Made by a program: the position numbers and the translations under genes. A DNA stretch of 64,000 bases from Gammaproteobacteria bacterium (lineage in GTDB: Bacteria > Pseudomonadota > Gammaproteobacteria > SZUA-140): NCBI GenBank assembly GCA_021648525.1, contig JAKISP010000013.1, positions 1 to 64,000 on the forward strand. Reading direction: 5' to 3'. Positions 1 to 64,000 of this stretch are shown piece by piece. The notes under the pieces are model-generated. The model was given only the letters and a program-made list of their open reading frames with translations. It was not told where the DNA came from and searched no databases. Numbering within the stretch: position 1 is the stretch's first letter; the number at the start of each line of letters is the position of its first letter.

Positions 1-818
1 AAAAATCAAACCATTGGCACAATAATTTGATTTCATGTGAAGCCGATGCCAGTCGGGGCATTGGGATATATGATCTGTCCTGGGACAAAGGGGATGCCAA
101 CGAACCAGACCCAGCTTACGTATATAACAATATATTAGTCGGTTGTGGTGATGGCTGGAATGGTGCGATTTATCACGCAAATGGGCATGCTGTGATTTAC
201 AACAATACGATTGTCAACAACCAAGGAGTGGGTATACAACTACACGACAAATCACCCGTTCTGTCATCTGCAGCACTTAACAACGTTATAATTAGCACTG
301 GTGATGAATACGTGCAGCGTAGCGAGCGGCACTTATTTAGCAATAATTCGTATTTCGGCGGCCCTGCTAACTCTGTTCCGTCATCAGACACTAACGCAAT
401 TGTTGCAGACCCTATGATTGCAGTGAATTCGACTGCCTACAATCCGGTTATCATTGATAAAAATAGTCCTCTCATTGGCGCAGGGCTGTTAATCAAATCA
501 ATGTCAGTGGGAATGGATTTTTATGGAACCGTACGTGAAGGGAAATACAGTATCGGCGCAGTGTCTAGTGCTAATGCCACGTCACCTGATCCGGTAATAC
601 CGCTTATTGCGCAGCCCATTGATAAATGGGTTGTGGCATACAATAAAGGGCGTATATCACGCCCAGTTAAGATGCTCATTGACAATCAGTTAATTGATCC
701 TGTTACTCCACGTGTAGAAGTAAACGCAGAATGCAGCGGCGAATCAGTGAAAACCACAAGATCAGGACAATGGATGTTAGTTAGAGATGGACTATATGCA
801 TTGTGTCGGAAAAGGTAA
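1..818 (+). CDS. Right-handed parallel beta-helix protein, C-terminal part (5' truncated by window edge)
   Basis: The reading frame is open from the first bases of the window, so the true start lies upstream; the TTG at 27 is probably internal. The protein has repeated short N-N-x-I/V turns (for example YVYNNILVG, AVIYNNTIVNN, ALNNVIIS), the asparagine ladder of pectate-lyase-like right-handed beta-helices (PbH1 repeats). These lead to a C-terminal segment of about 90 residues with no recognisable domain. Such proteins are usually secreted or surface polysaccharide-binding or -cleaving proteins, but no catalytic residues can be assigned here, so the substrate is unknown. It ends 130 bp before the mobile-element remnant and is probably the last host gene before the island. 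Confidence 0.7.
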   Translation, partial: KSNHWHNNLISCEADASRGIGIYDLSWDKGDANEPDPAYVYNNILVGCGDGWNGAIYHANGHAVIYNNTIVNNQGVGIQLHDKSPVLSSAALNNVIISTGDEYVQRSERHLFSNNSYFGGPANSVPSSDTNAIVADPMIAVNSTAYNPVIIDKNSPLIGAGLLIKSMSVGMDFYGTVREGKYSIGAVSSANATSPDPVIPLIAQPIDKWVVAYNKGRISRPVKMLIDNQLIDPVTPRVEVNAECSGESVKTTRSGQWMLVRDGLYALCRKR

Positions 819-950
819 TAATGCTAATCGTTGACGAGACACGGCAAGATGATCCTTCAATTCTCTTCCGGGTCTGAACACAAAAAGATTATTAAATATT
901 GAGATTGAATGCCTTGGTTGCACTAATTAAAATAATGGTGAAAAATAAAA

Positions 951-1187
951 ATGGCAATAAATACGTTTTTAAGCTCAGATGAGGTTGAAGCAGTTACTAA
1001 AAGAGTGGTGCGCAAATCTCAAGCAAAAGAGTTGCGCGCATTAGGCCTAACATACCGCACCAGATCGAATGGCACTCACGTAGTGCTAAGGTCTCATGTC
1101 GTGCAGGCCTTAGGAGGCGTTCCCAGTGTCGATCAAGCATCAAAAGGTCAAGAGCCGAACTGGGACGGTATGAATAGTGCCGCCTAA
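951..1187 (+). CDS. DUF4224 domain protein, integrase-associated
   Basis: A 78-residue protein with the pattern FLSSDEVEAVT near the N-terminus and LRALGLTYR...NGTHVVLRSHV in the middle. This is the small DUF4224 family, usually encoded just upstream of phage or island tyrosine integrases and possibly acting as an excisionase-like or regulatory partner. Its stop codon overlaps the GTG start of the integrase at 1177, which fits translational coupling. Its partner is broken, so the module is probably dead. Function is inferred from family and context only. Confidence 0.65.
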   Translation: MAINTFLSSDEVEAVTKRVVRKSQAKELRALGLTYRTRSNGTHVVLRSHVVQALGGVPSVDQASKGQEPNWDGMNSAA

Positions 1188-1698
1188 GAAACGCAATCCT
1201 GAAAATGCAGGCCTACCTACACGCTGGCAATATACGCGCAATGCTTACTATTATCAGGTGCCACCAGGCTTTGAGCATCTATGGGATAACAAGCAAACAT
1301 TCAAATTAGGCAATAACCTATCCGAAGCGCACCGTGTTTATGCCGAACGCGTCGAGATTGATGAAGGTGATATCAGAACATTTAACCAGGCCTTTGATCG
1401 CTACATGTTAGAGGTGATCCCAGAAAAGGCACCCGCCACCCAAACCGACAAACTGGCCTCAATAAAAAAGCTCCGGCCTGTTTTTGGTGTCATGCAACCG
1501 GCATATTTTAAGCCAATGCATGCATATAAGTATCGTGATATTCGTGGCAAAGAGTCGCCAACAGCTGCTAATCACGAGATGGAGCTAATGAGCCACTTAT
1601 GCACCAAGCTTATCGTTTCAATCCACGCGCCCGTGAAGGCACGACCGCTAAATTTTAACTTACTAATTTTTAAAGAACAAATTGGAGATTTCCGCTAA
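1177..1698 (+). pseudogene. Truncated tyrosine recombinase (phage/island integrase), catalytic domain lost
   Basis: It starts with GTG at 1177, overlapping the DUF4224 gene. The N-terminal arm-binding region (PPKKRNPENAGLPTRW, typical of integrases paired with DUF4224) and the SAM-like core-binding region (ending AANHEMELMSHLCTKL) are recognisable. Integrase-like sequence stops at about base 1614, where a CRISPR repeat begins; the remaining 28 codons read through the repeat and the CRISPR leader and mean nothing. The whole C-terminal catalytic domain with the R-H-R-Y residues is missing. The junction lies exactly at the outer edge of the repeat, so the event that removed the catalytic domain probably also removed the rest of the CRISPR array. 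Confidence 0.75.
1615..1645 (-). CRISPR. Solitary degenerate type I-C CRISPR repeat, all that is left of the array
   Basis: Read on the minus strand, this 31-nt unit starts GTCGTGCC, has the arm GGGCGCG, and ends TGGATTGAAAC, the conserved 3' end of I-C repeats. Against the better-kept copy at 8290-8321 the 5' stem arm has one substitution (C to T) and the unit is one base shorter, but a 6-bp stem with one G-U pair can still form. It lies at the correct end of the leader downstream of cas2. No second copy and no spacer follow; the next bases are integrase DNA. Confidence 0.85.
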
Positions 1699-1823
1699 CC
1701 TAATTTAATCAGATAAAGTAGAGGCACTTACCAATAAAAAATTCACATTATAATTAAATAAAATCAATGACTTAATGTTGCCGCTAGCCTCACTGGGTTT
1801 TACTGAGTACAGCAGGTTAGCGG
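1646..1823 (-). promoter_or_regulatory. CRISPR leader between cas2 and the solitary repeat
   Basis: An AT-rich non-coding stretch of 178 bp between the cas2 stop and the repeat, the usual leader position in type I-C loci. The minus strand holds two related motifs, GGCTAGCGG and GGTTAGCGG, about 80 bp apart, and an AT-rich TTAAAATTTA just before the repeat that could serve as an array -10 region. No clear -35 is seen. The leader looks intact even though the array is gone. Confidence 0.6.
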
Positions 1824-2117
1824 TCACAGGATTAATGTATCACGCACAGGGTCTACAGTCGTTTTAGCACCTACGTGTTCTACTCGCTGCCTTCCTTTCT
1901 TCCCTAGAAAATAAAACCGTAAGCTATCTTCTTCAGGGTCAAAAATCTCCATTAATGTATTTTTCAACACAGCGAATTGTGCCGGGTCTACTTCACACTC
2001 AAATACCGAATTTTGAACACGCATTCCATAATCCAGACAGGTCTTGGCGATATGTCGTAAGCGCCTTGGCCCATCCCCCGTCACAACACTCACGTCATAA
2101 GTAATCAAAACTAGCAT
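1824..2117 (-). CDS. cas2: CRISPR-associated endoribonuclease/adaptation protein Cas2
   Basis: A 97-residue protein beginning MLVLITYDVSV, the ferredoxin-like first strand of Cas2 with the conserved Asp (D8). The YFLGKKGRQRVEHVG segment and the C-terminal PVRDTLIL are typical of I-C Cas2. Cas2 forms the dimeric core of the Cas1-Cas2 integrase that inserts new spacers next to the leader. It starts 1 bp after the cas1 stop and is the last cas gene before the leader. Length is normal and no damage is visible. Confidence 0.95.
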   Translation of the reverse strand: MLVLITYDVSVVTGDGPRRLRHIAKTCLDYGMRVQNSVFECEVDPAQFAVLKNTLMEIFDPEEDSLRFYFLGKKGRQRVEHVGAKTTVDPVRDTLIL

Positions 2118-2118
2118 T

Positions 2119-3135
2119 TTATTTCACCAAATAGGGAGGATAATATTCTGTATCCCCACGAATGTGTCTTGCCAACAGCATCGCCTGGCAGTGTGGCAAA
2201 AGACCTATCGGCACCTTTTCATCCAGATAAGGGTGTAGTATTTCGACTTGTTTACGCTCCTGCCACGCCGTTAACAAGTTTTTACGTGCATCATCAGTCA
2301 GCCGAACCGCACCACTTGCCTCTGTCACAAAGTCATTTAATTTAACTTGCTGGCGATTGATAAGCGTGAGCACAAACCGATCAGCCCATGGTGAACGAAA
2401 CTCTTCAAGTAAATCCAGGGCAAGACTAAGCCTTCCAGGCCGATCTTGATGCAAAAAGCCCACATAAGGATCAAGCCCCACACCCTGTAAAGCAGAGGCA
2501 CATTCATGCGTGATTAATGTGTATGCATACGAAAGCAATGCATTCACTGGGTCCGTTGGTGGTCGCCTAACACGCCCACCAAAGCTAAACCCAGTGCCAC
2601 GCAATAATTCATTAAATACACCAAAATAGACATTAGCTGCATCGCCCTCCATCCCCATCGCTTCAGGTATAGTCGTCGCGTTGCGAACCCGTCGTAGGCT
2701 CGTAGCAAGGTGTTTCACTGCCGCTTCTATCAATGAATTTGAGCCATGATTACGAATTTCACGCATCAATACAGATCGCGCATTACTAATTTTAGCCGCG
2801 ACCATTAAGCCAGCAATTGCGACTGATTTCGCCTCATCATCCGCCCAGCGATATTGCGCTCGTCGCAATAGCACATTGCCGGTCTGCTTCCCCTGAACTC
2901 GGGCTAGAAATTTCCCATATTCAGTATAAAATGAAAGTCCTATCCCCTGCTCACCACAGAACCCCATCAAGAATGGCGACACACTCACTTGCCCAAAACA
3001 GAGGATGTTGCCAATCGTAAGCGCAGGGAACTGGCCAAGCTTCTCCTTATCCTGTTTGATCACGATGGTTTCCCGCTCTTTATGCAGGTAACTCTCTTGT
3101 CGAGTTATATAGAGGGTATTAAGCAGTTTTTTCAT
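2119..3135 (-). CDS. cas1: CRISPR integrase Cas1 (type I-C)
   Basis: A full-length 338-residue Cas1. The metal-binding residues are present: E163 in GMEGDAANVYF, H229 in GFLHQDRPGR and an acidic cluster D241/E244/E245 in LALDLLEEF. Cas1 catalyses spacer integration together with Cas2, and in I-C systems it works with Cas4 for PAM-proper trimming. Its ATG overlaps the cas4 stop by 4 bp (ATGA), so the two are translationally coupled. The gene is intact, which contrasts with the lost array: the machinery for adaptation is still encoded. Confidence 0.96.
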   Translation of the reverse strand: MKKLLNTLYITRQESYLHKERETIVIKQDKEKLGQFPALTIGNILCFGQVSVSPFLMGFCGEQGIGLSFYTEYGKFLARVQGKQTGNVLLRRAQYRWADDEAKSVAIAGLMVAAKISNARSVLMREIRNHGSNSLIEAAVKHLATSLRRVRNATTIPEAMGMEGDAANVYFGVFNELLRGTGFSFGGRVRRPPTDPVNALLSYAYTLITHECASALQGVGLDPYVGFLHQDRPGRLSLALDLLEEFRSPWADRFVLTLINRQQVKLNDFVTEASGAVRLTDDARKNLLTAWQERKQVEILHPYLDEKVPIGLLPHCQAMLLARHIRGDTEYYPPYLVK

Positions 3136-3776
3136 TTACCCATGGCCTCTTCTGGCTCTAAAAATATCGCATCAACATAATCACTCGAGTGGTCACGCCG
3201 AAAAATACCAGGTTCACATAAATCCACCAAAGAACAGGCGCGACAACGTTTGACATCATCAGTAGGTGGTGGCGTTTTCCCCGTCGCTAAAATGGCATGG
3301 GCAGCCTCAATAGCGGCAATCGTAGCCGCACGCAAGGCATCATCAATCTGAATAGTCTCTCGCCGCCGTACTTCCCAATACCAGATTGCCCCTTCGGTCA
3401 CGCTGGTATCACGCATCTCCTCAAGGCATAAAGCCTGTGCGCAAACTTGCACACGATCCCAGTCTTCTATCTTCGGTTTTCCACGTTTATATTCAACTGG
3501 CAGGTATTTTGGCTGCTCACTTTGCTCAATTTCCAGTAAGTCCATTTTACCCGTGAGCTTAAAGCGCTCAGACTTCAACATCACGCCGCGCTCATACCGC
3601 GTACCTTTACGTTGTTCAGCGATACCCGAATCCACCCGCTCATGCAAAATAGTACCTTCTGCGGTAAAGCGGTTATCCGCCCAGGCCTGTTCGACATGGA
3701 TCAATGCGAACTGGCGTGGACAGTAGGCGTAGTGCTGCAAAGCAGAGAGCATGAGGGTTTGTGGTTCGATGCTCAT
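3132..3776 (-). CDS. cas4: Cas4 exonuclease, RecB-like with Fe-S cluster
   Basis: A 214-residue protein with the four cluster cysteines C19 (in YCPRQ), C178, C181 and C187 (CRACSLVDLC), and RecB-family nuclease residues D79 (KMDLLE), E95 and K97 (PVEYKRG). Cas4 processes the 3' ends of prespacers and fixes PAM orientation in I-C adaptation. It starts only 3 bp after the stop of the upstream rhuM-family gene, an unusual neighbour; normally cas7 precedes cas4 directly. Confidence 0.95.
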   Translation of the reverse strand: MSIEPQTLMLSALQHYAYCPRQFALIHVEQAWADNRFTAEGTILHERVDSGIAEQRKGTRYERGVMLKSERFKLTGKMDLLEIEQSEQPKYLPVEYKRGKPKIEDWDRVQVCAQALCLEEMRDTSVTEGAIWYWEVRRRETIQIDDALRAATIAAIEAAHAILATGKTPPPTDDVKRCRACSLVDLCEPGIFRRDHSSDYVDAIFLEPEEAMGK

Positions 3777-3779
3777 TTA

Positions 3780-4811
3780 CTACGTTCTTTGATCTTTATC
3801 CGATGGAATCACTTTCTGTTGCTGCTCCAGCAGTTTGTCAAAGTCAGACTTAAAAAGCCTATCTTGAATAATGCGGTATTTTTCAAACTCACTTTCAGCA
3901 AAGTCTTTGGCTATTTTAGCCGTGATTTTCCCTGCATCTTGCAATATTTCACGCTCATCAAACTCAAGAAACAGATCAAGTCGTTTAGCCCAATCCTCCA
4001 TCGTCATCGGAATTTTTCGCTTAGCTCGCTCCTCTGCAAGATCAAGATAGGCGTTGACAATTCTACCCAGGGATTCAAGTTCATCTTTATTCAGGTAGTT
4101 TTTGGCAATACTCACATCAGTTTTGATGATCTTACCGTCGGGTGCATTACCCCAGGATGTCAGCCCCATATGTGTTTTATCACTATCAGCGCGTTGCATA
4201 ATCAGCTCAGCCGCGGTATGGCCATGTATGCCAAAATGAAGTTTGTTCTGAACCCTGGCAAAGAAACTTTGGGTCGCTTCAGTATCTTTGTTGTAATCCA
4301 GACTGGTGGCGTAAATATCGGTGATTTTTTGATAGAAACGCCGCTCGCTAAGCCTGATTTCACGGATTTCAGCCAGCAATCTTTCAAAATAGTCTTCACC
4401 TAAAAAAGCACCATTTTCAAGGCGTTTGTTATCCAATACATAGCCTTTGATTGCAAACTCGCGCAACACCTGGGTTGCCCACTGGCGGAATTGAGTGGCA
4501 CGTTTGGAGTTAACGCGGTAGCCGACGGAGATTATAGCATCCAAATTATAAAATTTAGTCTGGTAACTTTTCCCATCACCGCCAGTGTGTCGGAATTCCC
4601 GACACACTGAATCCTCAACCAACTCAAGCTCGTTAAAAATATTGCGTAGATGTTCGGTTATGGTACTACGACCTCTACCAAACAGCTCTGCAATCAATTT
4701 CTGAGTCAACCAAACCGTTTCATCTTCAACCCTAACTTCAATGCTCTCTTCGCCAGCCTTAGAGGTGAAAATCAAGAACTCAGCGGTGGAATTACGGATG
4801 AGTTTTTTCAT
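3780..4811 (-). CDS. RhuM-family protein inserted within the cas operon
   Basis: A 343-residue protein of the RhuM (virulence_RhuM) family. The N-terminal part contains a helix-turn-helix-like segment (VWLTQKLIAELFGRGRSTITEHL) and the family core ISVGYRVNSKRATQFRQWA; a charged C-terminal half follows. RhuM was named from a Salmonella pathogenicity island. Homologues are common in genomic islands and near restriction or toxin genes, but their biochemical role is not established. Here it is full length, co-directional, 80 bp after cas7c and 3 bp before cas4, so it is transcribed as part of the cas operon and splits effector genes from adaptation genes. Whether it takes part in CRISPR function or is a passenger is unknown. 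Confidence 0.85.
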   Translation of the reverse strand: MKKLIRNSTAEFLIFTSKAGEESIEVRVEDETVWLTQKLIAELFGRGRSTITEHLRNIFNELELVEDSVCREFRHTGGDGKSYQTKFYNLDAIISVGYRVNSKRATQFRQWATQVLREFAIKGYVLDNKRLENGAFLGEDYFERLLAEIREIRLSERRFYQKITDIYATSLDYNKDTEATQSFFARVQNKLHFGIHGHTAAELIMQRADSDKTHMGLTSWGNAPDGKIIKTDVSIAKNYLNKDELESLGRIVNAYLDLAEERAKRKIPMTMEDWAKRLDLFLEFDEREILQDAGKITAKIAKDFAESEFEKYRIIQDRLFKSDFDKLLEQQQKVIPSDKDQRT

Positions 4812-4891
4812 GCGGCTATCTCCGAGTAGATTCCCGTTTGCCCGTCTTCAGTTTGGAAGATAATGAGTTGAGGGGTGGGTGGGCTGAGCAC

Positions 4892-5773
4892 TTACACTAT
4901 TTCTCGCACTTCCACGCCATTATTTTCAAGCGCCTCTTTATTAATTTCTATTTTATAATCATTAAAGCCACTTGCAGGCGTGCCCTCTTCGCCTTTAACG
5001 CGCATTACGGTTACACGCTCAAATAACTTATGTGAAGCCATATTACCTAGCACATCATTATGTTTGAATACGATTAACTTACGAACAACCATTTCTCCGC
5101 GCGCCGCTGAATGGTCATGCTCAAACATCATTTCTAGCGCTTGCCAAAGTTTTTCAAGGTCACTATCTGAAAACCCAGTTTTCTCAGCAAGTTTTGCGGA
5201 AATAAAACCATGCACGCGATACAAACCATAGGGTACGATATGCTTTCTGCCCATAGTACGGTTATCACCTTGCTGTTCTTCTGCTTCTTTTTCGGTTGTT
5301 ACTGCCATTCGAGTAATCGATATTTCTAAAGGTATTATCGGGTCTATAGATTTAGCAAAAGCTAGCTGGACAGGGCCACGCACCTGACCACTATTTATAG
5401 CTGTTGTCATCACTGCGCCGAATGTACGAACATCGAAGAAGTTAGCACACATCCAATCTGTTATAGCACGAGCTTTCTCGACTTCTTTTGGTAGTTTTTT
5501 ATCTATTGGCTTGATATCTAACGCATCATAGGCTTTTCTATTTTGGTTATTTAACACCGATTTTTCTTTGACATAAATATCATAACCCTGAGCATCTGCT
5601 TCGGTCAGTTCAATGAAATTTCGAATTTTACGCTTTAAACAAACATCAGTGACCAAACCTTTACTTGATTCTGGATCTAGCCGAGGCATGTTACCCGCGT
5701 CAGGATCACCGTTCGGGTTTCCGTTAGTGACATCAAATAGGTAAACAAATTCATAGCGGTTTTGGATCGTCAT
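4892..5773 (-). CDS. cas7: Type I-C Cascade backbone subunit Cas7c (Csd2)
   Basis: A 293-residue protein starting [33 protein letters not shown]; the [11 protein letters not shown] stretch is the Csd2/Csh2 signature. Other family segments are RTFGAVM and [14 protein letters not shown]. Several Cas7 copies wrap the crRNA, and it is Cas7 contacts that flip out every sixth guide base, which matters for the self-target match described nearby. It starts 18 bp after the cas8c stop. Length and motifs look intact. Confidence 0.95.
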
Positions 5774-5791
5774 ATTTATATCTCCCTGAAA

Positions 5792-7600
5792 CTAATTAGT
5801 TTTGGTGTTTTTTTGTTCTGAGGCAGAAGCACCTGATGAAAAATATTTTTCACGCTGATGGTAATACCCAATGCTGAATCGCCCTTGATCCTCTATCGAA
5901 AAATGCTTATTGAATTCAGGCGGCAACTTAGCAATAATTTTGGTAATGTCTTTATCAAGATTAACCGCATATCCAGGCATGTTTTTTCTTATTTTAGACA
6001 AGTGATTTTTACTTCCCGCAAGCAATCGTGGAAATACTGAATACGGTACGGTCGATGCGGTACCAAAGTAACGATCAGTGATCGTTGCATTAGCCCCTTT
6101 AATTGCGCTGGACTGAATACGCTCCAACACTGCAAAAAGCCTACCTGTATGGTAGGCGTTACTCTCATAGCTTTCATCCAAACCCATAGGAACTCCCTCC
6201 TTATTTAGTTTTCTGAAATTTCGCTGTAACACGGCCTTGATCATGGCGATACGCAGTGAGCTAATATGCCCATCCGTTCGAAGTCGTAAAACCAGTTGTG
6301 CTAATAATGAATGGGGGTAGCGGTCTCCCGTTAAAATAGAGCGCATCATTTCACCCGCCAAATGCGGTGGAATGTCTTTGGCATTTGATTTCTGCCCTGC
6401 ACGATGTGGCACAAGCTCGATCAATAGACGGAATATTGAAGGCGACTTATTCCACGCAGGTGGTTCAAGTGATAGATCGGTAAAATGCTCCGCCATATGC
6501 TGTGCCAATTCGCCAAAACTAGTATCTAGCCAATAACGAATGGAGAGGCGCGCCGCATTCGGAGCCAAACCGAGCAAATAAAATCGCGTCGAGGGATCAA
6601 TTTCTGGTGCAATCTCTTTTAGTGGCTGGCCTTGTGATATTTTTTCAACCCAAGGATTAAGCTTTACCGCTTCACTATCATCACTCGGATTAACGACCTG
6701 CATAAAAAGCTGTTCTGCTTTTTCTGTTTTCCCACCATCTGCCGCGACAGCCCAGAATACAGTGCTGGCATCGCCCACCGACAAACAGTGCTTGTTGTCA
6801 CGGTTAAGTAAATAATTAAGTACGGTGGTGTATTTAAAAGCGGCAAGTTCCGAAACGGGTGCATTTTCACCTTGCGATTTACCATATGATTCGTATGATT
6901 CCGCGTTAAAAGAGACAATAGAGCCACCCGAGCTTTGCCCACCAAATACACCTTTAATGGATGGATGTAAGCGTGCTATTTTCTCTTGCTTGCCAGTCAC
7001 TAAACAGTGGCTTTTTGCTACTTCTGTAGAGCTTTCAAGTAGTAACGCCCATTGTTTTTTAATAGCTTCCCTTTCATGTAAATAACAATGATCACCATCG
7101 AGTTGAAAAACAAGGTTTGTATGCAACATATCATGATGACAGGGTGATTCATCAATATGCTCAAACTGCCATTGCTGTAGAAAATTCACCAATGCCGATA
7201 GGCCTTCATCATTACATGATTCAAGTACTTCAATATGTCGCTGTTTAAATGCATAAAATGTTTTTTCTGATTTAACCCAAGGTACCTCTTTACCTGCTTT
7301 TTTGTCTGGGTTGGCCTGAACACCTAATACATAAGCCGATTTGTCCCATAGAAAGTTAGGTTGTATTCCCGACGTACGCTTTTCTGGGCGAGGAACAGCC
7401 ATTTTCTTTGGCTGAATTTTTCTCCCTGAGCTATCCATATGATTAATGACATCAACCAATTTCCCTTCGGCTGAAATCACAAGAACATAGCCAATTTTCT
7501 CTTCACTGAAACCAAAACCAGGAACTCTCAATCTGCCTGTATCTGGATCAGGTTCTGAGACCAGGCGGTCATAATATTGATTCAGTGCCGTGAGTATCAT
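5792..7600 (-). CDS. cas8c: Type I-C Cascade large subunit Cas8c (Csd1)
   Basis: A 602-residue Csd1-family protein: N-terminus MILTALNQYYDRLVSEPD, with LPHLAG-like and SLLAQLVLRLRTD segments and a C-terminal region containing YRF-type residues. Cas8c recognises the PAM (TTC in studied I-C systems), and an internal start of cas8c is known to yield a Cas11c small subunit; I cannot fix that start from sequence alone. Its ATG overlaps the cas5c stop by 4 bp. The ORF is intact, so a PAM-reading Cascade can be expected. Confidence 0.93.
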   Translation of the reverse strand: MILTALNQYYDRLVSEPDPDTGRLRVPGFGFSEEKIGYVLVISAEGKLVDVINHMDSSGRKIQPKKMAVPRPEKRTSGIQPNFLWDKSAYVLGVQANPDKKAGKEVPWVKSEKTFYAFKQRHIEVLESCNDEGLSALVNFLQQWQFEHIDESPCHHDMLHTNLVFQLDGDHCYLHEREAIKKQWALLLESSTEVAKSHCLVTGKQEKIARLHPSIKGVFGGQSSGGSIVSFNAESYESYGKSQGENAPVSELAAFKYTTVLNYLLNRDNKHCLSVGDASTVFWAVAADGGKTEKAEQLFMQVVNPSDDSEAVKLNPWVEKISQGQPLKEIAPEIDPSTRFYLLGLAPNAARLSIRYWLDTSFGELAQHMAEHFTDLSLEPPAWNKSPSIFRLLIELVPHRAGQKSNAKDIPPHLAGEMMRSILTGDRYPHSLLAQLVLRLRTDGHISSLRIAMIKAVLQRNFRKLNKEGVPMGLDESYESNAYHTGRLFAVLERIQSSAIKGANATITDRYFGTASTVPYSVFPRLLAGSKNHLSKIRKNMPGYAVNLDKDITKIIAKLPPEFNKHFSIEDQGRFSIGYYHQREKYFSSGASASEQKNTKTN

Positions 7601-8271
7601 GCGCTGACCTCCGAAGAATCAAATGGAGGCACGTCGATTACGCCACCTTTCATGACCGCTCTAAAAAAATGCGGTGTATTTTCATTGGCAAAGTCGATGT
7701 CGTGCAACATCCAGCCGAAATCTCTATCTTTTTCTAAAAGATTCGATGCGGGTAGAACATCATTTTCAAGCAAGCTAAATTCAACAGGAAATTCACGTGT
7801 ACCAAAATAAGGATGATGGAAACATTGGCCTTTTCTAGCGCGACGATTAAAGATGTCTAAATGTTTTCCTTCGTTATCATCCTCACCACCTTTGCCCGTT
7901 AAAACAAAGTGTGCTTCGATGATGTAACTCACTTTTCGTAAGATAGTTGCGGCACGTTGTTGTCGCTCTTTTCCATCATCGGCCAGCATATACAAATTCT
8001 CGGTCGAGCCTTTTCTCATCGCACTCGTGACATTGCGAGTGGAAATCTTGCTAGCCACTTCATTACGCCGAATGGATTCAAAACGAATCGGTTCTAATAC
8101 ATGAATTTTATCAATAACCCATTGAATAGCCGGTTTCCAATGGATCGCTTCAAGAATGCCACGCGCCGCTGATGGCGTGATGACATCATAGGAGACCCTT
8201 TCCACTTTCATTTCAGGCCGAGTAAAACAGGCATTTTCTCCTTTAATATGGAGTTTTATTCCGTAGGCCAT
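7597..8271 (-). CDS. cas5: Cas5c (Cas5d), crRNA-processing ribonuclease of type I-C
   Basis: A 224-residue protein with the Cas5d hallmarks RPEMKVERVSYDVITPSAAR near the N-terminus, EPIRFESIRRNEV in the middle and FNRRARKGQCFHHPYFG in the catalytic region. In I-C systems Cas5c replaces Cas6: it cuts at the 3' base of the repeat stem and keeps the 11-nt 5' handle. The start is fixed by a strong GGAGG 5 bp upstream of the ATG at 8271. The last repeat of the mini-array ends only about 7 bp before that ribosome-binding site, so the enzyme's own cutting site lies in its 5' untranslated region. Confidence 0.95.
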   Translation of the reverse strand: MAYGIKLHIKGENACFTRPEMKVERVSYDVITPSAARGILEAIHWKPAIQWVIDKIHVLEPIRFESIRRNEVASKISTRNVTSAMRKGSTENLYMLADDGKERQQRAATILRKVSYIIEAHFVLTGKGGEDDNEGKHLDIFNRRARKGQCFHHPYFGTREFPVEFSLLENDVLPASNLLEKDRDFGWMLHDIDFANENTPHFFRAVMKGGVIDVPPFDSSEVSA

Positions 8272-8289
8272 GCATACCTCCTTTGCAAA

Positions 8290-8321
8290 TTATTAATCCA
8301 CGCGCCCGCAATGGGCGCGAC
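8290..8321 (-). repeat. CRISPR repeat 2 of the mini-array
   Basis: A 32-nt unit on the minus strand starting GTCGCGCCC with the perfect 7-bp stem CGCGCCC/GGGCGCG and ending TGGATTAATAA. It differs from a standard I-C repeat mainly in the last five bases (AATAA in place of GAAAC). Those bases belong to the handle of a following crRNA, which this last repeat does not need, so their decay fits a terminal repeat. Confidence 0.85.
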
Positions 8322-8349
8322 TTATGCATATGAACATTACTAACTGACA

Positions 8350-8378
8350 GTTTCTACCCACACACCCAGAAGTGCGAC
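8350..8378 (-). repeat. Degenerate CRISPR repeat 1 of the mini-array (psi-repeat, provides the 5' handle)
   Basis: A 29-nt unit on the minus strand: GTCGCAC, a loop, GTGTG, then TGGGTAGAAAC. The last 11 bases match the usual I-C handle TGGATTGAAAC at 9 of 11 positions, and CGCAC can pair with GTGTG (one G-U). It is three bases shorter than repeat 2, the kind of decay expected when only processing and loading need to be kept. Confidence 0.75.
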
Positions 8379-8383
8379 TTTTT

Positions 8384-8539
8384 CTAAAGAGACAAATAAG
8401 ATAAGAAAGCCCCAAAAGAAGCCACCATTGTAATGGTATAAGCCACATGTCTAGCCGAAAGATTGAAACGCCCCCAAAACACCAAGGACACTTTACCTTT
8501 ATCATTCCGCTCAACTTGAACACCCAAAACCTCTCGCAT
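8384..8539 (-). CDS. 51-residue ORF with hydrophobic C-terminus; candidate CreT-type toxin
   Basis: The start is set by a Shine-Dalgarno GGGAGAG (8552-8546) six bases before the ATG at 8539; the in-frame ATG at 8584 lies upstream of the predicted transcription start and is not used in this model. The peptide begins MREVLGVQVERNDKGKVS, continues LVFWGRFNLSARHV and ends in a hydrophobic stretch (AYTITMVASFGAFLSYL) that could form one membrane helix. No homologue is recognised. It sits between the targeted promoter and the mini-array, where creT genes sit in CreTA modules. Small hydrophobic toxins would fit, but an RNA-level toxin or a plain leader ORF is also possible. Confidence 0.5.
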   Translation of the reverse strand: MREVLGVQVERNDKGKVSLVFWGRFNLSARHVAYTITMVASFGAFLSYLSL

Positions 8540-8570
8540 CAAAGACTCTCCCAATCTACTGTCAGGAGCA

Positions 8571-8598
8571 AGTATAGCTCGCATTAATCTTCTGTCAA
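8571..8598 (-). promoter_or_regulatory. Near-consensus sigma70 promoter upstream of creT-like ORF, mini-array and cas5c
   Basis: On the minus strand a perfect -35 TTGACA (8598-8593) is separated by 16 bp from a -10 TATACT (8576-8571). Transcription should start near 8564 and run into the 51-residue ORF, then the mini-array and cas5c-cas8c-cas7c. It lies just after the cas3 stop codon (8624-8626). The -35 box forms the first six bases of the guide-matched site, so Cascade bound there would block RNA polymerase. Confidence 0.75.
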
Positions 8599-8620
8599 TT
8601 AGTTATTTTAATATAATTTA
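8590..8620 (+). promoter_or_regulatory. Putative Cascade target: TTC PAM plus partial protospacer over the -35 box
   Basis: Bases 8590-8592 read TTC, the PAM of characterised I-C systems, followed directly by 8593-8620. Compared with the guide of the mini-array, positions 1-5, 7-11, 13-14, 16-17 and 19-22 are identical (blocks TGTCA, TTAGT, AT, TT, ATAT); mismatches are 6, 12, 15 and 18, and pairing is mostly lost after 22. Positions 6, 12 and 18 do not pair in type I effectors. A seed match with weak PAM-distal pairing should allow binding without Cas3 cleavage, as in CreA and CreR regulation. Confidence 0.78.
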
Positions 8621-8623
8621 ATA

Positions 8624-10873
8624 TTACATCACTGAAGAATTCGCATCGTTAAAATATGGATTATCCCAATTCAACCCGGCCTCTTCGCTATACAAGTCAC
8701 GACCAATTAACACCCAAAACTGGTCACCAAACCGCTCAGGCTGTATGACAGAAACAACCCCTGCCGTTTTTAGCGCAATAAAGGCTCGCTCAGGTATTTG
8801 AACAATGTATTGCTGTAATTTACGCGCAAGCCCACCAACAAACTCAGCGTGATAAAGGCCCTCAATCAATTTTTCAGCCTCTTTGTCGTAGGCAATAATG
8901 ACAGGCTGCATATAGCTTTCAATGATGCGATATTCACTGGCGATGGTTTGAAAGGGGAATGTGAAATCTGCGCAGTGGTCTCGGTGGGTTTTCAATAACC
9001 TTTTTGTATCAAGCCCACCATCTTGATCTTTTCGCCAATAGACATCTTTGAAATATGCCTTGATTGCTTCTGGTGACAGTAAGTCCCCCTCGTGGTTACG
9101 CATGACGTAACGGAGGCTGGCGGCATATTGATCTAGCTCGGGGGGAGCTTTCCATTCTGGAGACGTGAAGATCAAAACCTCACTCTCTTCTTTTGATTTG
9201 CGTCCCTCACGGTTACATCGCCCGGCTGCTTGCGCGACTGAGTCAAGCCCGGTCTCAGCCCGCATTACCATAGGGAAATCCACATCAACACCGGCTTCGA
9301 TTAAGGATGTTGAAATAACCTTGCAAAGAGCCCCATCGTTCAGGCGCTTTCGAATTTCATCCAACACTTTTCTGCGGTGCATGGCACACATTAATGTCGT
9401 CAGATGATAATGGCCTTCAGAAACCCCGATCAAATCAAACAGTGCGTGGGCATGCCTACGATTGTTAACGATGATAAGAATCTGATCATTGCGACCTATG
9501 GTTTCAGCTAATTGCTCATCTGTTTGTACGCCGATATGGCGTACGGTTACACGATCTAAATCGGTGTAGAGCTGAGAAATATCCGGCGCAATTTCTCTCA
9601 CTTTGATGAATCCATTCAGGAAATCATCCGAGTGTAACAACGCGGGTTGTGTTGCAGTGCATAGCACAATGGAACATTTATAATTTCTGGCCAACTCATC
9701 GATGGCCGCCATTGTTGGCCGTAGCAGCTTTAGGGGTAACATCTGAGCTTCGTCAAGAATAATGACGCTACCCGTAATATTGTGCAATTTACGGCATTTA
9801 GATGTTCGGTCAGCAAACAGCGATTCAAAAAACTGCACAGCAGTGGTGACAACAATGGGGAAATCCCAGTTTTCCATTGCCAGTTTGAGTTTGTCTTTTG
9901 TCTCCTCTCGCCCATCAAATTTTTTATCATCAAATGCACTGTGATGTTCCAGCACAATGTCGTCACCCAGCGTTTTAAACACGTCACGAAAAACCTTGGC
10001 ATTTTGCTCGATGATACTGGTAAAGGGGATGACGTAAATAATCCTGCGCTGCTGATGTGTTTTACTATGTGCAATCGCATGATCTAATGAAAAAGCCATC
10101 GAGGTTAATGTTTTTCCTCCACCAGTTGGCACGGTTAAGGAAAAAAGCCCCGGAGATAATAACGCCTGTTTTCTTGAATGATTTAGCACCTTTTGCCGAA
10201 GGTCATTCACGCTATTTGGTGAATTTTGGGCCGCCTTATTCTTTAATTCTTCAAGGTGATTATCAAGCGCATGTTGCAGTTTGCAAAGTGACGGATGATC
10301 GCCGCGACTCTTTTTTTTCCCCTTAAGTTTTTGATAAAACACTTCTGTATCAAGAAAGTCCGCATCAACCAAGCAGGAAAAAAGCATTCTGATCAAAAAA
10401 GCACACTGAAAACCTTGAAAATTTTCTGCCACCTTAAATGAAGGAAATGGTAGTTGATTTGGCAGTGCCATCTCTTTTCCCCATACTTCATCCAGTTCTG
10501 GAATAGCTTTTTGAAGTCGGTCATGCAAAGTTGATCGACCTTCTCCTGAGTCGATGCCGTTTGCCAGCCCGGCATGGTGTCCTGCAACAATATAACTAAT
10601 TATTTTTCCTAGCCGATCCCATTTTTCAAATGCTATTTTTGCCCCAGCTGTTGCGTGGTCTACTCGCTTTCCACCTTCAAGACGTGCTTGAAATTCACGG
10701 GTATATTTACCAAGATCGTGCAACCGTCCAGCAATATCAGCAAGATCTTCCGCATTAAAATAGCGGGCATTTTTAGCTGCAATGCTGCCTACTTGTTGCA
10801 AATGATCTGGCAATGTTTGCCAGTCAGACTTATCTGCCTCATTTCCTGAATGTGCGTAATAAACCCTGGTCAT
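8624..10873 (-). CDS. cas3: Cas3 HD nuclease-helicase (type I-C)
   Basis: A full-length 749-residue Cas3. The N-terminal HD domain has H52-D53 (RLHDLGK), H73 (VDHATAG) and H99-H100 (AGHHAG). The helicase has Walker A PTGGGKT (249-255), the DEAQ box (374-377) and motif VI QAAGRCNREGR. Cas3 unwinds and degrades DNA marked by Cascade. All catalytic residues are present, so a fully paired crRNA against the chromosome would be lethal; the weak PAM-distal pairing of the self-target fits that constraint. A ribosome-binding site AGGAAG precedes the ATG and overlaps the stop of a small upstream ORF. Confidence 0.97.
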   Translation of the reverse strand: MTRVYYAHSGNEADKSDWQTLPDHLQQVGSIAAKNARYFNAEDLADIAGRLHDLGKYTREFQARLEGGKRVDHATAGAKIAFEKWDRLGKIISYIVAGHHAGLANGIDSGEGRSTLHDRLQKAIPELDEVWGKEMALPNQLPFPSFKVAENFQGFQCAFLIRMLFSCLVDADFLDTEVFYQKLKGKKKSRGDHPSLCKLQHALDNHLEELKNKAAQNSPNSVNDLRQKVLNHSRKQALLSPGLFSLTVPTGGGKTLTSMAFSLDHAIAHSKTHQQRRIIYVIPFTSIIEQNAKVFRDVFKTLGDDIVLEHHSAFDDKKFDGREETKDKLKLAMENWDFPIVVTTAVQFFESLFADRTSKCRKLHNITGSVIILDEAQMLPLKLLRPTMAAIDELARNYKCSIVLCTATQPALLHSDDFLNGFIKVREIAPDISQLYTDLDRVTVRHIGVQTDEQLAETIGRNDQILIIVNNRRHAHALFDLIGVSEGHYHLTTLMCAMHRRKVLDEIRKRLNDGALCKVISTSLIEAGVDVDFPMVMRAETGLDSVAQAAGRCNREGRKSKEESEVLIFTSPEWKAPPELDQYAASLRYVMRNHEGDLLSPEAIKAYFKDVYWRKDQDGGLDTKRLLKTHRDHCADFTFPFQTIASEYRIIESYMQPVIIAYDKEAEKLIEGLYHAEFVGGLARKLQQYIVQIPERAFIALKTAGVVSVIQPERFGDQFWVLIGRDLYSEEAGLNWDNPYFNDANSSVM

Positions 10874-10882
10874 ATTTGCTTC

Positions 10883-11011
10883 CTATTTATTCTTATCATC
10901 CCAAAAAACCCATACCCCACACCACCAAAAAACAACCGTCATAATCCAGAACCACCGGATGATTGCAGAACCCAATATCAACATATAGCCTACCATCAAC
11001 ACCAGATGCAT
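10883..11011 (-). CDS. Possible 42-residue Trp-rich membrane peptide just upstream of cas3
   Basis: On the minus strand an ATG at 11011 opens 42 codons ending in TAG at 10883-10885, within the region of the cas3 ribosome-binding site. The peptide is almost entirely hydrophobic and rich in tryptophan (segments LVLMVGYMLILGSAII and RWFWIMTVVFWWCGVWVFW) with a charged tail DDKNK, so one or two membrane helices are likely if it is made. An internal ATG at 10984 has a better-placed AGG upstream. A TATAAT lies at 11077-11072 on the same strand, though no good -35 is seen. No family is recognised; it may be chance. Confidence 0.35.
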   Translation of the reverse strand: MHLVLMVGYMLILGSAIIRWFWIMTVVFWWCGVWVFWDDKNK

Positions 11012-11215
11012 AGGGTGGGTTAGATCACCGTCATTCACATCTCACACATCAAACCCCACCGCCTGCCACGGATTATAACCGCTACCCTACCCTGTAATCC
11101 TGCCCGCCAGCCATTCACCCCGACCCATCATCCCTGAGACCACTCGGTTCTCTCGCCGTGGCAAATAGCTCAGTTTTTGCCCCTGCCCGTAGACTGCGAC
11201 GGGCGTTTGTCATGG
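11012..11215. other. Non-coding stretch upstream of the cas3 transcription unit
   Basis: No gene is supported here. It holds the possible -10 for the cas3 unit (11077-11072, minus strand) and several GGGTGGGTTA/CCCCACC-type tracts. No repeat of the CRISPR type was found in it. Confidence 0.4.
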
Positions 11216-11413
11216 CTATTGTGCAAACAGTGTCTGCACAATCTGGAAATCGGGGGAATTATCTGAAAATTTAATCATTTGCATTAAATTTCGCTTGAAC
11301 CAGCCTCGACCAGACTTTGCATCCAGATCCGAAGCTAAACTGGCCACCACCGGCTTACCATACTCAACTCTTTCACCTTTTAGCACCGCTGACCCACCTG
11401 CCAATATAGTCAC
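11216..11413 (-). pseudogene. Fragment of a YhcG/DUF1016-family N-terminal domain
   Basis: A 65-codon open frame contains ERVEYGKPVVASLASDLDAKSGRGWFKRNL and QMIKFSDNSPDFQIVQTL, which follow the DUF1016 N-terminal pattern (ERAEYG..., GRGF..RNL..M..F, P..QIVQTL). Complete family members are about 350 residues and carry a C-terminal PD-(D/E)XK nuclease domain; here both ends are absent. The family is common in defence and mobile islands. The frame opens with a GTG without clear ribosome-binding site, so this is taken as a relic. Confidence 0.6.
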
Positions 11414-11528
11414 GTTAGCTCTGCATTTACACCGGCTGTAACGCGCCTTTTGGCGCTCTCTATCAACTGGTGAGCATCACCAAACAATTTTTCATTCGAC
11501 GCTATTTCAGCCATTTGGAACCCTCCTT

Positions 11529-11730
11529 TTACAGACCATAGGCCAGGCTGTATTTAATCCTCACACCCTTCAACTTAAAAAACGCAGTTGGATCACGAAA
11601 GTCGGGACAACCTCTTAATGCACCTGGCATATTTGAAAAATCACTCATGACCAGCAAGGTGATCACCTGTTTTTCAAATCGGCTATGCACATCTTTTTCG
11701 CACTCAACTGCGTTTTCCAGGGTAATCCAA
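11529..11730 (-). pseudogene. Unrecognised gene fragment (about 66 codons, no start)
   Basis: On the minus strand a frame is open from an upstream stop near 11730 to TAA at 11529-11531. It encodes segments such as HSRFEKQVITLLVMSDF and GCPDFRDPTAFFKLKGV, with protein-like composition but no start codon with a ribosome-binding site. I do not recognise it. It lies next to the DUF1016 relic and is probably the tail of another decayed island gene. Confidence 0.3.
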
Positions 11731-11962
11731 CTTTAAGGCTCTGCATTCGCAGGCAAACAGTGAATAAACCAGATCAAGACGCCCCAACAGCCTATTTATA
11801 TAGTTTTTATAAGATACACCTTATGCCATACCTAATCTTAAAAGTATGTAGGTAAATACTTATATTTGAAATTAACATGGTAATCAGGCTTAGCTCCTGC
11901 CAGAACAGAAATCTGTTAGCTCACTCGCCCGTCATTACCACTCAACAACCATCTCCGTTATT

Positions 11963-11986
11963 ACCCACCTTCGCGGGAATAACAGA
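11963..11986 (+). repeat. Dispersed short repeat, copy 1
   Basis: The run CCCACCTTCGCGGGAATAAC followed by AGA is repeated exactly at 30959-30981. It contains the imperfect inverted pair CCCACCTTCGCGGG. Short elements of this kind (CCC..TTCGCGGGAAT) are scattered in intergenic DNA of many proteobacteria; here one copy is inside the island and one in the host region. Confidence 0.6.
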
Positions 11987-12085
11987 CACGCCTGTTCCTG
12001 AGGTAAAAACAAACAACACCCCTGATGACCTGAACAGAATAGACGGCCATAAATTCTGCCAGGTTGTCTTAATTAAATACAATGG

Positions 12086-13289
12086 GAGACCTTTGCACGA
12101 ACAGTTGAGAACTAAGCTGGATAATCTGAGACAATAGCCTAAATTCAAGATGCTTCCCGGAAAAAAGAAAATGGCATGGAAAAACCTTAAGCAGCGCAGT
12201 TTGGCAGAATCAATGCTCATTGAGCATGACGCTTTAAAAGAATTGGATGATGTTCATAAGCTGATTACCTGGTCTCGTATTGAAGCCCTGCTATCAGGCA
12301 TACACATGAAAACAAAAGGTGAAAAAGCGTGGCCGCCCTTAATCATGTTCAAAGCGCTCTTACTTCAAAGCTGGTATGGATTGAGTGATCCTGCGCTTGA
12401 GAAACAACTTGCCCGCGATCTGTTATTTCGACGATTTGTCGGTCTGGATATTTCTGAATCCGTGCCTGACCACAGCACCTTCTGGCGCTTTAGACAAAAA
12501 CTCGAAAAAGGTTCGCTGATGGAAACACTGCTATCAGAGGTCAACCAACAACTATCAGAACAAGGACTTTATATAAAGTCAGGCGAAGTGAGCATTGTCG
12601 ATGCTAGCGTGATTGAAGCCAATCAATGTCGGCCCAACAAGCGTAAAGATGGCAGCTCCACTCAAGACCCCGATGCTGCGTGGAATGTTAAAGCGGGTTC
12701 TGACGGGAAACGAAAAAGCACTTATGGTTACAAAGCGCATATCAATGTTGATGAAGATGGCTTTATCAAGCGAACCGATTACAGCAAAGGTAGCCTGCAT
12801 GACTCAAACTGTTTCACCAGCCTGTTGAGTGGCAAAGAGTCAGCAGTCTATGCCGACAGTGCTTATTTAAGCGGAGCGCATGAAGATTGGTTATCGAGTC
12901 GAAATATTAAAAGTGGGGTGATCAAACGCGCTTACCGTGGCCGTCCGCTGACTGCAGAAGACAAACGTTTTAACCGTCTACAGGCAGGGGTTCGATGTAC
13001 TGTAGAGCGCGTATTCGGCGTGTTGAAATTACATTACGGGATGGCAAAAGCCCGCTACCTTGGCTTATCACGAAACCGAACACGGTTTGAATTAATGTGT
13101 GTGGCCCACAATATTAAGCGAGGGGTGTCGATTCGGCAGGCAAGTTATGCCTAAAAAAGGAGAAATGAAGAAGAAAGCACGTTTCCTTGCCTAAATGCCT
13201 TTATGAAGTCGCTATTTTTAGGGGATAGCCTTCAAAAAATGCAAAATTAAAATGTTGGCGGCTAAATAGTGGTGTCGTGCAAAGGTCTC
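12086..13289 (+). mobile_element. IS5-family-like insertion sequence, complete
   Basis: Perfect 15-bp terminal inverted repeats GAGACCTTTGCACGA lie at 12086-12100 and (as reverse complement) 13275-13289, enclosing one transposase gene; total length 1204 bp. The flanks read AATGG on both sides (12081-12085 and 13290-13294), a likely 5-bp target duplication. Intact ends, gene and flanks indicate a fairly recent insertion, at the border between the defence island and the host catabolic cluster. Confidence 0.85.
12171..13154 (+). CDS. IS5-family-like DDE transposase
   Basis: A transposase of about 327 residues when started at MAWKNLKQRSLAES (12171); an ATG seven codons upstream (12150) is possible but lacks the family pattern. 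The N-terminal DUF772-type domain (VPDHSTFWRFRQKLEKGSLM) is followed by the DDE fold: first Asp in VSIVDASVIEA, second in AVYADSAYLSG, and the Glu in VRCTVERVFGVLK with the YREK-like spacing of IS4/IS5 enzymes. The frame is intact, so the element could be active. Confidence 0.92.
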   Translation: MAWKNLKQRSLAESMLIEHDALKELDDVHKLITWSRIEALLSGIHMKTKGEKAWPPLIMFKALLLQSWYGLSDPALEKQLARDLLFRRFVGLDISESVPDHSTFWRFRQKLEKGSLMETLLSEVNQQLSEQGLYIKSGEVSIVDASVIEANQCRPNKRKDGSSTQDPDAAWNVKAGSDGKRKSTYGYKAHINVDEDGFIKRTDYSKGSLHDSNCFTSLLSGKESAVYADSAYLSGAHEDWLSSRNIKSGVIKRAYRGRPLTAEDKRFNRLQAGVRCTVERVFGVLKLHYGMAKARYLGLSRNRTRFELMCVAHNIKRGVSIRQASYA

Positions 13290-13445
13290 AATGGGTTACT
13301 ATCAACAATAAGCACTCGTTCGAAACGAACGATACCTGAACATGGATGAACACGTTAAAACTTCATAGTTCTTATTAAAGGGTCGCTATCGTCATGGTAT
13401 TCTTACTTAATCAACAGCACCTCATATACAGGTGCTGGAGGGGTT

Positions 13446-15362
13446 ATGGGAAAGCTTTTCGAAGGACTGGAACAGATCGAAGCCGCACGCGAGCACCTCA
13501 CAGGGGACAGCTTTATGTCCGGCCTGTTTCTTGGACGACCCGATTTTGAACTGCTGCTCCCCCCCGAGGAACCACCCGAAGAGAAGGCCGAGGGCCTTGC
13601 CTACTGCGAAAAGATCGAAGCCTTTCTCAAAGCACACGTTGACCCTGATGAAATTGAACGCACCGCCAAAATTCCAGAACATGTCTTAAAAGGACTACTC
13701 GATCTCGGTGCATTCGGCATGAAAATCCCGAAAAAATATGGCGGTCTCGGCTTTTCTTACACCAACTATGGCCGTGTACTCACCGTCATCGCCAGCTGGA
13801 ATAACATCCTCTCACTCACCGTTGCCGTGCCGCAGTCAATCGGCATCGGCATGCCAATTCTAATGTACGGCAACGAAGCGCAAAAAGAGAAATACCTGCC
13901 GTTGGTCGCACGTAAAGAGATCACCGCCTTTGCCTTGACCGAGCCTGAGACCGGCTCCGATGCTGCTAACGTACAAACCGAAGCGGTGATCGATAGTGAT
14001 GGTGAAAACTTCACCGTTAATGGTGAAAAACTGTGGTGTACCAATAGCCCCATCGCACGCTACATTACGCTGATTGCGCGTGTACCCGCTTGCAAACAGC
14101 GCGATGAAATGGGCAACATCACCTGGGTACCGACTAAAAAAGGGGCACCGTTTGACGACCGCATCCACACGGCCCTTATCCTTGATATGAAAACCACAGG
14201 CGTTACCGTGAAACAACGCTGCCAGTTCGAAGGGTGCCGCGGCATCGAAAATGGCCATCTTACCTTTGAAGATGTAAAAATCCCGGCAGGAAACGTCATC
14301 GGTGAACTTGGCAAAGGGCTCAAATACGCCCTCTCGATTCTGAACCTGGGGCGTGCCATCAGCGTACCGGCAATCTGCCTTGGTATGGCAAAACAGGCGT
14401 GGCAGCCAACGCTTGACCGCGCCAACTCACGTATTACCTTTGGTCAACCGCTCGGCGCACGCCAGACACAACAGATTCGTATCGGTGAGATGGCCACCAA
14501 CCTGTTTGCGATGGAGGCGATGTGCGAACGGGTATGGCAGATGGCGGATCACAAAAATTATGATATCCGCATTGAAGCCGCCATCACCAAAATATTCACT
14601 TCCGAACAGTCGCTACAATTTCTCAACGATGCCCAGGTGATCTTTGGTGGCGCGGGCTATGAGACAGCTGACTCGAAACGTTTTCGCGGCCAACCCGCCT
14701 TCGGCATGGAGCAGCTAGTACGTGACGCCACCATGTACCGCATCGGCGAAGGGGCTACCGATATTCTACGCCCTTACGTTGCGCGCGAAGGACTCAACCA
14801 TCACCTGGAGCAGATCAAGCCACTGTTTGATGAAAAAAACAGTTTTTCCGTTCGCAGCAAACACATCATCAAACTGGCAACAAAATACCCCGGCTGGTAT
14901 CTATCGCAGTGGAAGCCTCGTATGCTCCCCAACAACCCCGCCTTTAGCACGCCACGTGTGGATGAAAAACTGGGCTATATTGAACGTACCAGCCGCAAAC
15001 TAGCGCGCCACATCTTTTATGCGATGCTGATCTGCCGTGAATCGATGCGTGACGATCAGGGCCGACAAAATCGCATCGAACAAATCGGCGAAGAACTCTT
15101 TACCATCGCCATGATAACACTGCATGCAGAGACCGTTAACCGTCCTTATGCGCGTGAACTCTCGAATGAATTTTACCGTGCCAGCCGCAAGCGCATTAAG
15201 CAACTACTCAAAGAGTTCATCTGTAATGACGATGAAAGACGCGCCCGCATCGGACAAAACGGCATAAAAGGCGAATATTACGACCTCAGCAGTGGCATCA
15301 TCCAACGCGGGCTTGATGACTACCCTAAGACGCCTTATGACCCACCCAATAAACCACGCTAA
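13446..15362 (+). CDS. Acyl-CoA dehydrogenase, long VLCAD-like type
   Basis: A 638-residue flavoprotein of the acyl-CoA dehydrogenase family. The FAD/substrate core shows TAFALTEPETGSDAANVQT, WCTNSPIARYITLIARV and YRIGEGATDILRPYVAREGL; the Glu of GEGATD lies where long-chain enzymes keep the catalytic base. A C-terminal extension of about 180 residues, longer than in short-chain enzymes (about 380 residues in total), resembles the VLCAD/ACAD9 group. It introduces a trans-2,3 double bond into acyl-CoA and passes electrons to ETF. It precedes the 2-oxoacid dehydrogenase genes by 245 bp, so a role in fatty or branched-chain acyl-CoA breakdown is likely. The GGAGGGG before the ATG at 13446 supports this start. 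Confidence 0.88.
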   Translation: MGKLFEGLEQIEAAREHLTGDSFMSGLFLGRPDFELLLPPEEPPEEKAEGLAYCEKIEAFLKAHVDPDEIERTAKIPEHVLKGLLDLGAFGMKIPKKYGGLGFSYTNYGRVLTVIASWNNILSLTVAVPQSIGIGMPILMYGNEAQKEKYLPLVARKEITAFALTEPETGSDAANVQTEAVIDSDGENFTVNGEKLWCTNSPIARYITLIARVPACKQRDEMGNITWVPTKKGAPFDDRIHTALILDMKTTGVTVKQRCQFEGCRGIENGHLTFEDVKIPAGNVIGELGKGLKYALSILNLGRAISVPAICLGMAKQAWQPTLDRANSRITFGQPLGARQTQQIRIGEMATNLFAMEAMCERVWQMADHKNYDIRIEAAITKIFTSEQSLQFLNDAQVIFGGAGYETADSKRFRGQPAFGMEQLVRDATMYRIGEGATDILRPYVAREGLNHHLEQIKPLFDEKNSFSVRSKHIIKLATKYPGWYLSQWKPRMLPNNPAFSTPRVDEKLGYIERTSRKLARHIFYAMLICRESMRDDQGRQNRIEQIGEELFTIAMITLHAETVNRPYARELSNEFYRASRKRIKQLLKEFICNDDERRARIGQNGIKGEYYDLSSGIIQRGLDDYPKTPYDPPNKPR

Positions 15363-15526
15363 TGCGCCCTGCTAAAGGGGTTTGAAACTATTAATATGTG
15401 ACATAGATGGCCGATACAGTTATGACGTGTATGATTTTATTCATCATTTTAAAACGTCAATTTTTAGACTTCAGGATGAAGTGAGCATTTAAAACAGATT
15501 CATGCTTTAACTAAGGAAAGCAGGTG

Positions 15527-15610
15527 ATGAATCCAGTGATCACCAACAGCATTAATAAAACGACCTTCGACGGAATGGCGGCCAGATTCTGGCCAAAGGA
15601 GCCAGCATGA
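15527..15610 (+). CDS. Possible 27-residue leader peptide coupled to the E1alpha gene
   Basis: The ATG at 15527 follows AAGGAAAGCAGGTG and opens 27 codons (MNPVITNSINKTTFDGMAA then RFWPKEPA) whose TGA overlaps the ATG of the E1alpha gene as ATGA. This arrangement allows translational coupling. The peptide has no recognised family and does not show a run of one amino acid as classic attenuators do. It may be only a chance frame. Confidence 0.35.
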   Translation: MNPVITNSINKTTFDGMAARFWPKEPA

Positions 15611-16716
15611 CGAATGAAGAGAAAAAATGCATCGCCCAGTTTGAAATCCACCACACTCAACTGCTGAATCAGGCGGGTGAACGGGTCGGCCCACTGCCAG
15701 ATTTTGCAACATCTTATGAGACGTTACTCACGCTTTATCGCACCATGGTGCAGACACGCACCTTTGATAGCAAGGCAATTGCACTACAGCGTACCGGCAA
15801 GATGGGCACCTACTCGTCATCATTAGGCCAGGAGGCAGTCGCCACTGGCATTGGCCATGCGATGCATTTTGAAGACGTGCTACTGCCCACCTACCGTGAA
15901 TATGCGGCACAGTTCCAACGCGGTGTGGCGATGAGCGAAATTCTTCGCTACTGGGGTGGCGATGAACGTGGCATGGCCTATGCCAACCAACCGCACGACA
16001 TGCCGATCACCGTGCCAATTGCAACTCATGTACCGCAATGTGCCGGTATCGCCTACGCGATGAAGCTGCGCAAAGAGGCGCGTGTTGCGGTCTGCGTGCT
16101 TGGCGATGGCGCGACTTCAAAGGGGGATTTTTACGAAGGGATCAACCTTGCCGGTGCCTGGCAGCTGCCGATGGTGGTAGTGGTCACTAATAATCACTGG
16201 GCCATTTCAGTGCCACGTAAAGTACAGACTCATGCACAGACACTGGCGCAAAAGGCGATCGCCGCCGGTATCCCCGGTGAACAGGTCGATGGCAATGATG
16301 TGATTGCGATGCGCCATGTGATGTCGAATGCAATTGAGAAGGCGCGCAGTGGTGGTGGGCCGACGTTAGTTGAAGCGATGACCTACCGCATGCATGACCA
16401 TACCACCGCTGATGATGCAAGTCGTTACCGCAATCAATCGATTGTTGATGAACATAAACTGCTCGACCCGATTGACCGCCTGCGCAAATACCTCACTGCC
16501 AATCACGACTGGGATGATGCAAAAGAACAACGATTGCATGACGAATGTATCGCTGAAGTTGAAACCGCCGTTAACCGTTATCTCGATACACCGCCGGTAC
16601 CACCAGAAACCATGTTCGACCACCTCTATGAAACCCTGCCCGATGCACTGCAATCACAACGTGATGAAGTTGAGCTGTTAGGCAAACAGAAAAAAGGAGG
16701 TGGTCAACATGGCTGA
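15607..16716 (+). CDS. 2-oxoacid (pyruvate or branched-chain) dehydrogenase E1 component, alpha subunit
   Basis: A 369-residue thiamine-diphosphate enzyme subunit. The ThDP motif runs from GDG (166-168) to NN (195-196), and YRMHDHTTADDASRYR is the conserved loop of the E1alpha family. With E1beta it decarboxylates a 2-oxoacid and transfers the acyl group to lipoyl-E2. PdhA-type and branched-chain E1alpha are hard to tell apart by motif. The neighbouring acyl-CoA dehydrogenase and methylcitrate genes favour branched-chain 2-oxoacids, whose breakdown yields propionyl-CoA. E3 (lipoamide dehydrogenase) is not encoded nearby. Confidence 0.88.
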   Translation: MTNEEKKCIAQFEIHHTQLLNQAGERVGPLPDFATSYETLLTLYRTMVQTRTFDSKAIALQRTGKMGTYSSSLGQEAVATGIGHAMHFEDVLLPTYREYAAQFQRGVAMSEILRYWGGDERGMAYANQPHDMPITVPIATHVPQCAGIAYAMKLRKEARVAVCVLGDGATSKGDFYEGINLAGAWQLPMVVVVTNNHWAISVPRKVQTHAQTLAQKAIAAGIPGEQVDGNDVIAMRHVMSNAIEKARSGGGPTLVEAMTYRMHDHTTADDASRYRNQSIVDEHKLLDPIDRLRKYLTANHDWDDAKEQRLHDECIAEVETAVNRYLDTPPVPPETMFDHLYETLPDALQSQRDEVELLGKQKKGGGQHG

Positions 16717-17689
16717 GATCACCATCCTTGAAGCGATTAATTTAGCGTTAGCACGCGCACTTGAAGAGTGCCCGGATGTGGTGGTCTTTGGTGAGGATGT
16801 CGGCGTCAACGGCGGCGTCTTTCGTGCCACCGAAGGGCTTCAAAAACAATACGGTGCAGAACGCGTACTGGATACCCCACTCGCTGAGAGCATGATCGCC
16901 GGTATGGCGATCGGCATGGCAGCGCAGGGGCTGCGCCCGGTGGCCGAGATTCAGTTTATGGGCTTTATCTACCCCACGATAGAACAGATGATCTGCCACG
17001 CCACCCGCCTGCGCAATCGCACCCGTGGGCGCATCACCTGTCCGATGGTGTTGCGTGCACCGTATGGCGGCGGTATTCACGCACCAGAACACCACTCTGA
17101 AAGCACCGAAGCAATCTTTGCCCATATGCCAGGGTTGCGTGTTGTCATCCCCTCCTCCCCACTGCGCGCATACGGTCTGCTGCTCGCCGCCATTCAGGAC
17201 CCAGACCCTGTCGTGTTTCTCGAACCGAAACGAATCTACCGCATGATGAAACAGGAAGTCCCCGACGATGGTGAAGCGTTGCCACTCGATGTCTGTTTTC
17301 AACTGCGTGATGGTGCCGATGTCACGTTGGTCACATGGGGCGCGATGACACACGAAACACTGCAGGCTGCCGAACAACTTAAGGCAGAAGGGATTAGCTG
17401 TGATGTACTTGATGTCGCCACCATCAAGCCGCTTGATATGGCAACCATTCTAAACTCGGTTGCAAAGACCGGCCGCTGTGTAATCATTCACGAGGCGGCA
17501 CGTACCTGCGGTGTCGGTGCTGAGATCGCCGCGCAACTGGCAGAGCATGGGCTGTTAAGCCTCTTTGCACCGGTACAGCGGGTGACTGGGTACGACACCA
17601 TCATGCCGATGTTCAAACTGGAAAATGATTATATGCCATCGACTGAGCGTATTATCACCGCGGTGAAAAAGACACTGGAGGAAGCATGA
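16709..17689 (+). CDS. 2-oxoacid dehydrogenase E1 component, beta subunit
   Basis: Starts MAEITILEAINLALARALEE at 16709, nine bases after GGAGG, overlapping the E1alpha end by 8 bp; an upstream GTG at 16700 lies against that ribosome-binding site and is unlikely. The FGEDVGVNGGVFRATEGLQ motif, the ThDP-binding ETPLAE-like DTPLAESMIAGMAIG and the C-terminal transketolase domain (IIHEAARTCGVGAEIAAQL) are typical. It pairs with E1alpha in an alpha2beta2 heterotetramer. About 327 residues, the usual size. Confidence 0.92.
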   Translation: MAEITILEAINLALARALEECPDVVVFGEDVGVNGGVFRATEGLQKQYGAERVLDTPLAESMIAGMAIGMAAQGLRPVAEIQFMGFIYPTIEQMICHATRLRNRTRGRITCPMVLRAPYGGGIHAPEHHSESTEAIFAHMPGLRVVIPSSPLRAYGLLLAAIQDPDPVVFLEPKRIYRMMKQEVPDDGEALPLDVCFQLRDGADVTLVTWGAMTHETLQAAEQLKAEGISCDVLDVATIKPLDMATILNSVAKTGRCVIIHEAARTCGVGAEIAAQLAEHGLLSLFAPVQRVTGYDTIMPMFKLENDYMPSTERIITAVKKTLEEA

Positions 17690-18828
17690 ATATCTTCAAG
17701 CTACCCGACCTGGGTGAAGGGCTACAGGAGGCAGAAATTGTTGAATGGCATATCAGGGAAGGCGATGAGGTCAAGGAGGACCAGGCCTTGTTATCGGTTG
17801 AAACGGCCAAGGCAATTGTCGATATCCCCTCGCCACATAACGGCATCATCCATAAACTCTATGTCGAAGCCGGTGACATTCCCCTGGTCGGCGATCCTCT
17901 GGTTGAATTTGAGCTAACTGGAAATGATGAAAAACCCGCACCAACACCGCAGGACCAGGGTACTGTGGTGGGTGAAATGGAGTGCGGTAAAGGGGTGATC
18001 AAAGAAGCCCCCACTGCTGTCGGAGGAGCAGGCAGCAAGAGTGTCGGTGGTGGCAATATCAAGGTAACACCAGCGGTACGCGCGTTGGCATCACGCATGA
18101 AAGTTGATCTATCGGTTGTCACACCCTCAGGAAAAGCAGGCGTGATTACCGCAGCGGATGTACAGCGCGTGGCAAAAATTTTAGAAGATGCCGGGCCGAT
18201 GGAACCACTGCGTGGTGTACGCCGCGCAATGGCACATATCATGACCCAGGCACATGAAGAGGTGGCAGATGTCACCATCTGCGACGATGCGGACATCGAC
18301 AACTGGCAAGCAGGAACAGACACAACACTGCGCCTGATTCGCGCCATCGCCGTTGGCTGCAAGGCAGAACCGTCACTCAACGCCTGGTACGATGGCCATG
18401 CGGTCGGTCGCCGCCTGCGTGACAAGGTTGATCTTGGCATCGCTGTCGATACCACTGAAGGGTTGTTTGTACCCGTGCTCCGAGACATTGCCAAACGCAC
18501 ACCTGAAGCGCTACGCGGCGCACTCAACCAGGTTAAAAAAGATGTAAAAGCACGCACTATTCCTGCCGAAGAGATGCGCGGCTACACCTTTACCCTTTCA
18601 AATTTCGGCGCATTTGGGGGGCGTTACGCAGACCCTATTGTGGTACCGCCTACGGTTGCGATCCTGGGTGCGGGTCGCGTGCGTGACGAAGTAATCGCAA
18701 TCAATAGACAGGCGGTGGTACATACGATGTTGCCGTTGTCACTCACGGTCGATCATCGCTGTGTCACGGGCGGTGAGGCCGCACGTTTTCTCGCTGCCGT
18801 GATCAAAGATCTCAACAAGGCGGAATAA
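17686..18828 (+). CDS. 2-oxoacid dehydrogenase E2, dihydrolipoamide acyltransferase
   Basis: A 380-residue protein with one N-terminal lipoyl domain (lipoylated K42 in SVETAKAIVDIPSP), a linker, a peripheral-subunit-binding domain (TPAVRALASRMKVDLSVV...AGVITAADV) and a C-terminal acyltransferase domain. The active-site region reads DHRCVTGGEAARF with H357; the Asp of the usual HxxxDG motif is replaced by Thr. The start overlaps the E1beta stop by 4 bp. It carries the acyl group from E1 to CoA. Whether the substrate is pyruvate or a branched-chain acid cannot be settled from motifs. Confidence 0.9.
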   Translation: MNIFKLPDLGEGLQEAEIVEWHIREGDEVKEDQALLSVETAKAIVDIPSPHNGIIHKLYVEAGDIPLVGDPLVEFELTGNDEKPAPTPQDQGTVVGEMECGKGVIKEAPTAVGGAGSKSVGGGNIKVTPAVRALASRMKVDLSVVTPSGKAGVITAADVQRVAKILEDAGPMEPLRGVRRAMAHIMTQAHEEVADVTICDDADIDNWQAGTDTTLRLIRAIAVGCKAEPSLNAWYDGHAVGRRLRDKVDLGIAVDTTEGLFVPVLRDIAKRTPEALRGALNQVKKDVKARTIPAEEMRGYTFTLSNFGAFGGRYADPIVVPPTVAILGAGRVRDEVIAINRQAVVHTMLPLSLTVDHRCVTGGEAARFLAAVIKDLNKAE

Positions 18829-18844
18829 TAGACGATTCGCTATT

Positions 18845-19738
18845 ATGAACGCCTCCTCCTCTTCTGCAGGTAAACACCTTCGCGATACACTGCTTGCAGA
18901 GCAACCGCTGCAGATGGTCGGTACCATCAACGCCTATTGCGCGATGCTTGCCAAGCAGGCAGGGTTTAAGGCGATCTATCTCTCCGGAGCAGGTGTCGCC
19001 AACGCATCATATGGGTTACCAGACCTTGGCATCACCACCCTTGATAATGTGATTGAAGATGTACGACGCATTACTGCCGCAACTGATCTGCCACTACTGG
19101 TGGATGCCGATACCGGCTTTAATAATATCACTGAAACAGTTGAACGACTGATTGCTGCCGGCGCTGCAGGCATTCATATAGAAGATCAGGTCAGCAACAA
19201 ACGCTGTGGCCATCGCCCCAATAAACAACTGGTACCGATGGTAGAGATGATGTCGCGCATCGATGAAGCGATCACCACGCGCAATAGCATAGACCCCCAT
19301 TTTGTCATCATGGCCCGTACCGATGCCTTTGCCGCCGAAGGGGCTGGTGAATCACTGCGGCGCATGCAACGTTATATCGATGCCGGTGCCGACATGCTCT
19401 TCCCCGAGGCACTCACTGAATTATCACAATACCAGTACATTGTAGAAGAGACGGCTGTTCCTGTGCTGGCCAATATCACCGAGTTTGGCAAGACACCACT
19501 CTTTACTATTGAGGAGCTAAAGTCAGTTGATGTTTCAATTGCACTCTACCCACTCAGTGCCTTTCGCATGATGAGCGCAGCAGCGTGGCAAGGTTACAAC
19601 ACCATCCGCAATGATGGTAGCCAGCAGGCAGTGATTGATCAAATGCAGACACGCGAAACACTCTACCAGCATCTCGACTATTACCGTCATGAAGCTGAAT
19701 TCGACAGGGAGCGTGATGATGACAGTGGAAAGTCATAA
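18845..19738 (+). CDS. prpB: 2-methylisocitrate lyase
   Basis: A 297-residue isocitrate-lyase/PEP-mutase superfamily enzyme. Diagnostic segments are [20 protein letters not shown], the metal-binding DADTGFN and the catalytic-loop motif [11 protein letters not shown] (KRCGH). It splits 2-methylisocitrate into succinate and pyruvate, the last step of the methylcitrate cycle. Its end overlaps the start of prpC. No prpR regulator is seen next to the cluster. Confidence 0.94.
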
Positions 19739-20831
19739 AGGTCTGGCTGGTATTTCTGCCGGGAAAACCGCTATCTCGACCGTCGAAGCGAGTGGCGATG
19801 GGCTTTTTTACCGTGGTTATGATATCCAGGACCTTGCCGCTCATACTCGTTTTGAGGCAGTCGCTTATCTGTTGATCTATGGTGAGCTACCGACGGCCAC
19901 ACAACTCAGTCACTATTGCGAAAAGCTCCAGTCACTGCGTACGCTACCAGATGAATTAAAAACAGTTCTTGAACAGCTTCCAGCAGACGCTCATCCGATG
20001 GATGTTTTACGCACGGCATGTTCTGCACTCGGTTGCATCGAAGCAGAAAACAGCACACAACAACAGGCTGATATCGCAGACCGTTTAATGGCCTCATTCG
20101 CATCGGTGCTGCTCTACTGGCATCACTTTCATACAGCAGGCAAGCGCATAGAGACTCAGACGGATGACAATAGTATCGCAGCACATTTTCTTCACCTGCT
20201 ACATGGAAACTCACCCAATGAGCAGCACTGTCGCGCCCTTGATGCCTCGTTAATCCTCTACGCAGAACATGAGTTTAACGCATCCACTTTTGCCGCACGT
20301 GTCACCACCGCCACGCTCTCCGATTTTTATTCTGCTATCACCACCGCGATTGGCACCCTGCGCGGCCCCCTGCATGGCGGTGCCAATGAGGCGGCGATGG
20401 ATCTTATTTCTCAATTCAAAACCGCCGATGAGGCAGAGTCTGGCCTGTTACAGATGCTATCTAAAAAAGCCTTAATCATGGGCTTTGGCCACCGCGTCTA
20501 TCAACACGGTGACCCACGCTCTCCTGTGATCAAGCAGTGGTCAAAAAGATTGGCTGAAGATGCAAATGATATGGCATTATTTGAAATTTCAGAACGTATT
20601 GAGCAGGTCATGAAACGAGAAAAAGGGATGTTCCCCAATCTCGATTTCTACAGTGCCTCGGCCTATCACCTGTGTGGCATCCCAAAACCTTTTTTCACTC
20701 CGCTATTTGTGATTGCACGCACCAGCGGCTGGGCCGCACATATTATTGAACAACGTAATGACAACCGATTAATTCGCCCTACTGCTGAATACATCGGGCC
20801 GTCGCCTAGAGGGTATCCCAGTCATGTCTGA
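19716..20831 (+). CDS. prpC: 2-methylcitrate synthase
   Basis: Start chosen at 19716 ([16 protein letters not shown]), following GGGAG and overlapping prpB by 23 bp; the open frame extends further upstream but into prpB without a ribosome-binding site. Citrate-synthase family motifs: [28 protein letters not shown] with an active-site His, [15 protein letters not shown] with the second His, and [12 protein letters not shown]. It condenses propionyl-CoA with oxaloacetate. About 371 residues, close to usual PrpC; the position between prpB and prpD decides it against ordinary citrate synthase. Confidence 0.93.
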
Positions 20832-22296
20832 CACAACATCACCTGGTGATGACAATCGACGCGCTGTGACCGATGAGTTACTCGTCAAAATCGCCGACTA
20901 TGTTTGTGCTTATCAAGAGCCAGGTAATGAAGCAATTGAGACAGCGCGCTACGCATTGTTTGATGCGCTGGGTTGCAGCATCCTCGCGTTACAGACTGAA
21001 GAGTGCCGCAAACGACTCGGCCCTGTTGTCCCTGGCGCAACGTTAACTCATGGCGTACCCGTACCCGGCACAGAATATCAGCTTGAGCCGATTCAGGCGG
21101 CCTTCAACATCGGCACACAGGTACGCTGGCTCGATTACAACGACACCTGGCTCGCCGCTGAATGGGGACATCCGTCCGATAACCTCGGTGCGATTCTCGC
21201 CTGTGCCGATTATCGCAATCGCCATTTATGCAGTGACCTACCACCACTGACGATGCGTGATGTGACCAACGCAATGATTCAGGCCTATGAAATACAAGGG
21301 GTGATTGCGCTAAAAAATAGTTTCAACCGCCTCGGTATTGACCATGTCATTCTGGTTAAAATCGCCTCAACGGCCGTCGCCACCCTGTTACTGGGCGGTG
21401 ACCGAAAGATGATCATCAACGCACTCGCTAATGCATGGGCCGATGGTGGAACGCTACGTAGTTATCGACATGCGCCTGATACCGGCTGGCGTAAATCATG
21501 GGCAGCAGGTGATGCTACCTCACGCGCTGTGCGCCACGCATTAATGGCAATCAACGGCGAAATGGGCTATCCCAATACACTTACGACCCCGCAATGGGGA
21601 TTTGAAGATGTCTGTTTCAACCAGCAACCACTGCTCATTGAAAGGGAATTTGGCAATTATATAATGGAAAATATCCTCTTCAAGGTCAGCTATCCGGTTG
21701 AGTTTCATGCGCAAACAGCGGTTGAGTGTGCGGTGCAACTGCATCAAAATATGGCATCAAAAATTAACCAGATAAAGCAGATCGAGCTGCACACCCAAAA
21801 TGCCGCAATGCGCATCATCAATAAAACAGGCCCACTGCATAACCATGCCGACCGTGATCATTCACTCCAGTACGCTGTCGCAATCGCGCTGATTTTTGGC
21901 ACACTGGAGAGCCATCACTATCGTGACGAGATCGCCGCTGATCCTCGCATCGATCAACTGCGCAATAAGATGAAAGTATTTGAAGATAAACAATTTAGTG
22001 CCGACTATTTAGATGCTGACAAACGCGCCATCGGCAATCGCGTCACCATCCACTTTGAAAACGGCACGACTGAAACCGCCTGCATTGAATACCCCATTGG
22101 CCATCGCCGCCGCCGCAGTGATGCTATTCCGCTGCTCGAACTCAAATTCCACCACAACCTGGCACAACACTACCGCGCTGTGCAGAAAAATAGTCTGACA
22201 GCATTGATGCTGGATCAGGCTGCATTAGATACTATGCCGGTCGATAAATTTATGGATCTGTGGCGAATCGACCAGACAACAGAGTTGTCAGACTAA
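20824..22296 (+). CDS. prpD: 2-methylcitrate dehydratase, MmgE/PrpD family
   Basis: A 490-residue PrpD-family protein: [16 protein letters not shown] near the N-terminus, [19 protein letters not shown] (substrate-site region) and [19 protein letters not shown], which are conserved in PrpD. It dehydrates 2-methylcitrate to methylaconitate. The start overlaps the prpC stop by 8 bp. An AcnD/PrpF pair is not present here, as expected when PrpD itself and a housekeeping aconitase complete the path. Confidence 0.93.
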
Positions 22297-22306
22297 GGAG
22301 CCTGTG

Positions 22307-22795
22307 ATGCCTGAACGTGAATATTTTCAACATGCGATGCCCGGCGATGTCTGCTTTGGCTGTGGTAGTGATAATGAAAGTGGGCTTAAAATTCACAGTT
22401 ACTGGGATGGTGATAAAGGGGTCTGCCACTGGCAGCCACAAAAACAGCATCAAGGCTGGGATGGCATCACCTGTGGCGGCATCATCGCAACATTGATTGA
22501 CTGTCACTGCATGGCGACTGCGATGGCAACTGCGATTCGTAATGAAGAACGGCCACTGATGTCCGAACCCCGTTATCGATTTGCCACCGGCATGCTCAAT
22601 ATCAAGTATTTAGCCGCCACCCCCAATGATAAAGAACTGGAACTCCGAGCTTTTGTTACCGAGATCAAAAACGAAAAGAAATACACCCTGGAATGTGGCC
22701 TCTATGCTGACGAAATAAAAACCGCCGAAGCAAATGTAGTCGCCTTTCTAGTACATCGCAGTGACCAGAGCGATAGCGATTCAGCGTTCAGCTAG
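22307..22795 (+). CDS. PaaI-like hotdog-fold thioesterase
   Basis: Start at the ATG 22307 behind TAAGGAG; the GTG at 22304 is also open. The protein of 162 residues has an N-terminal cysteine motif CFGCGSDNESGLKIH followed by a hotdog core (GITCGGIIATLIDCHCMATAMA, the conserved helix with the G-G-x-x-x-x-L-x-D pattern). It probably hydrolyses an acyl-CoA, but the substrate is unknown. It is placed 10 bp after prpD, so it may clear excess acyl-CoA in propionate or branched-chain catabolism. Confidence 0.75.
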   Translation: MPEREYFQHAMPGDVCFGCGSDNESGLKIHSYWDGDKGVCHWQPQKQHQGWDGITCGGIIATLIDCHCMATAMATAIRNEERPLMSEPRYRFATGMLNIKYLAATPNDKELELRAFVTEIKNEKKYTLECGLYADEIKTAEANVVAFLVHRSDQSDSDSAFS

Positions 22796-22829
22796 TTGCA
22801 TCCTGCTTATTTGATGACATAATCAAACC

Positions 22830-23612
22830 ATGCCACTGACCTATGCCAGGTATCTGAAGATTGATGAGTTGCTGGAACTTCAGCAGCCACTGTCTAATGA
22901 CCCCGAGCATGATGAAATGCTTTTTATCATCACTCACCAGGTCTATGAACTCTGGTTTAAACAGATTACCCATGAGCTGACTGACTTTCAATCTTCGCTG
23001 AATCAACAAAACCTGCCAACTGCAATGCGCAATCTAAAGCGCGTGCTGCATATCCTCAAAGTACTCGTTGCCCAGATGGATATCATCGAAACCCTTAGCC
23101 CGGTTTCCTTTCGCGCCTTTCGTGATCGTCTTGAAAACTCCAGTGGTTTTCAATCAGCACAGTTTCGTGAGATCGAATTTATCCTCGGCAGACGAAATGC
23201 TAATGTGCTTGTTCATTACCCGAAAGGTGAAGAGACACGCAAGCGCCTTGAAGCGTTACTACATCAACCTTCACTATGGGATAGCTTTCTGCACAATATC
23301 AATGCCAGTGGCTATACAGTACCAGAATCAGAATTAAGGCGTGACCTGACGAAACCGCCCGAACTGAATGAGGCAGTACAACAACAGTTACTTAAGATCT
23401 ACAAAAATGAATCACTGCTAACACTACTTTGTGAACAGATGATCGACCTCGATGAAGGACTCCAGGAATGGCGTTACCGACACATCAAGATGGTCGAGCG
23501 CACGATTGGTAATAAAATGGGCAGTGGCGGTTCAAGTGGCGTTGATTACCTCTATCAAACCCTGATCACGCCATTATTCCCTGATCTCTGGGCCATTCGT
23601 AACAAACTTTAA
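22830..23612 (+). CDS. kynA: Tryptophan 2,3-dioxygenase
   Basis: A 260-residue haem dioxygenase with MLFIITHQVYELWFKQITHEL near the N-terminus (substrate and distal-site residues), SGFQSAQFREIEFILGRR, and the proximal haem ligand His in YRHIKMVERTIG followed by GSGGSSGVDYL. It opens the indole ring of tryptophan to N-formylkynurenine. The next gene is a kynureninase-like enzyme; a kynurenine formamidase is not visible in the window, so that step must be encoded elsewhere. Confidence 0.95.
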   Translation: MPLTYARYLKIDELLELQQPLSNDPEHDEMLFIITHQVYELWFKQITHELTDFQSSLNQQNLPTAMRNLKRVLHILKVLVAQMDIIETLSPVSFRAFRDRLENSSGFQSAQFREIEFILGRRNANVLVHYPKGEETRKRLEALLHQPSLWDSFLHNINASGYTVPESELRRDLTKPPELNEAVQQQLLKIYKNESLLTLLCEQMIDLDEGLQEWRYRHIKMVERTIGNKMGSGGSSGVDYLYQTLITPLFPDLWAIRNKL

Positions 23613-23615
23613 AAC

Positions 23616-24833
23616 ATGCAGAAACAACTTTCTGTTACTGATTTCCAACAAGCGATCAATCCGATTGCACACCACTACGCCCAGTTTCAGGTAGATAAAC
23701 GTCTGTTACTAACCGGCCATTCACACCAGGCATGGCCTGATGTTGCATTAGAAGGCATCAAAGAGGCGTGGCAAGATGCAGCAACACACCTTGATGATAA
23801 ATGGACATTCGCCTTTGATAAAGCACACGAGGTAGAACAGGGCTTTGCTCGGCTATTAAATGACAGTGATGGTGACTACACCCTTGCTGAGAATACCCAT
23901 AGCTTAATTGTTCGCTTTCTGTCAGCACTTGATCTCAAAAACCGCCCCAGACTGGTCACCAGTGACAGTGAGTTTTACTCAATTCGCCGACAGTTAGAGC
24001 GACTGGCAGAAGAAGGCATCGAGATTATTCGTGTCGCGAGTCTGCCACATGCGACTTTTACTGAACGGTTAGCATCTCAGGTCAATGGCAACACAGCTGC
24101 GGTGCTAGTCTCATCCGTCTTTTATAATAGTGGGCAGATAGGTAGCCACTTTAACGAGGTGATGGCAGCCTGCGAACGTCAAGGAAGTGAACTGCTCATC
24201 GATACCTACCATCACCTCAATGTAGTACCGTTTGATATCATCCAGCAGGGATTACAGCAGGCCTATATTGTTGGCGGTGGATATAAATACTGCCAACTCG
24301 GTGAAGGCAACTGTTTTCTGAGGAGTCCGCCTCTGTGCCAGCTGCGTCCTGTGATTACCGGCTGGTATGCCGACTTTGAATCATTAGATAAAGGCAACAA
24401 CCATCAAGTCAACTATGGCGATGGTGGGCAGCGTTTTGCTGGGTCAACCTATGACCCAACCAGCCACTACCGAGCTTCAAAGGTCTTTTCATTTTTTGAC
24501 AGACATGAGCTTCACCCCCGACTCTTACGTGAAATTAACCAACATCAAACAACGCTGTTACTGGAGCGATTTGATGCACTGGACCTCCCTGAAACTTTGA
24601 TCAAGCGAGACCATATAATGCTACCAGCAGAACGCGCTGGCTTTATCTCATTTAAATCGACTCATACTGCGCTGATCACCAGTGAGTTACATCATCAAAA
24701 AGTTTTTTGTGACCACCGCGGTGATATTTTAAGGATTGGCCCCGCCCCCTACCTCAGTGATCAACAACTACACCATGCAATGGATATCTTTGCAGCGGTC
24801 ACTAAAAAGATAGCTCTTAAGTTAATTAAGTAA
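23616..24833 (+). CDS. Kynureninase-like PLP enzyme (aminotransferase class V fold)
   Basis: A 405-residue fold-type I PLP protein with [15 protein letters not shown], the PLP-ring Asp in [14 protein letters not shown] and the Schiff-base Lys in [16 protein letters not shown]. These fit kynureninases, which split kynurenine to anthranilate and alanine, and the gene lies 3 bp after tryptophan 2,3-dioxygenase. The sequence is divergent enough that I leave the symbol open. Confidence 0.78.
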
Positions 24834-24850
24834 CAACGGATAGTACTGGT

Positions 24851-26011
24851 ATGACAACAACAAAAAATATCATCGATTATATTCGAGGCATTCCAAAGGT
24901 AGAACTTCACCTCCACATTGAAGGGAGTCTTGAACCTGAAATGGTATTCAAAATTGCGCGACGAAACCAGTTAACCGTAAAAATTGAGAGACCTGCGCCA
25001 CAAAATGATGCAGAGATAGAGGCCATTAAAAAGCTCTCTCAGAAGGCGTTGGATATTGGTGCTGAATGGATTCAAGGTGACGATGGCAACATCAAAGTGA
25101 TGTTCGAGACCGCCGAGCAACTTTCACAGGCTTATCACTTCGATAACCTGCAAGAGTTCCTCGATATCTACTATGCTGGTATGAATGTGCTGCAATCAGA
25201 ACAGGATTTTTATGACCTCACCATGGCGTACCTCGCAAGGTGTCACACACAGAATGTTTTACACACCGAGATTTTTTTCGATCCACAGGGCCACACCTGT
25301 CGAGGCATCCCCTTTGAGACGGTAATTAATGGGATTAGTCGAGCACTTGATGATGGTGAAAAAAAGTTTGGCATCAGTAGTGGCTTAATCATGAGCTACC
25401 TGCGCCACCTTAGTGAAGAAGATGCGATTAACACCTGGCAGGAAGCACAACCACACCTGGATAAATTCATCGCTGTTGGCCTGGATAGTGCTGAACTTGG
25501 TCACCCGCCCTCAAAATTTAAAAACGTCTTTGCGATGGCCAGAGCAGCCAATAAAAAAGTGGTCTGTCATGCGGGTGAAGAAGGGCCACCAGAGTATATC
25601 TGGCAGGCGCTTGATCTGCTTGAGGTAGACAGGGTAGACCACGGCAATCGCTCACTTGAAGATAGCGCATTAGTCACCCGTTTAGTTAACGATGAAATGA
25701 CCCTGACCGTCTGCCCGTTGAGTAATAACAAGCTTCAGGTCGTTACCAAGATGAGCGCGCATCCACTTAAAACGATGTTAGACCATGGGTTGAAAGCCAC
25801 CGTCCATTCAGATGACCCCGCCTATTTCGGTGGTTATATCAATGAGAACTTTGCAGCCGTACAACAGGCGCTGGGATTATCCAGAGATGATATCTATCGT
25901 CTGGTGCTCAATGCGATTGATGGAAGCTTTATACCTGAAAAACAAAAATCCTCACTGCGTACTGAGGTCGATGCCTATCATAAAGCAGTGTTAGAAAATG
26001 AAGCGTATTGA
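24851..26011 (+). CDS. Adenine deaminase (adenosine-deaminase superfamily)
   Basis: A 386-residue metal-dependent amidohydrolase. Metal and catalytic motifs are [40 protein letters not shown] and [11 protein letters not shown]. The E-G-S-L-E-P-E and FDPQ.HT.RG motifs match the adenine-deaminase branch rather than adenosine deaminase. Compared with usual members of about 330-345 residues there is an insertion of roughly 40 residues (about 45-90) before the conserved [11 protein letters not shown]. It is the last gene of the plus-strand catabolic run and probably serves purine salvage. Confidence 0.85.
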
Positions 26012-26023
26012 GGAAACAAGGGG

Positions 26024-26383
26024 CTATTTTAGTTTTGATTTCAGCCCAGCAAATGGGCTGAATGTCGCCGCATCGCTTTTGGTACCACCTGTACTCGTAT
26101 TACCCTGGTGCGCCTCAAGCTGGCGCTGGTGCTCATTATCGTGGCAATAGATACACAGTAACTCCCAGTTAGAGCCATTCGCAGGGTTATTATCGTGATC
26201 ATGGTCACGATGATGAACGGTCAGTTCCTGCAAATTGGTACGGTCAAATTCGCGGCAACAGCGACCACAGATATGCGGGTACATCTTGAGCGCTTTTTCA
26301 CGATAGCCCTTATCCCCCTGCTCTCGTGCTCGTCGTGAATCAGCAACCACCTGGTTCAGCTTATCATTATCTAGTTTAGCCAT
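26024..26383 (-). CDS. yajD: HNH nuclease family protein, YajD-like
   Basis: A 119-residue protein with the HNH signature: CGRCCREFDR (first zinc pair), LTVHHRDHDHDNNPANGSNWELLCIYCHDNEH (H-N-H and second zinc pair). YajD-like proteins are small chromosomal HNH proteins of unknown physiological role. The gene is convergent with the adenine deaminase gene, 12 bp apart. Its 3' end carries a 9-bp perfect palindrome (TTCAGCCCA/TGGGCTGAA) inside the coding sequence. Confidence 0.85.
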   Translation of the reverse strand: MAKLDNDKLNQVVADSRRAREQGDKGYREKALKMYPHICGRCCREFDRTNLQELTVHHRDHDHDNNPANGSNWELLCIYCHDNEHQRQLEAHQGNTSTGGTKSDAATFSPFAGLKSKLK

Positions 26384-26429
26384 TATCAGCTCCGTTTAGA
26401 TTTAAGATGAATCTACTGTTGATCAAGCG

Positions 26430-26996
26430 CTATGCCCGCGACATAAACTTACCGCTAGCCGTGTTGATCTTAATCACCTCACCGTTAGTCAGGTACTCCG
26501 GTACCTGAATCTCAATCCCGGTAGAGAGCGTTGCTGGCTTGGTGCGACTGGTAGCACTCGCGCCTTTAATGCCCGGTGCTGTTTCAGTGATCGCTAACTC
26601 GACTGTTTGCGGTAATTCAATCCCCACCAGCTCATCATCAATCAACATCGCGACCATTCCTTCAAGCTGGTCTGTGATGTAACCCGCGACATCACTCAAC
26701 TCATCGCTATTCATGGTGAACTGCTGAAAGTCTTCGGTATCCATAAACACGTAATCATCACCGTCCATATAAGAGAACTGTACGCTGCGCCTCATCATGT
26801 CGACCGTTTTAAGGAAATCGTCTCCTTTGAAGGTCTGCTCCAGTTTCTGTTTAGTACGTGCCTGGTTAAAGCGCACTTTATATAGCGTCGATGCACCACG
26901 TGCTGAAGGGTTTTGCACATCGATGTTAACCGTAATATAAGGTTGATCGTTAATCTCAACCACCGACCCTTTTTTTAAATCACTCGCTTTTGGCAT
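26430..26996 (-). CDS. yeiP: Elongation factor P-like protein EfpL (YeiP)
   Basis: A 188-residue three-domain EF-P paralogue. The loop that carries the modified residue in EF-P reads NPSARGAST with Arg at position 33, the hallmark of EfpL, which works unmodified with this arginine. The C-terminal OB domain has TKPATLSTGIEIQVPEYL. It relieves ribosome stalling at proline stretches and other motifs. It lies alone between yajD and the cysteine synthase gene. Confidence 0.93.
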   Translation of the reverse strand: MPKASDLKKGSVVEINDQPYITVNIDVQNPSARGASTLYKVRFNQARTKQKLEQTFKGDDFLKTVDMMRRSVQFSYMDGDDYVFMDTEDFQQFTMNSDELSDVAGYITDQLEGMVAMLIDDELVGIELPQTVELAITETAPGIKGASATSRTKPATLSTGIEIQVPEYLTNGEVIKINTASGKFMSRA

Positions 26997-27092
26997 ACTA
27001 CCACTCTACTTAAAAAATATTTAAGACCCATCATCACAAGATGATAAATCGAACGACATATTTTCGCACCACTGCCGCTTATTGAACTCTGA

Positions 27093-28148
27093 TTACGCAG
27101 CAGGTGTTTCAAACTGGAAATTAGGGGTTGAGTTAGAAATTTCAATCTCAGCCTCATTCATCTCCGCCTCAACACCCGCAAATAGCGGCGTACTCAGATA
27201 ACGCTCACCGGTATCAGGCAACATGCAGAGAATATTGCTGCCCTTAGGTGCCTTCTTTGCCACCTCAAGCGCTGCCGCCAGGGTGCCACCGGCACTAATA
27301 CCAACAAAGATCCCCTCTTTAGTCGCCAACTCCTTAGAGCAGCGGATCGCATCAGCACCATCAACCAGGAGCATCTCATCAATCATATCAGCGCTCACAC
27401 TATCAGCGGTGAGCCTGGAGATAAAGTCTGGTGTCCAGCCCTGCATCGGATGCGGGGCAAAACCAGGGTGACTGACAGGGTTGCCCTTTTCGTCAACCTC
27501 CTGAGCAATACCACTACTAACAATAGCCGCATTTTTAGGCTCACATACCACAATACGGGTATCAGGACTTTCAGCCTTAAGCACACGAGAAACACCTTTC
27601 AGGGTACCGCCGGTACCGTAACCTGTTACCCAGTAATCTAGTTTCTCATCATCGAAGTCATTTAGAATCTCACGTGCGGTAGTCTGTGAGTGGTAATCGG
27701 CATTGGCTTCATTTTCAAACTGGCGACACAGGAACCAGCCATGCTCTTCAGCCAGTTCCACCGCCTTGGCCAACATCCCACTGCCCTTTTTAGGCGCGGG
27801 TGTCAGTACCACCTGCGCACCAAGAAAACGCATCAATTTACGGCGTTCAACACTGAAGCTCTCCGCCATAGTCACTACCAGTGGATATCCTTTCTGTGCA
27901 CAGACCATGGCCAGTCCAATCCCGGTATTGCCGCTAGTCGCTTCAATAACCGTCTGGCCAGGCTTTAATTCACCGCTCTTTTCAGCGGCCTCAATCACAC
28001 CAATCGCGAGACGATCTTTGACCGAGCCCATCGGGTTAAACGCCTCTATTTTGGCGTATAGATTGACCCCTTCAGGGCCTAACTTGTTGATTTTTACCAC
28101 AGGTGTATTACCGATGGTTTCCAGTATGTTGTTGTATTTATTGCTCAT
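27093..28148 (-). CDS. cysK: Cysteine synthase, O-acetylserine sulfhydrylase A type
   Basis: A 351-residue fold-type II PLP enzyme: Schiff-base Lys in NPMGSVKDRLA, substrate loop TSGNTGIGLAM, and PLP-phosphate loop GTGGTLKGVSR. It makes cysteine from O-acetylserine and sulfide. The sequence is CysK-like, but about 30 residues longer at the C-terminus than usual, ending in an acidic tail (EAEMNEAEIEIS). No serine acetyltransferase is adjacent. Confidence 0.9.
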   Translation of the reverse strand: MSNKYNNILETIGNTPVVKINKLGPEGVNLYAKIEAFNPMGSVKDRLAIGVIEAAEKSGELKPGQTVIEATSGNTGIGLAMVCAQKGYPLVVTMAESFSVERRKLMRFLGAQVVLTPAPKKGSGMLAKAVELAEEHGWFLCRQFENEANADYHSQTTAREILNDFDDEKLDYWVTGYGTGGTLKGVSRVLKAESPDTRIVVCEPKNAAIVSSGIAQEVDEKGNPVSHPGFAPHPMQGWTPDFISRLTADSVSADMIDEMLLVDGADAIRCSKELATKEGIFVGISAGGTLAAALEVAKKAPKGSNILCMLPDTGERYLSTPLFAGVEAEMNEAEIEISNSTPNFQFETPAA

Positions 28149-28288
28149 GTTAGCTTCCCTGCAGTTTGATTAATATGCGAGATAGAATGGAGAGGATTAA
28201 TTAACATCATAATGGCTCAAGCTTACCCCTGTATCCATGATTTACCAACTTTTCTACTGAATAAAATTCAGGGCTTTTATCCACCCTT

Positions 28289-29062
28289 TTAATCACTGGA
28301 TTGACGACCATTAGCCATAATGCTTTTTATCGCATAAAGAAATGCGATGCCAGAAAGTGCCGCAATTACATGTTTGAGGCTATGACCACTGATACCTGTC
28401 AATTCATACAGTTGATAATCAAAATACTCACTTACCTTCGCTGCAAAATAGACAGCGATCACCGCCCATACATGCGTGGTGTTATAGCGCACAGTAGGAA
28501 ACATCAGGACAATGGCAGGAATCAACAGCATCGGCAGGAATTGGATCATCGCGTAAAAACGTAAATCACCCGCACCGATAGACTCCGTATAGGCCCAGTA
28601 AAAAACCGATGCGATACCAACCATAATTAGTGGCCATAGCAATAGAGACCCTATTTTTTTGCCGTAATGCATCGATAATACAAAGGTAAAAAAGGCCATA
28701 AAGGCGATTGTCATGGGTAGCCTGTCCCATACCAAGGTACTGTTTGATGGCGAAAGGTGATAGTAACCTGAGCCAATGCCGGTAAAAAACAGACCGATGA
28801 AAAACACCCAGGAGACTGTTTTCACCACTCCCACCAGGTTTTCCTCATCCAGTCGCCTCATCGCAACCAGTCCATATAAACCGGCAATCATGAAAGGCAA
28901 ATTAGAAAGCACATTCCAGAAATTCGGAATTCCCCATAAAGTGTTTGTATCAGAAAATCGATGGTATGCAAGATCCTGAGGAACTGGTTCAACAAAAAAA
29001 ACAGCTGCAATAACAGCGATAATCAAACCGATAACTATTCTGATTTTATTGCTGTGACTCAA
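28289..29062 (-). CDS. Ceramidase-domain membrane protein
   Basis: A 257-residue protein with about seven hydrophobic segments, beginning with IRIVIGLIIAVIAAVFFVEP. NFWNVLSNLPFMIAG, GSGYYHLSPSNSTLVWDRLPM and GHSLKHVIAALSGIAF match the conserved Asn/His/Asp positions of the alkaline ceramidase family (CREST superfamily). Bacterial members are mostly uncharacterised membrane hydrolases, so the lipid substrate is unknown. It stands alone between cysK and a DJ-1-like gene. Confidence 0.82.
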   Translation of the reverse strand: MSHSNKIRIVIGLIIAVIAAVFFVEPVPQDLAYHRFSDTNTLWGIPNFWNVLSNLPFMIAGLYGLVAMRRLDEENLVGVVKTVSWVFFIGLFFTGIGSGYYHLSPSNSTLVWDRLPMTIAFMAFFTFVLSMHYGKKIGSLLLWPLIMVGIASVFYWAYTESIGAGDLRFYAMIQFLPMLLIPAIVLMFPTVRYNTTHVWAVIAVYFAAKVSEYFDYQLYELTGISGHSLKHVIAALSGIAFLYAIKSIMANGRQSSD

Positions 29063-29133
29063 AATTTGGCATCCTCAAAATGAGTATCATCATAACAAAT
29101 TAGAGTTGAGCCAATCAAACCAGAGCCTGCTCA

Positions 29134-29808
29134 TCACTTATTCCCGAACGCATGTTCTAGCCGATTATATTGTATCGCCTCTTCTATTTCCTTTGAGAAC
29201 TTATCTGAACTTAGCTTTGTTAATAACGCAAATGCCGCTTGATAGCTAACCGGCCCACCGTTGGAGGTGATAACCTTATCATCAACGACTACATTTTCAT
29301 CATATTGAACTTTGATTTTAGGGTAGGCCTTCGCAAGGCCTTTCTCGCCACCAGCCCATGTCGTTGCTTTTTTGCCATCGAGAACACCAGCTTCACCAAG
29401 CAAAAAAGCACCGGAACAATTACTAGCCATCCAGGATGCTGATTCGCTTTGTTTTTTAATATACTCGATAAGTACTTTATTATTTAGAAATCCTTTCATT
29501 TCATAAGCACTAGGCACAATTAGCACATCAAGAGAAAGGTCATCATAAATAGTTTTATCCGCAATTATTCTTAGCCCCTCTTCAGATAAAACCTCTTTTT
29601 TCTTAGTTGCAGAAATCACCACGACCTCGTAGGACGAAAACCAGGATTTTTTTGTTGCAGCACCAAAAACTTCAATTGGCGCAGTCACATCACTGGTTAA
29701 AAACCCTTCAAAAACAAGAATTCCAATCTTTGAAGAGGCAGCATGAACTGGCGTACTAATGAAAAACAGTATCCCTATGACAATTGATAATTTTTTAATT
29801 TGATTCAT
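29134..29808 (-). CDS. Secreted DJ-1/PfpI family protein
   Basis: Start set at the ATG 29808 because GGAG lies six bases upstream; the ATG at 29820 contains that Shine-Dalgarno. The N-terminus MNQIKKLSIVIGILFFISTPVHA is a signal peptide ending in an A-x-A-like site. The mature part is a class-I glutamine-amidotransferase-like domain with nucleophile-elbow Cys in ASNCSGAFLLG. DJ-1/PfpI members act as glyoxalases, chaperones or regulators; the periplasmic location makes a regulator unlikely. It follows the GST-like gene by 15 bp. Confidence 0.8.
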   Translation of the reverse strand: MNQIKKLSIVIGILFFISTPVHAASSKIGILVFEGFLTSDVTAPIEVFGAATKKSWFSSYEVVVISATKKKEVLSEEGLRIIADKTIYDDLSLDVLIVPSAYEMKGFLNNKVLIEYIKKQSESASWMASNCSGAFLLGEAGVLDGKKATTWAGGEKGLAKAYPKIKVQYDENVVVDDKVITSNGGPVSYQAAFALLTKLSSDKFSKEIEEAIQYNRLEHAFGNK

Positions 29809-29823
29809 TCTATTCTCCATCTA

Positions 29824-30519
29824 TTAGTAAATTGTTTTCCCAGCACCATCAGCGGGTTTTTCATTTTTCAGAAAGCGGGACAAATACCCTTGTCTTTTAC
29901 TGATTTGTTCTAATTGTCTCGCCTTTAAATCAGGTGAATAGGCTGCCTTGACTGCATCAAGTTCAAACAGGTGTTTTTTCCAGTTAAGTATCTTAGGATA
30001 GCGCTTATCAAACAATATCGCAGGATGTACCTCATTTATAGTGTTAAGATTCTGAAACAGTGGCGCAAAATTAATATCTACTAACGAACAATCAGAACCA
30101 TTAAAATAGGCGCCCTGTACCTCACGTTCAATTTGGTCAAACTTGATGAGCAGACTATTCATTACTTCATTAAAGTCCTCCTCGGTCTCTTTTACTGTTA
30201 AGTAGAATGAGTCCCATAAACAAGCATTCCCAAATTCAATCCAGCTCCTGTTTTTCGCACGTAAAATCAAATTATCTGGATGAAGTTGCTCGGGATAAGC
30301 TTCATCAATATATTCACAAATAACGGACGATTCGAAAATCACATGTTCTTCCACCAGTAATAATGGCACTTTTTTTAATGGCGATATTTGCATAAACCAT
30401 TCAGGAGGGTTTTTTAAGTCTATACTTTCAACTTCATAATCGACCCCCTTCAATTCCAGCAATATCTCAGCCTTCTTTACAAATGGGCACAGATTGAAAC
30501 TAATTAGTTTTAACGCCAA
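29824..30519 (-). CDS. Glutathione S-transferase family protein
   Basis: A 231-residue protein with an N-terminal thioredoxin-like domain (LISFNLCPFVKKAEILLELKGV with CPF at the active-site position, KKVPLLLVEEHVIFESSVICEYID with cis-Pro and the glutathione-binding ESS) and a helical C-terminal domain. The motif set resembles omega/beta-type GSTs with a catalytic Cys. It probably forms an operon with the secreted DJ-1-like gene downstream; substrate unknown. Confidence 0.85.
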   Translation of the reverse strand: MALKLISFNLCPFVKKAEILLELKGVDYEVESIDLKNPPEWFMQISPLKKVPLLLVEEHVIFESSVICEYIDEAYPEQLHPDNLILRAKNRSWIEFGNACLWDSFYLTVKETEEDFNEVMNSLLIKFDQIEREVQGAYFNGSDCSLVDINFAPLFQNLNTINEVHPAILFDKRYPKILNWKKHLFELDAVKAAYSPDLKARQLEQISKRQGYLSRFLKNEKPADGAGKTIY

Positions 30520-30542
30520 CGTTTAAATTACTCCACATTTTT

Positions 30543-30737
30543 TTAAGGGTATGATGAAGTGTTGAACGCGATAAACAAGCAAACCGCCATTTATGGTCTA
30601 ATACCTGCGCGGCCATGCAAAATACCTGATCGTGTTTTACGACTTATACCGAGCCCCGTTGCTGTATCAGTTACAGATAAGCCTGGCGGCTCCATACATA
30701 GCGCTCTTATCACTTTACCTGGGTGAAAATTGTACAT
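30543..30737 (-). pseudogene. higA: Broken HigA-type antitoxin gene
   Basis: The minus strand from ATG at 30737 reads [20 protein letters not shown] then [20 protein letters not shown], the HigA/VapI N-terminal pattern (HPGEVLRE.F.EPLGLSVT..A..LGVSRKTLS.ILNGR.GI). After GRAGI the frame hits a stop at 30591-30593; the next family segment (MAVCLFIAFNTSS) continues at once in another frame and then also stops. So there is a frameshift and a 3' truncation. No HigB toxin is visible beside it. Confidence 0.7.
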
Positions 30738-30958
30738 CAACATAATAACTTTCCTTAAGAAAGATTACGACATCTTTTTCGCATAACGTAAACCTAATAA
30801 TCCGAGCGCGTTTTTTGCGTATCAACCTGAACTTTTCTCTGGACAAAGCGGTTTTTCACTAGCGATCAGGTCTGAACTGAATGGCACTGGCTTAATACAA
30901 AATTGTTATCATCACCTGCCATCCAATACGTCCTTTTTGAGGAACCAGGGGCGTCATC
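30738..30958. other. Non-coding stretch between the higA remnant and the dispersed repeat
   Basis: No reading frame or RNA gene is supported here. It may contain further decayed toxin-antitoxin DNA, but nothing can be recognised. Confidence 0.3.
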
Positions 30959-30981
30959 CCCACCTTCGCGGGAATAACAGA
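30959..30981 (+). repeat. Dispersed short repeat, copy 2
   Basis: An exact 23-bp copy of the element at 11964-11986, here in intergenic DNA at the 3' end of the small membrane-protein gene and 220 bp from the higA remnant. Confidence 0.6.
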
Positions 30982-30985
30982 ATAA

Positions 30986-31261
30986 TCAATAACTCCAGCG
31001 ACTTTTATTCGAACTCGATGCCTGTGACATACCCCGCTTACGCTCTGCCCCACACGGCAATATCAAGCCAAATACCACCCCAGATAGGAATGCATTACCC
31101 GGCAGGCGAATAACACTGCCCAATCCTTTTAACAGGATGCCAATAAACAGAAATGCCAGCGCATAGGCCATGGTCGCCTCATTGAAGAGCAGCACTAGAA
31201 AAAGAAACCAGCAAACCAGCCCGACTATCAGAGCCAACGTCTGTTTAATTCCATCACTCAT
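30986..31261 (-). CDS. Small integral membrane protein, unknown
   Basis: A 91-residue protein with two or three hydrophobic segments (LALIVGLVCWFLFLVLLF, YALAFLFIGILLKGLG and FLSGVVFGLILPCG) and a polar, basic C-terminus (ERKRGMSQASSSNKSR). The ATG at 31261 is preceded by AGGAG. No family is recognised. It lies 55 bp downstream of the Y-family polymerase gene on the same strand and may share its transcript. Confidence 0.55.
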   Translation of the reverse strand: MSDGIKQTLALIVGLVCWFLFLVLLFNEATMAYALAFLFIGILLKGLGSVIRLPGNAFLSGVVFGLILPCGAERKRGMSQASSSNKSRWSY

Positions 31262-31315
31262 ATCATCATCTCCTTAGCAGTATTATCAGCCTTGTTATCG
31301 TTACATAACGCTTCA

Positions 31316-32590
31316 TTAAATTGTCTGACGAACGCCTGTTGGCTTCCATGCAGGCGCGATCACATTTGGCATACTGGAACGCTTTAATAAACGCATGGGG
31401 GTGAGTGTAAATTCACCGTAACGTTCATTCACCTGATCCATCACCACATTGACCTCTCGGCCATGCAGTTCAACCCGCGGTGAAAAGAGTTCAATTTGAT
31501 GGTTGGCAATAGATGGGTTCAATGCGGTCACCTGAACCTGATGCACCGCCTTTCCATACCAATGGGTATTTAACATGTTACGACAGAGCTTCATGATTTC
31601 ATGGCCATCATCAATCGGGATCTCTGATTGATATTTACCACCAATCCAGCCGTTCTGACCACGCAGACCGATAAAAAAACGCCCCGCCTGCATGCTGTGG
31701 CGACGCAGGCGCGTTGCAACCTTTTCACTCATGTGCAGTAGATAAGTCTCAACCACATCGACATCAGTGGTATTCGGCGGCATCACTTTGCCATGCCCGA
31801 GTGACTTCGGCGGCTGGGTATCGATGCTCACCTTGCTCGGATCTGTCCCCTGGCACATATGCCAGATACGCCGCCCAAGGTTGCCAAAACGACGCGCCAG
31901 TACGCTAATCGGGATCTGTTTCATATCCCCACATGTATGCACGCCGTATTGCGCAAGAAAATCGCCAATTCCTTTTGCGATGCCACATAATTCGGTCACT
32001 GGCACATCTTTCAGTCGCTGTTCCGCTTCCCATGGTGGAATCACGGTGAGGCCATTGGGCTTGACCAGCTTCGCAGCAAATTTGGCAGTGGTCTTATCAC
32101 CACTTAGCCCAATCGAACAGTGAATACCCGAGGCCTCAAACACCTTTTGCCGCACCATGCGTGCAATCTGTAGCGGTGTGCCGTGCAGTTTCTGGCAACG
32201 GGTCACATCGAGAAAGGCTTCATCAATCGAGAAGACTTCAACATCCGGCGTAATGTCATGCAGTGCGCGCATAATGTTCTGCGATACCTGGGCATAACGT
32301 TCAGGGTCTGCCGGGACTTGAATCAAGTCAGGACAAAGACGGCGCGCATCTTTTAACCGCATGCCGGTATGCACCCCATAAGCACGTGCTTCATATGAAC
32401 AGGTGATGATACAGGTACCCTGCTCACCATTGGTAACTGCAATCGATTTACCGCGCCACTGCGGGCGGTCACGTTGTTCTATCGATGCAAAGAAGGCATT
32501 CATATCGACGAGGATGATCGCCTTCGGCCAGTGCACAGGGCTGCGGCCTGGCGGATCTCTTTTAATGTTTGTGTTTGTGCTGGTTTTCAT
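31316..32590 (-). CDS. Y-family (translesion) DNA polymerase
   Basis: A 424-residue Y-family polymerase. The catalytic acidic residues are visible in ILVDMNAFFASIEQ and VFSIDEAFLDVT; YEARAYGVHTGM and SIGLSGDKTTAKFAAKL are finger/palm motifs. A C-terminal QIELF fits a beta-clamp-binding peptide. It resembles Pol IV/DinB and UmuC-like enzymes but does not fall clearly in either. It follows lexA by 43 bp and is surely under SOS control, allowing bypass synthesis after DNA damage. Confidence 0.88.
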   Translation of the reverse strand: MKTSTNTNIKRDPPGRSPVHWPKAIILVDMNAFFASIEQRDRPQWRGKSIAVTNGEQGTCIITCSYEARAYGVHTGMRLKDARRLCPDLIQVPADPERYAQVSQNIMRALHDITPDVEVFSIDEAFLDVTRCQKLHGTPLQIARMVRQKVFEASGIHCSIGLSGDKTTAKFAAKLVKPNGLTVIPPWEAEQRLKDVPVTELCGIAKGIGDFLAQYGVHTCGDMKQIPISVLARRFGNLGRRIWHMCQGTDPSKVSIDTQPPKSLGHGKVMPPNTTDVDVVETYLLHMSEKVATRLRRHSMQAGRFFIGLRGQNGWIGGKYQSEIPIDDGHEIMKLCRNMLNTHWYGKAVHQVQVTALNPSIANHQIELFSPRVELHGREVNVVMDQVNERYGEFTLTPMRLLKRSSMPNVIAPAWKPTGVRQTI

Positions 32591-32633
32591 GATTCACTTC
32601 CTGTCGATGACGATTAGGGATAACTGCGCTGCT

Positions 32634-33236
32634 TTACAGGTAGCTACGCATCTGGCCAACCAGCACACCCTGAATACGCACCCGATGTGCAGCATAGGTA
32701 AAAGGCTCCATCGTGCTGTTTTCTGGCTGCAACTTCACACGCCCATCATCGGTGTGTTTTAAACGCTTCAGGGTCGCTTCATTACCATCGATCAGCGCCA
32801 CCACAATTTCACCGCTGTAGGCCTGCTGCGCCTGGCGAATCACCACCATGTCGCCATCAAGAATACCGACATCAATCATCGAATCTCCCACAACTTTAAG
32901 AATGAAACGATCGGGGCCCATAAAAAAATCAACCAGGTTGACTCTGTCGTGCCCCGGGATTGCCTCAATCGGCAAACCCGCCGCAATCTCACCTAACAAC
33001 GGCAAGCTTATCTGCTCTTCTTCAGCATCATCATCGACCAACTGCAAACCACGCCAACCCGCGTGATTGCGCACCAGCTGTCCTTTATCAATCAGCCCCT
33101 GGACGTAGCGATGTAGCGTGCCCTTTGAGGCAACACCGACCGCCTCACCAATCTCCACCAGGGTGGGCGAACGCCCCTGCTCGGTAATGTGAAATCGAAT
33201 CGCATCCACAATGCGTTGCTCAAGTTCGGTCAGCAT
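32634..33236 (-). CDS. lexA: LexA repressor, SOS regulator
   Basis: A 200-residue LexA. The N-terminal winged helix (GRSPTLVEIGEAVGVASKGTLHRYV) binds DNA; the self-cleavage site is A86-G87 (LLGEIAAGLPIEA), and the serine/lysine dyad is S119 (VVGDSMID) and K157 (EATLKRL). RecA-stimulated self-cleavage would release the downstream polymerase gene. The recognition helix differs from the E. coli type, so the operator may differ too (see the promoter entry). Confidence 0.94.
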   Translation of the reverse strand: MLTELEQRIVDAIRFHITEQGRSPTLVEIGEAVGVASKGTLHRYVQGLIDKGQLVRNHAGWRGLQLVDDDAEEEQISLPLLGEIAAGLPIEAIPGHDRVNLVDFFMGPDRFILKVVGDSMIDVGILDGDMVVIRQAQQAYSGEIVVALIDGNEATLKRLKHTDDGRVKLQPENSTMEPFTYAAHRVRIQGVLVGQMRSYL

Positions 33237-33272
33237 AAACCGTCTCCCGCCTTAATTAATCAACCTGAACCA

Positions 33273-33301
33273 AGCATAGAGAACTTTTAGAGAACTTTCA
33301 A
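33273..33301 (-). promoter_or_regulatory. lexA promoter with tandem direct repeats, likely LexA operator
   Basis: On the minus strand TTGAAA (33301-33296) and TATGCT (33278-33273) are spaced by 17 bp, a good sigma70 promoter. The spacer and edges consist of two perfect 11-bp direct repeats, TAGAGAACTTT on the plus strand at 33277-33287 and 33288-33298. No E. coli-type CTG-N10-CAG box is present here. The repeats are well placed to be this LexA's own binding site, with one dimer-half spacing of one helix turn. Confidence 0.6.
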
Positions 33302-33597
33302 GGGAAAATTAAATACCCACCATATTCCAGCCACAACCCAGCCCAAAACAGGCCTGGCTGCCCCTGAAGTTAAGGTTAAGTACCCAATAGAAAAATCGAG
33401 AAAGGTGTGACCAGAGCAGCGATGACGAAAAATCGCCAGATCGACCACTGAAATAAATAAAAATTTTATGAGACGCTAAACTATTTCCAGCTACTGCCGT
33501 CAAAGATACTGGTAATAACCCAAAAAACAGGAATACCTCATACCAAAAAAAATTTCCGATGATAAAATGCTAGACCAACTTAACCAGGGACAGGCTT
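33302..33597. other. Intergenic region between lexA and a small Cys protein gene
   Basis: No supported gene. A 64-codon frame on the minus strand has no ribosome-binding site and no family. A weak GGGACAGG precedes the GTG at 33598. Confidence 0.4.
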
Positions 33598-33813
33598 GTG
33601 GCATCCATCAAATATATCAGTTCGAAATGCGGTCAGTGCAGCTACTGGAAGGTTAGCAGAAACCCATTAGGAAGATGCCGACTTGACCCAGAACACCAGA
33701 TAACCATTGGTCGTTACGGTAAGGCCTGCGGAGCCTTTGAAGAGGCCGGGTTTGTCATTCAACGGGTGCCACCAGTAAAAGAATGTCCGCTCATCTATTA
33801 TAAACGCTCATAA
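33598..33813 (+). CDS. Small cysteine-containing protein, unknown
   Basis: A 71-residue protein starting with GTG at 33598 after GGGACAGG. It has five cysteines, including CGQC near the N-terminus (SSKCGQCSYW), GRCRLD, KACGAF and ECPLIY, a spacing that could bind a metal ion. No family is recognised. It is convergent with the PilZ-like gene downstream. Confidence 0.6.
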   Translation: MASIKYISSKCGQCSYWKVSRNPLGRCRLDPEHQITIGRYGKACGAFEEAGFVIQRVPPVKECPLIYYKRS

Positions 33814-33862
33814 ATCCAGTTTTTCTGGCTCTACCCCGTCACTAAGAGAGCGTGGATTTATC

Positions 33863-35680
33863 TCAGAATGAGCGGCGATTACGGTCGATCTTTGCTTTTA
33901 AATTGATCCCCATACTCGGCTTTTCAACCTCATCAAATGAAAACTGGTTATAAGAAGCACTATTATTAACCAACTCCTTCAATTTAAAATATTTCAACTC
34001 GCTTATCGTCACAACACTTAAAATGGTGTTCAGGCTAAAAATGGCGGCAGGCACTAACACACTAGCAGGGCTGCCCGCCTCCTCTGGAATCAGGATAGAG
34101 CGGTAATATTCACCCTCCTCACCAGCGCCCTTTATCGATCTCGCCGCAATAGTCTCTGCATGATCAGAAAGAATCTGAACACCGCAACGAATATCATGGT
34201 CTGGCAACATCACTAACCAGCGCACCACACCCGTCTGCCACTGTGGTGGTTGAACATCGTTCACCGAAATTGCCACTACCTTACCAACCGCAAGCGAGGC
34301 CTCTGATTGCCCACTGTCGCAGGTAATTGCCATGCCATCAGTACTAATATCAACCTGAATACAGTCGATCACCTGTAACGCTGTATTTTCCTGGCGCGCC
34401 TGCTCGATTGCTGAAGTTGAATAAACTTTCTCCCAGGCATCTTTACGACTATTTTCATCAAACTGAGAAATACGATGACCATCTAAATTAGCTTTTGCAC
34501 GCGCTTCAATCACATCCTTCTCCCACGGACTCGCCTCCTCAGGCACCAACGCGAGCACCCCTGAGGTATCACCACCATCATTCCACTCAGTATCAAACCG
34601 TAATTCATCGTGCTCTGGGTTAAAGTGCCTTTTATGACTCAAACCACGATGACAATCATGCAAACCGCTTATCAGTTTTATCGCTATATTAATAGGCTCA
34701 CGAACAGCGTCACGCTCGCTGCGCACTCCCCAGGTAAATCGCAAGCGAATATACATCGCTTGCTCTGCTCTGGCACCGAGCATATTTTTGCCTTCCATAC
34801 TCTGCTCTGTCAGCACATCAATCTGCCCATCAAGGTGTTCTAGCAAACGTTCAAGGTTAAACAGACGTCCATTAAGGAATTTAATCGGTTTTTCAGAAAA
34901 TACATGGCTAGCTGGCTCGTCAATACCAGGGTCGACAATCACACCTTCACGAAAAGAGTCATCGAGCTTTGATAAAGCGGTCAACCTGGACCAGGCCGCC
35001 AATTGTTTATAAACCCTTTCTGCTTCCCCCATCATAAGACGAGACATATCAGCAAGTGACAATAGCAAAACCTTTTTGTAGAGTTCATTAATCGAGGTTG
35101 ACTCCTCGCCACGCGCCGCATTACCACTAATGGTAATATCCAGTATCCCCATCTGCTCAGAGATCACAAAGAGTTTATGGAAATCGAGCCAGGTACCTTT
35201 ATCGGGTGATTGATAAACCAGAAATCGCTCGATCAACCCCAATGACATATAATGCATCGCCTTGACAATTGAAAAGAAAAGTACCTTTTTATTTTGTGTC
35301 AGCAGCTCTCTGTTATCAATCAGGTCACTCACAATTATCTTATGACCAATCGCACATTCCACAAACAATTCCTGCGCCTGCATCTTCAACACCAGCTGTT
35401 TTTCACTCAATGGTAACAACTGGCTTTCATAGTTTCGCGGTATAATCCGGTGGAGCTTTTCGACTCGCGCCGATAATAAACTCATCACCATAATACGCAC
35501 CGGCAGTTCAAGCTGGTGCCGATTAATGTCACGCAGCAAAACTACCATTTGCTGACAACTCGCGGCAAAATCCAATCTCGGTAGCGCCTTGATCCAGCCC
35601 TTGATGGCAGATTCACTCACCTCCATTAAATTTGGCGTATCATCAGATCTCAGCGGAATATTTAAAAACTTCTTTTTCAT
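33863..35680 (-). CDS. Large protein with a C-terminal PilZ-like region, unknown function
   Basis: A 605-residue protein, mostly alpha-helical in appearance, with no signal peptide. In the C-terminal third, QVDISTDGMAI...VVAISV and TGVVRWLVMLPDHDIRCGVQILSD resemble the beta-barrel of PilZ domains (D/N-x-S-x-x-G followed by a GVVRW strand), which often bind cyclic di-GMP. The RxxxR motif is not clear. Similar large proteins with an N-terminal helical part are widespread and uncharacterised in Gammaproteobacteria. A role as a c-di-GMP responsive regulator is only inferred. Confidence 0.55.
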   Translation of the reverse strand: MKKKFLNIPLRSDDTPNLMEVSESAIKGWIKALPRLDFAASCQQMVVLLRDINRHQLELPVRIMVMSLLSARVEKLHRIIPRNYESQLLPLSEKQLVLKMQAQELFVECAIGHKIIVSDLIDNRELLTQNKKVLFFSIVKAMHYMSLGLIERFLVYQSPDKGTWLDFHKLFVISEQMGILDITISGNAARGEESTSINELYKKVLLLSLADMSRLMMGEAERVYKQLAAWSRLTALSKLDDSFREGVIVDPGIDEPASHVFSEKPIKFLNGRLFNLERLLEHLDGQIDVLTEQSMEGKNMLGARAEQAMYIRLRFTWGVRSERDAVREPINIAIKLISGLHDCHRGLSHKRHFNPEHDELRFDTEWNDGGDTSGVLALVPEEASPWEKDVIEARAKANLDGHRISQFDENSRKDAWEKVYSTSAIEQARQENTALQVIDCIQVDISTDGMAITCDSGQSEASLAVGKVVAISVNDVQPPQWQTGVVRWLVMLPDHDIRCGVQILSDHAETIAARSIKGAGEEGEYYRSILIPEEAGSPASVLVPAAIFSLNTILSVVTISELKYFKLKELVNNSASYNQFSFDEVEKPSMGINLKAKIDRNRRSF

Positions 35681-35951
35681 ATGCTCTCACGCACTAAAAC
35701 TTCATATAGAACCTATAAAACACTTACCTTCTTCAAAACTTAGCGGCACTACAATCCATCATCTTAAGGGAGGGTGAAGCTGATTCAGAGTCAACCTGAC
35801 GCCCCCAGATAAAAGCAGTGAATTATCCACATTTTAATTAAAAAGGCTTAATAGTGATGAAATACACCTTTTTACAGTCACCCTGGAAGCGCCATCCCAG
35901 GTGCTAACCATGAGCACTACGAGGTGCCTGCCACTGCCCCTTATGATCAGG

Positions 35952-35957
35952 TATAAT
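35952..35957 (+). promoter_or_regulatory. purE-purK promoter -10 element
   Basis: A perfect TATAAT at 35952-35957 (context GGTATAATG) lies 40 bp before the purE start at 35998; the -35 region near 35930 is weak. It shows that the more upstream ATG at 35956 cannot be the true start of purE. Confidence 0.55.
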
Positions 35958-35997
35958 GTCGTCCATTCAATCAGATACGTGCTTAAGTGAGGCATTC

Positions 35998-36498
35998 ATG
36001 CAGGAAAATCAGGTCCAGGTAGCGATCGTTATGGGCAGCAACAGTGACTGGCCAGTGATGCGCCAGGCCGCCGAGTCACTCGCTGATTTTGGCGTTACCT
36101 ATGAAGCACAGGTGATCTCAGCCCACCGCACCCCGGAATTGATGTTTGAGTTTGCCGGTGAGGCACAGACACGCGGCATCAAGGTGATTATCGCCGGTGC
36201 TGGCGGCGCAGCTCACCTGCCCGGCATGATTGCCGCCAGAACCACACTGCCGGTACTGGGCGTGCCTGTGCCCTCACGCTACCTCAAAGGGCAGGATTCA
36301 TTGCTCTCAATCGTACAGATGCCCAGGGGCGTGCCAGTTGCGACCTTCGCCATTGGTGAAGCGGGTGCCGCCAATGCCGGGCTGTTTGCGATCTCAATGC
36401 TCGCCAACGAAGATGCTGCGCTGGCGCAAAAACTGGCCGATTTCCGTGAGAGCCAAAAAGAGCGCGTCTTCGCGATGGCACTCGACGACAAACCATGA
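35998..36498 (+). CDS. purE: N5-carboxyaminoimidazole ribonucleotide mutase
   Basis: Start at 35998 ([18 protein letters not shown]), preceded by AAGTGAGG, giving 166 residues. [17 protein letters not shown] with the catalytic His and [12 protein letters not shown] are typical class I PurE motifs. It converts N5-CAIR to CAIR in purine synthesis. It overlaps purK by 4 bp (ATGA) in the classical purEK operon. Confidence 0.96.
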
Positions 36499-37643
36499 CC
36501 CCTCCCCTCATCGCCCCACCGGCGACACTCGCACTACTGGGCGGCGGCCAACTCGGCCGTTTTTTCGTACATGCAGCCCATGAACTAGGCTACAAGGTGA
36601 TTGTGCTCGATCCCGATAGCGATGCACCCGCGGGCAAGATCGCTGATGGTCATATCGTCGCCAGTTACGATGACCAAACAGCACTGACACAACTCAGCCA
36701 ACGATGCGCAGCCGCCACCACGGAATTTGAAAACGTGCCCTCTGCGGTGCTCGAACAGCTTGCGCAGACCATGCCAGTCTCACCATCCGCCGATGCCGTT
36801 TCTATTGCCCAGGATCGCATCCGTGAAAAGACCTTTCTGCGTGATAACGGCTTTAACACCGCACGATTTATCCCGGTCGAAAATGAAAGTGAGCTGGATG
36901 GTGCGAGTAATGAACTCTTTCCTGCAATCCTCAAAACCGCCCGTTTTGGTTATGATGGCAAAGGCCAGGCACGGGTCTCATCGATCGAGGAAGCCAAAAT
37001 CGCCTATCGTAATTTTAATATCCCCTGCGTACTCGAACGCATGTTGTCGCTCGACCTCGAAGTCTCCGTGGTACTGGCACGTGGCGCAGATGGCCAGTGC
37101 TTCTGTTTTCCACTGGCCGAGAATGATCACAGCGACGGCATCCTCGATGTGACTATCGTGCCCGCTCGCACCACCCCAGCACTGCAGCAGCAGGCTGAAC
37201 AGATGGCCAGTGACCTCGCTTCCCTGCTCGATTACATCGGCGTGCTCACTGTGGAGTTCTTTATCAGCGAGGGCCAGCTGTTGATCAACGAGATCGCACC
37301 ACGCCCGCATAACAGTGGGCACTACACGCTCGATGGCTGCATCACCAGCCAGTACGAACAACAACTACGCGCGCTGTGCGGCTTGCCACTCGGTGCTGCA
37401 ACACTGCATAGCCACTCGGTAATGGTTAACCTGCTGGGTGATCTGTGGTTTCAACAGGGTGATGACAGTTGTGAGCCGAACTGGCTGCTACTGAATCAAG
37501 TCCCCTCTCTAAAGCTACACCTGTATAGCAAGACATCGGCACGCCCGGGACGTAAGATGGGTCACTTTACCGTGATCAATCAAGATGCTGAAACAGCGGT
37601 TGCGACTGCCATGGCTGCGCGTAAGGCGATCGGTATCCAGTAG
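36495..37643 (+). CDS. purK: N5-carboxyaminoimidazole ribonucleotide synthase
   Basis: A 382-residue ATP-grasp enzyme starting [29 protein letters not shown] is the nucleotide-fold start, [14 protein letters not shown] the ATP-grasp loop and [17 protein letters not shown] the metal-binding region. It carboxylates AIR with bicarbonate and ATP, feeding PurE, whose gene overlaps it. Confidence 0.96.
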
Positions 37644-37820
37644 CGTGAACACGTACCGATCCAGAGCAAACGAGGCTAAAAGCTAAAACAGCAGCGGCAG
37701 CAGCGCCGTGAACATCTACCTTCCCTGTTTCTGTTCCACTTCGCACTGATTTACATTACATAAGCGATCAATATAGTATGTGACCAATACTATTGGTAAT
37801 GATCAGAAAAGGACCATAAC

Positions 37821-39095
37821 ATGCATGGATTATGTACGGGATCGAGTGGCTGGAAAAAGCTGACCAATCGACTTTTTAGTGCAGCCCTTATCACAATACT
37901 GGCTGGCAGTATTTCAGTTTCCCATGCAGCAGACCCACACCAGGTGATTGACCATAAGGGTACTGCTAACAATAGCTGCATCGTAGCCAACCAGTGGTAC
38001 AACCCCGATGACATGGGGATTATCAATCGCAATAATTTCCTCAGAGAAGCCTCCCAGGGGCGTGTTGTGTTGCTCGGTGAACACCATGCACAGGGAGACC
38101 ATCAACGCTGGGAGCTACACACACTGGTAGCACTGCATACACTCAATCCTGATATGGCGATTGGTTTTGAGATGTTTCCACGCAAGGCACAACCGGTGCT
38201 GGATAAATGGATTGCCGGTGAACTAACCGAGGCGGAATTCCTTGAGCAGTCCAACTGGCAACAATACTGGAACTTTGATGCCAGATATTACATGCCGTTA
38301 TTTCACTTAGCACGCATGAACCAGATCCCGATTCACGCCCTTAACGTCAGTAAGGATCTGCTGAAAAAGGTGCGAACAGAGGGCTGGCAAAACATCAAAA
38401 AGGAAGATCGCGAAGGGGTTACCGACCCGGCACCGCCGGGTGAAGGCTATAAAAACCTGCTGATCGCAATTTATCAACAACACGGTGCACATATGCCAGG
38501 CGCAAAAAAAGGAGAACAGGATACCGCTGCGGATCTCGAAAGCCCCGGCTTCAAACGTTTTCTGCAGGGACAAACCTTATGGGATGCTGCGATGGCCCAG
38601 ATTATCTTTCACGAAACTGTAAAAAATCCGTCACGACTCTTTGTCGGCGTGATGGGTAGTGGCCATGTCATTAACGATTACGGCGTTCCTGACCAGCTCA
38701 AATCACTGGGGCAGAAAGAGGTCACTACCATGATCGCATGGCATGATGACTTCGGCTGCGAAGGAATCGACGGCCAGTTCGCCGACGCCGTCATCGGCAT
38801 GAAGATGCAGGCAGATGCCGCACAACCAAAACCAAAACTCGGCGTCTACCTTGAAGAAGACGAAGAAAAAGTGAGTATCGCCAGACTGGTCGAAGGTAGT
38901 GTCGCCGAAGCGATCGGCCTGCAAAAAGGCGATATCTTTGTCAAAGCTGCCGGTAAAAAAATCACCCGCATGATTCAGGTGATCTCTATCGTGCAGCGTA
39001 CTAGCCACGGTACATGGTTACCACTCTTGATGAAACGTGGTGATAAAGAGATTGAAATTGTGGCCAGGTTTGCACCTCTGGAAGAGGATGAGTAA
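37821..39095 (+). CDS. ChaN-family haem-binding-like protein with C-terminal PDZ domain
   Basis: A 424-residue exported protein: signal peptide of about 37 residues ending SVSHA, then a ChaN/DUF399 (Cofac_haem_bdg) domain with VLLGEHHAQGDHQRWEL and GFEMFPRKAQPVLD, and a C-terminal PDZ-like domain (KLGVYLEEDEEKVSIARLV, GLQKGDIFVKAAGKKITRM). ChaN of Campylobacter binds haem at the cell surface; the PDZ addition suggests peptide or protein binding. No lipobox is seen. An inverted repeat ATAGTAT/ATACTAT (37773-37793) lies just upstream and may be an operator. Confidence 0.8.
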   Translation: MHGLCTGSSGWKKLTNRLFSAALITILAGSISVSHAADPHQVIDHKGTANNSCIVANQWYNPDDMGIINRNNFLREASQGRVVLLGEHHAQGDHQRWELHTLVALHTLNPDMAIGFEMFPRKAQPVLDKWIAGELTEAEFLEQSNWQQYWNFDARYYMPLFHLARMNQIPIHALNVSKDLLKKVRTEGWQNIKKEDREGVTDPAPPGEGYKNLLIAIYQQHGAHMPGAKKGEQDTAADLESPGFKRFLQGQTLWDAAMAQIIFHETVKNPSRLFVGVMGSGHVINDYGVPDQLKSLGQKEVTTMIAWHDDFGCEGIDGQFADAVIGMKMQADAAQPKPKLGVYLEEDEEKVSIARLVEGSVAEAIGLQKGDIFVKAAGKKITRMIQVISIVQRTSHGTWLPLLMKRGDKEIEIVARFAPLEEDE

Positions 39096-39115
39096 ATCAC
39101 TCTCACTCTATTAAT

Positions 39116-39150
39116 GCAGGGCGTAATGCGCGTTACTTATCGCGCCCTGC
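39116..39150 (+). terminator. Hairpin after the ChaN-PDZ gene, possible terminator
   Basis: GCAGGGCG (39116-39123) pairs perfectly with CGCCCTGC (39143-39150), with a smaller inner palindrome. No T-run follows, so it may be an mRNA-stabilising hairpin or a Rho-linked terminator instead. Confidence 0.4.
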
Positions 39151-39388
39151 AAACGACGATCAGGCACACCAGAGTCATAAACGGAGAAATGCTCATACCA
39201 TTGCAATAAGTCACGCTACCGCAGTAAAAATTTAGATAAAACAAGCCCAACCTATCTGGTTTTTAAGTTTCATTTCAGTTTCATCTCTTACCATTCATCT
39301 CGTAGACAGTAGCGAGGACTTTTCCTTCCAGGTTCTCGCATCATGATAGAGACTAAGTATTGCCATTGCGCAATCAAGGAGAGAGACC

Positions 39389-40762
39389 ATGAAAATGAAA
39401 TTATTGTTAGTAATCCCGCTCATTGCGTCACTCGCTGCCTGTGGCGGCAGCGGTGATGGCACCACTTCTTCAAACGGTAGTAGTACGGGTACGGTCTCGG
39501 TGATAATCACCGATAATCTCACCCTGACCTATTCAGAGGTATGGGTAAGCCTACAGGCGATTACGGCAACCGATGCCAATGGCCAGGTGGTTGACCTTTA
39601 CCGCAATACGGCTGGACAGACTCACAACCTCTCGCAGCTGGTTAACATCGGTGCGCTAGTTGATGCACAGACAATCGCGGCAGGCACATACACTACCTTT
39701 GAGATTCTGATGGACAATCAGATTCAGCTAGTCGACCCAACGGGTGTGACGACAAACGCAACATTTGATCAAACAGGTAACCCATCCTTCACCCTAAGTG
39801 TAGCGGGCCAGCTCGTGGTCGATGAGAATCAGATGTCATCACTACTGCTAGACTTTGACCTGCAGCAATTCACTTATGATATGGCTACCAATACAGTCAA
39901 CCCAGTGGTCATCCAACAGGATCCCGCCACACTGAACCAGACGGTTGCCACCGTGAATGGACAGGTGCAAGCAGTGAACAGCTCAACACAGTTTGTGGTT
40001 ACACCCGCTACTGGTGGCGCTAACATCACGGTTGACCTACATGCCACCGCGACAGTCACCGATACCGCCAGCGCAACAGTTGCCGCAGACACCACCCTGC
40101 TCGCGGCAGGAATGCAGGTAACCGTGGATGGAATCTACGATCCAGCCAATCTTAGCATCACAGCCTCTGCGGTTGGGATTGTGACTGGCGCAAGTGTCAC
40201 TATTAATAGTGAAGTGGAAGGGATCGTTACCGCATTTGATGGCTCAACACTGACCATTGATGTGAAAGAAGCAAGCTTTCTGCCAGGCAGCAACACCCTG
40301 ACGATTGCCAACAGTAGTAATGCCTTATTCAGTCATGGCTCCCTTGCTCTGCTCACGATTGGCCAGGAGGTTGAAATCAAGGGTAACTGGGATAACACAA
40401 CTTTTACCGCAGCTACAATTGAGATCGAAGGAGCACCGAGTAATGCGACGGACAGTAACTACCTGGATGACTATGTAGAATTCGAAGGCACCATCAGCGC
40501 GATTGATGGCGATCTACTAACCTTAACAGTACAGGAGTTCGAACATGTGAGTGGTATCACCATCGGTGATTCGGTCATGATTGATCGCACTAACAGCTGG
40601 TATAAAGATGGCGATGCCAGCTGCCTGAGTAACGGCGCAGTGATCGAAGCCAAAGGCAGCATGAGCGATGCCACCACCATGATCGCCATGGTGATCGACC
40701 TCGAAGATAGCTGCAACGGTTCAAACGATGACGATGACGATGATTCAGATGATGATGACTAA
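39389..40762 (+). CDS. Lipoprotein with DUF4382/DUF5666-like repeats and poly-Asp tail
   Basis: A 457-residue protein with lipobox LIASLAAC (Cys18) and a Gly/Ser/Thr-rich linker. Next come a DUF4382-like beta-domain (GTVSVIITDNLTLTYSEVWV...) and repeated OB-like units of the DUF5666 type (VNGQVQAV..., VEGIVTAFDGSTLTIDV..., FEGTISAIDGDLLTLTV...). The C-terminus is an aspartate run (DDDDDDSDDDD) after SCNGSN. Outer-membrane or periplasmic; function unknown. The acidic tail could bind calcium. Confidence 0.7.
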   Translation: MKMKLLLVIPLIASLAACGGSGDGTTSSNGSSTGTVSVIITDNLTLTYSEVWVSLQAITATDANGQVVDLYRNTAGQTHNLSQLVNIGALVDAQTIAAGTYTTFEILMDNQIQLVDPTGVTTNATFDQTGNPSFTLSVAGQLVVDENQMSSLLLDFDLQQFTYDMATNTVNPVVIQQDPATLNQTVATVNGQVQAVNSSTQFVVTPATGGANITVDLHATATVTDTASATVAADTTLLAAGMQVTVDGIYDPANLSITASAVGIVTGASVTINSEVEGIVTAFDGSTLTIDVKEASFLPGSNTLTIANSSNALFSHGSLALLTIGQEVEIKGNWDNTTFTAATIEIEGAPSNATDSNYLDDYVEFEGTISAIDGDLLTLTVQEFEHVSGITIGDSVMIDRTNSWYKDGDASCLSNGAVIEAKGSMSDATTMIAMVIDLEDSCNGSNDDDDDDSDDDD

Positions 40763-40779
40763 CTAAAAAGTTCCCCCTC

Positions 40780-40817
40780 CTGGCGTCACACCTGTGGCGC
40801 CTTTTTTTATTTTTTAT
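40780..40817 (+). terminator. Rho-independent terminator of the lipoprotein gene
   Basis: GGCGTCAC and GTGGCGCC form an 8-bp stem (one wobble) around ACCT, followed by TTTTTTTATTTTTT. It lies 20 bp after the stop codon. Confidence 0.85.
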
Positions 40818-40937
40818 GACTCACCGGTAAGCGCACTGCTGATGCAGACAACACTGCCCACACTGAAATACCTGGATGCTCGGATCAATTCACCAGGTTG
40901 CTCATGCGGTAATTAAGCAATCGCCTCGAATGAGAAC

Positions 40938-41825
40938 CTACTTCTTTTTAGTTGGCTTCTTACGACGCGCAACCGGTGCATACCCTTTCTTCGGACTGGC
41001 GCGTTTTTTGCTTTTTGGCCTTTCATCTGGCTTTACCCGAGGCACCGTTTTTGTACGCGCATCACTACGACCCTGTTTCTTTTCAATCGCGGGCATGTCG
41101 ACGGTGCGTAACAGCTTATTAAGACTCGCCATATCCAGATCGACAAACTTACCGGCAGAAAGTCCACGAGGCAAAATAATGTCACCGAAACGCACACGGA
41201 TCAGACGACTGACGGTAACGCCCTGTGATTCCCATAGGCGGCGTACTTCACGCTTACGCCCCTCTTTGATAATGATGTGGTACCAGTGATTGGCACCCTG
41301 CCCACCAGCGTCACGAATGGAATCAAATGAGGCCATGCCATCGTCAAGCTCAACCCCTTCGCGCAACTGCTTAATCATCACGCGGTCCACTTCACCCAAT
41401 ACACGTACCGCATACTCCCTTTCCATACCGCTCGACGGATGCATCAGTTTATTGGCCAACTCACCACTGGTGGTCAGTAACAACATGCCACTGGTGTTGA
41501 TATCAAGACGCCCTACCGCAACCCAACGACCACCACGCAGTTTAGGCAGATTGTCATAAATCGTAGCGCGCCTTTCAGGGTCATTACGGGTACAGATTTC
41601 ACCTTCAGGTTTATGATAGAGGATCACTTTAAGTGGCAGCTCATGTTTAAACTTCAGGCGTAGCTGTTTACCGTCCAGCAGCACTTTATCATCTTCGGTA
41701 ATATGAGCACCAGGTGTCACGACTTTGCCATTAACGGTAATGCGGCCTTCTTGCACCCACGCCTCAACCTGACGGCGCGAACCGTGTCCGGCCTGCGCCA
41801 GTGCTTTTTGAATTCGTTCACTCAT
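40938..41825 (-). CDS. rluB: 23S rRNA pseudouridine synthase RluB
   Basis: A 295-residue RsuA-family enzyme: N-terminal S4 domain (ERIQKALAQAGHGSRRQVE), catalytic Asp in GRLDINTSGMLLLTTSGEL, and a basic Lys-rich C-terminal tail (KPDERPKSKKRASPKK). It modifies U2605-equivalent of 23S rRNA. It lies directly after scpB in the conserved scpA-scpB-rluB order. Confidence 0.93.
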   Translation of the reverse strand: MSERIQKALAQAGHGSRRQVEAWVQEGRITVNGKVVTPGAHITEDDKVLLDGKQLRLKFKHELPLKVILYHKPEGEICTRNDPERRATIYDNLPKLRGGRWVAVGRLDINTSGMLLLTTSGELANKLMHPSSGMEREYAVRVLGEVDRVMIKQLREGVELDDGMASFDSIRDAGGQGANHWYHIIIKEGRKREVRRLWESQGVTVSRLIRVRFGDIILPRGLSAGKFVDLDMASLNKLLRTVDMPAIEKKQGRSDARTKTVPRVKPDERPKSKKRASPKKGYAPVARRKKPTKKK

Positions 41826-41833
41826 AAATTATC

Positions 41834-42757
41834 TCAACCCGCCTTAGCAGCTGGTGGGTCATCATCATCCTTTGCTTCGCCATCAAGCGACGTTATTGCT
41901 GTTTCAGGCGCTGACACTTCTGCGCTAGGTTCAATGACTTCCGCTACTATCACATCAGATTCGCTATGCTCTTCCTCAACCACTGCGGTTTCACTAACAA
42001 CATCGCTCAGTTGATCTTGCGTAGATTCAACATCACCTTTTTCAGTGCCCGCTGCATCAACGGTCACGTCAACCTGTTCTTTATCGCTCTCCACCACGGT
42101 ACCCACACCGCCAGCAACCTCTTCACTATCTTCAGCAGGCTGTTCGTCATTCATTGCATCAGCATCATTGGCGGCTTCACCCTCAGCAGCAATGCCATCC
42201 ATCTTCAACTCCAGCTCACTTTGAATCGAATCAAGGCTACGAATTTCAGCCAGCGGCGGTAACTCACTTAGGCTCTTCAAGTTGAAATAATCAAGAAACT
42301 GGCGCGTAGTGCCATACAACGCTGGTTTACCCGGCACATCACGATGCCCCACAACACGCACCCATTCACGCTCCAGCAAGGTTTTGATGATCGATGAACT
42401 CACTGCCACACCACGCACATCTTCGATCTCAGCACGTGTGACTGGCTGGCGATAGACCACCAGAGAAAGCGTCTCCAATAGTGCACGCGAGTAACGCGAC
42501 GGGCGCTCAGTATCGAGGCGTGCAAGCCACTGTGACAGCTCCTGCTTTGCCTGATAGCGATAACCGCTCGCAACCTGCTTCAACTCAACGCCACGTGTTT
42601 CACACTCGGTTTGCAACTCTTCGAGTACTGCGTTGATCTCTTCGCGGCCGATTTTTTCGTCTTCGGTGAAGATGCGTAGCAGGTAGTCCATCGAGGCAGG
42701 GGTGTCTGCAACCATAATTGCAGCCTCAATGATATTTTTAAGCTGTGTGTGATTCAT
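41834..42757 (-). CDS. scpB: Segregation and condensation protein ScpB with long acidic tail
   Basis: Start chosen at 42757 (MNHTQLKNIIEAAIMVADTP), overlapping the scpA end; an upstream in-frame ATG at 42772 is less likely. Residues 1-180 hold the two winged-helix domains (RYSRALLETLSLVVYRQPVTRAEIE, RDVPGKPALYGTT). About 120 further residues are low-complexity, rich in Glu, Asp, Val and Ala. ScpB is a kleisin-associated subunit of the SMC-ScpAB condensin. The acidic tail is longer than in most homologues (about 180-200 residues in total). Confidence 0.92.
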   Translation of the reverse strand: MNHTQLKNIIEAAIMVADTPASMDYLLRIFTEDEKIGREEINAVLEELQTECETRGVELKQVASGYRYQAKQELSQWLARLDTERPSRYSRALLETLSLVVYRQPVTRAEIEDVRGVAVSSSIIKTLLEREWVRVVGHRDVPGKPALYGTTRQFLDYFNLKSLSELPPLAEIRSLDSIQSELELKMDGIAAEGEAANDADAMNDEQPAEDSEEVAGGVGTVVESDKEQVDVTVDAAGTEKGDVESTQDQLSDVVSETAVVEEEHSESDVIVAEVIEPSAEVSAPETAITSLDGEAKDDDDPPAAKAG

Positions 42758-43607
42758 CTGGCTCGTGAACATTTTGCGGTGCCTTTACGTAGATGGGGCC
42801 AAAGTTTTCGGTTTGTACCAACTCCAGCAGTGACTCTTTCACTAGCTCCAGGATTGCGAGCAAGGCAACGACAATGCCACGTCGCCCCTCTTCTGGTGAA
42901 AAGAGGTCAGCGAAATCGGTAAATTTTTCAGTACTAATCATATCGAGCACTTCGGTCATGCGTTCACGCACCGACAGCCGCTCCATCTTAATCTGGTGGT
43001 GGGTATACATATCCGCGCGCGCCATGATCTCCTGGAAGGCGAGCAGAATATCGGACAGCTCAACCTTCGCTTCCAGCCGAACCACATTGCTCTCAGGTGC
43101 CTTGATTGAAACCGGAAAGATATCACGATCGACACGCGGCATCCCCTCAATCTCTTCGGCGGACTGTTTGAAGCGTTCGTATTCCTGCAGACGACGAATC
43201 AACTCGGCACGCGGGTCATCTTCTTCTCCCACCTCAATCGGACGCGGCAGTAACATGCGGGATTTGATCTCCGCCAGCATTGCCGCCATCACCAGGTATT
43301 CCGCCGCCAGTTCAAGATGCAGATCCTTCATCAGCTCAACATATACCATATACTGACGCGTGATTTCGGCGATCGGGATATTGAGGATATCGAGGTTCTG
43401 GCGTTTGATCAGATAAAGCAACAGATCAAGCGGGCCTTCAAAAGCCTCCAGAAATACTTCCAGCGCATCCGGCGGAATATAGAGATCCTGTGGTGGCTCA
43501 CTGATGCTCTTGCCCTGCACAATAGCAAAGGGCATCTCCTGCTGAGTCGGCATCTGAACCACCACCTCTTCATCAGTATCGCCAGCCGAATTCAATTCAG
43601 AAACCAT
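42738..43607 (-). CDS. scpA: Segregation and condensation protein ScpA
   Basis: A 289-residue kleisin. An N-terminal extension of about 45 residues precedes the SMC-binding part EVFLEAFEGPLDLLLYLIKRQNLDILNIPIAEI; the C-terminal winged helix begins near GRRGIVVALLAILELVKE. It bridges SMC heads in chromosome condensation. The 3' end overlaps scpB. Confidence 0.93.
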   Translation of the reverse strand: MVSELNSAGDTDEEVVVQMPTQQEMPFAIVQGKSISEPPQDLYIPPDALEVFLEAFEGPLDLLLYLIKRQNLDILNIPIAEITRQYMVYVELMKDLHLELAAEYLVMAAMLAEIKSRMLLPRPIEVGEEDDPRAELIRRLQEYERFKQSAEEIEGMPRVDRDIFPVSIKAPESNVVRLEAKVELSDILLAFQEIMARADMYTHHQIKMERLSVRERMTEVLDMISTEKFTDFADLFSPEEGRRGIVVALLAILELVKESLLELVQTENFGPIYVKAPQNVHEPDESHTA

Positions 43608-43633
43608 ATTAGATAGCCCCCCTGACTTGTTGA

Positions 43634-44854
43634 TTAGTGGTTATCTGCAAGTCCCATCACCTGTCTCACTTCATCCAGTGTTTCGCGTGCCACTTCGCGT
43701 GCTCGCTCACTGCCTTCAGCGATAATTTTACGTACCAAATTAGGGTTTTCGATGTATTCCATCGCGCGTTCATGGATCGGTGCCTGCTCTGCGATGACAG
43801 CATCGATCACCGGTTGTTTGCAATCAATGCAGCCAATCCCTGCACTGCGACATCCTTCAACCACCCACTGACGGGTATCATCAGAAGAATAGATCTGATG
43901 GAAACCCCACACCGGACAGATCTCAGGATTACCCGGATCGGTACGACGTACACGCGCCGGATCGGTCTGCATGGTGCGCATTTTCTTCTCAACCACATCC
44001 GGTGCTTCACGCAGACCAATGGTATTGCCGTAAGATTTTGACATCTTCTGTCCATCCAGCCCCGGCATCTTCGAGGTCGGGGTTAGCAGCGCCTGAGGTT
44101 CTGGCAGAATAATCTTGCCACCCCCTTCAAGATAACCAAACAGACGCTCACGATCACCCAGGGTAATATTCTGCTGTGTCTCCAGTAGCGCGCGCGCCTT
44201 CTCAAGCGCCTCGTGATCGCCCTGCTCCTGATAATCTCTACGCAGCCCTTTATAGAGCCTGGCGTTTTTCTTACCGATTTTCTTGATCGCCTCTTCCGCT
44301 CGCTCAACAAAATCCACTTCACGACCATACTGGTGATTAAAACGCCGTGCCACTTCACGCGTCAGCTCAACATGTGCCACCTGGTCTTCACCAACCGGTA
44401 CCTGCCCTGCTTTGTAGATCAAAATATCGGCACTCTGCAGCAGTGGGTAACCCAGGAAACCGTAGGTATCGAGGTCTTTCTCTTTAAGCTTCTCCTGCTG
44501 ATCTTTATAGGTTGGCACTCGTTCCAACCAGCCCAGCGGGGTGATCATCGACAGTAGTAGATGTAACTCGGCATGCTCCGGCACGCGTGATTGAATAAAG
44601 AGACTAGCCGCCCCTGGATTAACGCCAGCCGCAAGCCAGTCAATCACCATCTCCCAGATGCTATCGCTAATCGCGGCGGTATTCTCGTAATCCGTGGTCA
44701 ATGCATGCCAGTCTGCGACGAAGAAAAAGCACTCATATTCGTGCTGTAACTTCACCCAGTTTTTCAAAACACCGTGATAGTGGCCAAGATGTAGCCTGCC
44801 GGTCGGGCGCATTCCCGAGAGCACACGATTCTTTTGAGAAGCCGTAGTAATCAA
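43634..44854 (-). CDS. trpS: Tryptophanyl-tRNA synthetase
   Basis: A 406-residue class I synthetase: HIGH-type LHLGHYHG near residue 22 and KMSKSYGN in the C-terminal half. Between them an insertion of about 60 residues (LYKGLRRDYQEQ...LFGYLEGGGKI) marks the long TrpRS type found in many gammaproteobacteria. It charges tRNA-Trp. It sits between the M50 protease and scpA, the usual order. Confidence 0.95.
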   Translation of the reverse strand: MITTASQKNRVLSGMRPTGRLHLGHYHGVLKNWVKLQHEYECFFFVADWHALTTDYENTAAISDSIWEMVIDWLAAGVNPGAASLFIQSRVPEHAELHLLLSMITPLGWLERVPTYKDQQEKLKEKDLDTYGFLGYPLLQSADILIYKAGQVPVGEDQVAHVELTREVARRFNHQYGREVDFVERAEEAIKKIGKKNARLYKGLRRDYQEQGDHEALEKARALLETQQNITLGDRERLFGYLEGGGKIILPEPQALLTPTSKMPGLDGQKMSKSYGNTIGLREAPDVVEKKMRTMQTDPARVRRTDPGNPEICPVWGFHQIYSSDDTRQWVVEGCRSAGIGCIDCKQPVIDAVIAEQAPIHERAMEYIENPNLVRKIIAEGSERAREVARETLDEVRQVMGLADNH

Positions 44855-44891
44855 TCAGTTATCCTCTTAATTTAAACAAATACATTATCTT

Positions 44892-45551
44892 TTACAGACC
44901 AAATAAAATGAATATCTGGCTCTGCAGGTAGTTAATCGGTGGCCATAAAACTTTGCCCAACACGCCTATCACCATCAACCCAAGCAGGATCACAAATCCC
45001 CAACGCTCTAGCCGATTGAACTGCCACGAGAGTTTATCCGGCAGTAGCGAGGCAACAATCCGTCCACCATCGAGCGGCGGCATCGGCAACAGATTCAACA
45101 CCATCAAAATCAGATTAATCGTAATGCCCGCGCCCCCCATATAAATCAGCGGTAATGCAACCATTTCAGCACTACCTGCGATCGCCAGCACCAGACCAAT
45201 CTTCAATACCCCTGCCCACATCAGCGCCATCAGCAGATTACTCAGCGGCCCCGCCAGCGCCACCAATGCCATATCTCGTCTGGGTTTTCGCAGATTCTCC
45301 CAGGTCACCGGTACCGGCTTTGCCCAGCCAAAGATAAAGCCGCCCATCACCAGCATCAGACCGGGAACCAGCAGGGTACCAATGGGATCGATATGTTTAA
45401 CCGGGTTTAGCGTCAACCGCCCCAGCATCTTCGCGGTGCTGTCGCCGAGCTTAAGCGCCACCCAGCCGTGGGCAACCTCATGTACCGTAATCGCCAGTAT
45501 CACCGGCATTGTCCAGACAGCGATGCGCTGCAGCAAGCTCAATTCTTCCAT
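44892..45551 (-). CDS. Site-2 protease family (M50) membrane metalloprotease
   Basis: A 219-residue polytopic protein with the zinc motif AITVHEVAHGWVALKLGD (HExxH near residue 24) and the second ligand region NLLPMPPLDGGRIVASLLP (NPxPPLDGG-like). Five to six hydrophobic segments. It cleaves within membranes; the substrate is unknown. Position next to trpS and the YrdC-like gene is conserved in gammaproteobacteria. Confidence 0.9.
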   Translation of the reverse strand: MEELSLLQRIAVWTMPVILAITVHEVAHGWVALKLGDSTAKMLGRLTLNPVKHIDPIGTLLVPGLMLVMGGFIFGWAKPVPVTWENLRKPRRDMALVALAGPLSNLLMALMWAGVLKIGLVLAIAGSAEMVALPLIYMGGAGITINLILMVLNLLPMPPLDGGRIVASLLPDKLSWQFNRLERWGFVILLGLMVIGVLGKVLWPPINYLQSQIFILFGL

Positions 45552-45624
45552 GGGTCGATTATAGCCTTATTTTAGAACGATGATTTTAATCATTTAAACG
45601 GGTTAATCCTTAATCACTACGGGA

Positions 45625-46245
45625 TCACTGCGGAATCATTGCGGGGTCACCAACGCCACGACGCACAACCAGCGGCACGTCACTTGTCAAATCAACCACG
45701 GTGCTGGGCTCATATCCTCCCCAGCCGCCATCAATCAACAAATCGACCCGTTTACCTAATTGCACCACCATTTCATCAGGATCGGTCAGTGGTTCATCGT
45801 CACCTGGCAAGATCAGGGTAACGCTCATCATCGGCTCATCCAGCACACTTAACAGCATTTGAGCGACAGGGTGTTCCGGTACGCGCAATCCAATGCTTTT
45901 ACGCTTAGGGTGCTGCAGACGACGCGGCACCTCTCGTGACGCCTCCAGGATAAAAGTGAAAGGGCCTGGTGTCAGTGATTTCAGGCGACGGAAAACATGA
46001 TTGTCGACCCTGGCATACGTTGCCAGCTCTGAGAGATCACGGCAAATCAGGGTGAAGTTGTGGTGTTCATCCAGCTCACGAATATGCCTAATACGGTCCA
46101 TTGCAGACTTGTTGCCGATCCCGCAACCCAGTGCATAACAGGAGTCTGTCGGATAGATCACCACCCCGCCGGAGCGGATTATCTCAACAGCCTGATTAAT
46201 CAGACGCAACTGTGGATTTTCCGTATGTATTCTAAGATGTTTCAT
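45625..46245 (-). CDS. YciO/Sua5/YrdC-family protein (L-threonylcarbamoyladenylate synthase-like)
   Basis: A 206-residue protein with the Sua5/YrdC fold: GGVVIYPTDSCYALGCGIGN (ATP/threonine pocket), LTPGPFTFILEASREVPRR and STVVDLTSDVPLVVRRGVGD. The YciO subgroup is less active in t6A synthesis than TsaC, and its precise role is not settled. It lies between the PHP protein and the site-2 protease, the yciO position. Confidence 0.88.
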   Translation of the reverse strand: MKHLRIHTENPQLRLINQAVEIIRSGGVVIYPTDSCYALGCGIGNKSAMDRIRHIRELDEHHNFTLICRDLSELATYARVDNHVFRRLKSLTPGPFTFILEASREVPRRLQHPKRKSIGLRVPEHPVAQMLLSVLDEPMMSVTLILPGDDEPLTDPDEMVVQLGKRVDLLIDGGWGGYEPSTVVDLTSDVPLVVRRGVGDPAMIPQ

Positions 46246-46309
46246 TAAAACAATAACCTGTTACGATGTTATTACAATTTAGATTCAATAAAATAGTAAT
46301 AAATTACGC

Positions 46310-47158
46310 TTAATCCCATGCTTGCCAGATTGGTGTACAGCCCTCTGGAAGCGCATGCACACGCCCCAGCTTTGCCCAGTTGTTATGTGGCGAATGAAAA
46401 TCAGAGCCCGCCGAAGCAAGCAACTCCAGCTCCCGTGCATACCCCGCCATCTGGGTCGCCTCCTGCAGATTGTGGCTACTACAGGCCACTTCAATCCCCT
46501 CTCCACCCAGCGCCTTGAAGTCCTTCAGAAATTCACGAAACAGCGTTCGACTCATTTTATAACGCGCCGGATGCGCCACCACAGCCTGACCACCTGCACC
46601 GTGAATCCAGCTCAGCGCATCCTCCAACGAAGCCCATTCAGCCCCAACATAGCAACGTTTCCCCTGTTGCAGATACTTTTTAAAGGCCTGCTGGAGATCC
46701 TTCACCACCCCCTTTTCCACCAGATACATCGCAAAATGTGAGCGGCTCAGGACTCCGCTTGCCAATGCACGTGCCCCTTCATAGACATCAGGCATGCCGA
46801 TTTTCTCGAATTTAACCCCAATCTCCTCCGCACGGCGTTCACGTTTGATACGCAATTCCGACAAGCCATGCTGCATTTCAGCATAGTCACGATCGACGTT
46901 AAGACCGACGATATGAATTAAACGCTTGCGCCAGCTCACCGACACCTCAATACCCGGTATAAAGCGAATGCTGGCCACTGCTGCGGCTTTGGCGGCTTCT
47001 GCATGGCCATCTGTACAGTCATGGTCGGTCAATGCAAGTACATCCACCCCGTTTTCAGCGGCCAACTGCACCAGCTCTGTTGGGCTTAACACCCCGTCTG
47101 AGGCGGTTGAATGACTATGAAGGTCGTAACAAATAGAGGGCAAGGCCTTGTTTCCCAT
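46310..47158 (-). CDS. rnm: PHP-domain 5'-3' exoribonuclease, RNase AM (YciV/TrpH)
   Basis: A 282-residue PHP phosphoesterase: DLHSHSTASDGVLSPTELV (metal-binding HxH...D), ALTDHDCTDGHAEA, IPGIEVSVSW, VVAHPARYK and SAGSDFHSPHNNW complete the metal sites. E. coli RNase AM matures the 5' ends of rRNAs. The gene is divergent from yciB and starts the conserved block. Confidence 0.9.
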   Translation of the reverse strand: MGNKALPSICYDLHSHSTASDGVLSPTELVQLAAENGVDVLALTDHDCTDGHAEAAKAAAVASIRFIPGIEVSVSWRKRLIHIVGLNVDRDYAEMQHGLSELRIKRERRAEEIGVKFEKIGMPDVYEGARALASGVLSRSHFAMYLVEKGVVKDLQQAFKKYLQQGKRCYVGAEWASLEDALSWIHGAGGQAVVAHPARYKMSRTLFREFLKDFKALGGEGIEVACSSHNLQEATQMAGYARELELLASAGSDFHSPHNNWAKLGRVHALPEGCTPIWQAWD

Positions 47159-47281
47159 TTTCGCGTGTTATACTCTTAAAACTGAATTTGAACGAGATAT
47201 TATGACATGTCTGCTCGCAACTCGCAGACCTAATCCTGTTAAACAATGACTTAACACTCTAGCTAAAACCACTCAATCCCT

Positions 47282-47848
47282 ATGAAATTTCTTGCTGACT
47301 TCTTCCCAGTCTTACTCTTTTTTGTCGCCTACAAGGTTTATGATATCTATGTGGCGACTGCCGTTGCGATTGTCGCCTCCTTTGTACAGGTCACTGTCCA
47401 TTGGCTCAGACATCGTCGCTTCGAGAATATGCACCTCGTCACCCTCGCCATTATGGTGGTGTTTGGCGGTGCAACACTCTTTTTACAGGATGAGATGTTC
47501 ATTAAATGGAAGCCAACCGTAATCAACTGGGTCTTTGCAGCCGTTTTTCTTGGCAGCCATTTTGTTGGTGAAAAAACCATCATCCAACGGATGATGGGCC
47601 AGGCAATGACACTGCCAGGCCAGGTATGGGTCAAACTCAATATCAGCTGGATCCTCTTTTTCGTCGCCATTGGCCTGCTCAATCTCTATGTCGTTTATAA
47701 CTTTGACACGGACACCTGGGTTAACTTCAAACTCTTTGGGCTGATGGGGATCACTTTCGCCTTTGTTATTCTGCAAATCCCATTTTTAACAAAATACATC
47801 ACCCCAGATGAAGAGCCAAAGCCAGACGACAGCGAAGGAAAGCCTTAA
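47282..47848 (+). CDS. yciB: Inner-membrane septation protein YciB (IspZ)
   Basis: A 188-residue protein with five hydrophobic segments, starting [20 protein letters not shown], the YciB signature; KWKPTVINW and the FFTNK-like [13 protein letters not shown] follow. It takes part in cell-envelope and septum maintenance. It overlaps yciI at the A of the stop codon. Confidence 0.95.
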
Positions 47849-48147
47849 TGCTGTACGCTATTTTTGCTGAAGACAGTGCAGACTCGCTTGAAAAAAGGCT
47901 CGCCAGTCGACCTGCGCACGTTCAACGCCTCACCGCATTAAAAAATGCGGGCCGCCTGGTGCTGGCTGGGCCACATCCAGCCATTGATAGCGAAGACCCT
48001 GGCAGCGCTGGTTTTAGCGGTAGCCTGATCGTTGCGGAATTTGCATCACTGGAAGATGCACAAAGCTGGGCCGATAAGGACCCCTACATCACCGCGGGGG
48101 TTTATAACAAGGTGACCACCAAACCATTTAAAAAAGTACTACCATAA
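47848..48147 (+). CDS. yciI: YciI family protein
   Basis: A 99-residue dimeric alpha-beta barrel protein: [24 protein letters not shown] with the conserved His and later [23 protein letters not shown] with the conserved Asp. The function is unclear; YciI-type domains are sometimes enzymes. It is co-transcribed with yciB, as in E. coli and relatives. Confidence 0.93.
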
Positions 48148-48255
48148 GATACGTTCAACTACTTGAATATTTATCACGATCAGTTGTAGCATCAAACATC
48201 CATTCAGGTGACATCCCCTGTATTAAAATTTATCAGCGCTGCAAAGGAATGAAAC

Positions 48256-49050
48256 ATGAAACCATTAAAGCACCTAACCGCAATACTTTTATCCGCATCA
48301 CTTATTTCTATTCCAGCCGTTCAGGCTGGAGATGTCATCGCGATCATTGATGGAAAACCAATCGATAACGAAACATTCAGTAGTTATGCCATGATGAGAA
48401 CTCAACAGGTACAGCACAACGGCGCGCTCACGAATGAACAGCGAAACATGCTTCTTCAGGAGTATATTAATAGCGAACTGCTTTATAACGCCGCGATAAA
48501 TGAAGGCATTGACCAGCTACCCGCGGTAAAAGCTGAAATTAAGATGCAGACTAGAACGTTAATCATCAATAGTGCGCTCAAAAAACATATGGATAGCACT
48601 TTTACAGAAGCATTACTGACCGAGGCATACAATGAACAATATGGTAAAAGTAGTAACGAATACCATATCAGACACATTCTGGTTGAGCACGAAACAGAAG
48701 CCAATAATATAATCGCAGCGCTTAAACGAGGTGAGGATTTTAAAAAATTAGCGGGCATCAGCTCTATCGACCCATCCAGCAGTGATGGTGGTAGCCTCGG
48801 GTGGATGGGTACCAACCTGATGCCAGCAGAATTCGCCGCCGTTGTGACTACTTTAAAACAGGGTGAATATGCGAGCACACCAGTAAAAAGTAATTTTGGC
48901 TGGCACATCATTCAACTCGATGAACAGCGTACTATCGCACCGCCACCGATTGAAGCCGTCGCCAATAATTTAGCGTCCTCAATACAGAATAAAATTATAA
49001 AAGAGTATGTTGATAGCCTTAGAAACAAGGCCAAAATAGAAATCAAATAG
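48256..49050 (+). CDS. Periplasmic parvulin-type peptidyl-prolyl isomerase
   Basis: A 264-residue protein with a signal peptide (MKPLKHLTAILLSASLISIP then AVQA), a SurA/PrsA-like helical N-domain (IDGKPIDNETFSSYAMMRTQ) and one parvulin domain (YHIRHILVEHE ... SDGGSLGWMGTNLMPAEF ... SNFGWHIIQLDEQR). It helps fold exported proteins. It is 108 bp after yciI and may have its own promoter. Confidence 0.9.
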   Translation: MKPLKHLTAILLSASLISIPAVQAGDVIAIIDGKPIDNETFSSYAMMRTQQVQHNGALTNEQRNMLLQEYINSELLYNAAINEGIDQLPAVKAEIKMQTRTLIINSALKKHMDSTFTEALLTEAYNEQYGKSSNEYHIRHILVEHETEANNIIAALKRGEDFKKLAGISSIDPSSSDGGSLGWMGTNLMPAEFAAVVTTLKQGEYASTPVKSNFGWHIIQLDEQRTIAPPPIEAVANNLASSIQNKIIKEYVDSLRNKAKIEIK

Positions 49051-49052
49051 TA

Positions 49053-50072
49053 TTAGCCTTTATCTGAAGTACTCAAGTGATGGCGCGCATAAATAATGGC
49101 GCCATCACAACCAGTCGAGTCATCAATTACCAGCTTAATCGACAGTTGCTGAAGGTTGTCATGCATCAACCCCTTATTGCAAAGCCGTTCAGCAAAAATC
49201 TGCTTTCTCGAAATCAGCAGTGGCTGTATCTTTAGCGGAATGCCACCCACCAGATAAACAGCTGAAAGCGGATAATAGTGCAGCGCGATATCACCAATCA
49301 CTGCAGCATAGATATCAATAAAACAATTTAATGTTTGTGTGCACAAAGAATCATCCCCTGCCATCGCATGTTCACTAATCAGTTGTGCAGGATCACCCAA
49401 TTGCAGTGCCCGCCCTATTGAGCGGGCTTCAGGCAAGCCGACTTCATCCCGAAAAAACTGATAAAGCGTATAGATACCACGCCCAGACAATAGCAGCTCT
49501 ATGCTAATGTGAGATTGCTGTCGTTGCATCCAGCTCAATAATTTGCTCTGCACCTCATTCCCTGGTGCAAAAGCGGCATGCCCTGCTTCACTACTCAATA
49601 CGCGATAGTGGTCACCCTGCCCCACAAGATGCGCCGCTCCTAATCCCGTGCCTACCCCTATCACGACGGCATCCGCAACAGCTCCGGACTGCTGCCTGCT
49701 GCTACCCGGCTTAATACAAAGCATGGCGGAATCATTTAAAAAAGGAATAGCAAAGCCTGCTGCAACCAGATCATTAATCAAACAGACATGCTCTGTCTGC
49801 AGAGCGCCTGACAGAGCTTCTTCAGTGATTTTCCAGGGCAGATTGGTGAGTGATACAGAACCAGCAATAACCGGCCCCGCAACGGCAAGGCAAGCGACAT
49901 CTAATGGCCGCTTAATGCCGAAGCATGACAGAAATTCCTCCACGACCTCAACGATACTCTCGTAATCCATACTAGCGAAAGTCTTTTCATATCGAACAGG
50001 AGACTCAACATCATACTCTACATAAACAAGCCGCGTATTCGTTCCGCCAACATCACCCGCTAATATTCGCAT
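49053..50072 (-). CDS. glk: Glucokinase
   Basis: A 339-residue ROK-independent glucokinase: MRILAGDVGGTNTRLVYVEY (ATP phosphate loop), INDLVAAGFAIPFL (catalytic Asp), GVGTGLGAAHLV and the SSEAGHAAFAP motif (glucose-binding Glu-His). It phosphorylates glucose to glucose 6-phosphate. The gene follows pgi by 11 bp on the same strand and converges on the parvulin gene. Confidence 0.93.
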   Translation of the reverse strand: MRILAGDVGGTNTRLVYVEYDVESPVRYEKTFASMDYESIVEVVEEFLSCFGIKRPLDVACLAVAGPVIAGSVSLTNLPWKITEEALSGALQTEHVCLINDLVAAGFAIPFLNDSAMLCIKPGSSRQQSGAVADAVVIGVGTGLGAAHLVGQGDHYRVLSSEAGHAAFAPGNEVQSKLLSWMQRQQSHISIELLLSGRGIYTLYQFFRDEVGLPEARSIGRALQLGDPAQLISEHAMAGDDSLCTQTLNCFIDIYAAVIGDIALHYYPLSAVYLVGGIPLKIQPLLISRKQIFAERLCNKGLMHDNLQQLSIKLVIDDSTGCDGAIIYARHHLSTSDKG

Positions 50073-50083
50073 CTGGCACTCTA

Positions 50084-51748
50084 TTATTTATAAAGCGACT
50101 TTGAGGGTGGGCGGCGCTGCTTATAGTGATTAATTAAGCCGTTGGTAGAGCTGTCATGTGTATCAATCTTCTCTGCATCGTTCAATTCACTTTCAATGGT
50201 TGCAGCAAGCTGCTTACCCAACTCTACCCCCCACTGGTCAAATGAGTTGATATTCCAGATCACTCCTTGCACAAATACTTTATGTTCATACATTGCAATC
50301 AGAGAACCCAACGTACGTGGTGTCAATGTATCAAATAGAAAAGTGCTAGTCGGCCGATTACCAGGAAAAATTTTATATGGTAGCAATGCTTCAATAGCCT
50401 CCTGGTCAAGCTCCTGTCGCTCCAGTTCAGCACGTGCTTCTTTTTCTGTTTTGCCACGCATCAACGCTTCCGTTTGCGCGAACACATTTGACATCAATGC
50501 GCGGTGATGTCGAGGAATACAGCGAAAACTAAAAATAGGGGCAAGAATATCGGAGGGAACCAGTTTCGTCCCCTGGTGCAGCAACTGAAAAAAGGCATGC
50601 TGACCAGAGATACCGATTTCACCAAACAGTACCGGGCCAGTCGTATAATTAACCTCGCAACCCTCACGATCAACATATTTGCCGTTACTCTCCATATCAA
50701 CCTGCTGCATGTAGGCCGCAAAACGGTGCAGATGCTGATCATAGGGCAACACGGCCGTCGCCTGGGCATCGAAAAAATTGTTATACCAGACCCCCAATAG
50801 TGCCATTATGACTGGGATATTTTCAGCTAATGGGGCCTCCCTGAAATGCTGGTCAACCTCATAGGCACCGGCTAGTAGCTCGTCAAAATTATCTGAACCA
50901 ATTGCAATCACAATCGATAAACCAATCGCAGACCACAATGAATAACGCCCACCCACCCAGTCACTCATCTTAAAAATATTTTCGTCTGCGATACCAAATT
51001 CTCTGGCTAACGTTAGATTAGCGGTGACCGCAGAAAAATGTTTATGAATATTGTCATCATTACCAATACCATCCACATACCACTGACGCGCTGTTTCAGC
51101 ATTCACCATGGTGTCCTGCGTCATAAAACTTTTAGAGGCGATGATAAAAAAAGTTGTTTTAGGATCGAGATACTCAAGCGTCCCATTAATATGACTTTCA
51201 TCAAGATTAGAAACAAAATGGACATTCAGATCATGCAGTGAATAAGGGCGCAGCGCCTCATTGACCATCAACGGGCCAAGATTAGAACCACCAATACCGA
51301 TATTAACCACATCAGTGATCGCCTGACCTGTCACCCCACGCCATTCTCGGCTACGAATTTTCTCAGCCAACTTTTTCACCTTAGCGCGCTCTTCTTTTAT
51401 TTCTGGCGCAATATCGACGCCATCAAGCATGATCGGTTCATCACCGTTATCACGTAGTGCAGTATGCAGTGCGGCACGATGTTCAGTGTGATTGATTTTA
51501 TCACCACTGAACAGACGTTCTATCCATCTGGAAAGATCGCTCTGTTCGGCCAGCGTTAATAATAGTGTCATCGTCGTGTCGGTGACGCGATTTTTAGAGT
51601 AATCATAAAGAATATCGTTCAGATTTAATGAAAAATCCTCAAATCGATTTTCATCCTGATCAAACAGATCGCGCATGTGCAAGTGCTTATTTTGCCTGTA
51701 ATGTTGCTCTAACGCTAACCACGCCGGTGTTTGTTGTAATTCAGTCAT
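50084..51748 (-). CDS. pgi: Glucose-6-phosphate isomerase
   Basis: A 554-residue enzyme with IGIGGSNLGPLMVNEAL, the PGI signature DWVGGRYSLWSAIGLS and the C-terminal ESNGKYVD and GQHAFFQLLHQGT blocks containing the catalytic Glu and His. It interconverts glucose 6-phosphate and fructose 6-phosphate. It forms an operon with glk. Confidence 0.97.
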   Translation of the reverse strand: MTELQQTPAWLALEQHYRQNKHLHMRDLFDQDENRFEDFSLNLNDILYDYSKNRVTDTTMTLLLTLAEQSDLSRWIERLFSGDKINHTEHRAALHTALRDNGDEPIMLDGVDIAPEIKEERAKVKKLAEKIRSREWRGVTGQAITDVVNIGIGGSNLGPLMVNEALRPYSLHDLNVHFVSNLDESHINGTLEYLDPKTTFFIIASKSFMTQDTMVNAETARQWYVDGIGNDDNIHKHFSAVTANLTLAREFGIADENIFKMSDWVGGRYSLWSAIGLSIVIAIGSDNFDELLAGAYEVDQHFREAPLAENIPVIMALLGVWYNNFFDAQATAVLPYDQHLHRFAAYMQQVDMESNGKYVDREGCEVNYTTGPVLFGEIGISGQHAFFQLLHQGTKLVPSDILAPIFSFRCIPRHHRALMSNVFAQTEALMRGKTEKEARAELERQELDQEAIEALLPYKIFPGNRPTSTFLFDTLTPRTLGSLIAMYEHKVFVQGVIWNINSFDQWGVELGKQLAATIESELNDAEKIDTHDSSTNGLINHYKQRRPPSKSLYK

Positions 51749-52064
51749 CTTTCCCCTGTCCCTGATATCCAGCTATCTAAGTATATTGTATTCAACAACA
51801 CGACTATCAGGCAAAAAATAATATTTTTAACCCAGTAGCGATCATAACTCGCGCAAGGAGTGATCACGCTATAATACTAACCATTGACAGCGAATCACAC
51901 AATGTTCATCTCGTTTTTAATCATCCTGAAGATTTAGCACTTAAACGTAATTTCTGCCTGCTTACTCAGACTCCGGCCCCTTCTCCTGTTCGCCTTAAGG
52001 AGAGCAAAGTGATAACCTGACCGTTGACTGACGTCATCATAATAAAGCGATAGAGCACTCATTA
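51749..52064. promoter_or_regulatory. Divergent pgi/pgm intergenic region
   Basis: About 316 bp without a supported gene. It must hold promoters for pgi-glk (minus) and pgm (plus). A TATAAT near 51881 in GCTATAATACTA is the best plus-strand -10; it lacks a good -35. GAGTGATCACGC before it and TTGACTGACGTCATC close to pgm are short palindromic pieces that may be operators. No riboswitch or small RNA is recognised. Confidence 0.4.
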
Positions 52065-53702
52065 ATGAATATTCAAAAAATCTCATCAACACCTTTCAGC
52101 GATCAAAAACCGGGCACCTCCGGGCTGCGCAAAAAGGTGACTGTTTTCCAGACAGCGCATTATCTGGAGAACTTCGTACAGGCGATATTCAATGTTGCCA
52201 CTGAATTAAAAGGCAACATGCTTATTCTAGGTGGTGATGGACGCTACTACAACACCAGTGCGATTCAGACGATTCTAAAAATGGCCGTTGCACACGGTGT
52301 GAGCCATATCAAAGTCGGTACCAACGGTCTACTCTCAACCCCAGCAGTCTCTCATCTCATTCGAAAAAACAGCGCTGCGGGTGGCATTATTCTCACGGCT
52401 AGTCATAACCCTGGCGGCCCAGCAGGAGATTTTGGCATCAAATTCAATAGCGCCAACGGCGGCCCTGCCGAGACAAAATTCACAGATCAGGTCTACACCG
52501 GTAGCCAGCATATCAACCAGTACAGTATCGCCGAAATTGATGATGTAGCACTAAATGAATCCGGAACGTTTCAAGTGGGTGACACGTTGATTGAAATTAT
52601 TGATCCCGTTTGTGACTACGCCGATCTGATGGAAGAGATCTTTGATTTTGACAAGATGAAAGCACTATTGGATGGCGCTACGCTCAACATCTGCTTTGAT
52701 GCCATGCATGCCATCACAGGGCCCTATGCTACCGAGATTTTTCAACGACGGCTGGGTGCTTCAAATGATTCAATTATCAATGCAACCCCACTAGAAGACT
52801 TTGGTGGTGGTCACCCCGATCCCAATCTTATTTATGCTAAAGAGCTGGTTGAGCGTCTCTACCGGGGCGAAGAATCACCCGATCTTGGTGCCGCCTCAGA
52901 TGGCGATGGTGATCGCTACATGCTGCTAGGGAAAAGTTTCTTTGTCAATCCGAGTGATTGTCTCGCAATCATGACCGCAAATGCACACCTGCTCTCAGGC
53001 TATAAACAGGGGCTAAGCGGTGTGGCACGCTCCCTGCCCACCAGCCGCGCGGTTGACAAAGTCGCCGCAAAATTAAAGATTGAGTGTTACGAAACACCCA
53101 CGGGCTGGAAGTACTTTGGCAACCTGCTTGATGATCAACGCATCACACTCTGTGGTGAAGAGAGCTTCGGCGGCGGCTCTGATCATATCAGAGAAAAGGA
53201 TGGTATCTGGGCGGTGCTGTTCTGGTTAAACCTGATAACGGTTAAACAACAGTCAGTCGAAGCGATCACCCGCGCACACTGGGCAGAATTTGGCCGTCAC
53301 TATTATTCTCGCCATGATTATGAAGGGCTAGAAAGCGGCACTGCCGAGCAGCTAATGAAAGGGCTACGCGAACGTGTCAAGAGATTAAAGGGCGAAACCC
53401 TGAATGGCCATACTGTCAGTGTCAGTGATGATTTCAGCTATATCGACCCTGTCGATCATAGCGTGACCAACCACCAGGGCATTCGAATTATATTTGATGA
53501 TGAATCACGTATCGTCTTTCGTCTGTCAGGTACCGGTACAGAAGGTGCGACCTTGCGTGTTTACCTTGAGCGTTACGAGGCTAACCCAGATCTTCATGAT
53601 CTGGAAACACAGGCCGCGCTTGCCGATATGATCGCGATCGCGGTCGATCTAGCTGAACTAAAAGCACGCTGTGGACGTGACCAACCGGACATCATCACAT
53701 AA
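52065..53702 (+). CDS. pgm: Phosphoglucomutase (alpha-D-glucose-1-phosphate type)
   Basis: A 545-residue phosphohexomutase: the phosphoserine loop TASHNPGGPAGDFGIKFN, the metal-binding loop SDGDGDRYM, sugar-binding GEESFGGGSDHIREKDG and phosphate-binding RLSGTGTEGATLRVY. It links glucose 6-phosphate and glucose 1-phosphate, the entry to glycogen synthesis through glgC. Confidence 0.96.
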   Translation: MNIQKISSTPFSDQKPGTSGLRKKVTVFQTAHYLENFVQAIFNVATELKGNMLILGGDGRYYNTSAIQTILKMAVAHGVSHIKVGTNGLLSTPAVSHLIRKNSAAGGIILTASHNPGGPAGDFGIKFNSANGGPAETKFTDQVYTGSQHINQYSIAEIDDVALNESGTFQVGDTLIEIIDPVCDYADLMEEIFDFDKMKALLDGATLNICFDAMHAITGPYATEIFQRRLGASNDSIINATPLEDFGGGHPDPNLIYAKELVERLYRGEESPDLGAASDGDGDRYMLLGKSFFVNPSDCLAIMTANAHLLSGYKQGLSGVARSLPTSRAVDKVAAKLKIECYETPTGWKYFGNLLDDQRITLCGEESFGGGSDHIREKDGIWAVLFWLNLITVKQQSVEAITRAHWAEFGRHYYSRHDYEGLESGTAEQLMKGLRERVKRLKGETLNGHTVSVSDDFSYIDPVDHSVTNHQGIRIIFDDESRIVFRLSGTGTEGATLRVYLERYEANPDLHDLETQAALADMIAIAVDLAELKARCGRDQPDIIT

Positions 53703-53777
53703 GCATTTATAATAACCCCCCGGTGCAAAGGTACAGGAGGTTTTAATCATACAGCACATTCAAGGCCAGAAAGTAAT

Positions 53778-56294
53778 CTAGCTCGGTTTTAGTTTCCAGA
53801 TCTCTTCATTATATTCACCAATGGTTCTATCGGTCGAAAAGTGCCCACTGCATGCCGTGTTATTAATGCTCATTCTCAACCAGTGATCGCTATCTCGGTA
53901 GGCCGTAGATGCCAGTTTCTGAGCATCGAGATAACTTCTGAAATCAGCCAGTGTCAGCCATGGATCATGCGGGTTCAATAATGAACCAATCACTGCATCA
54001 AAGATATCTGGTTCAACCACATTAAAATGTCCACACTGTAATAAGTGCATCACACGCTTAAGGTCTTCATCCGCGTCAACCAACACCGCGGGCCGATAGT
54101 GATTTCGCATCTCATCAACCTCATCTGCACGCAGGCCAAACAGAAAGAAATTTTCTTCGCCTACCGCCTCAAGGATTTCAATATTGGCACCATCATACGT
54201 ACCAATCGTCACAGCACCATTCATCATAAACTTCATATTGCCGGTACCAGAGGCCTCTTTACCGGCAGTCGATATCTGTTCTGATAAGTCGGTACCAGGA
54301 CAGATAATCTCCATCTTGGAGACCCCGTAATTAGGAATAAAAGCGAGTTTCAAACGGTCACCCACCTGCGGATCATTGTTAATCACTTCAGCGACATTAT
54401 TAATCAATTTGATGATCGATTTCGCCATGTAATATCCAGGTGCAGCCTTGCCTCCAATCAACACATTACGGTTCGTCCAGCCATCCGTATCACCACGCTT
54501 AATACGGTCATAAAGATGAATCACATGCAGCAGGTTGAGTAACTGGCGCTTATATTCATGAATACGTTTAACCTGCACATCAAACATCGCACTAACCTTA
54601 AAATCGACACCGCACTCCTCTTTTACCAGCTCAGCAAGACGCTGCTTATTCGCACTCTTAACCTCATGCCAATCCTGCGCAAAGGCCTTATCACCATTAT
54701 GCACCTTGAGCTTCTTCACTAACGAAAAATCATGCCGCCATTTGTCACCCGTTTTTTGATCAATCAAGCGGCTCATTGCCGGATTAGCATGTGCCACCCA
54801 ACGTCGCGGTGTAACGCCATTCGTCTTGTTATTAAATCGATTCGGCCATAGCTCATAAAAATCTTTAAAGAGCCCTTTAACCAGTAGATGTGAATGCAGT
54901 GCCGCAACACCATTAACAGAAAAACTACCTACAATTGCGAGATATGCCATACGCACCTGCTTAACGTCGCCTTCTTCAATGATCGACATACGAATCTGGC
55001 GTGCGGCATCCCCCGGCCACTGCCTCGCAATCAGCTTAAGAAAACGCGCATTGATCTCATAGATAATCTGCAACAGACGAGGCAACAGGCTTTCAAAGAG
55101 ATGAACAGGCCATTTTTCCAGAGCCTCGGGTAACAACGTATGGTTGGTATAAGCCATCGTTTGAGTAGTGATCTTCCACGCCTCATCCCATTTCATCCCT
55201 TTTTCGTCCATCAGTAGTCGCATCAACTCAGCCACTGCAATGGTGGGATGAGTATCATTCATCTGAAAGACATTCTGTGCAGCAAACTTGCTATAGTTGT
55301 CGCCTTCGTTGATTTGCCACTGGCGCAGCACATCCTGAAGACTTGCTGAGGCAAGAAAATATTGCTGTTTCAGGCGTAGCGCCTTACCGCTTTCACTGGC
55401 ATCGTTGGGGTACAGTACCATCGTTATATGCTCAGCATCATTCTTCGCTTCAACCGCCTCAGAATAACTACCGGCATTAAACTCTTCCAGGCTAAAGGCA
55501 CTCGTGGCACTGGCAGACCACAACCGCAGCGTATTGACGGTGTTATTTTTATAACCAGAAACAGGTACATCATATGGAATCGCTAATACATCATTGGTAT
55601 CAGCCCATACATAGCGTTTGCTGCCATCCTTATCTGTCAGGTATTCAACTCGCCCACCGAATTTAATCTGCTGGGTAAATTCAGGGCGTGCTATCTCCCA
55701 CGGATTACCATCACGTAACCAGTGATCGGGCTTTTCAATTTGATAACCATTGTCGATCTCCTGACGAAACATACCGTATTCATAGCGAATGCCATATCCG
55801 ACCACAGGCAGCTTTAAAGTGGCGCAGCTATCCATAAAGCAGGCGGCCAGACGGCCCAGGCCACCATTACCAAGACCAGCATCAATCTCTGCACTGGCAA
55901 TCTCTTCCATCTCCAGTGCAAACTTGTTCATCGCCTTGTCAGATTCACTATTCAAGCCAAGGTTAAGGATATGGTTGCCGAGTGATCGTCCCATCAGAAA
56001 TTCCAACGACATATAGTAGGCCTTTTTACGCCCAGGTGTTTCATGTTGACGCAGGGTCTCCTGCCACTCCACCATCACACGATCACGAATGGTAAAAGAG
56101 ATCGCTTCATAGAGATAATACGGCACACACCCCAGTGAACGACCAAGGTGATTGAACAGATAGCGCTGGAAGTCGAGGGCTAATGCCTCACTATCAGATG
56201 TGGGTTTAGCTGGGGGGGGAATGTTAGCGCCACAATATCCTTTTTTAACCCGCTTTGTTTTCTTTACCCGCGTTGTTTTTTTTACCTTAGCCAT
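53778..56294 (-). CDS. glgP: Glycogen/maltodextrin phosphorylase
   Basis: An 838-residue GT35 enzyme. The PLP Lys is in EASGTGNMKFMMNGAVTIGT, and the N-terminal GLGNGGLGRLAACFMDS and catalytic NDTHPTIAVAELMRLLMD are intact. A Lys-rich N-terminal extension of about 25 residues (KVKKTTRVKKTKRVKKG) is unusual. It releases glucose 1-phosphate from alpha-1,4-glucans. It starts 3 bp after the malQ stop. Confidence 0.96.
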   Translation of the reverse strand: MAKVKKTTRVKKTKRVKKGYCGANIPPPAKPTSDSEALALDFQRYLFNHLGRSLGCVPYYLYEAISFTIRDRVMVEWQETLRQHETPGRKKAYYMSLEFLMGRSLGNHILNLGLNSESDKAMNKFALEMEEIASAEIDAGLGNGGLGRLAACFMDSCATLKLPVVGYGIRYEYGMFRQEIDNGYQIEKPDHWLRDGNPWEIARPEFTQQIKFGGRVEYLTDKDGSKRYVWADTNDVLAIPYDVPVSGYKNNTVNTLRLWSASATSAFSLEEFNAGSYSEAVEAKNDAEHITMVLYPNDASESGKALRLKQQYFLASASLQDVLRQWQINEGDNYSKFAAQNVFQMNDTHPTIAVAELMRLLMDEKGMKWDEAWKITTQTMAYTNHTLLPEALEKWPVHLFESLLPRLLQIIYEINARFLKLIARQWPGDAARQIRMSIIEEGDVKQVRMAYLAIVGSFSVNGVAALHSHLLVKGLFKDFYELWPNRFNNKTNGVTPRRWVAHANPAMSRLIDQKTGDKWRHDFSLVKKLKVHNGDKAFAQDWHEVKSANKQRLAELVKEECGVDFKVSAMFDVQVKRIHEYKRQLLNLLHVIHLYDRIKRGDTDGWTNRNVLIGGKAAPGYYMAKSIIKLINNVAEVINNDPQVGDRLKLAFIPNYGVSKMEIICPGTDLSEQISTAGKEASGTGNMKFMMNGAVTIGTYDGANIEILEAVGEENFFLFGLRADEVDEMRNHYRPAVLVDADEDLKRVMHLLQCGHFNVVEPDIFDAVIGSLLNPHDPWLTLADFRSYLDAQKLASTAYRDSDHWLRMSINNTACSGHFSTDRTIGEYNEEIWKLKPS

Positions 56295-56297
56295 ACC

Positions 56298-57803
56298 TTA
56301 CCTTTGATTCGATTCTATATAGTGCTTTATGCTATCAACCATCTCGGGCTTAAGCTGCGACCACTCAAAACGCCACTGCCAGTTATCACCTACTGTTCCT
56401 GGCACATTCATTCTTGCCTCTGAACCCAGCATCAAGAGATCCTGCATCGGAATCACCGCAATACATGAGGGTGATGCCATTGCCATGCGCAGCATTACGT
56501 GCACTTTCTCTTCTACCGAAGTGTCACCACAATCGGCATATTGCTCAAAAAATGTCCTATTATAATTGTTTTCGTCGCTGGCCCAACCCAAAGTTGTGTC
56601 ATTATCATGGGTGCCGGTATAAACCAGATCATTACTCAACTGATGATGTGGCAGATGCGGGTTGTTATTATTACCATCAAAGGCAAACTGCAACACTTTC
56701 ATCCCAGGCAACGAATAGCTATTTTTAAGCGCAATGACCTCATCCGTGATCACCCCAAGGTCTTCGGCTACTAGCGGCAGATACGGAAAACTCTCAAATA
56801 GCACGGCTAATAATTCATTGCCTGGCGTCTGTTGCCAATGACCATTCATCGCAGTATCCTCATCTGCCGGGATCATCCAGCATGCCTCAAGCCCTCTAAA
56901 GTGATCGATACGAAGCAGATCAAACAGCGATAATTGAGTAGTAAAGCGCCTTTTCCACCAGGCGAAACCATCCGCACTCATATACGCCCAATCATAGAGT
57001 GGGTTTCCCCAGCGCTGTCCTGTTTCGGAAAACGCATCGGGTGGCACTCCCGCTACAAAGGGCATCACACCATTTTCGTCCACCAGGAAGTTTTGTCGAC
57101 TTGCCCATACATCCGCGCTGTCATGTGCAACAAAGATGGGCATATCGCCAAACAGCTTTACATCATGGCGGGCAGCATACTCGTGCAGTTCATGCCATTG
57201 GGTAAAGAAAATAAACTGTTCAAAAATAACCTGTTCAATCTCATCAGACAATTGCGCTGCACTTTCGTTCATCGTAACCATATCGCGATGCGCTAACTTC
57301 TCAGGCCACGCAAACCAGGCTACCCCCCGGTATTGTTTTTTCAACGCAATATAAAGGGCATAATCTTCAAGCCATGCCACATGCTCCTTTTTAAAGGTCG
57401 CTAGCTGGGAAAACCATTTCTCATCTTTTTGCTGATAAAAGTTAGCTTTAGCCTGCAGTAAACAAGCACTACGATAGCTTTTATCATCAAGCGGGAGATC
57501 AATAGAAGCGATCTCCAGCCATTGGCGATCAACCAGCCAGTCAAGGCTAATGAGCTCAGGATTTGCAGCATGTGCAGAGAGACATTGATAAGGAGAGCGG
57601 TCATCATGCGTTGGCCCCAGCGGCAACATCTGCCACACCTTAATCCCAATACCGTTTAAAAACTCAATAAAACGGTAGGCGTTATGTCCTATGTCACCAC
57701 TCAGCAACGGCCCAGGCAGTGAGGTTGGGTGAAGCAACAGACCCGCACTACGCTGCTTAAATATACCCGCTACGTCGCGGGGTCGTTCCTGATTGACTGT
57801 CAT
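56298..57803 (-). CDS. malQ: 4-alpha-glucanotransferase (amylomaltase)
   Basis: A 501-residue GH77 enzyme: SAGLLLHPTSLPG near the start, GDMPIFVAHDSADVWA, the nucleophile Asp in LRIDHFRGLE, acid/base Glu in LVAEDLGVIT, and YTGTHDNDT. It transfers glucan segments so that the phosphorylase can use short chains. It is sandwiched between the GH57 gene and glgP. Confidence 0.96.
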   Translation of the reverse strand: MTVNQERPRDVAGIFKQRSAGLLLHPTSLPGPLLSGDIGHNAYRFIEFLNGIGIKVWQMLPLGPTHDDRSPYQCLSAHAANPELISLDWLVDRQWLEIASIDLPLDDKSYRSACLLQAKANFYQQKDEKWFSQLATFKKEHVAWLEDYALYIALKKQYRGVAWFAWPEKLAHRDMVTMNESAAQLSDEIEQVIFEQFIFFTQWHELHEYAARHDVKLFGDMPIFVAHDSADVWASRQNFLVDENGVMPFVAGVPPDAFSETGQRWGNPLYDWAYMSADGFAWWKRRFTTQLSLFDLLRIDHFRGLEACWMIPADEDTAMNGHWQQTPGNELLAVLFESFPYLPLVAEDLGVITDEVIALKNSYSLPGMKVLQFAFDGNNNNPHLPHHQLSNDLVYTGTHDNDTTLGWASDENNYNRTFFEQYADCGDTSVEEKVHVMLRMAMASPSCIAVIPMQDLLMLGSEARMNVPGTVGDNWQWRFEWSQLKPEMVDSIKHYIESNQR

Positions 57804-57809
57804 GCAGTC

Positions 57810-59534
57810 TTACTGCTGCTGACCTGGCAACATCGCACCACCCATCGCAGGGGCACCACTACCAGACGAGAATGCCCTGGCCAGATAATCTGGCGGACTG
57901 ACCTCTAATATCTGGTACAGATTACCGAGGTGCATTCGGAACTGCTCATCAAAGGCAGAAACAGATTCAGCTGAGTTATACTCCCCCACCCACCAGAACC
58001 AGTCAGAACTTTCACAGGTGGCTAACTGTATCGTCGCACGCTGTAGCTGTTGCTCGTCTAACGCCCCTTCCTGTACAACACGGTCATAAGCATACTTAGC
58101 ATCTACCAGCATATCCCACGCACGATTCTTATCTGCTTCGCCGATCCAGGTTGAAAGTGTGCCGTAAACCCAGCTGCCAGCCACCACCTCATTCACCCGT
58201 GTACGCTCTCTTGGCGATGAAAGAAATTCACTATAAGTGGTCAGCTTGATTCCTTCATGCGCCACCAGATTTTCATACAGTGCTGAGAGAAAGTGATAAC
58301 CATTTTCTGGGTAATATTCCCAGGCATTCTCACCATCAAGGATAATAGAGACCAGTCGATCCTCCTTATCAGCACAGGCTTCAGCGATATTCTCCAGATG
58401 ATGGACAAGATTTGCGACAGCATCATCGGCATGCCAGTCTGAGTATTTAAAACCGATAAGATCTGAAAGCCCATCATCACGAAAGAAACAGGTGATACCG
58501 TTGTCCTGATATTGATAGGCTTTATGGATGCACTCATTACCTTCACCTGCACGCTCATCTGAAGATGCTTTCTCCAGTGATTTACGCAGTACCGTCTCAC
58601 CGCTAGCTAACCATTTCAACCCCATTTCATCGATCAGCTCAATGGTTTCAGCACTAATCGCACCCTCGGAGGGCCAGCAACCCGCCGGCATAAAACCAAA
58701 GGTATCCTTAAACACGGCAAGCCCCTTCTCCATATGCCAACGACTCCTCGCCATACCACCGGGATATTGAGCGGACTCAGGTAAATCAGTGCCCGGCATC
58801 GCCTGCTCGGCACATTTCAGATCGATCAACAGCGGCAGAATCGGATGCGCATAGGGTGTCATCGACAGTTCTATTTTACCCGTCTCAGCCAACGCTTTAT
58901 AACGACCGATCACACCCGAGATTAACTCATGAATAATATCAACCAGGGTGTGGCGGTCACCCATGGTGAAATGGGCAGCCTGCTTCATTAATACCTGAAC
59001 ACGCTCATCAGTTTTACGAACCGTTTCAGCCATCCAGCTCAGGTGATACCAGACCAGCAGGTCAATAAAAAATTGCTCAGAATAATAAGCCAGTTTTTCC
59101 GGCTCTTTAACTGCGAGTTCAGCCATTTCGGCAAGTGTCACAAAAGCGGGAAAACGCTCTATCAAACGCTGGCGATTGGCACGCAGGCAAGTCTTAACCA
59201 GGGTTAAGCGTGCATTTTCATCCAGCTGTAACACTGGCCCTGCAAGCGCTGCTAACAAAGGATCTCGTAGCGCTTTTCCTGCATCACGATACTCCGTCAA
59301 CTGCTGTGAGTAGTCCTGAATCTGCTCCAGCAGGATCGGTGCGAAATTCACTACCGCCCTGGCACCATCCTGATTCTCAAGATGAGCGACCATATCGACA
59401 TAGTCTTTAATGGTATGCAGGTATGTCCATGGTAGATGGTATTCACCATTACGAAGGTCACGATAATCTGGCTGGTGCATATGCCAGTAAAGTATGACGT
59501 TCAACGGTTTTTTACCCGCCATACTATCCAACAT
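57810..59534 (-). CDS. Glycoside hydrolase family 57 protein (alpha-amylase-like)
   Basis: A 574-residue GH57 enzyme. Conserved regions visible: [13 protein letters not shown] (first His motif), [20 protein letters not shown] (the E/S of the nucleophile region), and [16 protein letters not shown] (acid/base Asp). Members are alpha-amylases, 4-alpha-glucanotransferases or branching enzymes; this one cannot be assigned further. Its start overlaps the glgC end, so it belongs to the same operon. Confidence 0.88.
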
Positions 59535-60807
59535 GATGCATTTCCTGATCCAGCATATCAGACGTTACCAGTACGATTTTATTGTTAGAGATATAAAAAT
59601 TATTAGCCTTGTCATCCTTCGTATTTTCTCCAATCACCATGCCATCCGGAATCACACAGCCTTTATCAATGATGGCTCGTGTGATGCGACAATTTTTGCC
59701 AATTTTCACATCCGGCAAGATCACTGATAGATCAATTTTACTACCATCATCAACCGTCACATTAGAAAAAAGTAATGAATGACGCACTGCTGCACCAGAG
59801 ATAATACAACCGCCAGAAACCATCGAATCAACCGCCATGCCGCGTCGTTCATCTTCATCGAAAATAAATTTCGCGGGTGGCAACTGTTCCTGATGCGTCC
59901 AGATCGGCCAGTTAGTATCATATAAATTCAACTCAGGCGTCACACCAATCAATTCCTGATTGGCCGCCCAAAATGCATCAATCGTCCCAACATCACGCCA
60001 GTAAGATTGCACTCCCGTGACGGAGTTTTTGAATGGATAGGAAAACACACGACAATTTTCAATTGCATCTGGAATAATATCTTTACCAAAATCACGACTT
60101 GATTCAGGTGTATTAGCGTCACGAATAAGCTTTTCGAACAGGAAATCCTTATTAAAGATATAGATTCCCATCGAACACAGTGAGTGATCTTCATCGCCAG
60201 GTATGGGTGCCGGATTAGCTGGTTTCTCGGCAAATGTCTCGATACGCATATCATCTTTAACACCCATCACGCCAAAGGCAGAGGCCTCCTCACGCGGCAC
60301 TTCAATGCAACCAATGGTAAGATCAGCTTCAGACTCAACATGTTTTGCCAGCATCGCACCATAATCCATTTTATAGATATGATCGCCCGCCAGAATAAGC
60401 ACATAATCAGGATTGTGATCTCGAATAATATCGATATTCTGGTAGATAGAATCTGCAGTGCCCGCATACCATGACTCCTCATCCACACGCTGCTGCGCCG
60501 GTAACAGCTCTACAAATTCACCAAACTCACCTCGTAAATGACCCCAGCCATGTTGAATATGTAAATTGAGTGAATGCGATTTATATTGCGTCAACACACC
60601 AATACGACGTATCCCAGAGTTAATGCAATTCGATAATGGAAAATCAATGATACGAAACTTACCGCCAAATGGTACCGCTGGTTTGGCCCGCCATGTGGTT
60701 AAATTTTTCAAACGAGAGCCGCGCCCACCGGCCATAATTAAGGCCAGCGTATTTCTTGTCAGGTTACTAATAAAACGTGGTGATTGTTCTGAATTCATCC
60801 GATCCAT
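59524..60807 (-). CDS. glgC: Glucose-1-phosphate adenylyltransferase
   Basis: A 427-residue ADP-glucose pyrophosphorylase: [20 protein letters not shown] (nucleotide loop), [29 protein letters not shown] and [15 protein letters not shown] with the product site. The C-terminal left-handed beta-helix ([21 protein letters not shown]) is present. It makes ADP-glucose for GlgA. It leads an operon of glgC, GH57, malQ and glgP that joins synthesis with degradation. Confidence 0.96.
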
Positions 60808-61067
60808 GCCCTTTTTTTGCTCACAATACTACATTTCAGTATAACCCTTTTTCACGCCACTAAAAACGTACTAAAATGGTTAGGATAAAAATACACTAGC
60901 CACACATCCATTAGTAAAATAACAGATATATTTTCCTCATGAAAAGATATAACCGTAAAATACGGCAATGGCAATGTATCCTTGCAAAGCCCGGCACCAG
61001 ACAATCGCTTTCTAATAGAGACAAATGGTGTATGCTTAAAACATTGAATGAAGGAAAATAGTTTTAG
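60808..61067. promoter_or_regulatory. Divergent glgC/glgB intergenic region
   Basis: 260 bp without a convincing gene. A 40-codon basic frame (60939-61061, plus) starts with ATG but lacks a ribosome-binding site and is not called. AT-rich tracts (AACAGATATATTTTCC) suit promoters in both directions. The glgB ribosome-binding site AAGGA is at 61051-61055. Confidence 0.4.
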
Positions 61068-63275
61068 ATGTCAGTCAAATCAGACAGTCAACGGACACAA
61101 TCAGACCTACTCAAAACGCTTCTGTCTGATATGGATAGAATTGCTCATGCAACACACCACGATCCTGCCGCTGTTCTGGGACGACTACCTGGCAACCCGC
61201 ACAAGCACATCCTGTTCTACTCGCCGGATACACTTGAATTAAGGCTCGGTGATTTTAAGGCCGCAGTACCACGCATTCCAGACAGTGACTTCTTTATCTA
61301 CGATGGCGAGCTGGATACGTTGCCTGAACACTATTTGCTACATCGCATTGATCAGCAGAACAACCATCACAAATACTACGACCCATACAGTTTTGCCGCG
61401 CAGATCAGTGATTATGACCTACACCTGTTTGCAGAAGGGCGCCATTTTCACATTTACAACATCCTCGGTGCGCATAAAAAGGAGATCAACGGCATCAACG
61501 GCGTGCACTTTGCGACATGGGCACCCAGTGCCGAGCGCGTTAGCATTATTGGTGATTTTAATGGCTGGGATGGCAGATGCCACCCAATGATGTCGCGTGG
61601 TAGCAATGGTATATGGGAACTATTTATTCCCGGACTGGATAATAACGCCCTGTATAAATTTGAAATTCGCAATCGCGACAGCGGCGAGATACTCAGCAAG
61701 ACCGATCCCTACGCACAACAAATGGAAATGCGCCCGCGCACCGCATCGGTGATTAACGAGAAGTCTTCCTTTCAATGGCAAGATGAACAATGGCTCACAC
61801 AACGTAAAGAGTACGACTGGCTACATGCACCGATGTCGATCTATGAATGCCACCCTGGCTCATGGCAGCGCGATAAAGATAACCAGTTTCTCAACTACCG
61901 AGAGCTTGCTCATCGCCTGGTTGATTATGTGAAAGAGACCGGCTTTACCCATATCGAACTCATGCCGATCACCGAGCACCCACTCGATGCCTCATGGGGC
62001 TATCAGACCACCGGCTATTTTGCACCCACAAGACGTTTTGGTACTGCCGATGATTTTCGCTACTTCGTTAATCACTGCCATCGTCATGGTATCGGGGTTT
62101 TGCTCGACTGGGTACCCGCCCACTTTCCCAAAGATGAACATGGCCTCGCCCGCTTTGATGGCAGTGCGCTTTATGAACATGAAGACCCACGCCGCGGCGA
62201 ACACCGTGACTGGGGAACACTCATCTATAACTACGGCCGCAACGAAGTTAAAAACTTCCTCATCGCCAACGCCCTGTTCTGGATTGGAGAGTTTCATATC
62301 GATGGGCTGCGTGTTGATGCCGTCGCCTCAATGCTCTATCTCGATTATTCACGAGAAGAGAACGACTGGATACCTAATCAACATGGCGGTAATGAAAACC
62401 TTGAAGCAATCGCTTTTATGCGTGAGTTAAACACCGCTACTCATGAATACCACCCCGGTAGCATCATCATGGCAGAAGAGTCGACCGCATGGCCCCAGGT
62501 GACACGCCCGGTCGATATTGGCGGACTGGGGTTTAGCATGAAGTGGAATATGGGCTGGATGCACGACTCACTCACATACATGAGAAAAGACCCGGTACAC
62601 CGCCACTACCACCATGACAAACTCACTTTTGGCCTGCTCTATCTGTTCACTGAAAATTTCATCCTGCCTTTTTCACATGATGAAGTCGTGCATGGCAAAG
62701 GCTCAATGTTAAATAAAATGCCGGGCGATGAATGGCAACGCTTTGCCAACCTACGCCTGCTCTACACTTACATGTTTACCTATCCCGGAAAAAAACTACT
62801 CTTTATGGGGTGTGAGTTTGGCCAGCCTGGCGAATGGAATCATGACAAAGGACTTGAGTGGGATGTATTACAATACCCACTACATAGTGGGATTAAACAG
62901 TTAGTAACTGATCTCAATCGACTCTACACACAGCAGCCTGCACTGCACTATTTCGACTTTGATCACGATGGCTTTGAGTGGATTAGCTGCAATGACACAG
63001 ACCAGTCTGTACTCGCCTATTTAAGAAAAGATGAAACAGAAACTATTATCGTTATTCTAAACTTCACCCCAGTGGTGCGACACGGTTATCGTGTCGGTGT
63101 GCCCATTGCAGGTGAATACGAAGTACTCTTTAATTCTGATTCACACCATTACGCTGGCAGCAACGCCGGTAGTGATGCGGTGATTGTCGCGGATAACAGT
63201 GGCTGGATGGAACGCCCTGCATCACTGACCCTCGACCTGCCACCACTCGCCGCGCTGGTACTCATCAAAAAATGA
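61068..63275 (+). CDS. glgB: 1,4-alpha-glucan branching enzyme
   Basis: A 735-residue GH13 enzyme with two N-terminal CBM48-type domains. Catalytic region: [20 protein letters not shown] (nucleophile Asp), [16 protein letters not shown] (acid/base Glu) and [16 protein letters not shown] (transition-state Asp). It adds alpha-1,6 branches to glycogen. Its stop overlaps the glgA start by 4 bp (ATGA), so the pair is translationally coupled. Confidence 0.97.
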
Positions 63276-64000
63276 GGAAAATTTTATACATCAGCAGCGA
63301 AGCCTTTCCATTGATCAAGACTGGCGGCTTAGCCGACGTAGCGGGCAGTCTGCCAATTGCCCTGTCAAAACAGGGCGAAGCAGTTCGCCTGCTACTGCCC
63401 GCCTATCCCGAGGTCATGCAGCAGGTGGAAAATACCAGACAGCTCGCCAGTGGCCATTATTATGGGCTTGAAGTGTCGCTACTTGAAACTTACCTGCCTA
63501 ACAGCGATGTTGCGGTCTGGTTAGTCAACTGTCCCGCTGCTTTTGAGCGCCCTGGCGGCCCCTATATGGACAGCGATGGCCAGCCATGGCATGACAATGC
63601 GCTACGTTTTGCTCTGTTCTGTCAAATAGCCGTCGATATTGCGTTAGACAGGCTTAAGCTCGGTTGGCAGCCGGACATCGTACATTGTAACGACTGGCAA
63701 TCAGGGCTAGTACCTGCGTTACTAGCGCCATTTAACCAACGCCCAGCCACCCTGTTTACCATCCACAACCTCGCTTATCAGGGGCTGTTTAGTTACCAGA
63801 CGTTTACCGACCTCGAACTACCCGACGACCTATGGCACCCATCACGGCTCGAATTTTATAATCAACTCTCATTTATCAAAGGTGGGCTGGTCTACGCTGA
63901 TCGCATCAATACCGTCAGCCCAACCTATGCCCGCGAAATCCTGCTACCAGCATTTGGCTACGGTCTTAATGGCCTGTTACAACACCGACAAGCGCGCCTG
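63272..64000 (+). CDS. glgA: Glycogen synthase, N-terminal part (3' truncated by window edge)
   Basis: The first 243 codons of a GT5 starch/glycogen synthase. The N-terminus [20 protein letters not shown] contains the ADP-glucose-binding KTGGL motif, followed by ADVAGSLP, and [15 protein letters not shown] is the conserved glucan-binding/catalytic segment. Truncated only by the window end. It elongates glycogen from ADP-glucose supplied by GlgC. Confidence 0.96.

What the first reader, a model, noticed from the sequence alone, without database searches (positions are those of the whole stretch)
8290..8378. A repeat-spacer-repeat unit hidden between cas3 and cas5c
Two copies of the I-C repeat, one well kept (8290-8321) and one degenerate (8350-8378), enclose a 28-nt segment in the short gap between cas3 and cas5c and point along the cas operon. 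Seen directly: both keep a foldable stem, and repeat 1 keeps a handle matching 9 of 11 positions of the usual one. Established: CreA (CreTA antitoxin) and CreR (Cas autorepressor) RNAs have this degenerate two-repeat form inside cas loci. Inference: this is such an RNA in a I-C system. I cannot tell whether an equivalent I-C case has been published.
Basis: partly seen in the sequence, partly recalled or inferred. Interest (0 to 1): 0.95.

Follow-up and report, generated by a model that had tools for sequence, protein, structure and literature searches.

The report
CRISPR-guarded membrane-peptide toxin module (CreTA-like)
Inside this bacterium's type I-C CRISPR genes sits a tiny crRNA-like RNA whose guide matches the promoter of a small membrane-peptide gene next to it, so the CRISPR machinery probably keeps a built-in poison switched off, and the same arrangement recurs with different matching sequences in about thirty other bacteria.

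Summary
The repeat–spacer–repeat is real and is one part of a larger module. Along the cas operon (minus strand) the order is: cas3; a near-consensus promoter (TTGACA-16-TATACT); a 51-codon ORF for a single-TM peptide; ψR1; a 28-nt ψspacer; ψR2; cas5c. The ψspacer matches that promoter: after a TTC PAM (8590-8592) it pairs at positions 1-5 and 7-11, with mismatches at 6 and 12. The -35 hexamer is exactly protospacer positions 1-6. No other exact site exists in the genome, and 0 of 20,000 shuffled gaps do as well.

Of 127 related I-C loci, 34 carry a repeat handle whose guide matches a TTC/TTT-flanked site in its own cas3-cas5c gap. Seeds differ between loci but match locally; swapped and scrambled controls fail. 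Seventeen loci encode a short membrane peptide under this promoter, with purifying selection in most pairs tested. Others carry a mini-ORF with strong SD and rare Arg codons, or DUF2188.

Best reading: a CreTA-type addiction module in type I-C, processed by Cas5c rather than Cas6, with a translated membrane-peptide toxin, whose promoter may also drive the effector genes. Repression is strongly supported; toxicity is inferred. I found no published I-C case in the readable library.

The parts
8590..8592 (+). TTC PAM of the CreA-like target, lying between the -35 and -10 boxes
   Evidence: Sequence; only exact genome hit of PAM plus seed pattern; TTC precedes the best match in 25 of 28 loci in a PAM-blind scan
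8593..8620 (+). Protospacer-like target: psi-spacer matches 1-5, 7-11, 13-14, 16-17 (10/10 of the seed; my hand count is 20 of 28 overall); positions 1-6 are the -35 hexamer
   Evidence: 0 of 20,000 shuffled gaps reach 10/10 with TTC
8571..8598 (-). Sigma70-type promoter TTGACA (8598-8593) -16- TATACT (8576-8571), 11 of 12
   Evidence: consensus match only, 1 found vs 1.5 +/- 1.2 expected in shuffles; the same placement with TTGACA-16-TATACT in L012
8384..8539 (-). Candidate creT: 51-aa ORF MREVLGVQVERNDKGKVSLVFWGRFNLSARHVAYTITMVASFGAFLSYLSL, predicted beta-hairpin plus C-terminal hydrophobic helix, GGAG SD 8 nt before ATG
   Evidence: pN/pS 0.49 vs L012; model pLDDT 72; no Pfam/NCBIfam family
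8350..8378 (-). psiR1 (creA 5' repeat): degenerate stem, handle GTGGGTAGAAAC
8322..8349 (-). psi-spacer TGTCAGTTAGTAATGTTCATATGCATAA (28 nt; array spacers about 32-35 nt by repeat period)
8290..8321 (-). psiR2 (creA 3' repeat): perfect 7-bp G/C stem, handle degenerate (GATTAATAA)
7597..8271 (-). cas5c: expected processing nuclease of the CreA-like RNA and Cascade subunit; GGAGG SD at 8281-8277
   Evidence: Pfam PF09704 4.5e-50; PADLOC Cas5c
5792..7600 (-). cas8c (Csd1), Cascade large subunit
   Evidence: Pfam PF09709 1.4e-186
4892..5773 (-). cas7c, Cascade backbone
   Evidence: Pfam PF05107 1e-108
8624..10873 (-). cas3 (Cas3c), upstream gene of the gap

Best explanation
The 352-bp gap between cas3 and cas5c is a CreTA-type module. 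The promoter at 8598-8571 drives a 51-aa membrane peptide (creT-like) and, without an obvious strong terminator, runs on into a crRNA-like RNA (creA-like, psiR1-spacer-psiR2) and the cas5c-cas8c-cas7c genes. Cas5c cuts the RNA at both psi-repeats; the I-C Cascade loaded with this guide binds the TTC-flanked site that contains the -35 box. Imperfect pairing would give binding and repression without Cas3 cleavage. While Cascade is intact the peptide stays off; if Cascade is lost, titrated or blocked by an anti-CRISPR, the peptide is made and harms the cell, so the cell is tied to its CRISPR system. Shown by sequence: repeats, PAM, seed match, promoter overlap, coevolution across loci, conserved peptide ORF. 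Inferred: transcription, processing, repression, toxicity, and that the effector genes share the promoter.
For: PAM-blind best site of each guide is preceded by TTC in 25 of 28 loci (TTT in 2), with positions 1-5 and 7-11 matched about 98% on average while positions 6 and 12 match 5/28 and 4/28, the period of flipped-out bases in type I crRNA-target duplexes. Unified scan: 34 of 47 repeat handles in 127 loci have a TTC/TTT site with at least 9/10, scrambled-handle control 0 of 36. Swapped spacers rarely reach 9-10 (33 of 722 even without PAM). Unique exact site in own genome. psiR1 handle kept in essentially all, psiR2 hairpin in 32 of 33. Peptide ORF in 17 loci, pN/pS 0.30-0.61 in five pairs. 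No locus with the peptide but without creA was found, while creA without a recognisable toxin exists (L038, L039, L064, L112, L115). L015 keeps a psiR2-handle scar identical to the end of the L014 module, as if the whole module was deleted at once. Independent precedents in I-B, I-F and I-E, the last a translated ORF between cas3 and casA shown to be toxic (PMC12055562).
Against: No expression or toxicity data. The psi-spacer is shorter than array spacers. psiR1 stem in this window is weak. The peptide's membrane insertion rests on hydrophobicity and a modest model (pLDDT 72), and one pair tested (window vs L016) gave pN/pS 1.08. Toxicity of such a peptide is by analogy only. No separate creA promoter was established.
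Confidence: 0.75

Rival explanations
1. CreR-type autoregulator only: the guide represses the promoter to hold Cascade at the right level; the small membrane peptide is a harmless or accessory operon gene.
For: The promoter faces cas5c with no strong terminator found between them, and some related loci (L112, L115) have guide, target and promoter-like region but no obvious ORF. CreR is known in I-B, I-E and V-A (PMC13131331).
Against: In 17 loci a membrane peptide is the first gene under the promoter and is conserved as protein; in at least four others the first gene is a mini-ORF with strong SD and AGA/AGG codons, resembling known CreT. No peptide-only locus was found.
Confidence: 0.2
2. CrePA-like anti-anti-CRISPR alarm: the protein is released only when an anti-CRISPR blocks Cascade and then causes abortive infection; guarding against gene loss is secondary.
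For: Same wiring would respond to anti-CRISPRs; protein toxins under CreA control are described (PMC12737573).
Against: Known CreP proteins are reported as typically KilA-N domain proteins, unlike this 51-aa peptide. Sequence alone cannot separate loss-guarding from Acr-sensing; the two overlap with the best explanation.
Confidence: 0.15
3. Relic of a translocated or decayed CRISPR array with no present function.
For: Repeats are degenerate; the true array is elsewhere.
Against: Seed-to-promoter match with correct PAM, co-varying over many loci; function-specific conservation of handle and hairpin.
Confidence: 0.02

Closest known systems
CreTA of Haloarcula hispanica / Halobacterium hubeiense (type I-B)
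   Same: Crrna-like RNA with divergent degenerate repeats inside the cas locus, PAM-flanked partial match to a promoter, 11-nt seed; psiR1 keeps the 5' handle, psiR2 keeps the Cas6/hairpin part (PMC8501985, PMC9458426)
   Different: Type I-C, so Cas5c not Cas6 would process it; the repressed gene encodes a conserved 51-aa membrane peptide, not a tRNA-sequestering mini-ORF RNA
CreTA of Citrobacter rodentium (type I-E)
   Same: Between cas3 and the Cascade operon; small ORF under a strong promoter; guide with PAM-flanked partial match overlapping promoter elements; toxin must be translated (PMC12055562)
   Different: There creA is on the opposite strand and the ORF is 96 bp with no known relatives; here creA is co-directional with toxin and cas genes (the divergent form occurs in I-C loci L104 and L118)
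CreTA of Acinetobacter (type I-F)
   Same: Lies in a cas3-csy1 gap that is absent in most relatives; two psi-repeats with kept hairpins; PAM-flanked target (PMC10097628)
CreR (types I-B, I-E, V-A)
   Same: Guide RNA with partial match to a cas promoter
   Different: CreR is generally not coupled to a toxin gene; here a conserved peptide gene lies directly under the promoter

Membership tests
CreTA | crRNA-like gene with one or two degenerate repeats inside a cas locus | tested here: met
CreTA | Spacer-like part partially complementary to a nearby promoter, with the subtype's PAM | tested here: met
   TTC PAM (I-C PAM shown in Xanthomonas, PMC8406640)
CreTA | The repressed promoter drives a toxin gene | tested here: inconclusive
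   A conserved 51-aa membrane-peptide ORF is present; toxicity not testable here
CreTA | CreA RNA is expressed and processed by the Cas ribonuclease | not testable with these tools
   Needs small-RNA sequencing with and without cas5c
CreTA | Cascade, not Cas3, is required for repression | not testable with these tools
   Needs promoter fusion in cas mutants
CreTA | Toxin is an RNA (type VIII) in the founding examples | tested here: inconclusive
   Five close pairs show pN/pS 0.30-0.61, pointing to a protein, one more distant pair 1.08; the I-E case also needs translation
CreR | Guide targets the promoter of cas genes | tested here: inconclusive
   The targeted promoter points at cas5c through creT and creA; no strong terminator found, but the transcript is not known
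CreR | Not coupled to a toxin gene | tested here: inconclusive
   A small peptide gene is there; whether it is toxic is unknown
CrePA | Protein toxin, typically with KilA-N domain | tested here: not met
   51-aa peptide with no Pfam or NCBIfam match
CRISPR array | Identical repeats next to a leader | tested here: not met
   The two repeats differ strongly from each other and from the array repeat

The most novel reading that the evidence does not exclude
In many type I-C systems one promoter drives a membrane-peptide toxin, its own RNA antitoxin guide and the Cascade genes, in that order, so a single circuit is both addiction module and cas autoregulator: losing Cascade raises toxin, guide and fresh Cascade at once. 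The toxin slot is exchangeable (membrane peptide families, rare-codon mini-ORFs, DUF2188) while the guide/promoter logic is kept.
Probability: 0.45. Interest if true: 0.88.

Novelty: new variant of a known kind. Interest (0 to 1): 0.78.

Why it matters
CreTA had been reported around cas6 or in I-B, I-E and I-F loci. Type I-C is common and has no cas6, and no I-C case turned up in the papers I could read. If right, about a quarter of the sampled I-C loci carry an RNA-guided lock on an internal gene, with proteins instead of tRNA-sequestering RNAs in half of them. The 34 naturally varied guide-target pairs also give a clean in vivo readout of which crRNA positions matter for binding without cleavage. 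It affects anyone deleting or transplanting I-C cas genes, since removing Cascade but leaving the gap could release a toxin.

Tried and rejected
Chance match rejected. Decayed array rejected by coevolution. A known structured RNA: Rfam gives nothing credible in 8200-8700 (best is a spurious miRNA hit, 14 bits vs 60 needed). Known peptide family: none in Pfam, NCBIfam or PADLOC. First pipeline missed L014, L016, L037 because the target overlaps or abuts the end of cas3, and missed L104 and L118 because creA is on the other strand; both were fixed. A separate creA promoter inside the ORF was looked for (a TAGACA-15-TACAAT candidate in the window) but is too weak to claim. psiR1 stem covariation by arm swapping is only modest (mean 5.5 vs 4.9 of 7 pairs), so I do not lean on it. 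Family-level search found only three I-C loci among 20 genomes. Papers that might list I-C cases (Shmakov 2023 NAR gkad495; also Li 2021 Science, Liu 2023) were not in the library.

Full report
Observation. Along the cas operon, which runs on the minus strand, the upstream unit 8378-8350 has a weak stem and a handle with 9 of 11 usual positions; the downstream unit 8321-8290 has a perfect 7-bp stem and a worn handle. The genome has a working-looking I-C array elsewhere (36 repeats on contig C16) and a single repeat of the same kind beside cas2. cas3, cas5c, cas8c, cas7c, cas4, cas1 and cas2 are all present in the window and match their families.

The gap also holds a promoter, TTGACA-16-TATACT at 8598-8571, 11 of 12 consensus positions (on its own this is no more than shuffles give), and a 51-codon ORF at 8539-8384 with an SD. 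The 28-nt segment between the repeats begins TGTCAGTTAGTAATGTT. The plus strand at 8590 reads TTC-TGTCAATTAGTTATTTT: the I-C PAM followed by a match at positions 1-5, 7-11, 13-14 and 16-17. Protospacer positions 1-6 are exactly the -35 hexamer. It is the only exact site in the genome for that pattern; none of 20,000 shuffled gaps and 3 of 20,000 shuffled spacers reach 10/10 behind TTC.

Related loci. One scan of 85,000 species genomes gave 80 Cas5c relatives and three further searches gave 46 more, not all independent. The cas3-cas5c gap is either short (mostly 7-75 nt) or long (mostly 250-390 nt). In 28 of 29 long-gap loci with a recognisable handle, the best match of the guide anywhere in the gap, without asking for a PAM, scores at least 9 of 10; it is preceded by TTC in 25 and TTT in 2 (in the other, L022, the TTC site scores 8). 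Across those loci positions 1-5 and 7-11 match almost always, position 6 in 5 of 28 and position 12 in 4 of 28. The bases at 6 and 12 are flipped out of the duplex in type I effector complexes (established knowledge of Cascade structure), so this is the fingerprint of effector binding rather than of sequence similarity as such. The guides themselves differ from locus to locus, and guides exchanged between loci do not match. A unified scan on both strands found 34 of 127 loci with a qualifying pair, from 47 handles tested, against 0 of 36 for scrambled handles. Two entries (L105, L127) look like second copies of L012 and L040, so about 32 are independent. The repeats are not randomly degraded: the psiR1 handle is kept, and 32 of 33 loci keep a hairpin 6-43 nt (mostly 23-43) after it.

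The repressed gene. In 17 loci, the window included, the promoter region is followed by a 42-58 aa peptide: a basic, strand-like N-terminal half and one hydrophobic segment at the C-terminus. Model of the window peptide: beta-hairpin 4-24 and helix 29-50, modest confidence. Closely related pairs show fewer nonsynonymous than synonymous changes (pN/pS 0.34, 0.30, 0.61, 0.49, 0.31), one more distant pair 1.08. In some loci the ORF's stop codon is the TGA inside the psiR1 handle (for example L040, L042, L066), so peptide and guide overlap. It has no family in Pfam, NCBIfam or PADLOC. A second class (L035, L041, L054, L078, L086) has instead an ORF of 9-11 codons behind a GGAGG-type SD, with AGA or AGG codons in four of five, and the target on the same strand about 40 nt upstream of the -35; this is close to the known tRNA-sequestering CreT. 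L088 has a DUF2188 protein. L112 and L115 have no evident ORF. In L104, from the window's own family, and L118 the guide gene is on the opposite strand.

Gain and loss. Close relatives differ: L014 has the module, L013 and L015 do not. L015 still carries GATTGATAAGCAACTAGGGAGGG, the end of the L014 psiR2 and cas5c leader, directly after cas3, which reads as removal of toxin, target and guide in one step. No locus was found with the peptide but without the guide; the reverse occurs (L038, L039, L064). This asymmetry is what a toxin-antitoxin pair predicts; the numbers are small.

Mechanism. Best supported: Cas5c cuts the guide out of its transcript (Cas5 is the processing enzyme in I-C, PMC10651486 and PMC8406640), Cascade carrying it covers the -35 box and blocks the promoter, and incomplete pairing avoids Cas3 cleavage. 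Loss or inhibition of Cascade then releases the peptide. Transcription, processing, repression and toxicity are all inferences. Because the promoter points along creT, creA and cas5c without a strong terminator, the same event may also regulate Cascade itself. In H. hispanica the creTA region likewise carries a strong promoter for the downstream cas genes (PMC9458426).

Known work. CreTA is published for I-B (PMC8501985, PMC9458426), I-F (PMC10097628) and I-E (PMC12055562); CreR for I-B, I-E and V-A (PMC13131331). One paper states that earlier creTA genes all surround cas6 (PMC10097628), a gene type I-C lacks. Searches for I-C found nothing, but three key papers could not be read, so priority is unproven. 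Verdict: a new variant of a known kind, by wiring a strong match to CreTA; full membership waits on a toxicity test.

Noticed in passing
window 3780-4811: A RhuM-family gene sits inside the cas operon between cas7c and cas4; it matches PADLOC candidate defence group PDC-S05 (E 4e-158) and Pfam RhuM.
   Followed up: partly
window 1600-1700: Only one true CRISPR repeat lies beside cas2, inside an ORF that reads like the start of a phage-type integrase; the 36-repeat array is on another contig (C16).
   Followed up: partly
L035, L041, L054, L078, L086, gap before cas5c: A second I-C module class: structured leader, 9-11 codon ORF behind a GGAGG-type SD, AGA/AGG codons in four of five, guide target upstream of the -35.
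   Followed up: partly
L088, about 550-320 bases before cas5c: The gene under the guide-targeted promoter is a DUF2188 protein, a protein family not known to me as a Cascade-repressed toxin.
   Followed up: partly
L050, L065, L070, L076, L129 cas3-cas5c gap: The same gap holds a different small gene that reads like a GIY-YIG-type protein, with no repeats; this gap seems to be a cargo site. Family not tested.
   Followed up: no
L028, L032, L107, L085 short cas3-cas5c gaps: A lone repeat-like hairpin with GTGGAT/GTGGGT remains between cas3 and cas5c, possibly a scar of a lost module or an mRNA processing site.
   Followed up: no
L104 and L118: Guide gene divergent from the cas operon; in L104 the target precedes a 39-aa hydrophobic peptide ORF unrelated in sequence to the window's.
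   Followed up: partly
L039 and L064: Guide, PAM, target and promoter are kept but no ORF of useful length follows the promoter; these may be pure regulators or hold an RNA toxin.
   Followed up: no

Follow-up and report, generated by a model that had tools for sequence, protein, structure and literature searches.

The lexA promoter and its tandem repeat

We examined the lexA locus of the window (the whole 64-kb stretch of gammaproteobacterial DNA analysed here), in which the following features, all on the minus strand, lie next to or within one another.

31316..32590, minus strand: Y-family (DinB/Pol IV-like) DNA polymerase, 424 aa (Pfam IMS, 165 bits; NCBIfam Pol IV)
32634..33236, minus strand: lexA, 200 aa (NCBIfam TIGR00498, 159.4 bits vs. 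a cut-off of 110.95)
33273..33278, minus strand: -10 hexamer TATGCT of the lexA promoter (read directly; 3/6 positions invariant in the genus)
33277..33298, minus strand: perfect 11-bp tandem direct repeat, the putative whole operator (plus strand, TAGAGAACTTT twice)
33279..33284, minus strand: candidate LexA half-site 2, GTTCTC, 11 bp from half-site 1 (read directly; conserved in the genus)
33290..33295, minus strand: candidate LexA half-site 1, GTTCTC (read directly; conserved in the genus)
33296..33301, minus strand: -35 hexamer TTGAAA of the lexA promoter (read directly; invariant in 10/10 genus genomes)

The encoded LexA retains an intact cleavage site (A86-G87) and catalytic dyad (S119/K157) when aligned with E. 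coli LexA chains, and its recognition helix, starting at residue 37, reads SKGTLHR. No other LexA was found in the genome (E = 0.001; genome 99.91% complete, 3.36 Mb). The polymerase gene starts 43 bp 3' of lexA, and at E = 1e-10 the genome has no other IMS-family match; each of the 10 genus genomes has a single IMS-family protein, always encoded beside lexA. Near relatives that carry names are metagenome-assembled Gammaproteobacteria, some of them recorded as Chromatiales or Chromatiaceae. A 71-aa cysteine-containing reading frame with no Pfam match (33598-33813, plus strand) lies a few hundred bases 5' of the lexA promoter.

An earlier note on this DNA had described an 11-bp direct repeat in tandem between the -35 and -10 elements of lexA, of GTTC-N7-GTTC form on the minus strand, in a promoter with no E. 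coli-type SOS box, and all three observations hold. TAGAGAACTTT at 33277-33287 is followed head to tail by an identical copy at 33288-33298, and positions 33301 down to 33273 give, on the minus strand, TTGAAA-GTTCTC-TAAAA-GTTCTC-TATGCT (29 bp), so that the repeat occupies the whole 17-bp spacer. The two GTTC half-sites are direct with an 11-bp period, the form on the lexA coding strand being GTTCTC-N5-GTTCTC, and this sigma-70-type promoter ends 36 bp 5' of the lexA start codon. CTGT-N8-ACAG is absent from the promoter, and a genome-wide scan for an E. coli-type regulon returned 27 sites vs. 35 for the reversed control.

The lexA tandem is the sole perfect 22-bp tandem of 11-mers in the window (among units built from at least three different bases). 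Its 20-bp repeat form matches once in the window at up to three mismatches, and 100 shuffles gave no match at all; GTTC-N7-GTTC by itself is about as frequent in the window as expected (2 observed vs. 1.6). Across the 10 genus genomes no other block of the promoter is as well conserved as the tandem repeat: in the aligned promoters, 16/18 operator columns and 6/6 columns of the -35 hexamer (one column shared) are invariant, compared with 3/6 in the -10 hexamer and 11/111 in other columns. Exact AGTTCTC-N4-AGTTCTC occurs once per genome in 10/10 genus genomes, always at lexA.

Direct repeats in one LexA subfamily

Of 370 genomes of the class searched, 246 yielded a LexA at E = 1e-12 or lower. 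A subfamily, delimited by an E-value cut, comprised 103 matches in 96/370 genomes at E = 1.1e-38 or better. Upstream DNA was taken for 95 of these matches, the other 8 being left out; with 13 further loci and two more (L029 and L043), the set retained at 138 bits or above came to 110 subfamily rows, and removal of nine same-genus copies and of rows at least 75% identical to a kept row left 76 non-redundant rows.

Direct repeats with a period of 11 (at least 7/8 letters) are present in 55/76 of these upstream regions vs. 3.2 expected from dinucleotide shuffles, and no other period from 8 to 25 is found in more than 7 of the 76. GTTCTC-N5-GTTCTC (at least 10/12 letters) lies upstream of 62/76 lexA genes vs. 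about 1.1 in shuffles, which preserve base content only, the half-site and the 10/12 threshold having been set after the first promoters were known. The pair runs forward, in the direction of lexA, in 28 of the 62 promoters, in reverse in 8, and in both orientations in 26. Hexamers resembling -35 and -10 elements (at least 4/6 consensus) directly flank the pair on both sides, as in the window, in 26 of 54 promoters with a forward pair (a raw count, uncorrected for chance). The 14 promoters below 10/12 include some variant repeats (GTTCG, TTTCTC), one inverted pair (L029) and a few with nothing clear.

The pair at 10/12 or better was found in none of 28 promoters of CTGT-type or xanthomonad-type LexAs. 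It was reached in 4/21 alpha-phylum lexA promoters, so the score alone does not separate the subfamily from the alpha rows, whose label was assigned from kinship class and sequence similarity. Counting both strands, exact GTTC-N7-GTTC is present in 14/21 alpha-phylum lexA upstream regions (14/15 in the main alpha clade) and in 0/25 from CTGT-type gammaproteobacterial LexAs. In the latter, CTGT-N8-ACAG occurs exactly in 18/25 and within one mismatch in 25/25. All three xanthomonad-like upstream regions carry TTAGTA..TACTAA, which we take to be the xanthomonad motif and on which that label rests.

This restriction of the repeat to one LexA subfamily among the sets compared, its conservation in the promoter and its recurrence elsewhere at Y-family polymerase and recA promoters are the basis on which we read the tandem 11-mer as very probably the operator of LexA, a gammaproteobacterial case of the GTTC-N7-GTTC form known from Alphaproteobacteria. 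The whole explanation, to which we give a probability of about 0.87, is that the repeat would be an autoregulatory operator controlling a lexA-polymerase operon, with release triggered by RecA. A LexA dimer would place one DNA-binding domain on each GTTCTC; the half-sites, one helical turn apart, should face the same side of the DNA, so that both domains could sit on one face. LexA bound to the -35/-10 spacer would exclude RNA polymerase and repress the promoter. Upon DNA damage, RecA filaments would stimulate LexA to cleave itself at A86-G87 by means of S119/K157, and lexA and the polymerase gene, presumably cotranscribed, would then be induced.

The repeat might instead serve a regulator other than LexA, or have arisen by chance as a tandem duplication within the spacer, and have nothing to do with LexA. 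GTTC-N7-GTTC by itself is no commoner in the window genome than its reversed control (42 sites vs. 46), and LexA binding to the repeat is a prediction, both of which suit such a reading; a repeat unrelated to LexA would not be expected to stand at 62/76 subfamily lexA promoters and 0/28 of the CTGT-type or xanthomonad-type, to recur in other genomes before Y-family polymerase genes and recA, or to persist in the genus where its flanks diverge. We regard this explanation as very improbable.

The opposed pairs raise a different question, namely whether the true operator is an inverted GTTCTC repeat, the direct repeat reflecting overlapping or doubled inverted operators. Both orientations are present in 26/76 promoters, L029 has AGTTCTCTAAATTAGAGAACT and no direct pair, and the arm spacers of the 26 opposed pairs match at 2.73 of 5 positions vs. 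2.01 by chance (SD 0.19; 0/2000 permutations). In 36/76 promoters, the window included, only a single orientation is present (28 forward, 8 reverse), and opposed arms stand anywhere from 4 to 23 bp apart, without a set phase, whereas the 11-bp direct spacing is constant. These figures favor the direct repeat as the operator and make the inverted one quite improbable. In the lexA upstream regions of L274 and L243, the opposed pairs are exact inverted copies, spacers included. We also weighed a hairpin role for opposed pairs and discarded it, since their left arm would lie upstream of the expected transcription start.

Reach of the probable operator in the window genome and beyond

The earlier note had proposed, as a test of its reading, a scan for further GTTC-N7-GTTC copies upstream of DNA-damage genes. 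Its reading of the repeat as a LexA operator is supported, given that the repeat tracks the LexA subfamily across many families and recurs at Y-family polymerase and recA promoters elsewhere, but the wider regulon is not supported in the window genome. On that test only the lexA-polymerase operon is left, and the region upstream of recA lacks the repeat. The genome count of the bare form was set aside as uninformative evidence, being at the level of its control. All 42 sites were placed (two of them identical and on one contig), and besides the one at lexA none pairs GTTCTC half-sites with a clean position before a recognizable repair gene, genes behind intergenic sites being assessed by inspection of their N-terminal residues. 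One site (L220), with GTTCAG half-sites, falls within a reading frame and precedes by 256 bp a gene that by eye looks ruvC-like; we took it as chance. The other near-matches fall within reading frames, as does a further site (C30) in a short frame of 62 aa; a recombinase-like gene on the opposite strand lies 232 bp from that site.

Pattern searches, exact or near-exact (up to two mismatches in 14 letters, or none in GTTC), found the full operator once in the window genome, at lexA, and not at recA or other SOS genes. We infer from these sequence patterns that the regulon there is essentially lexA and the Y-family polymerase. A fuller SOS regulon of degenerate sites could have escaped searches of this kind, in which the promoters of uvr, ruv and recN were covered by the pattern scan and not one by one. 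Summed over the 10 genus genomes, AGTTCTC-N4-AGTTCTC at up to two mismatches gave 63 matches vs. 145 for the reversed control, with one exact copy per genome, and thus nothing to suggest further good sites; the repeat is also missing from the recA upstream regions of 9/10 genus genomes (the tenth recA is a fragment), which share a different block. We therefore consider a fuller regulon unlikely. The shared block (L161-L169) spans about 40 bp round the promoter, reads roughly GCTAGGATGGNGYTGGTATCTATGTGATAATTTG, and contains no LexA-like site.

We scanned 31 genomes (the window genome and 30 others with a subfamily LexA) for exact GTTCTC-N5-GTTCTC and found 36 copies vs. 7 for reversed controls, with at least one in 21/31 genomes and none in 10/31. 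By coordinates, 28 of the 36 are at lexA (within 90 bp of the lexA match). Two are in promoters of stand-alone Y-family polymerase genes (G129 and G242), with TTGAAA directly before the pair, and one is in the recA promoter of G164. Another is at a contig end in G376, ahead of a series of genes whose last member is recA (the intervening genes named by eye). The rest comprise three copies inside reading frames (one in G147, two in G053) and one in an intergenic microrepeat in G243.

Among the 28 copies at lexA are those of G342, in which two opposed pairs (L423, 1522-1568) lie between lexA and a divergent helicase gene whose product has an MrfA Zn-binding domain. This arrangement suggests that the MrfA-like helicase gene may be a further LexA target in this related branch of LexA.

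Of 29 recA upstream regions examined in genomes with a subfamily LexA, 28 were usable, and one (G164) has the exact pair; those of G014 and G061 reach 10/12, a level attainable by chance. A repeated AT-rich element, approximately TAAAAARTATTGACA followed by AAARTAT and located near the -35 element, is present in 7/28 (L362, L364, L375, L376, L378, L379 and L385). It is neither GTTC- nor CTGT-type, and may be the site of another recA regulator.

A Y-family polymerase gene lies downstream of lexA in 38/76 non-redundant loci (within about 1.5 kb); in the other 38, no such gene was found beside lexA within, for most, about 1.5 kb or less on each side. The association is also seen on two plasmids. 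On that of Methylophaga thalassica (NZ_CP143310.1), lexA overlaps a DNA polymerase IV gene and has ATTCTC-N5-ATTCTC upstream. On that of Methylobacter (NZ_CP091426.1), lexA is divergent from umuD and a Y-family polymerase gene, with GTTCTC-N5-GTTCTA between them. A link to phages was considered and rejected: the promoter-plus-repeat pattern had no match in viral contigs, and relatives in phage records and viral contigs are only distant (phage relatives at most 39% identical among the 15 rows listed of 56 records; two viral contigs at 38-42%).

Recognition helix, origin and relation to known systems

The recognition helix is SKGTLHR in the window LexA, SKSGIHR in the consensus of 15 alpha rows, and SPNAAEE in CTGT-type gammaproteobacterial LexAs. 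E. coli LexA contacts DNA through Ser39, Asn41, Ala42, Glu44 and Glu45, according to the relevant part of PMC3091678. The residues aligned to these contacts are S, G, T, H and R in the window; S, S, G, H and R in the 15 alpha rows; and mostly S, N, A, E and E in the CTGT-type rows. The window helix resembles the alphaproteobacterial sequence and not the E. coli one. The GTTCTC pair is missing from 8/9 rows without R or K at window position 43 vs. 6/67 with R or K. We considered residue 43 as dictating the half-site, strong as the association is in the raw table, and set it aside as proof because independent changes are few (two pairs on supported branches; sign test, P = 0.5).

In a tree of 135 rows, the subfamily groups with the main alpha LexA clade (support 92/81, unstarred, bootstrap not settled) and away from CTGT-type gammaproteobacterial LexA. 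A single starred branch (99/94) holds 74/76 subfamily rows, and the other two (L285 and L295) group with two alpha-phylum rows. A tree constrained to unite the subfamily with CTGT-type gammaproteobacterial LexA was 23.9 log units worse and was not rejected (AU test, P = 0.226). An ancient transfer from an alpha-like donor is favored by this phylogeny as the origin of the subfamily, but is unproven.

GTTC-N7-GTTC is the direct-repeat LexA operator of Alphaproteobacteria such as Caulobacter in the accounts available from PMC12700426, PMC8565304 and PMC3323433. The window operator shares with it the direct repeat, the half-site core, the 11-bp spacing and a recognition helix of the form S-K-x-x-x-H-R. 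It differs in its gammaproteobacterial host, in a half-site extended to GTTCTC, in leaving recA uncovered, and in the second, opposed pair frequent in the subfamily. Alphaproteobacterial LexA is also longer (the main alpha clade's 15 rows range over 228-245 aa vs. 200 aa in the window). An alpha-type lexA outside Alphaproteobacteria, acquired laterally, is reported for Acidobacterium capsulatum in a title cited in PMC3323433; that host belongs to another phylum, and for the window LexA an alpha origin is favored, not proven. E. coli LexA aligns with the window LexA over its full length and has the same kind of cleavage site and dyad, but its recognition helix differs and its CTGT-N8-ACAG operator is lacking in the lexA promoter of the window.

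Two systems resemble the window locus in other respects. The LexA of Balneolaeota binds a direct repeat in gel shifts, and its regulon includes translesion polymerases and recA (PMC7739468, in the part available); LexA on a direct repeat and a translesion polymerase as target are common to both, with binding demonstrated there and predicted here, while the repeat sequence and spacing differ, as does the inclusion of recA. In Geobacter sulfurreducens, an autoregulated lexA forms an operon with imuB-C and polY, and the passages available from PMC6511836 (with the title of Jara et al. 2003, which it cites) state that LexA does not bind the recA promoter. This matches the window in an autoregulated lexA with a Y-family polymerase and recA apparently outside LexA control, and departs from it in the extra ImuB-C gene, the presence of two lexA genes and a palindromic motif, given as GGTT-N10-AACC in the text available from PMC8565304.

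Direct-repeat LexA operators are therefore already published for other groups, and the authors of PMC7739468, in the part available, consider that recognition of direct repeats by LexA apparently arose independently several times. We recognized no report of a gammaproteobacterial direct-repeat LexA box among the matches listed from the open-licence literature. Apparently new are the occurrence in a gammaproteobacterial lineage, the lengthening of the half-site to GTTCTC, the presence of opposed pairs and an operator that is nearly solitary in the genus.

More tentatively, and with doubt prevailing, we suggest that a second major gammaproteobacterial LexA lineage (96/370 genomes and two plasmids) might work on GTTCTC direct repeats, often with opposed tandem pairs round the -10 element on which two dimers would clamp the promoter, and that in many hosts it could serve as a portable, self-contained switch for one mutagenic polymerase, with RecA as its sensor and not its target. 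According to the consulted portion of PMC3323433, most beta- and gammaproteobacteria share the E. coli box CTGT-N8-ACAG. If the direct-repeat operator is borne out, a sizeable part of the gammaproteobacteria would use a direct-repeat box, and scans for SOS regulons with the E. coli box would miss them. The natural variants of the subfamily (one pair, opposed pairs, altered half-sites and helices) would also bear on how a symmetric LexA dimer reads a nonsymmetric site. Among them, L029, where the inverted pair lies just 5' of the start of lexA, offers a natural test of direct vs. inverted recognition.
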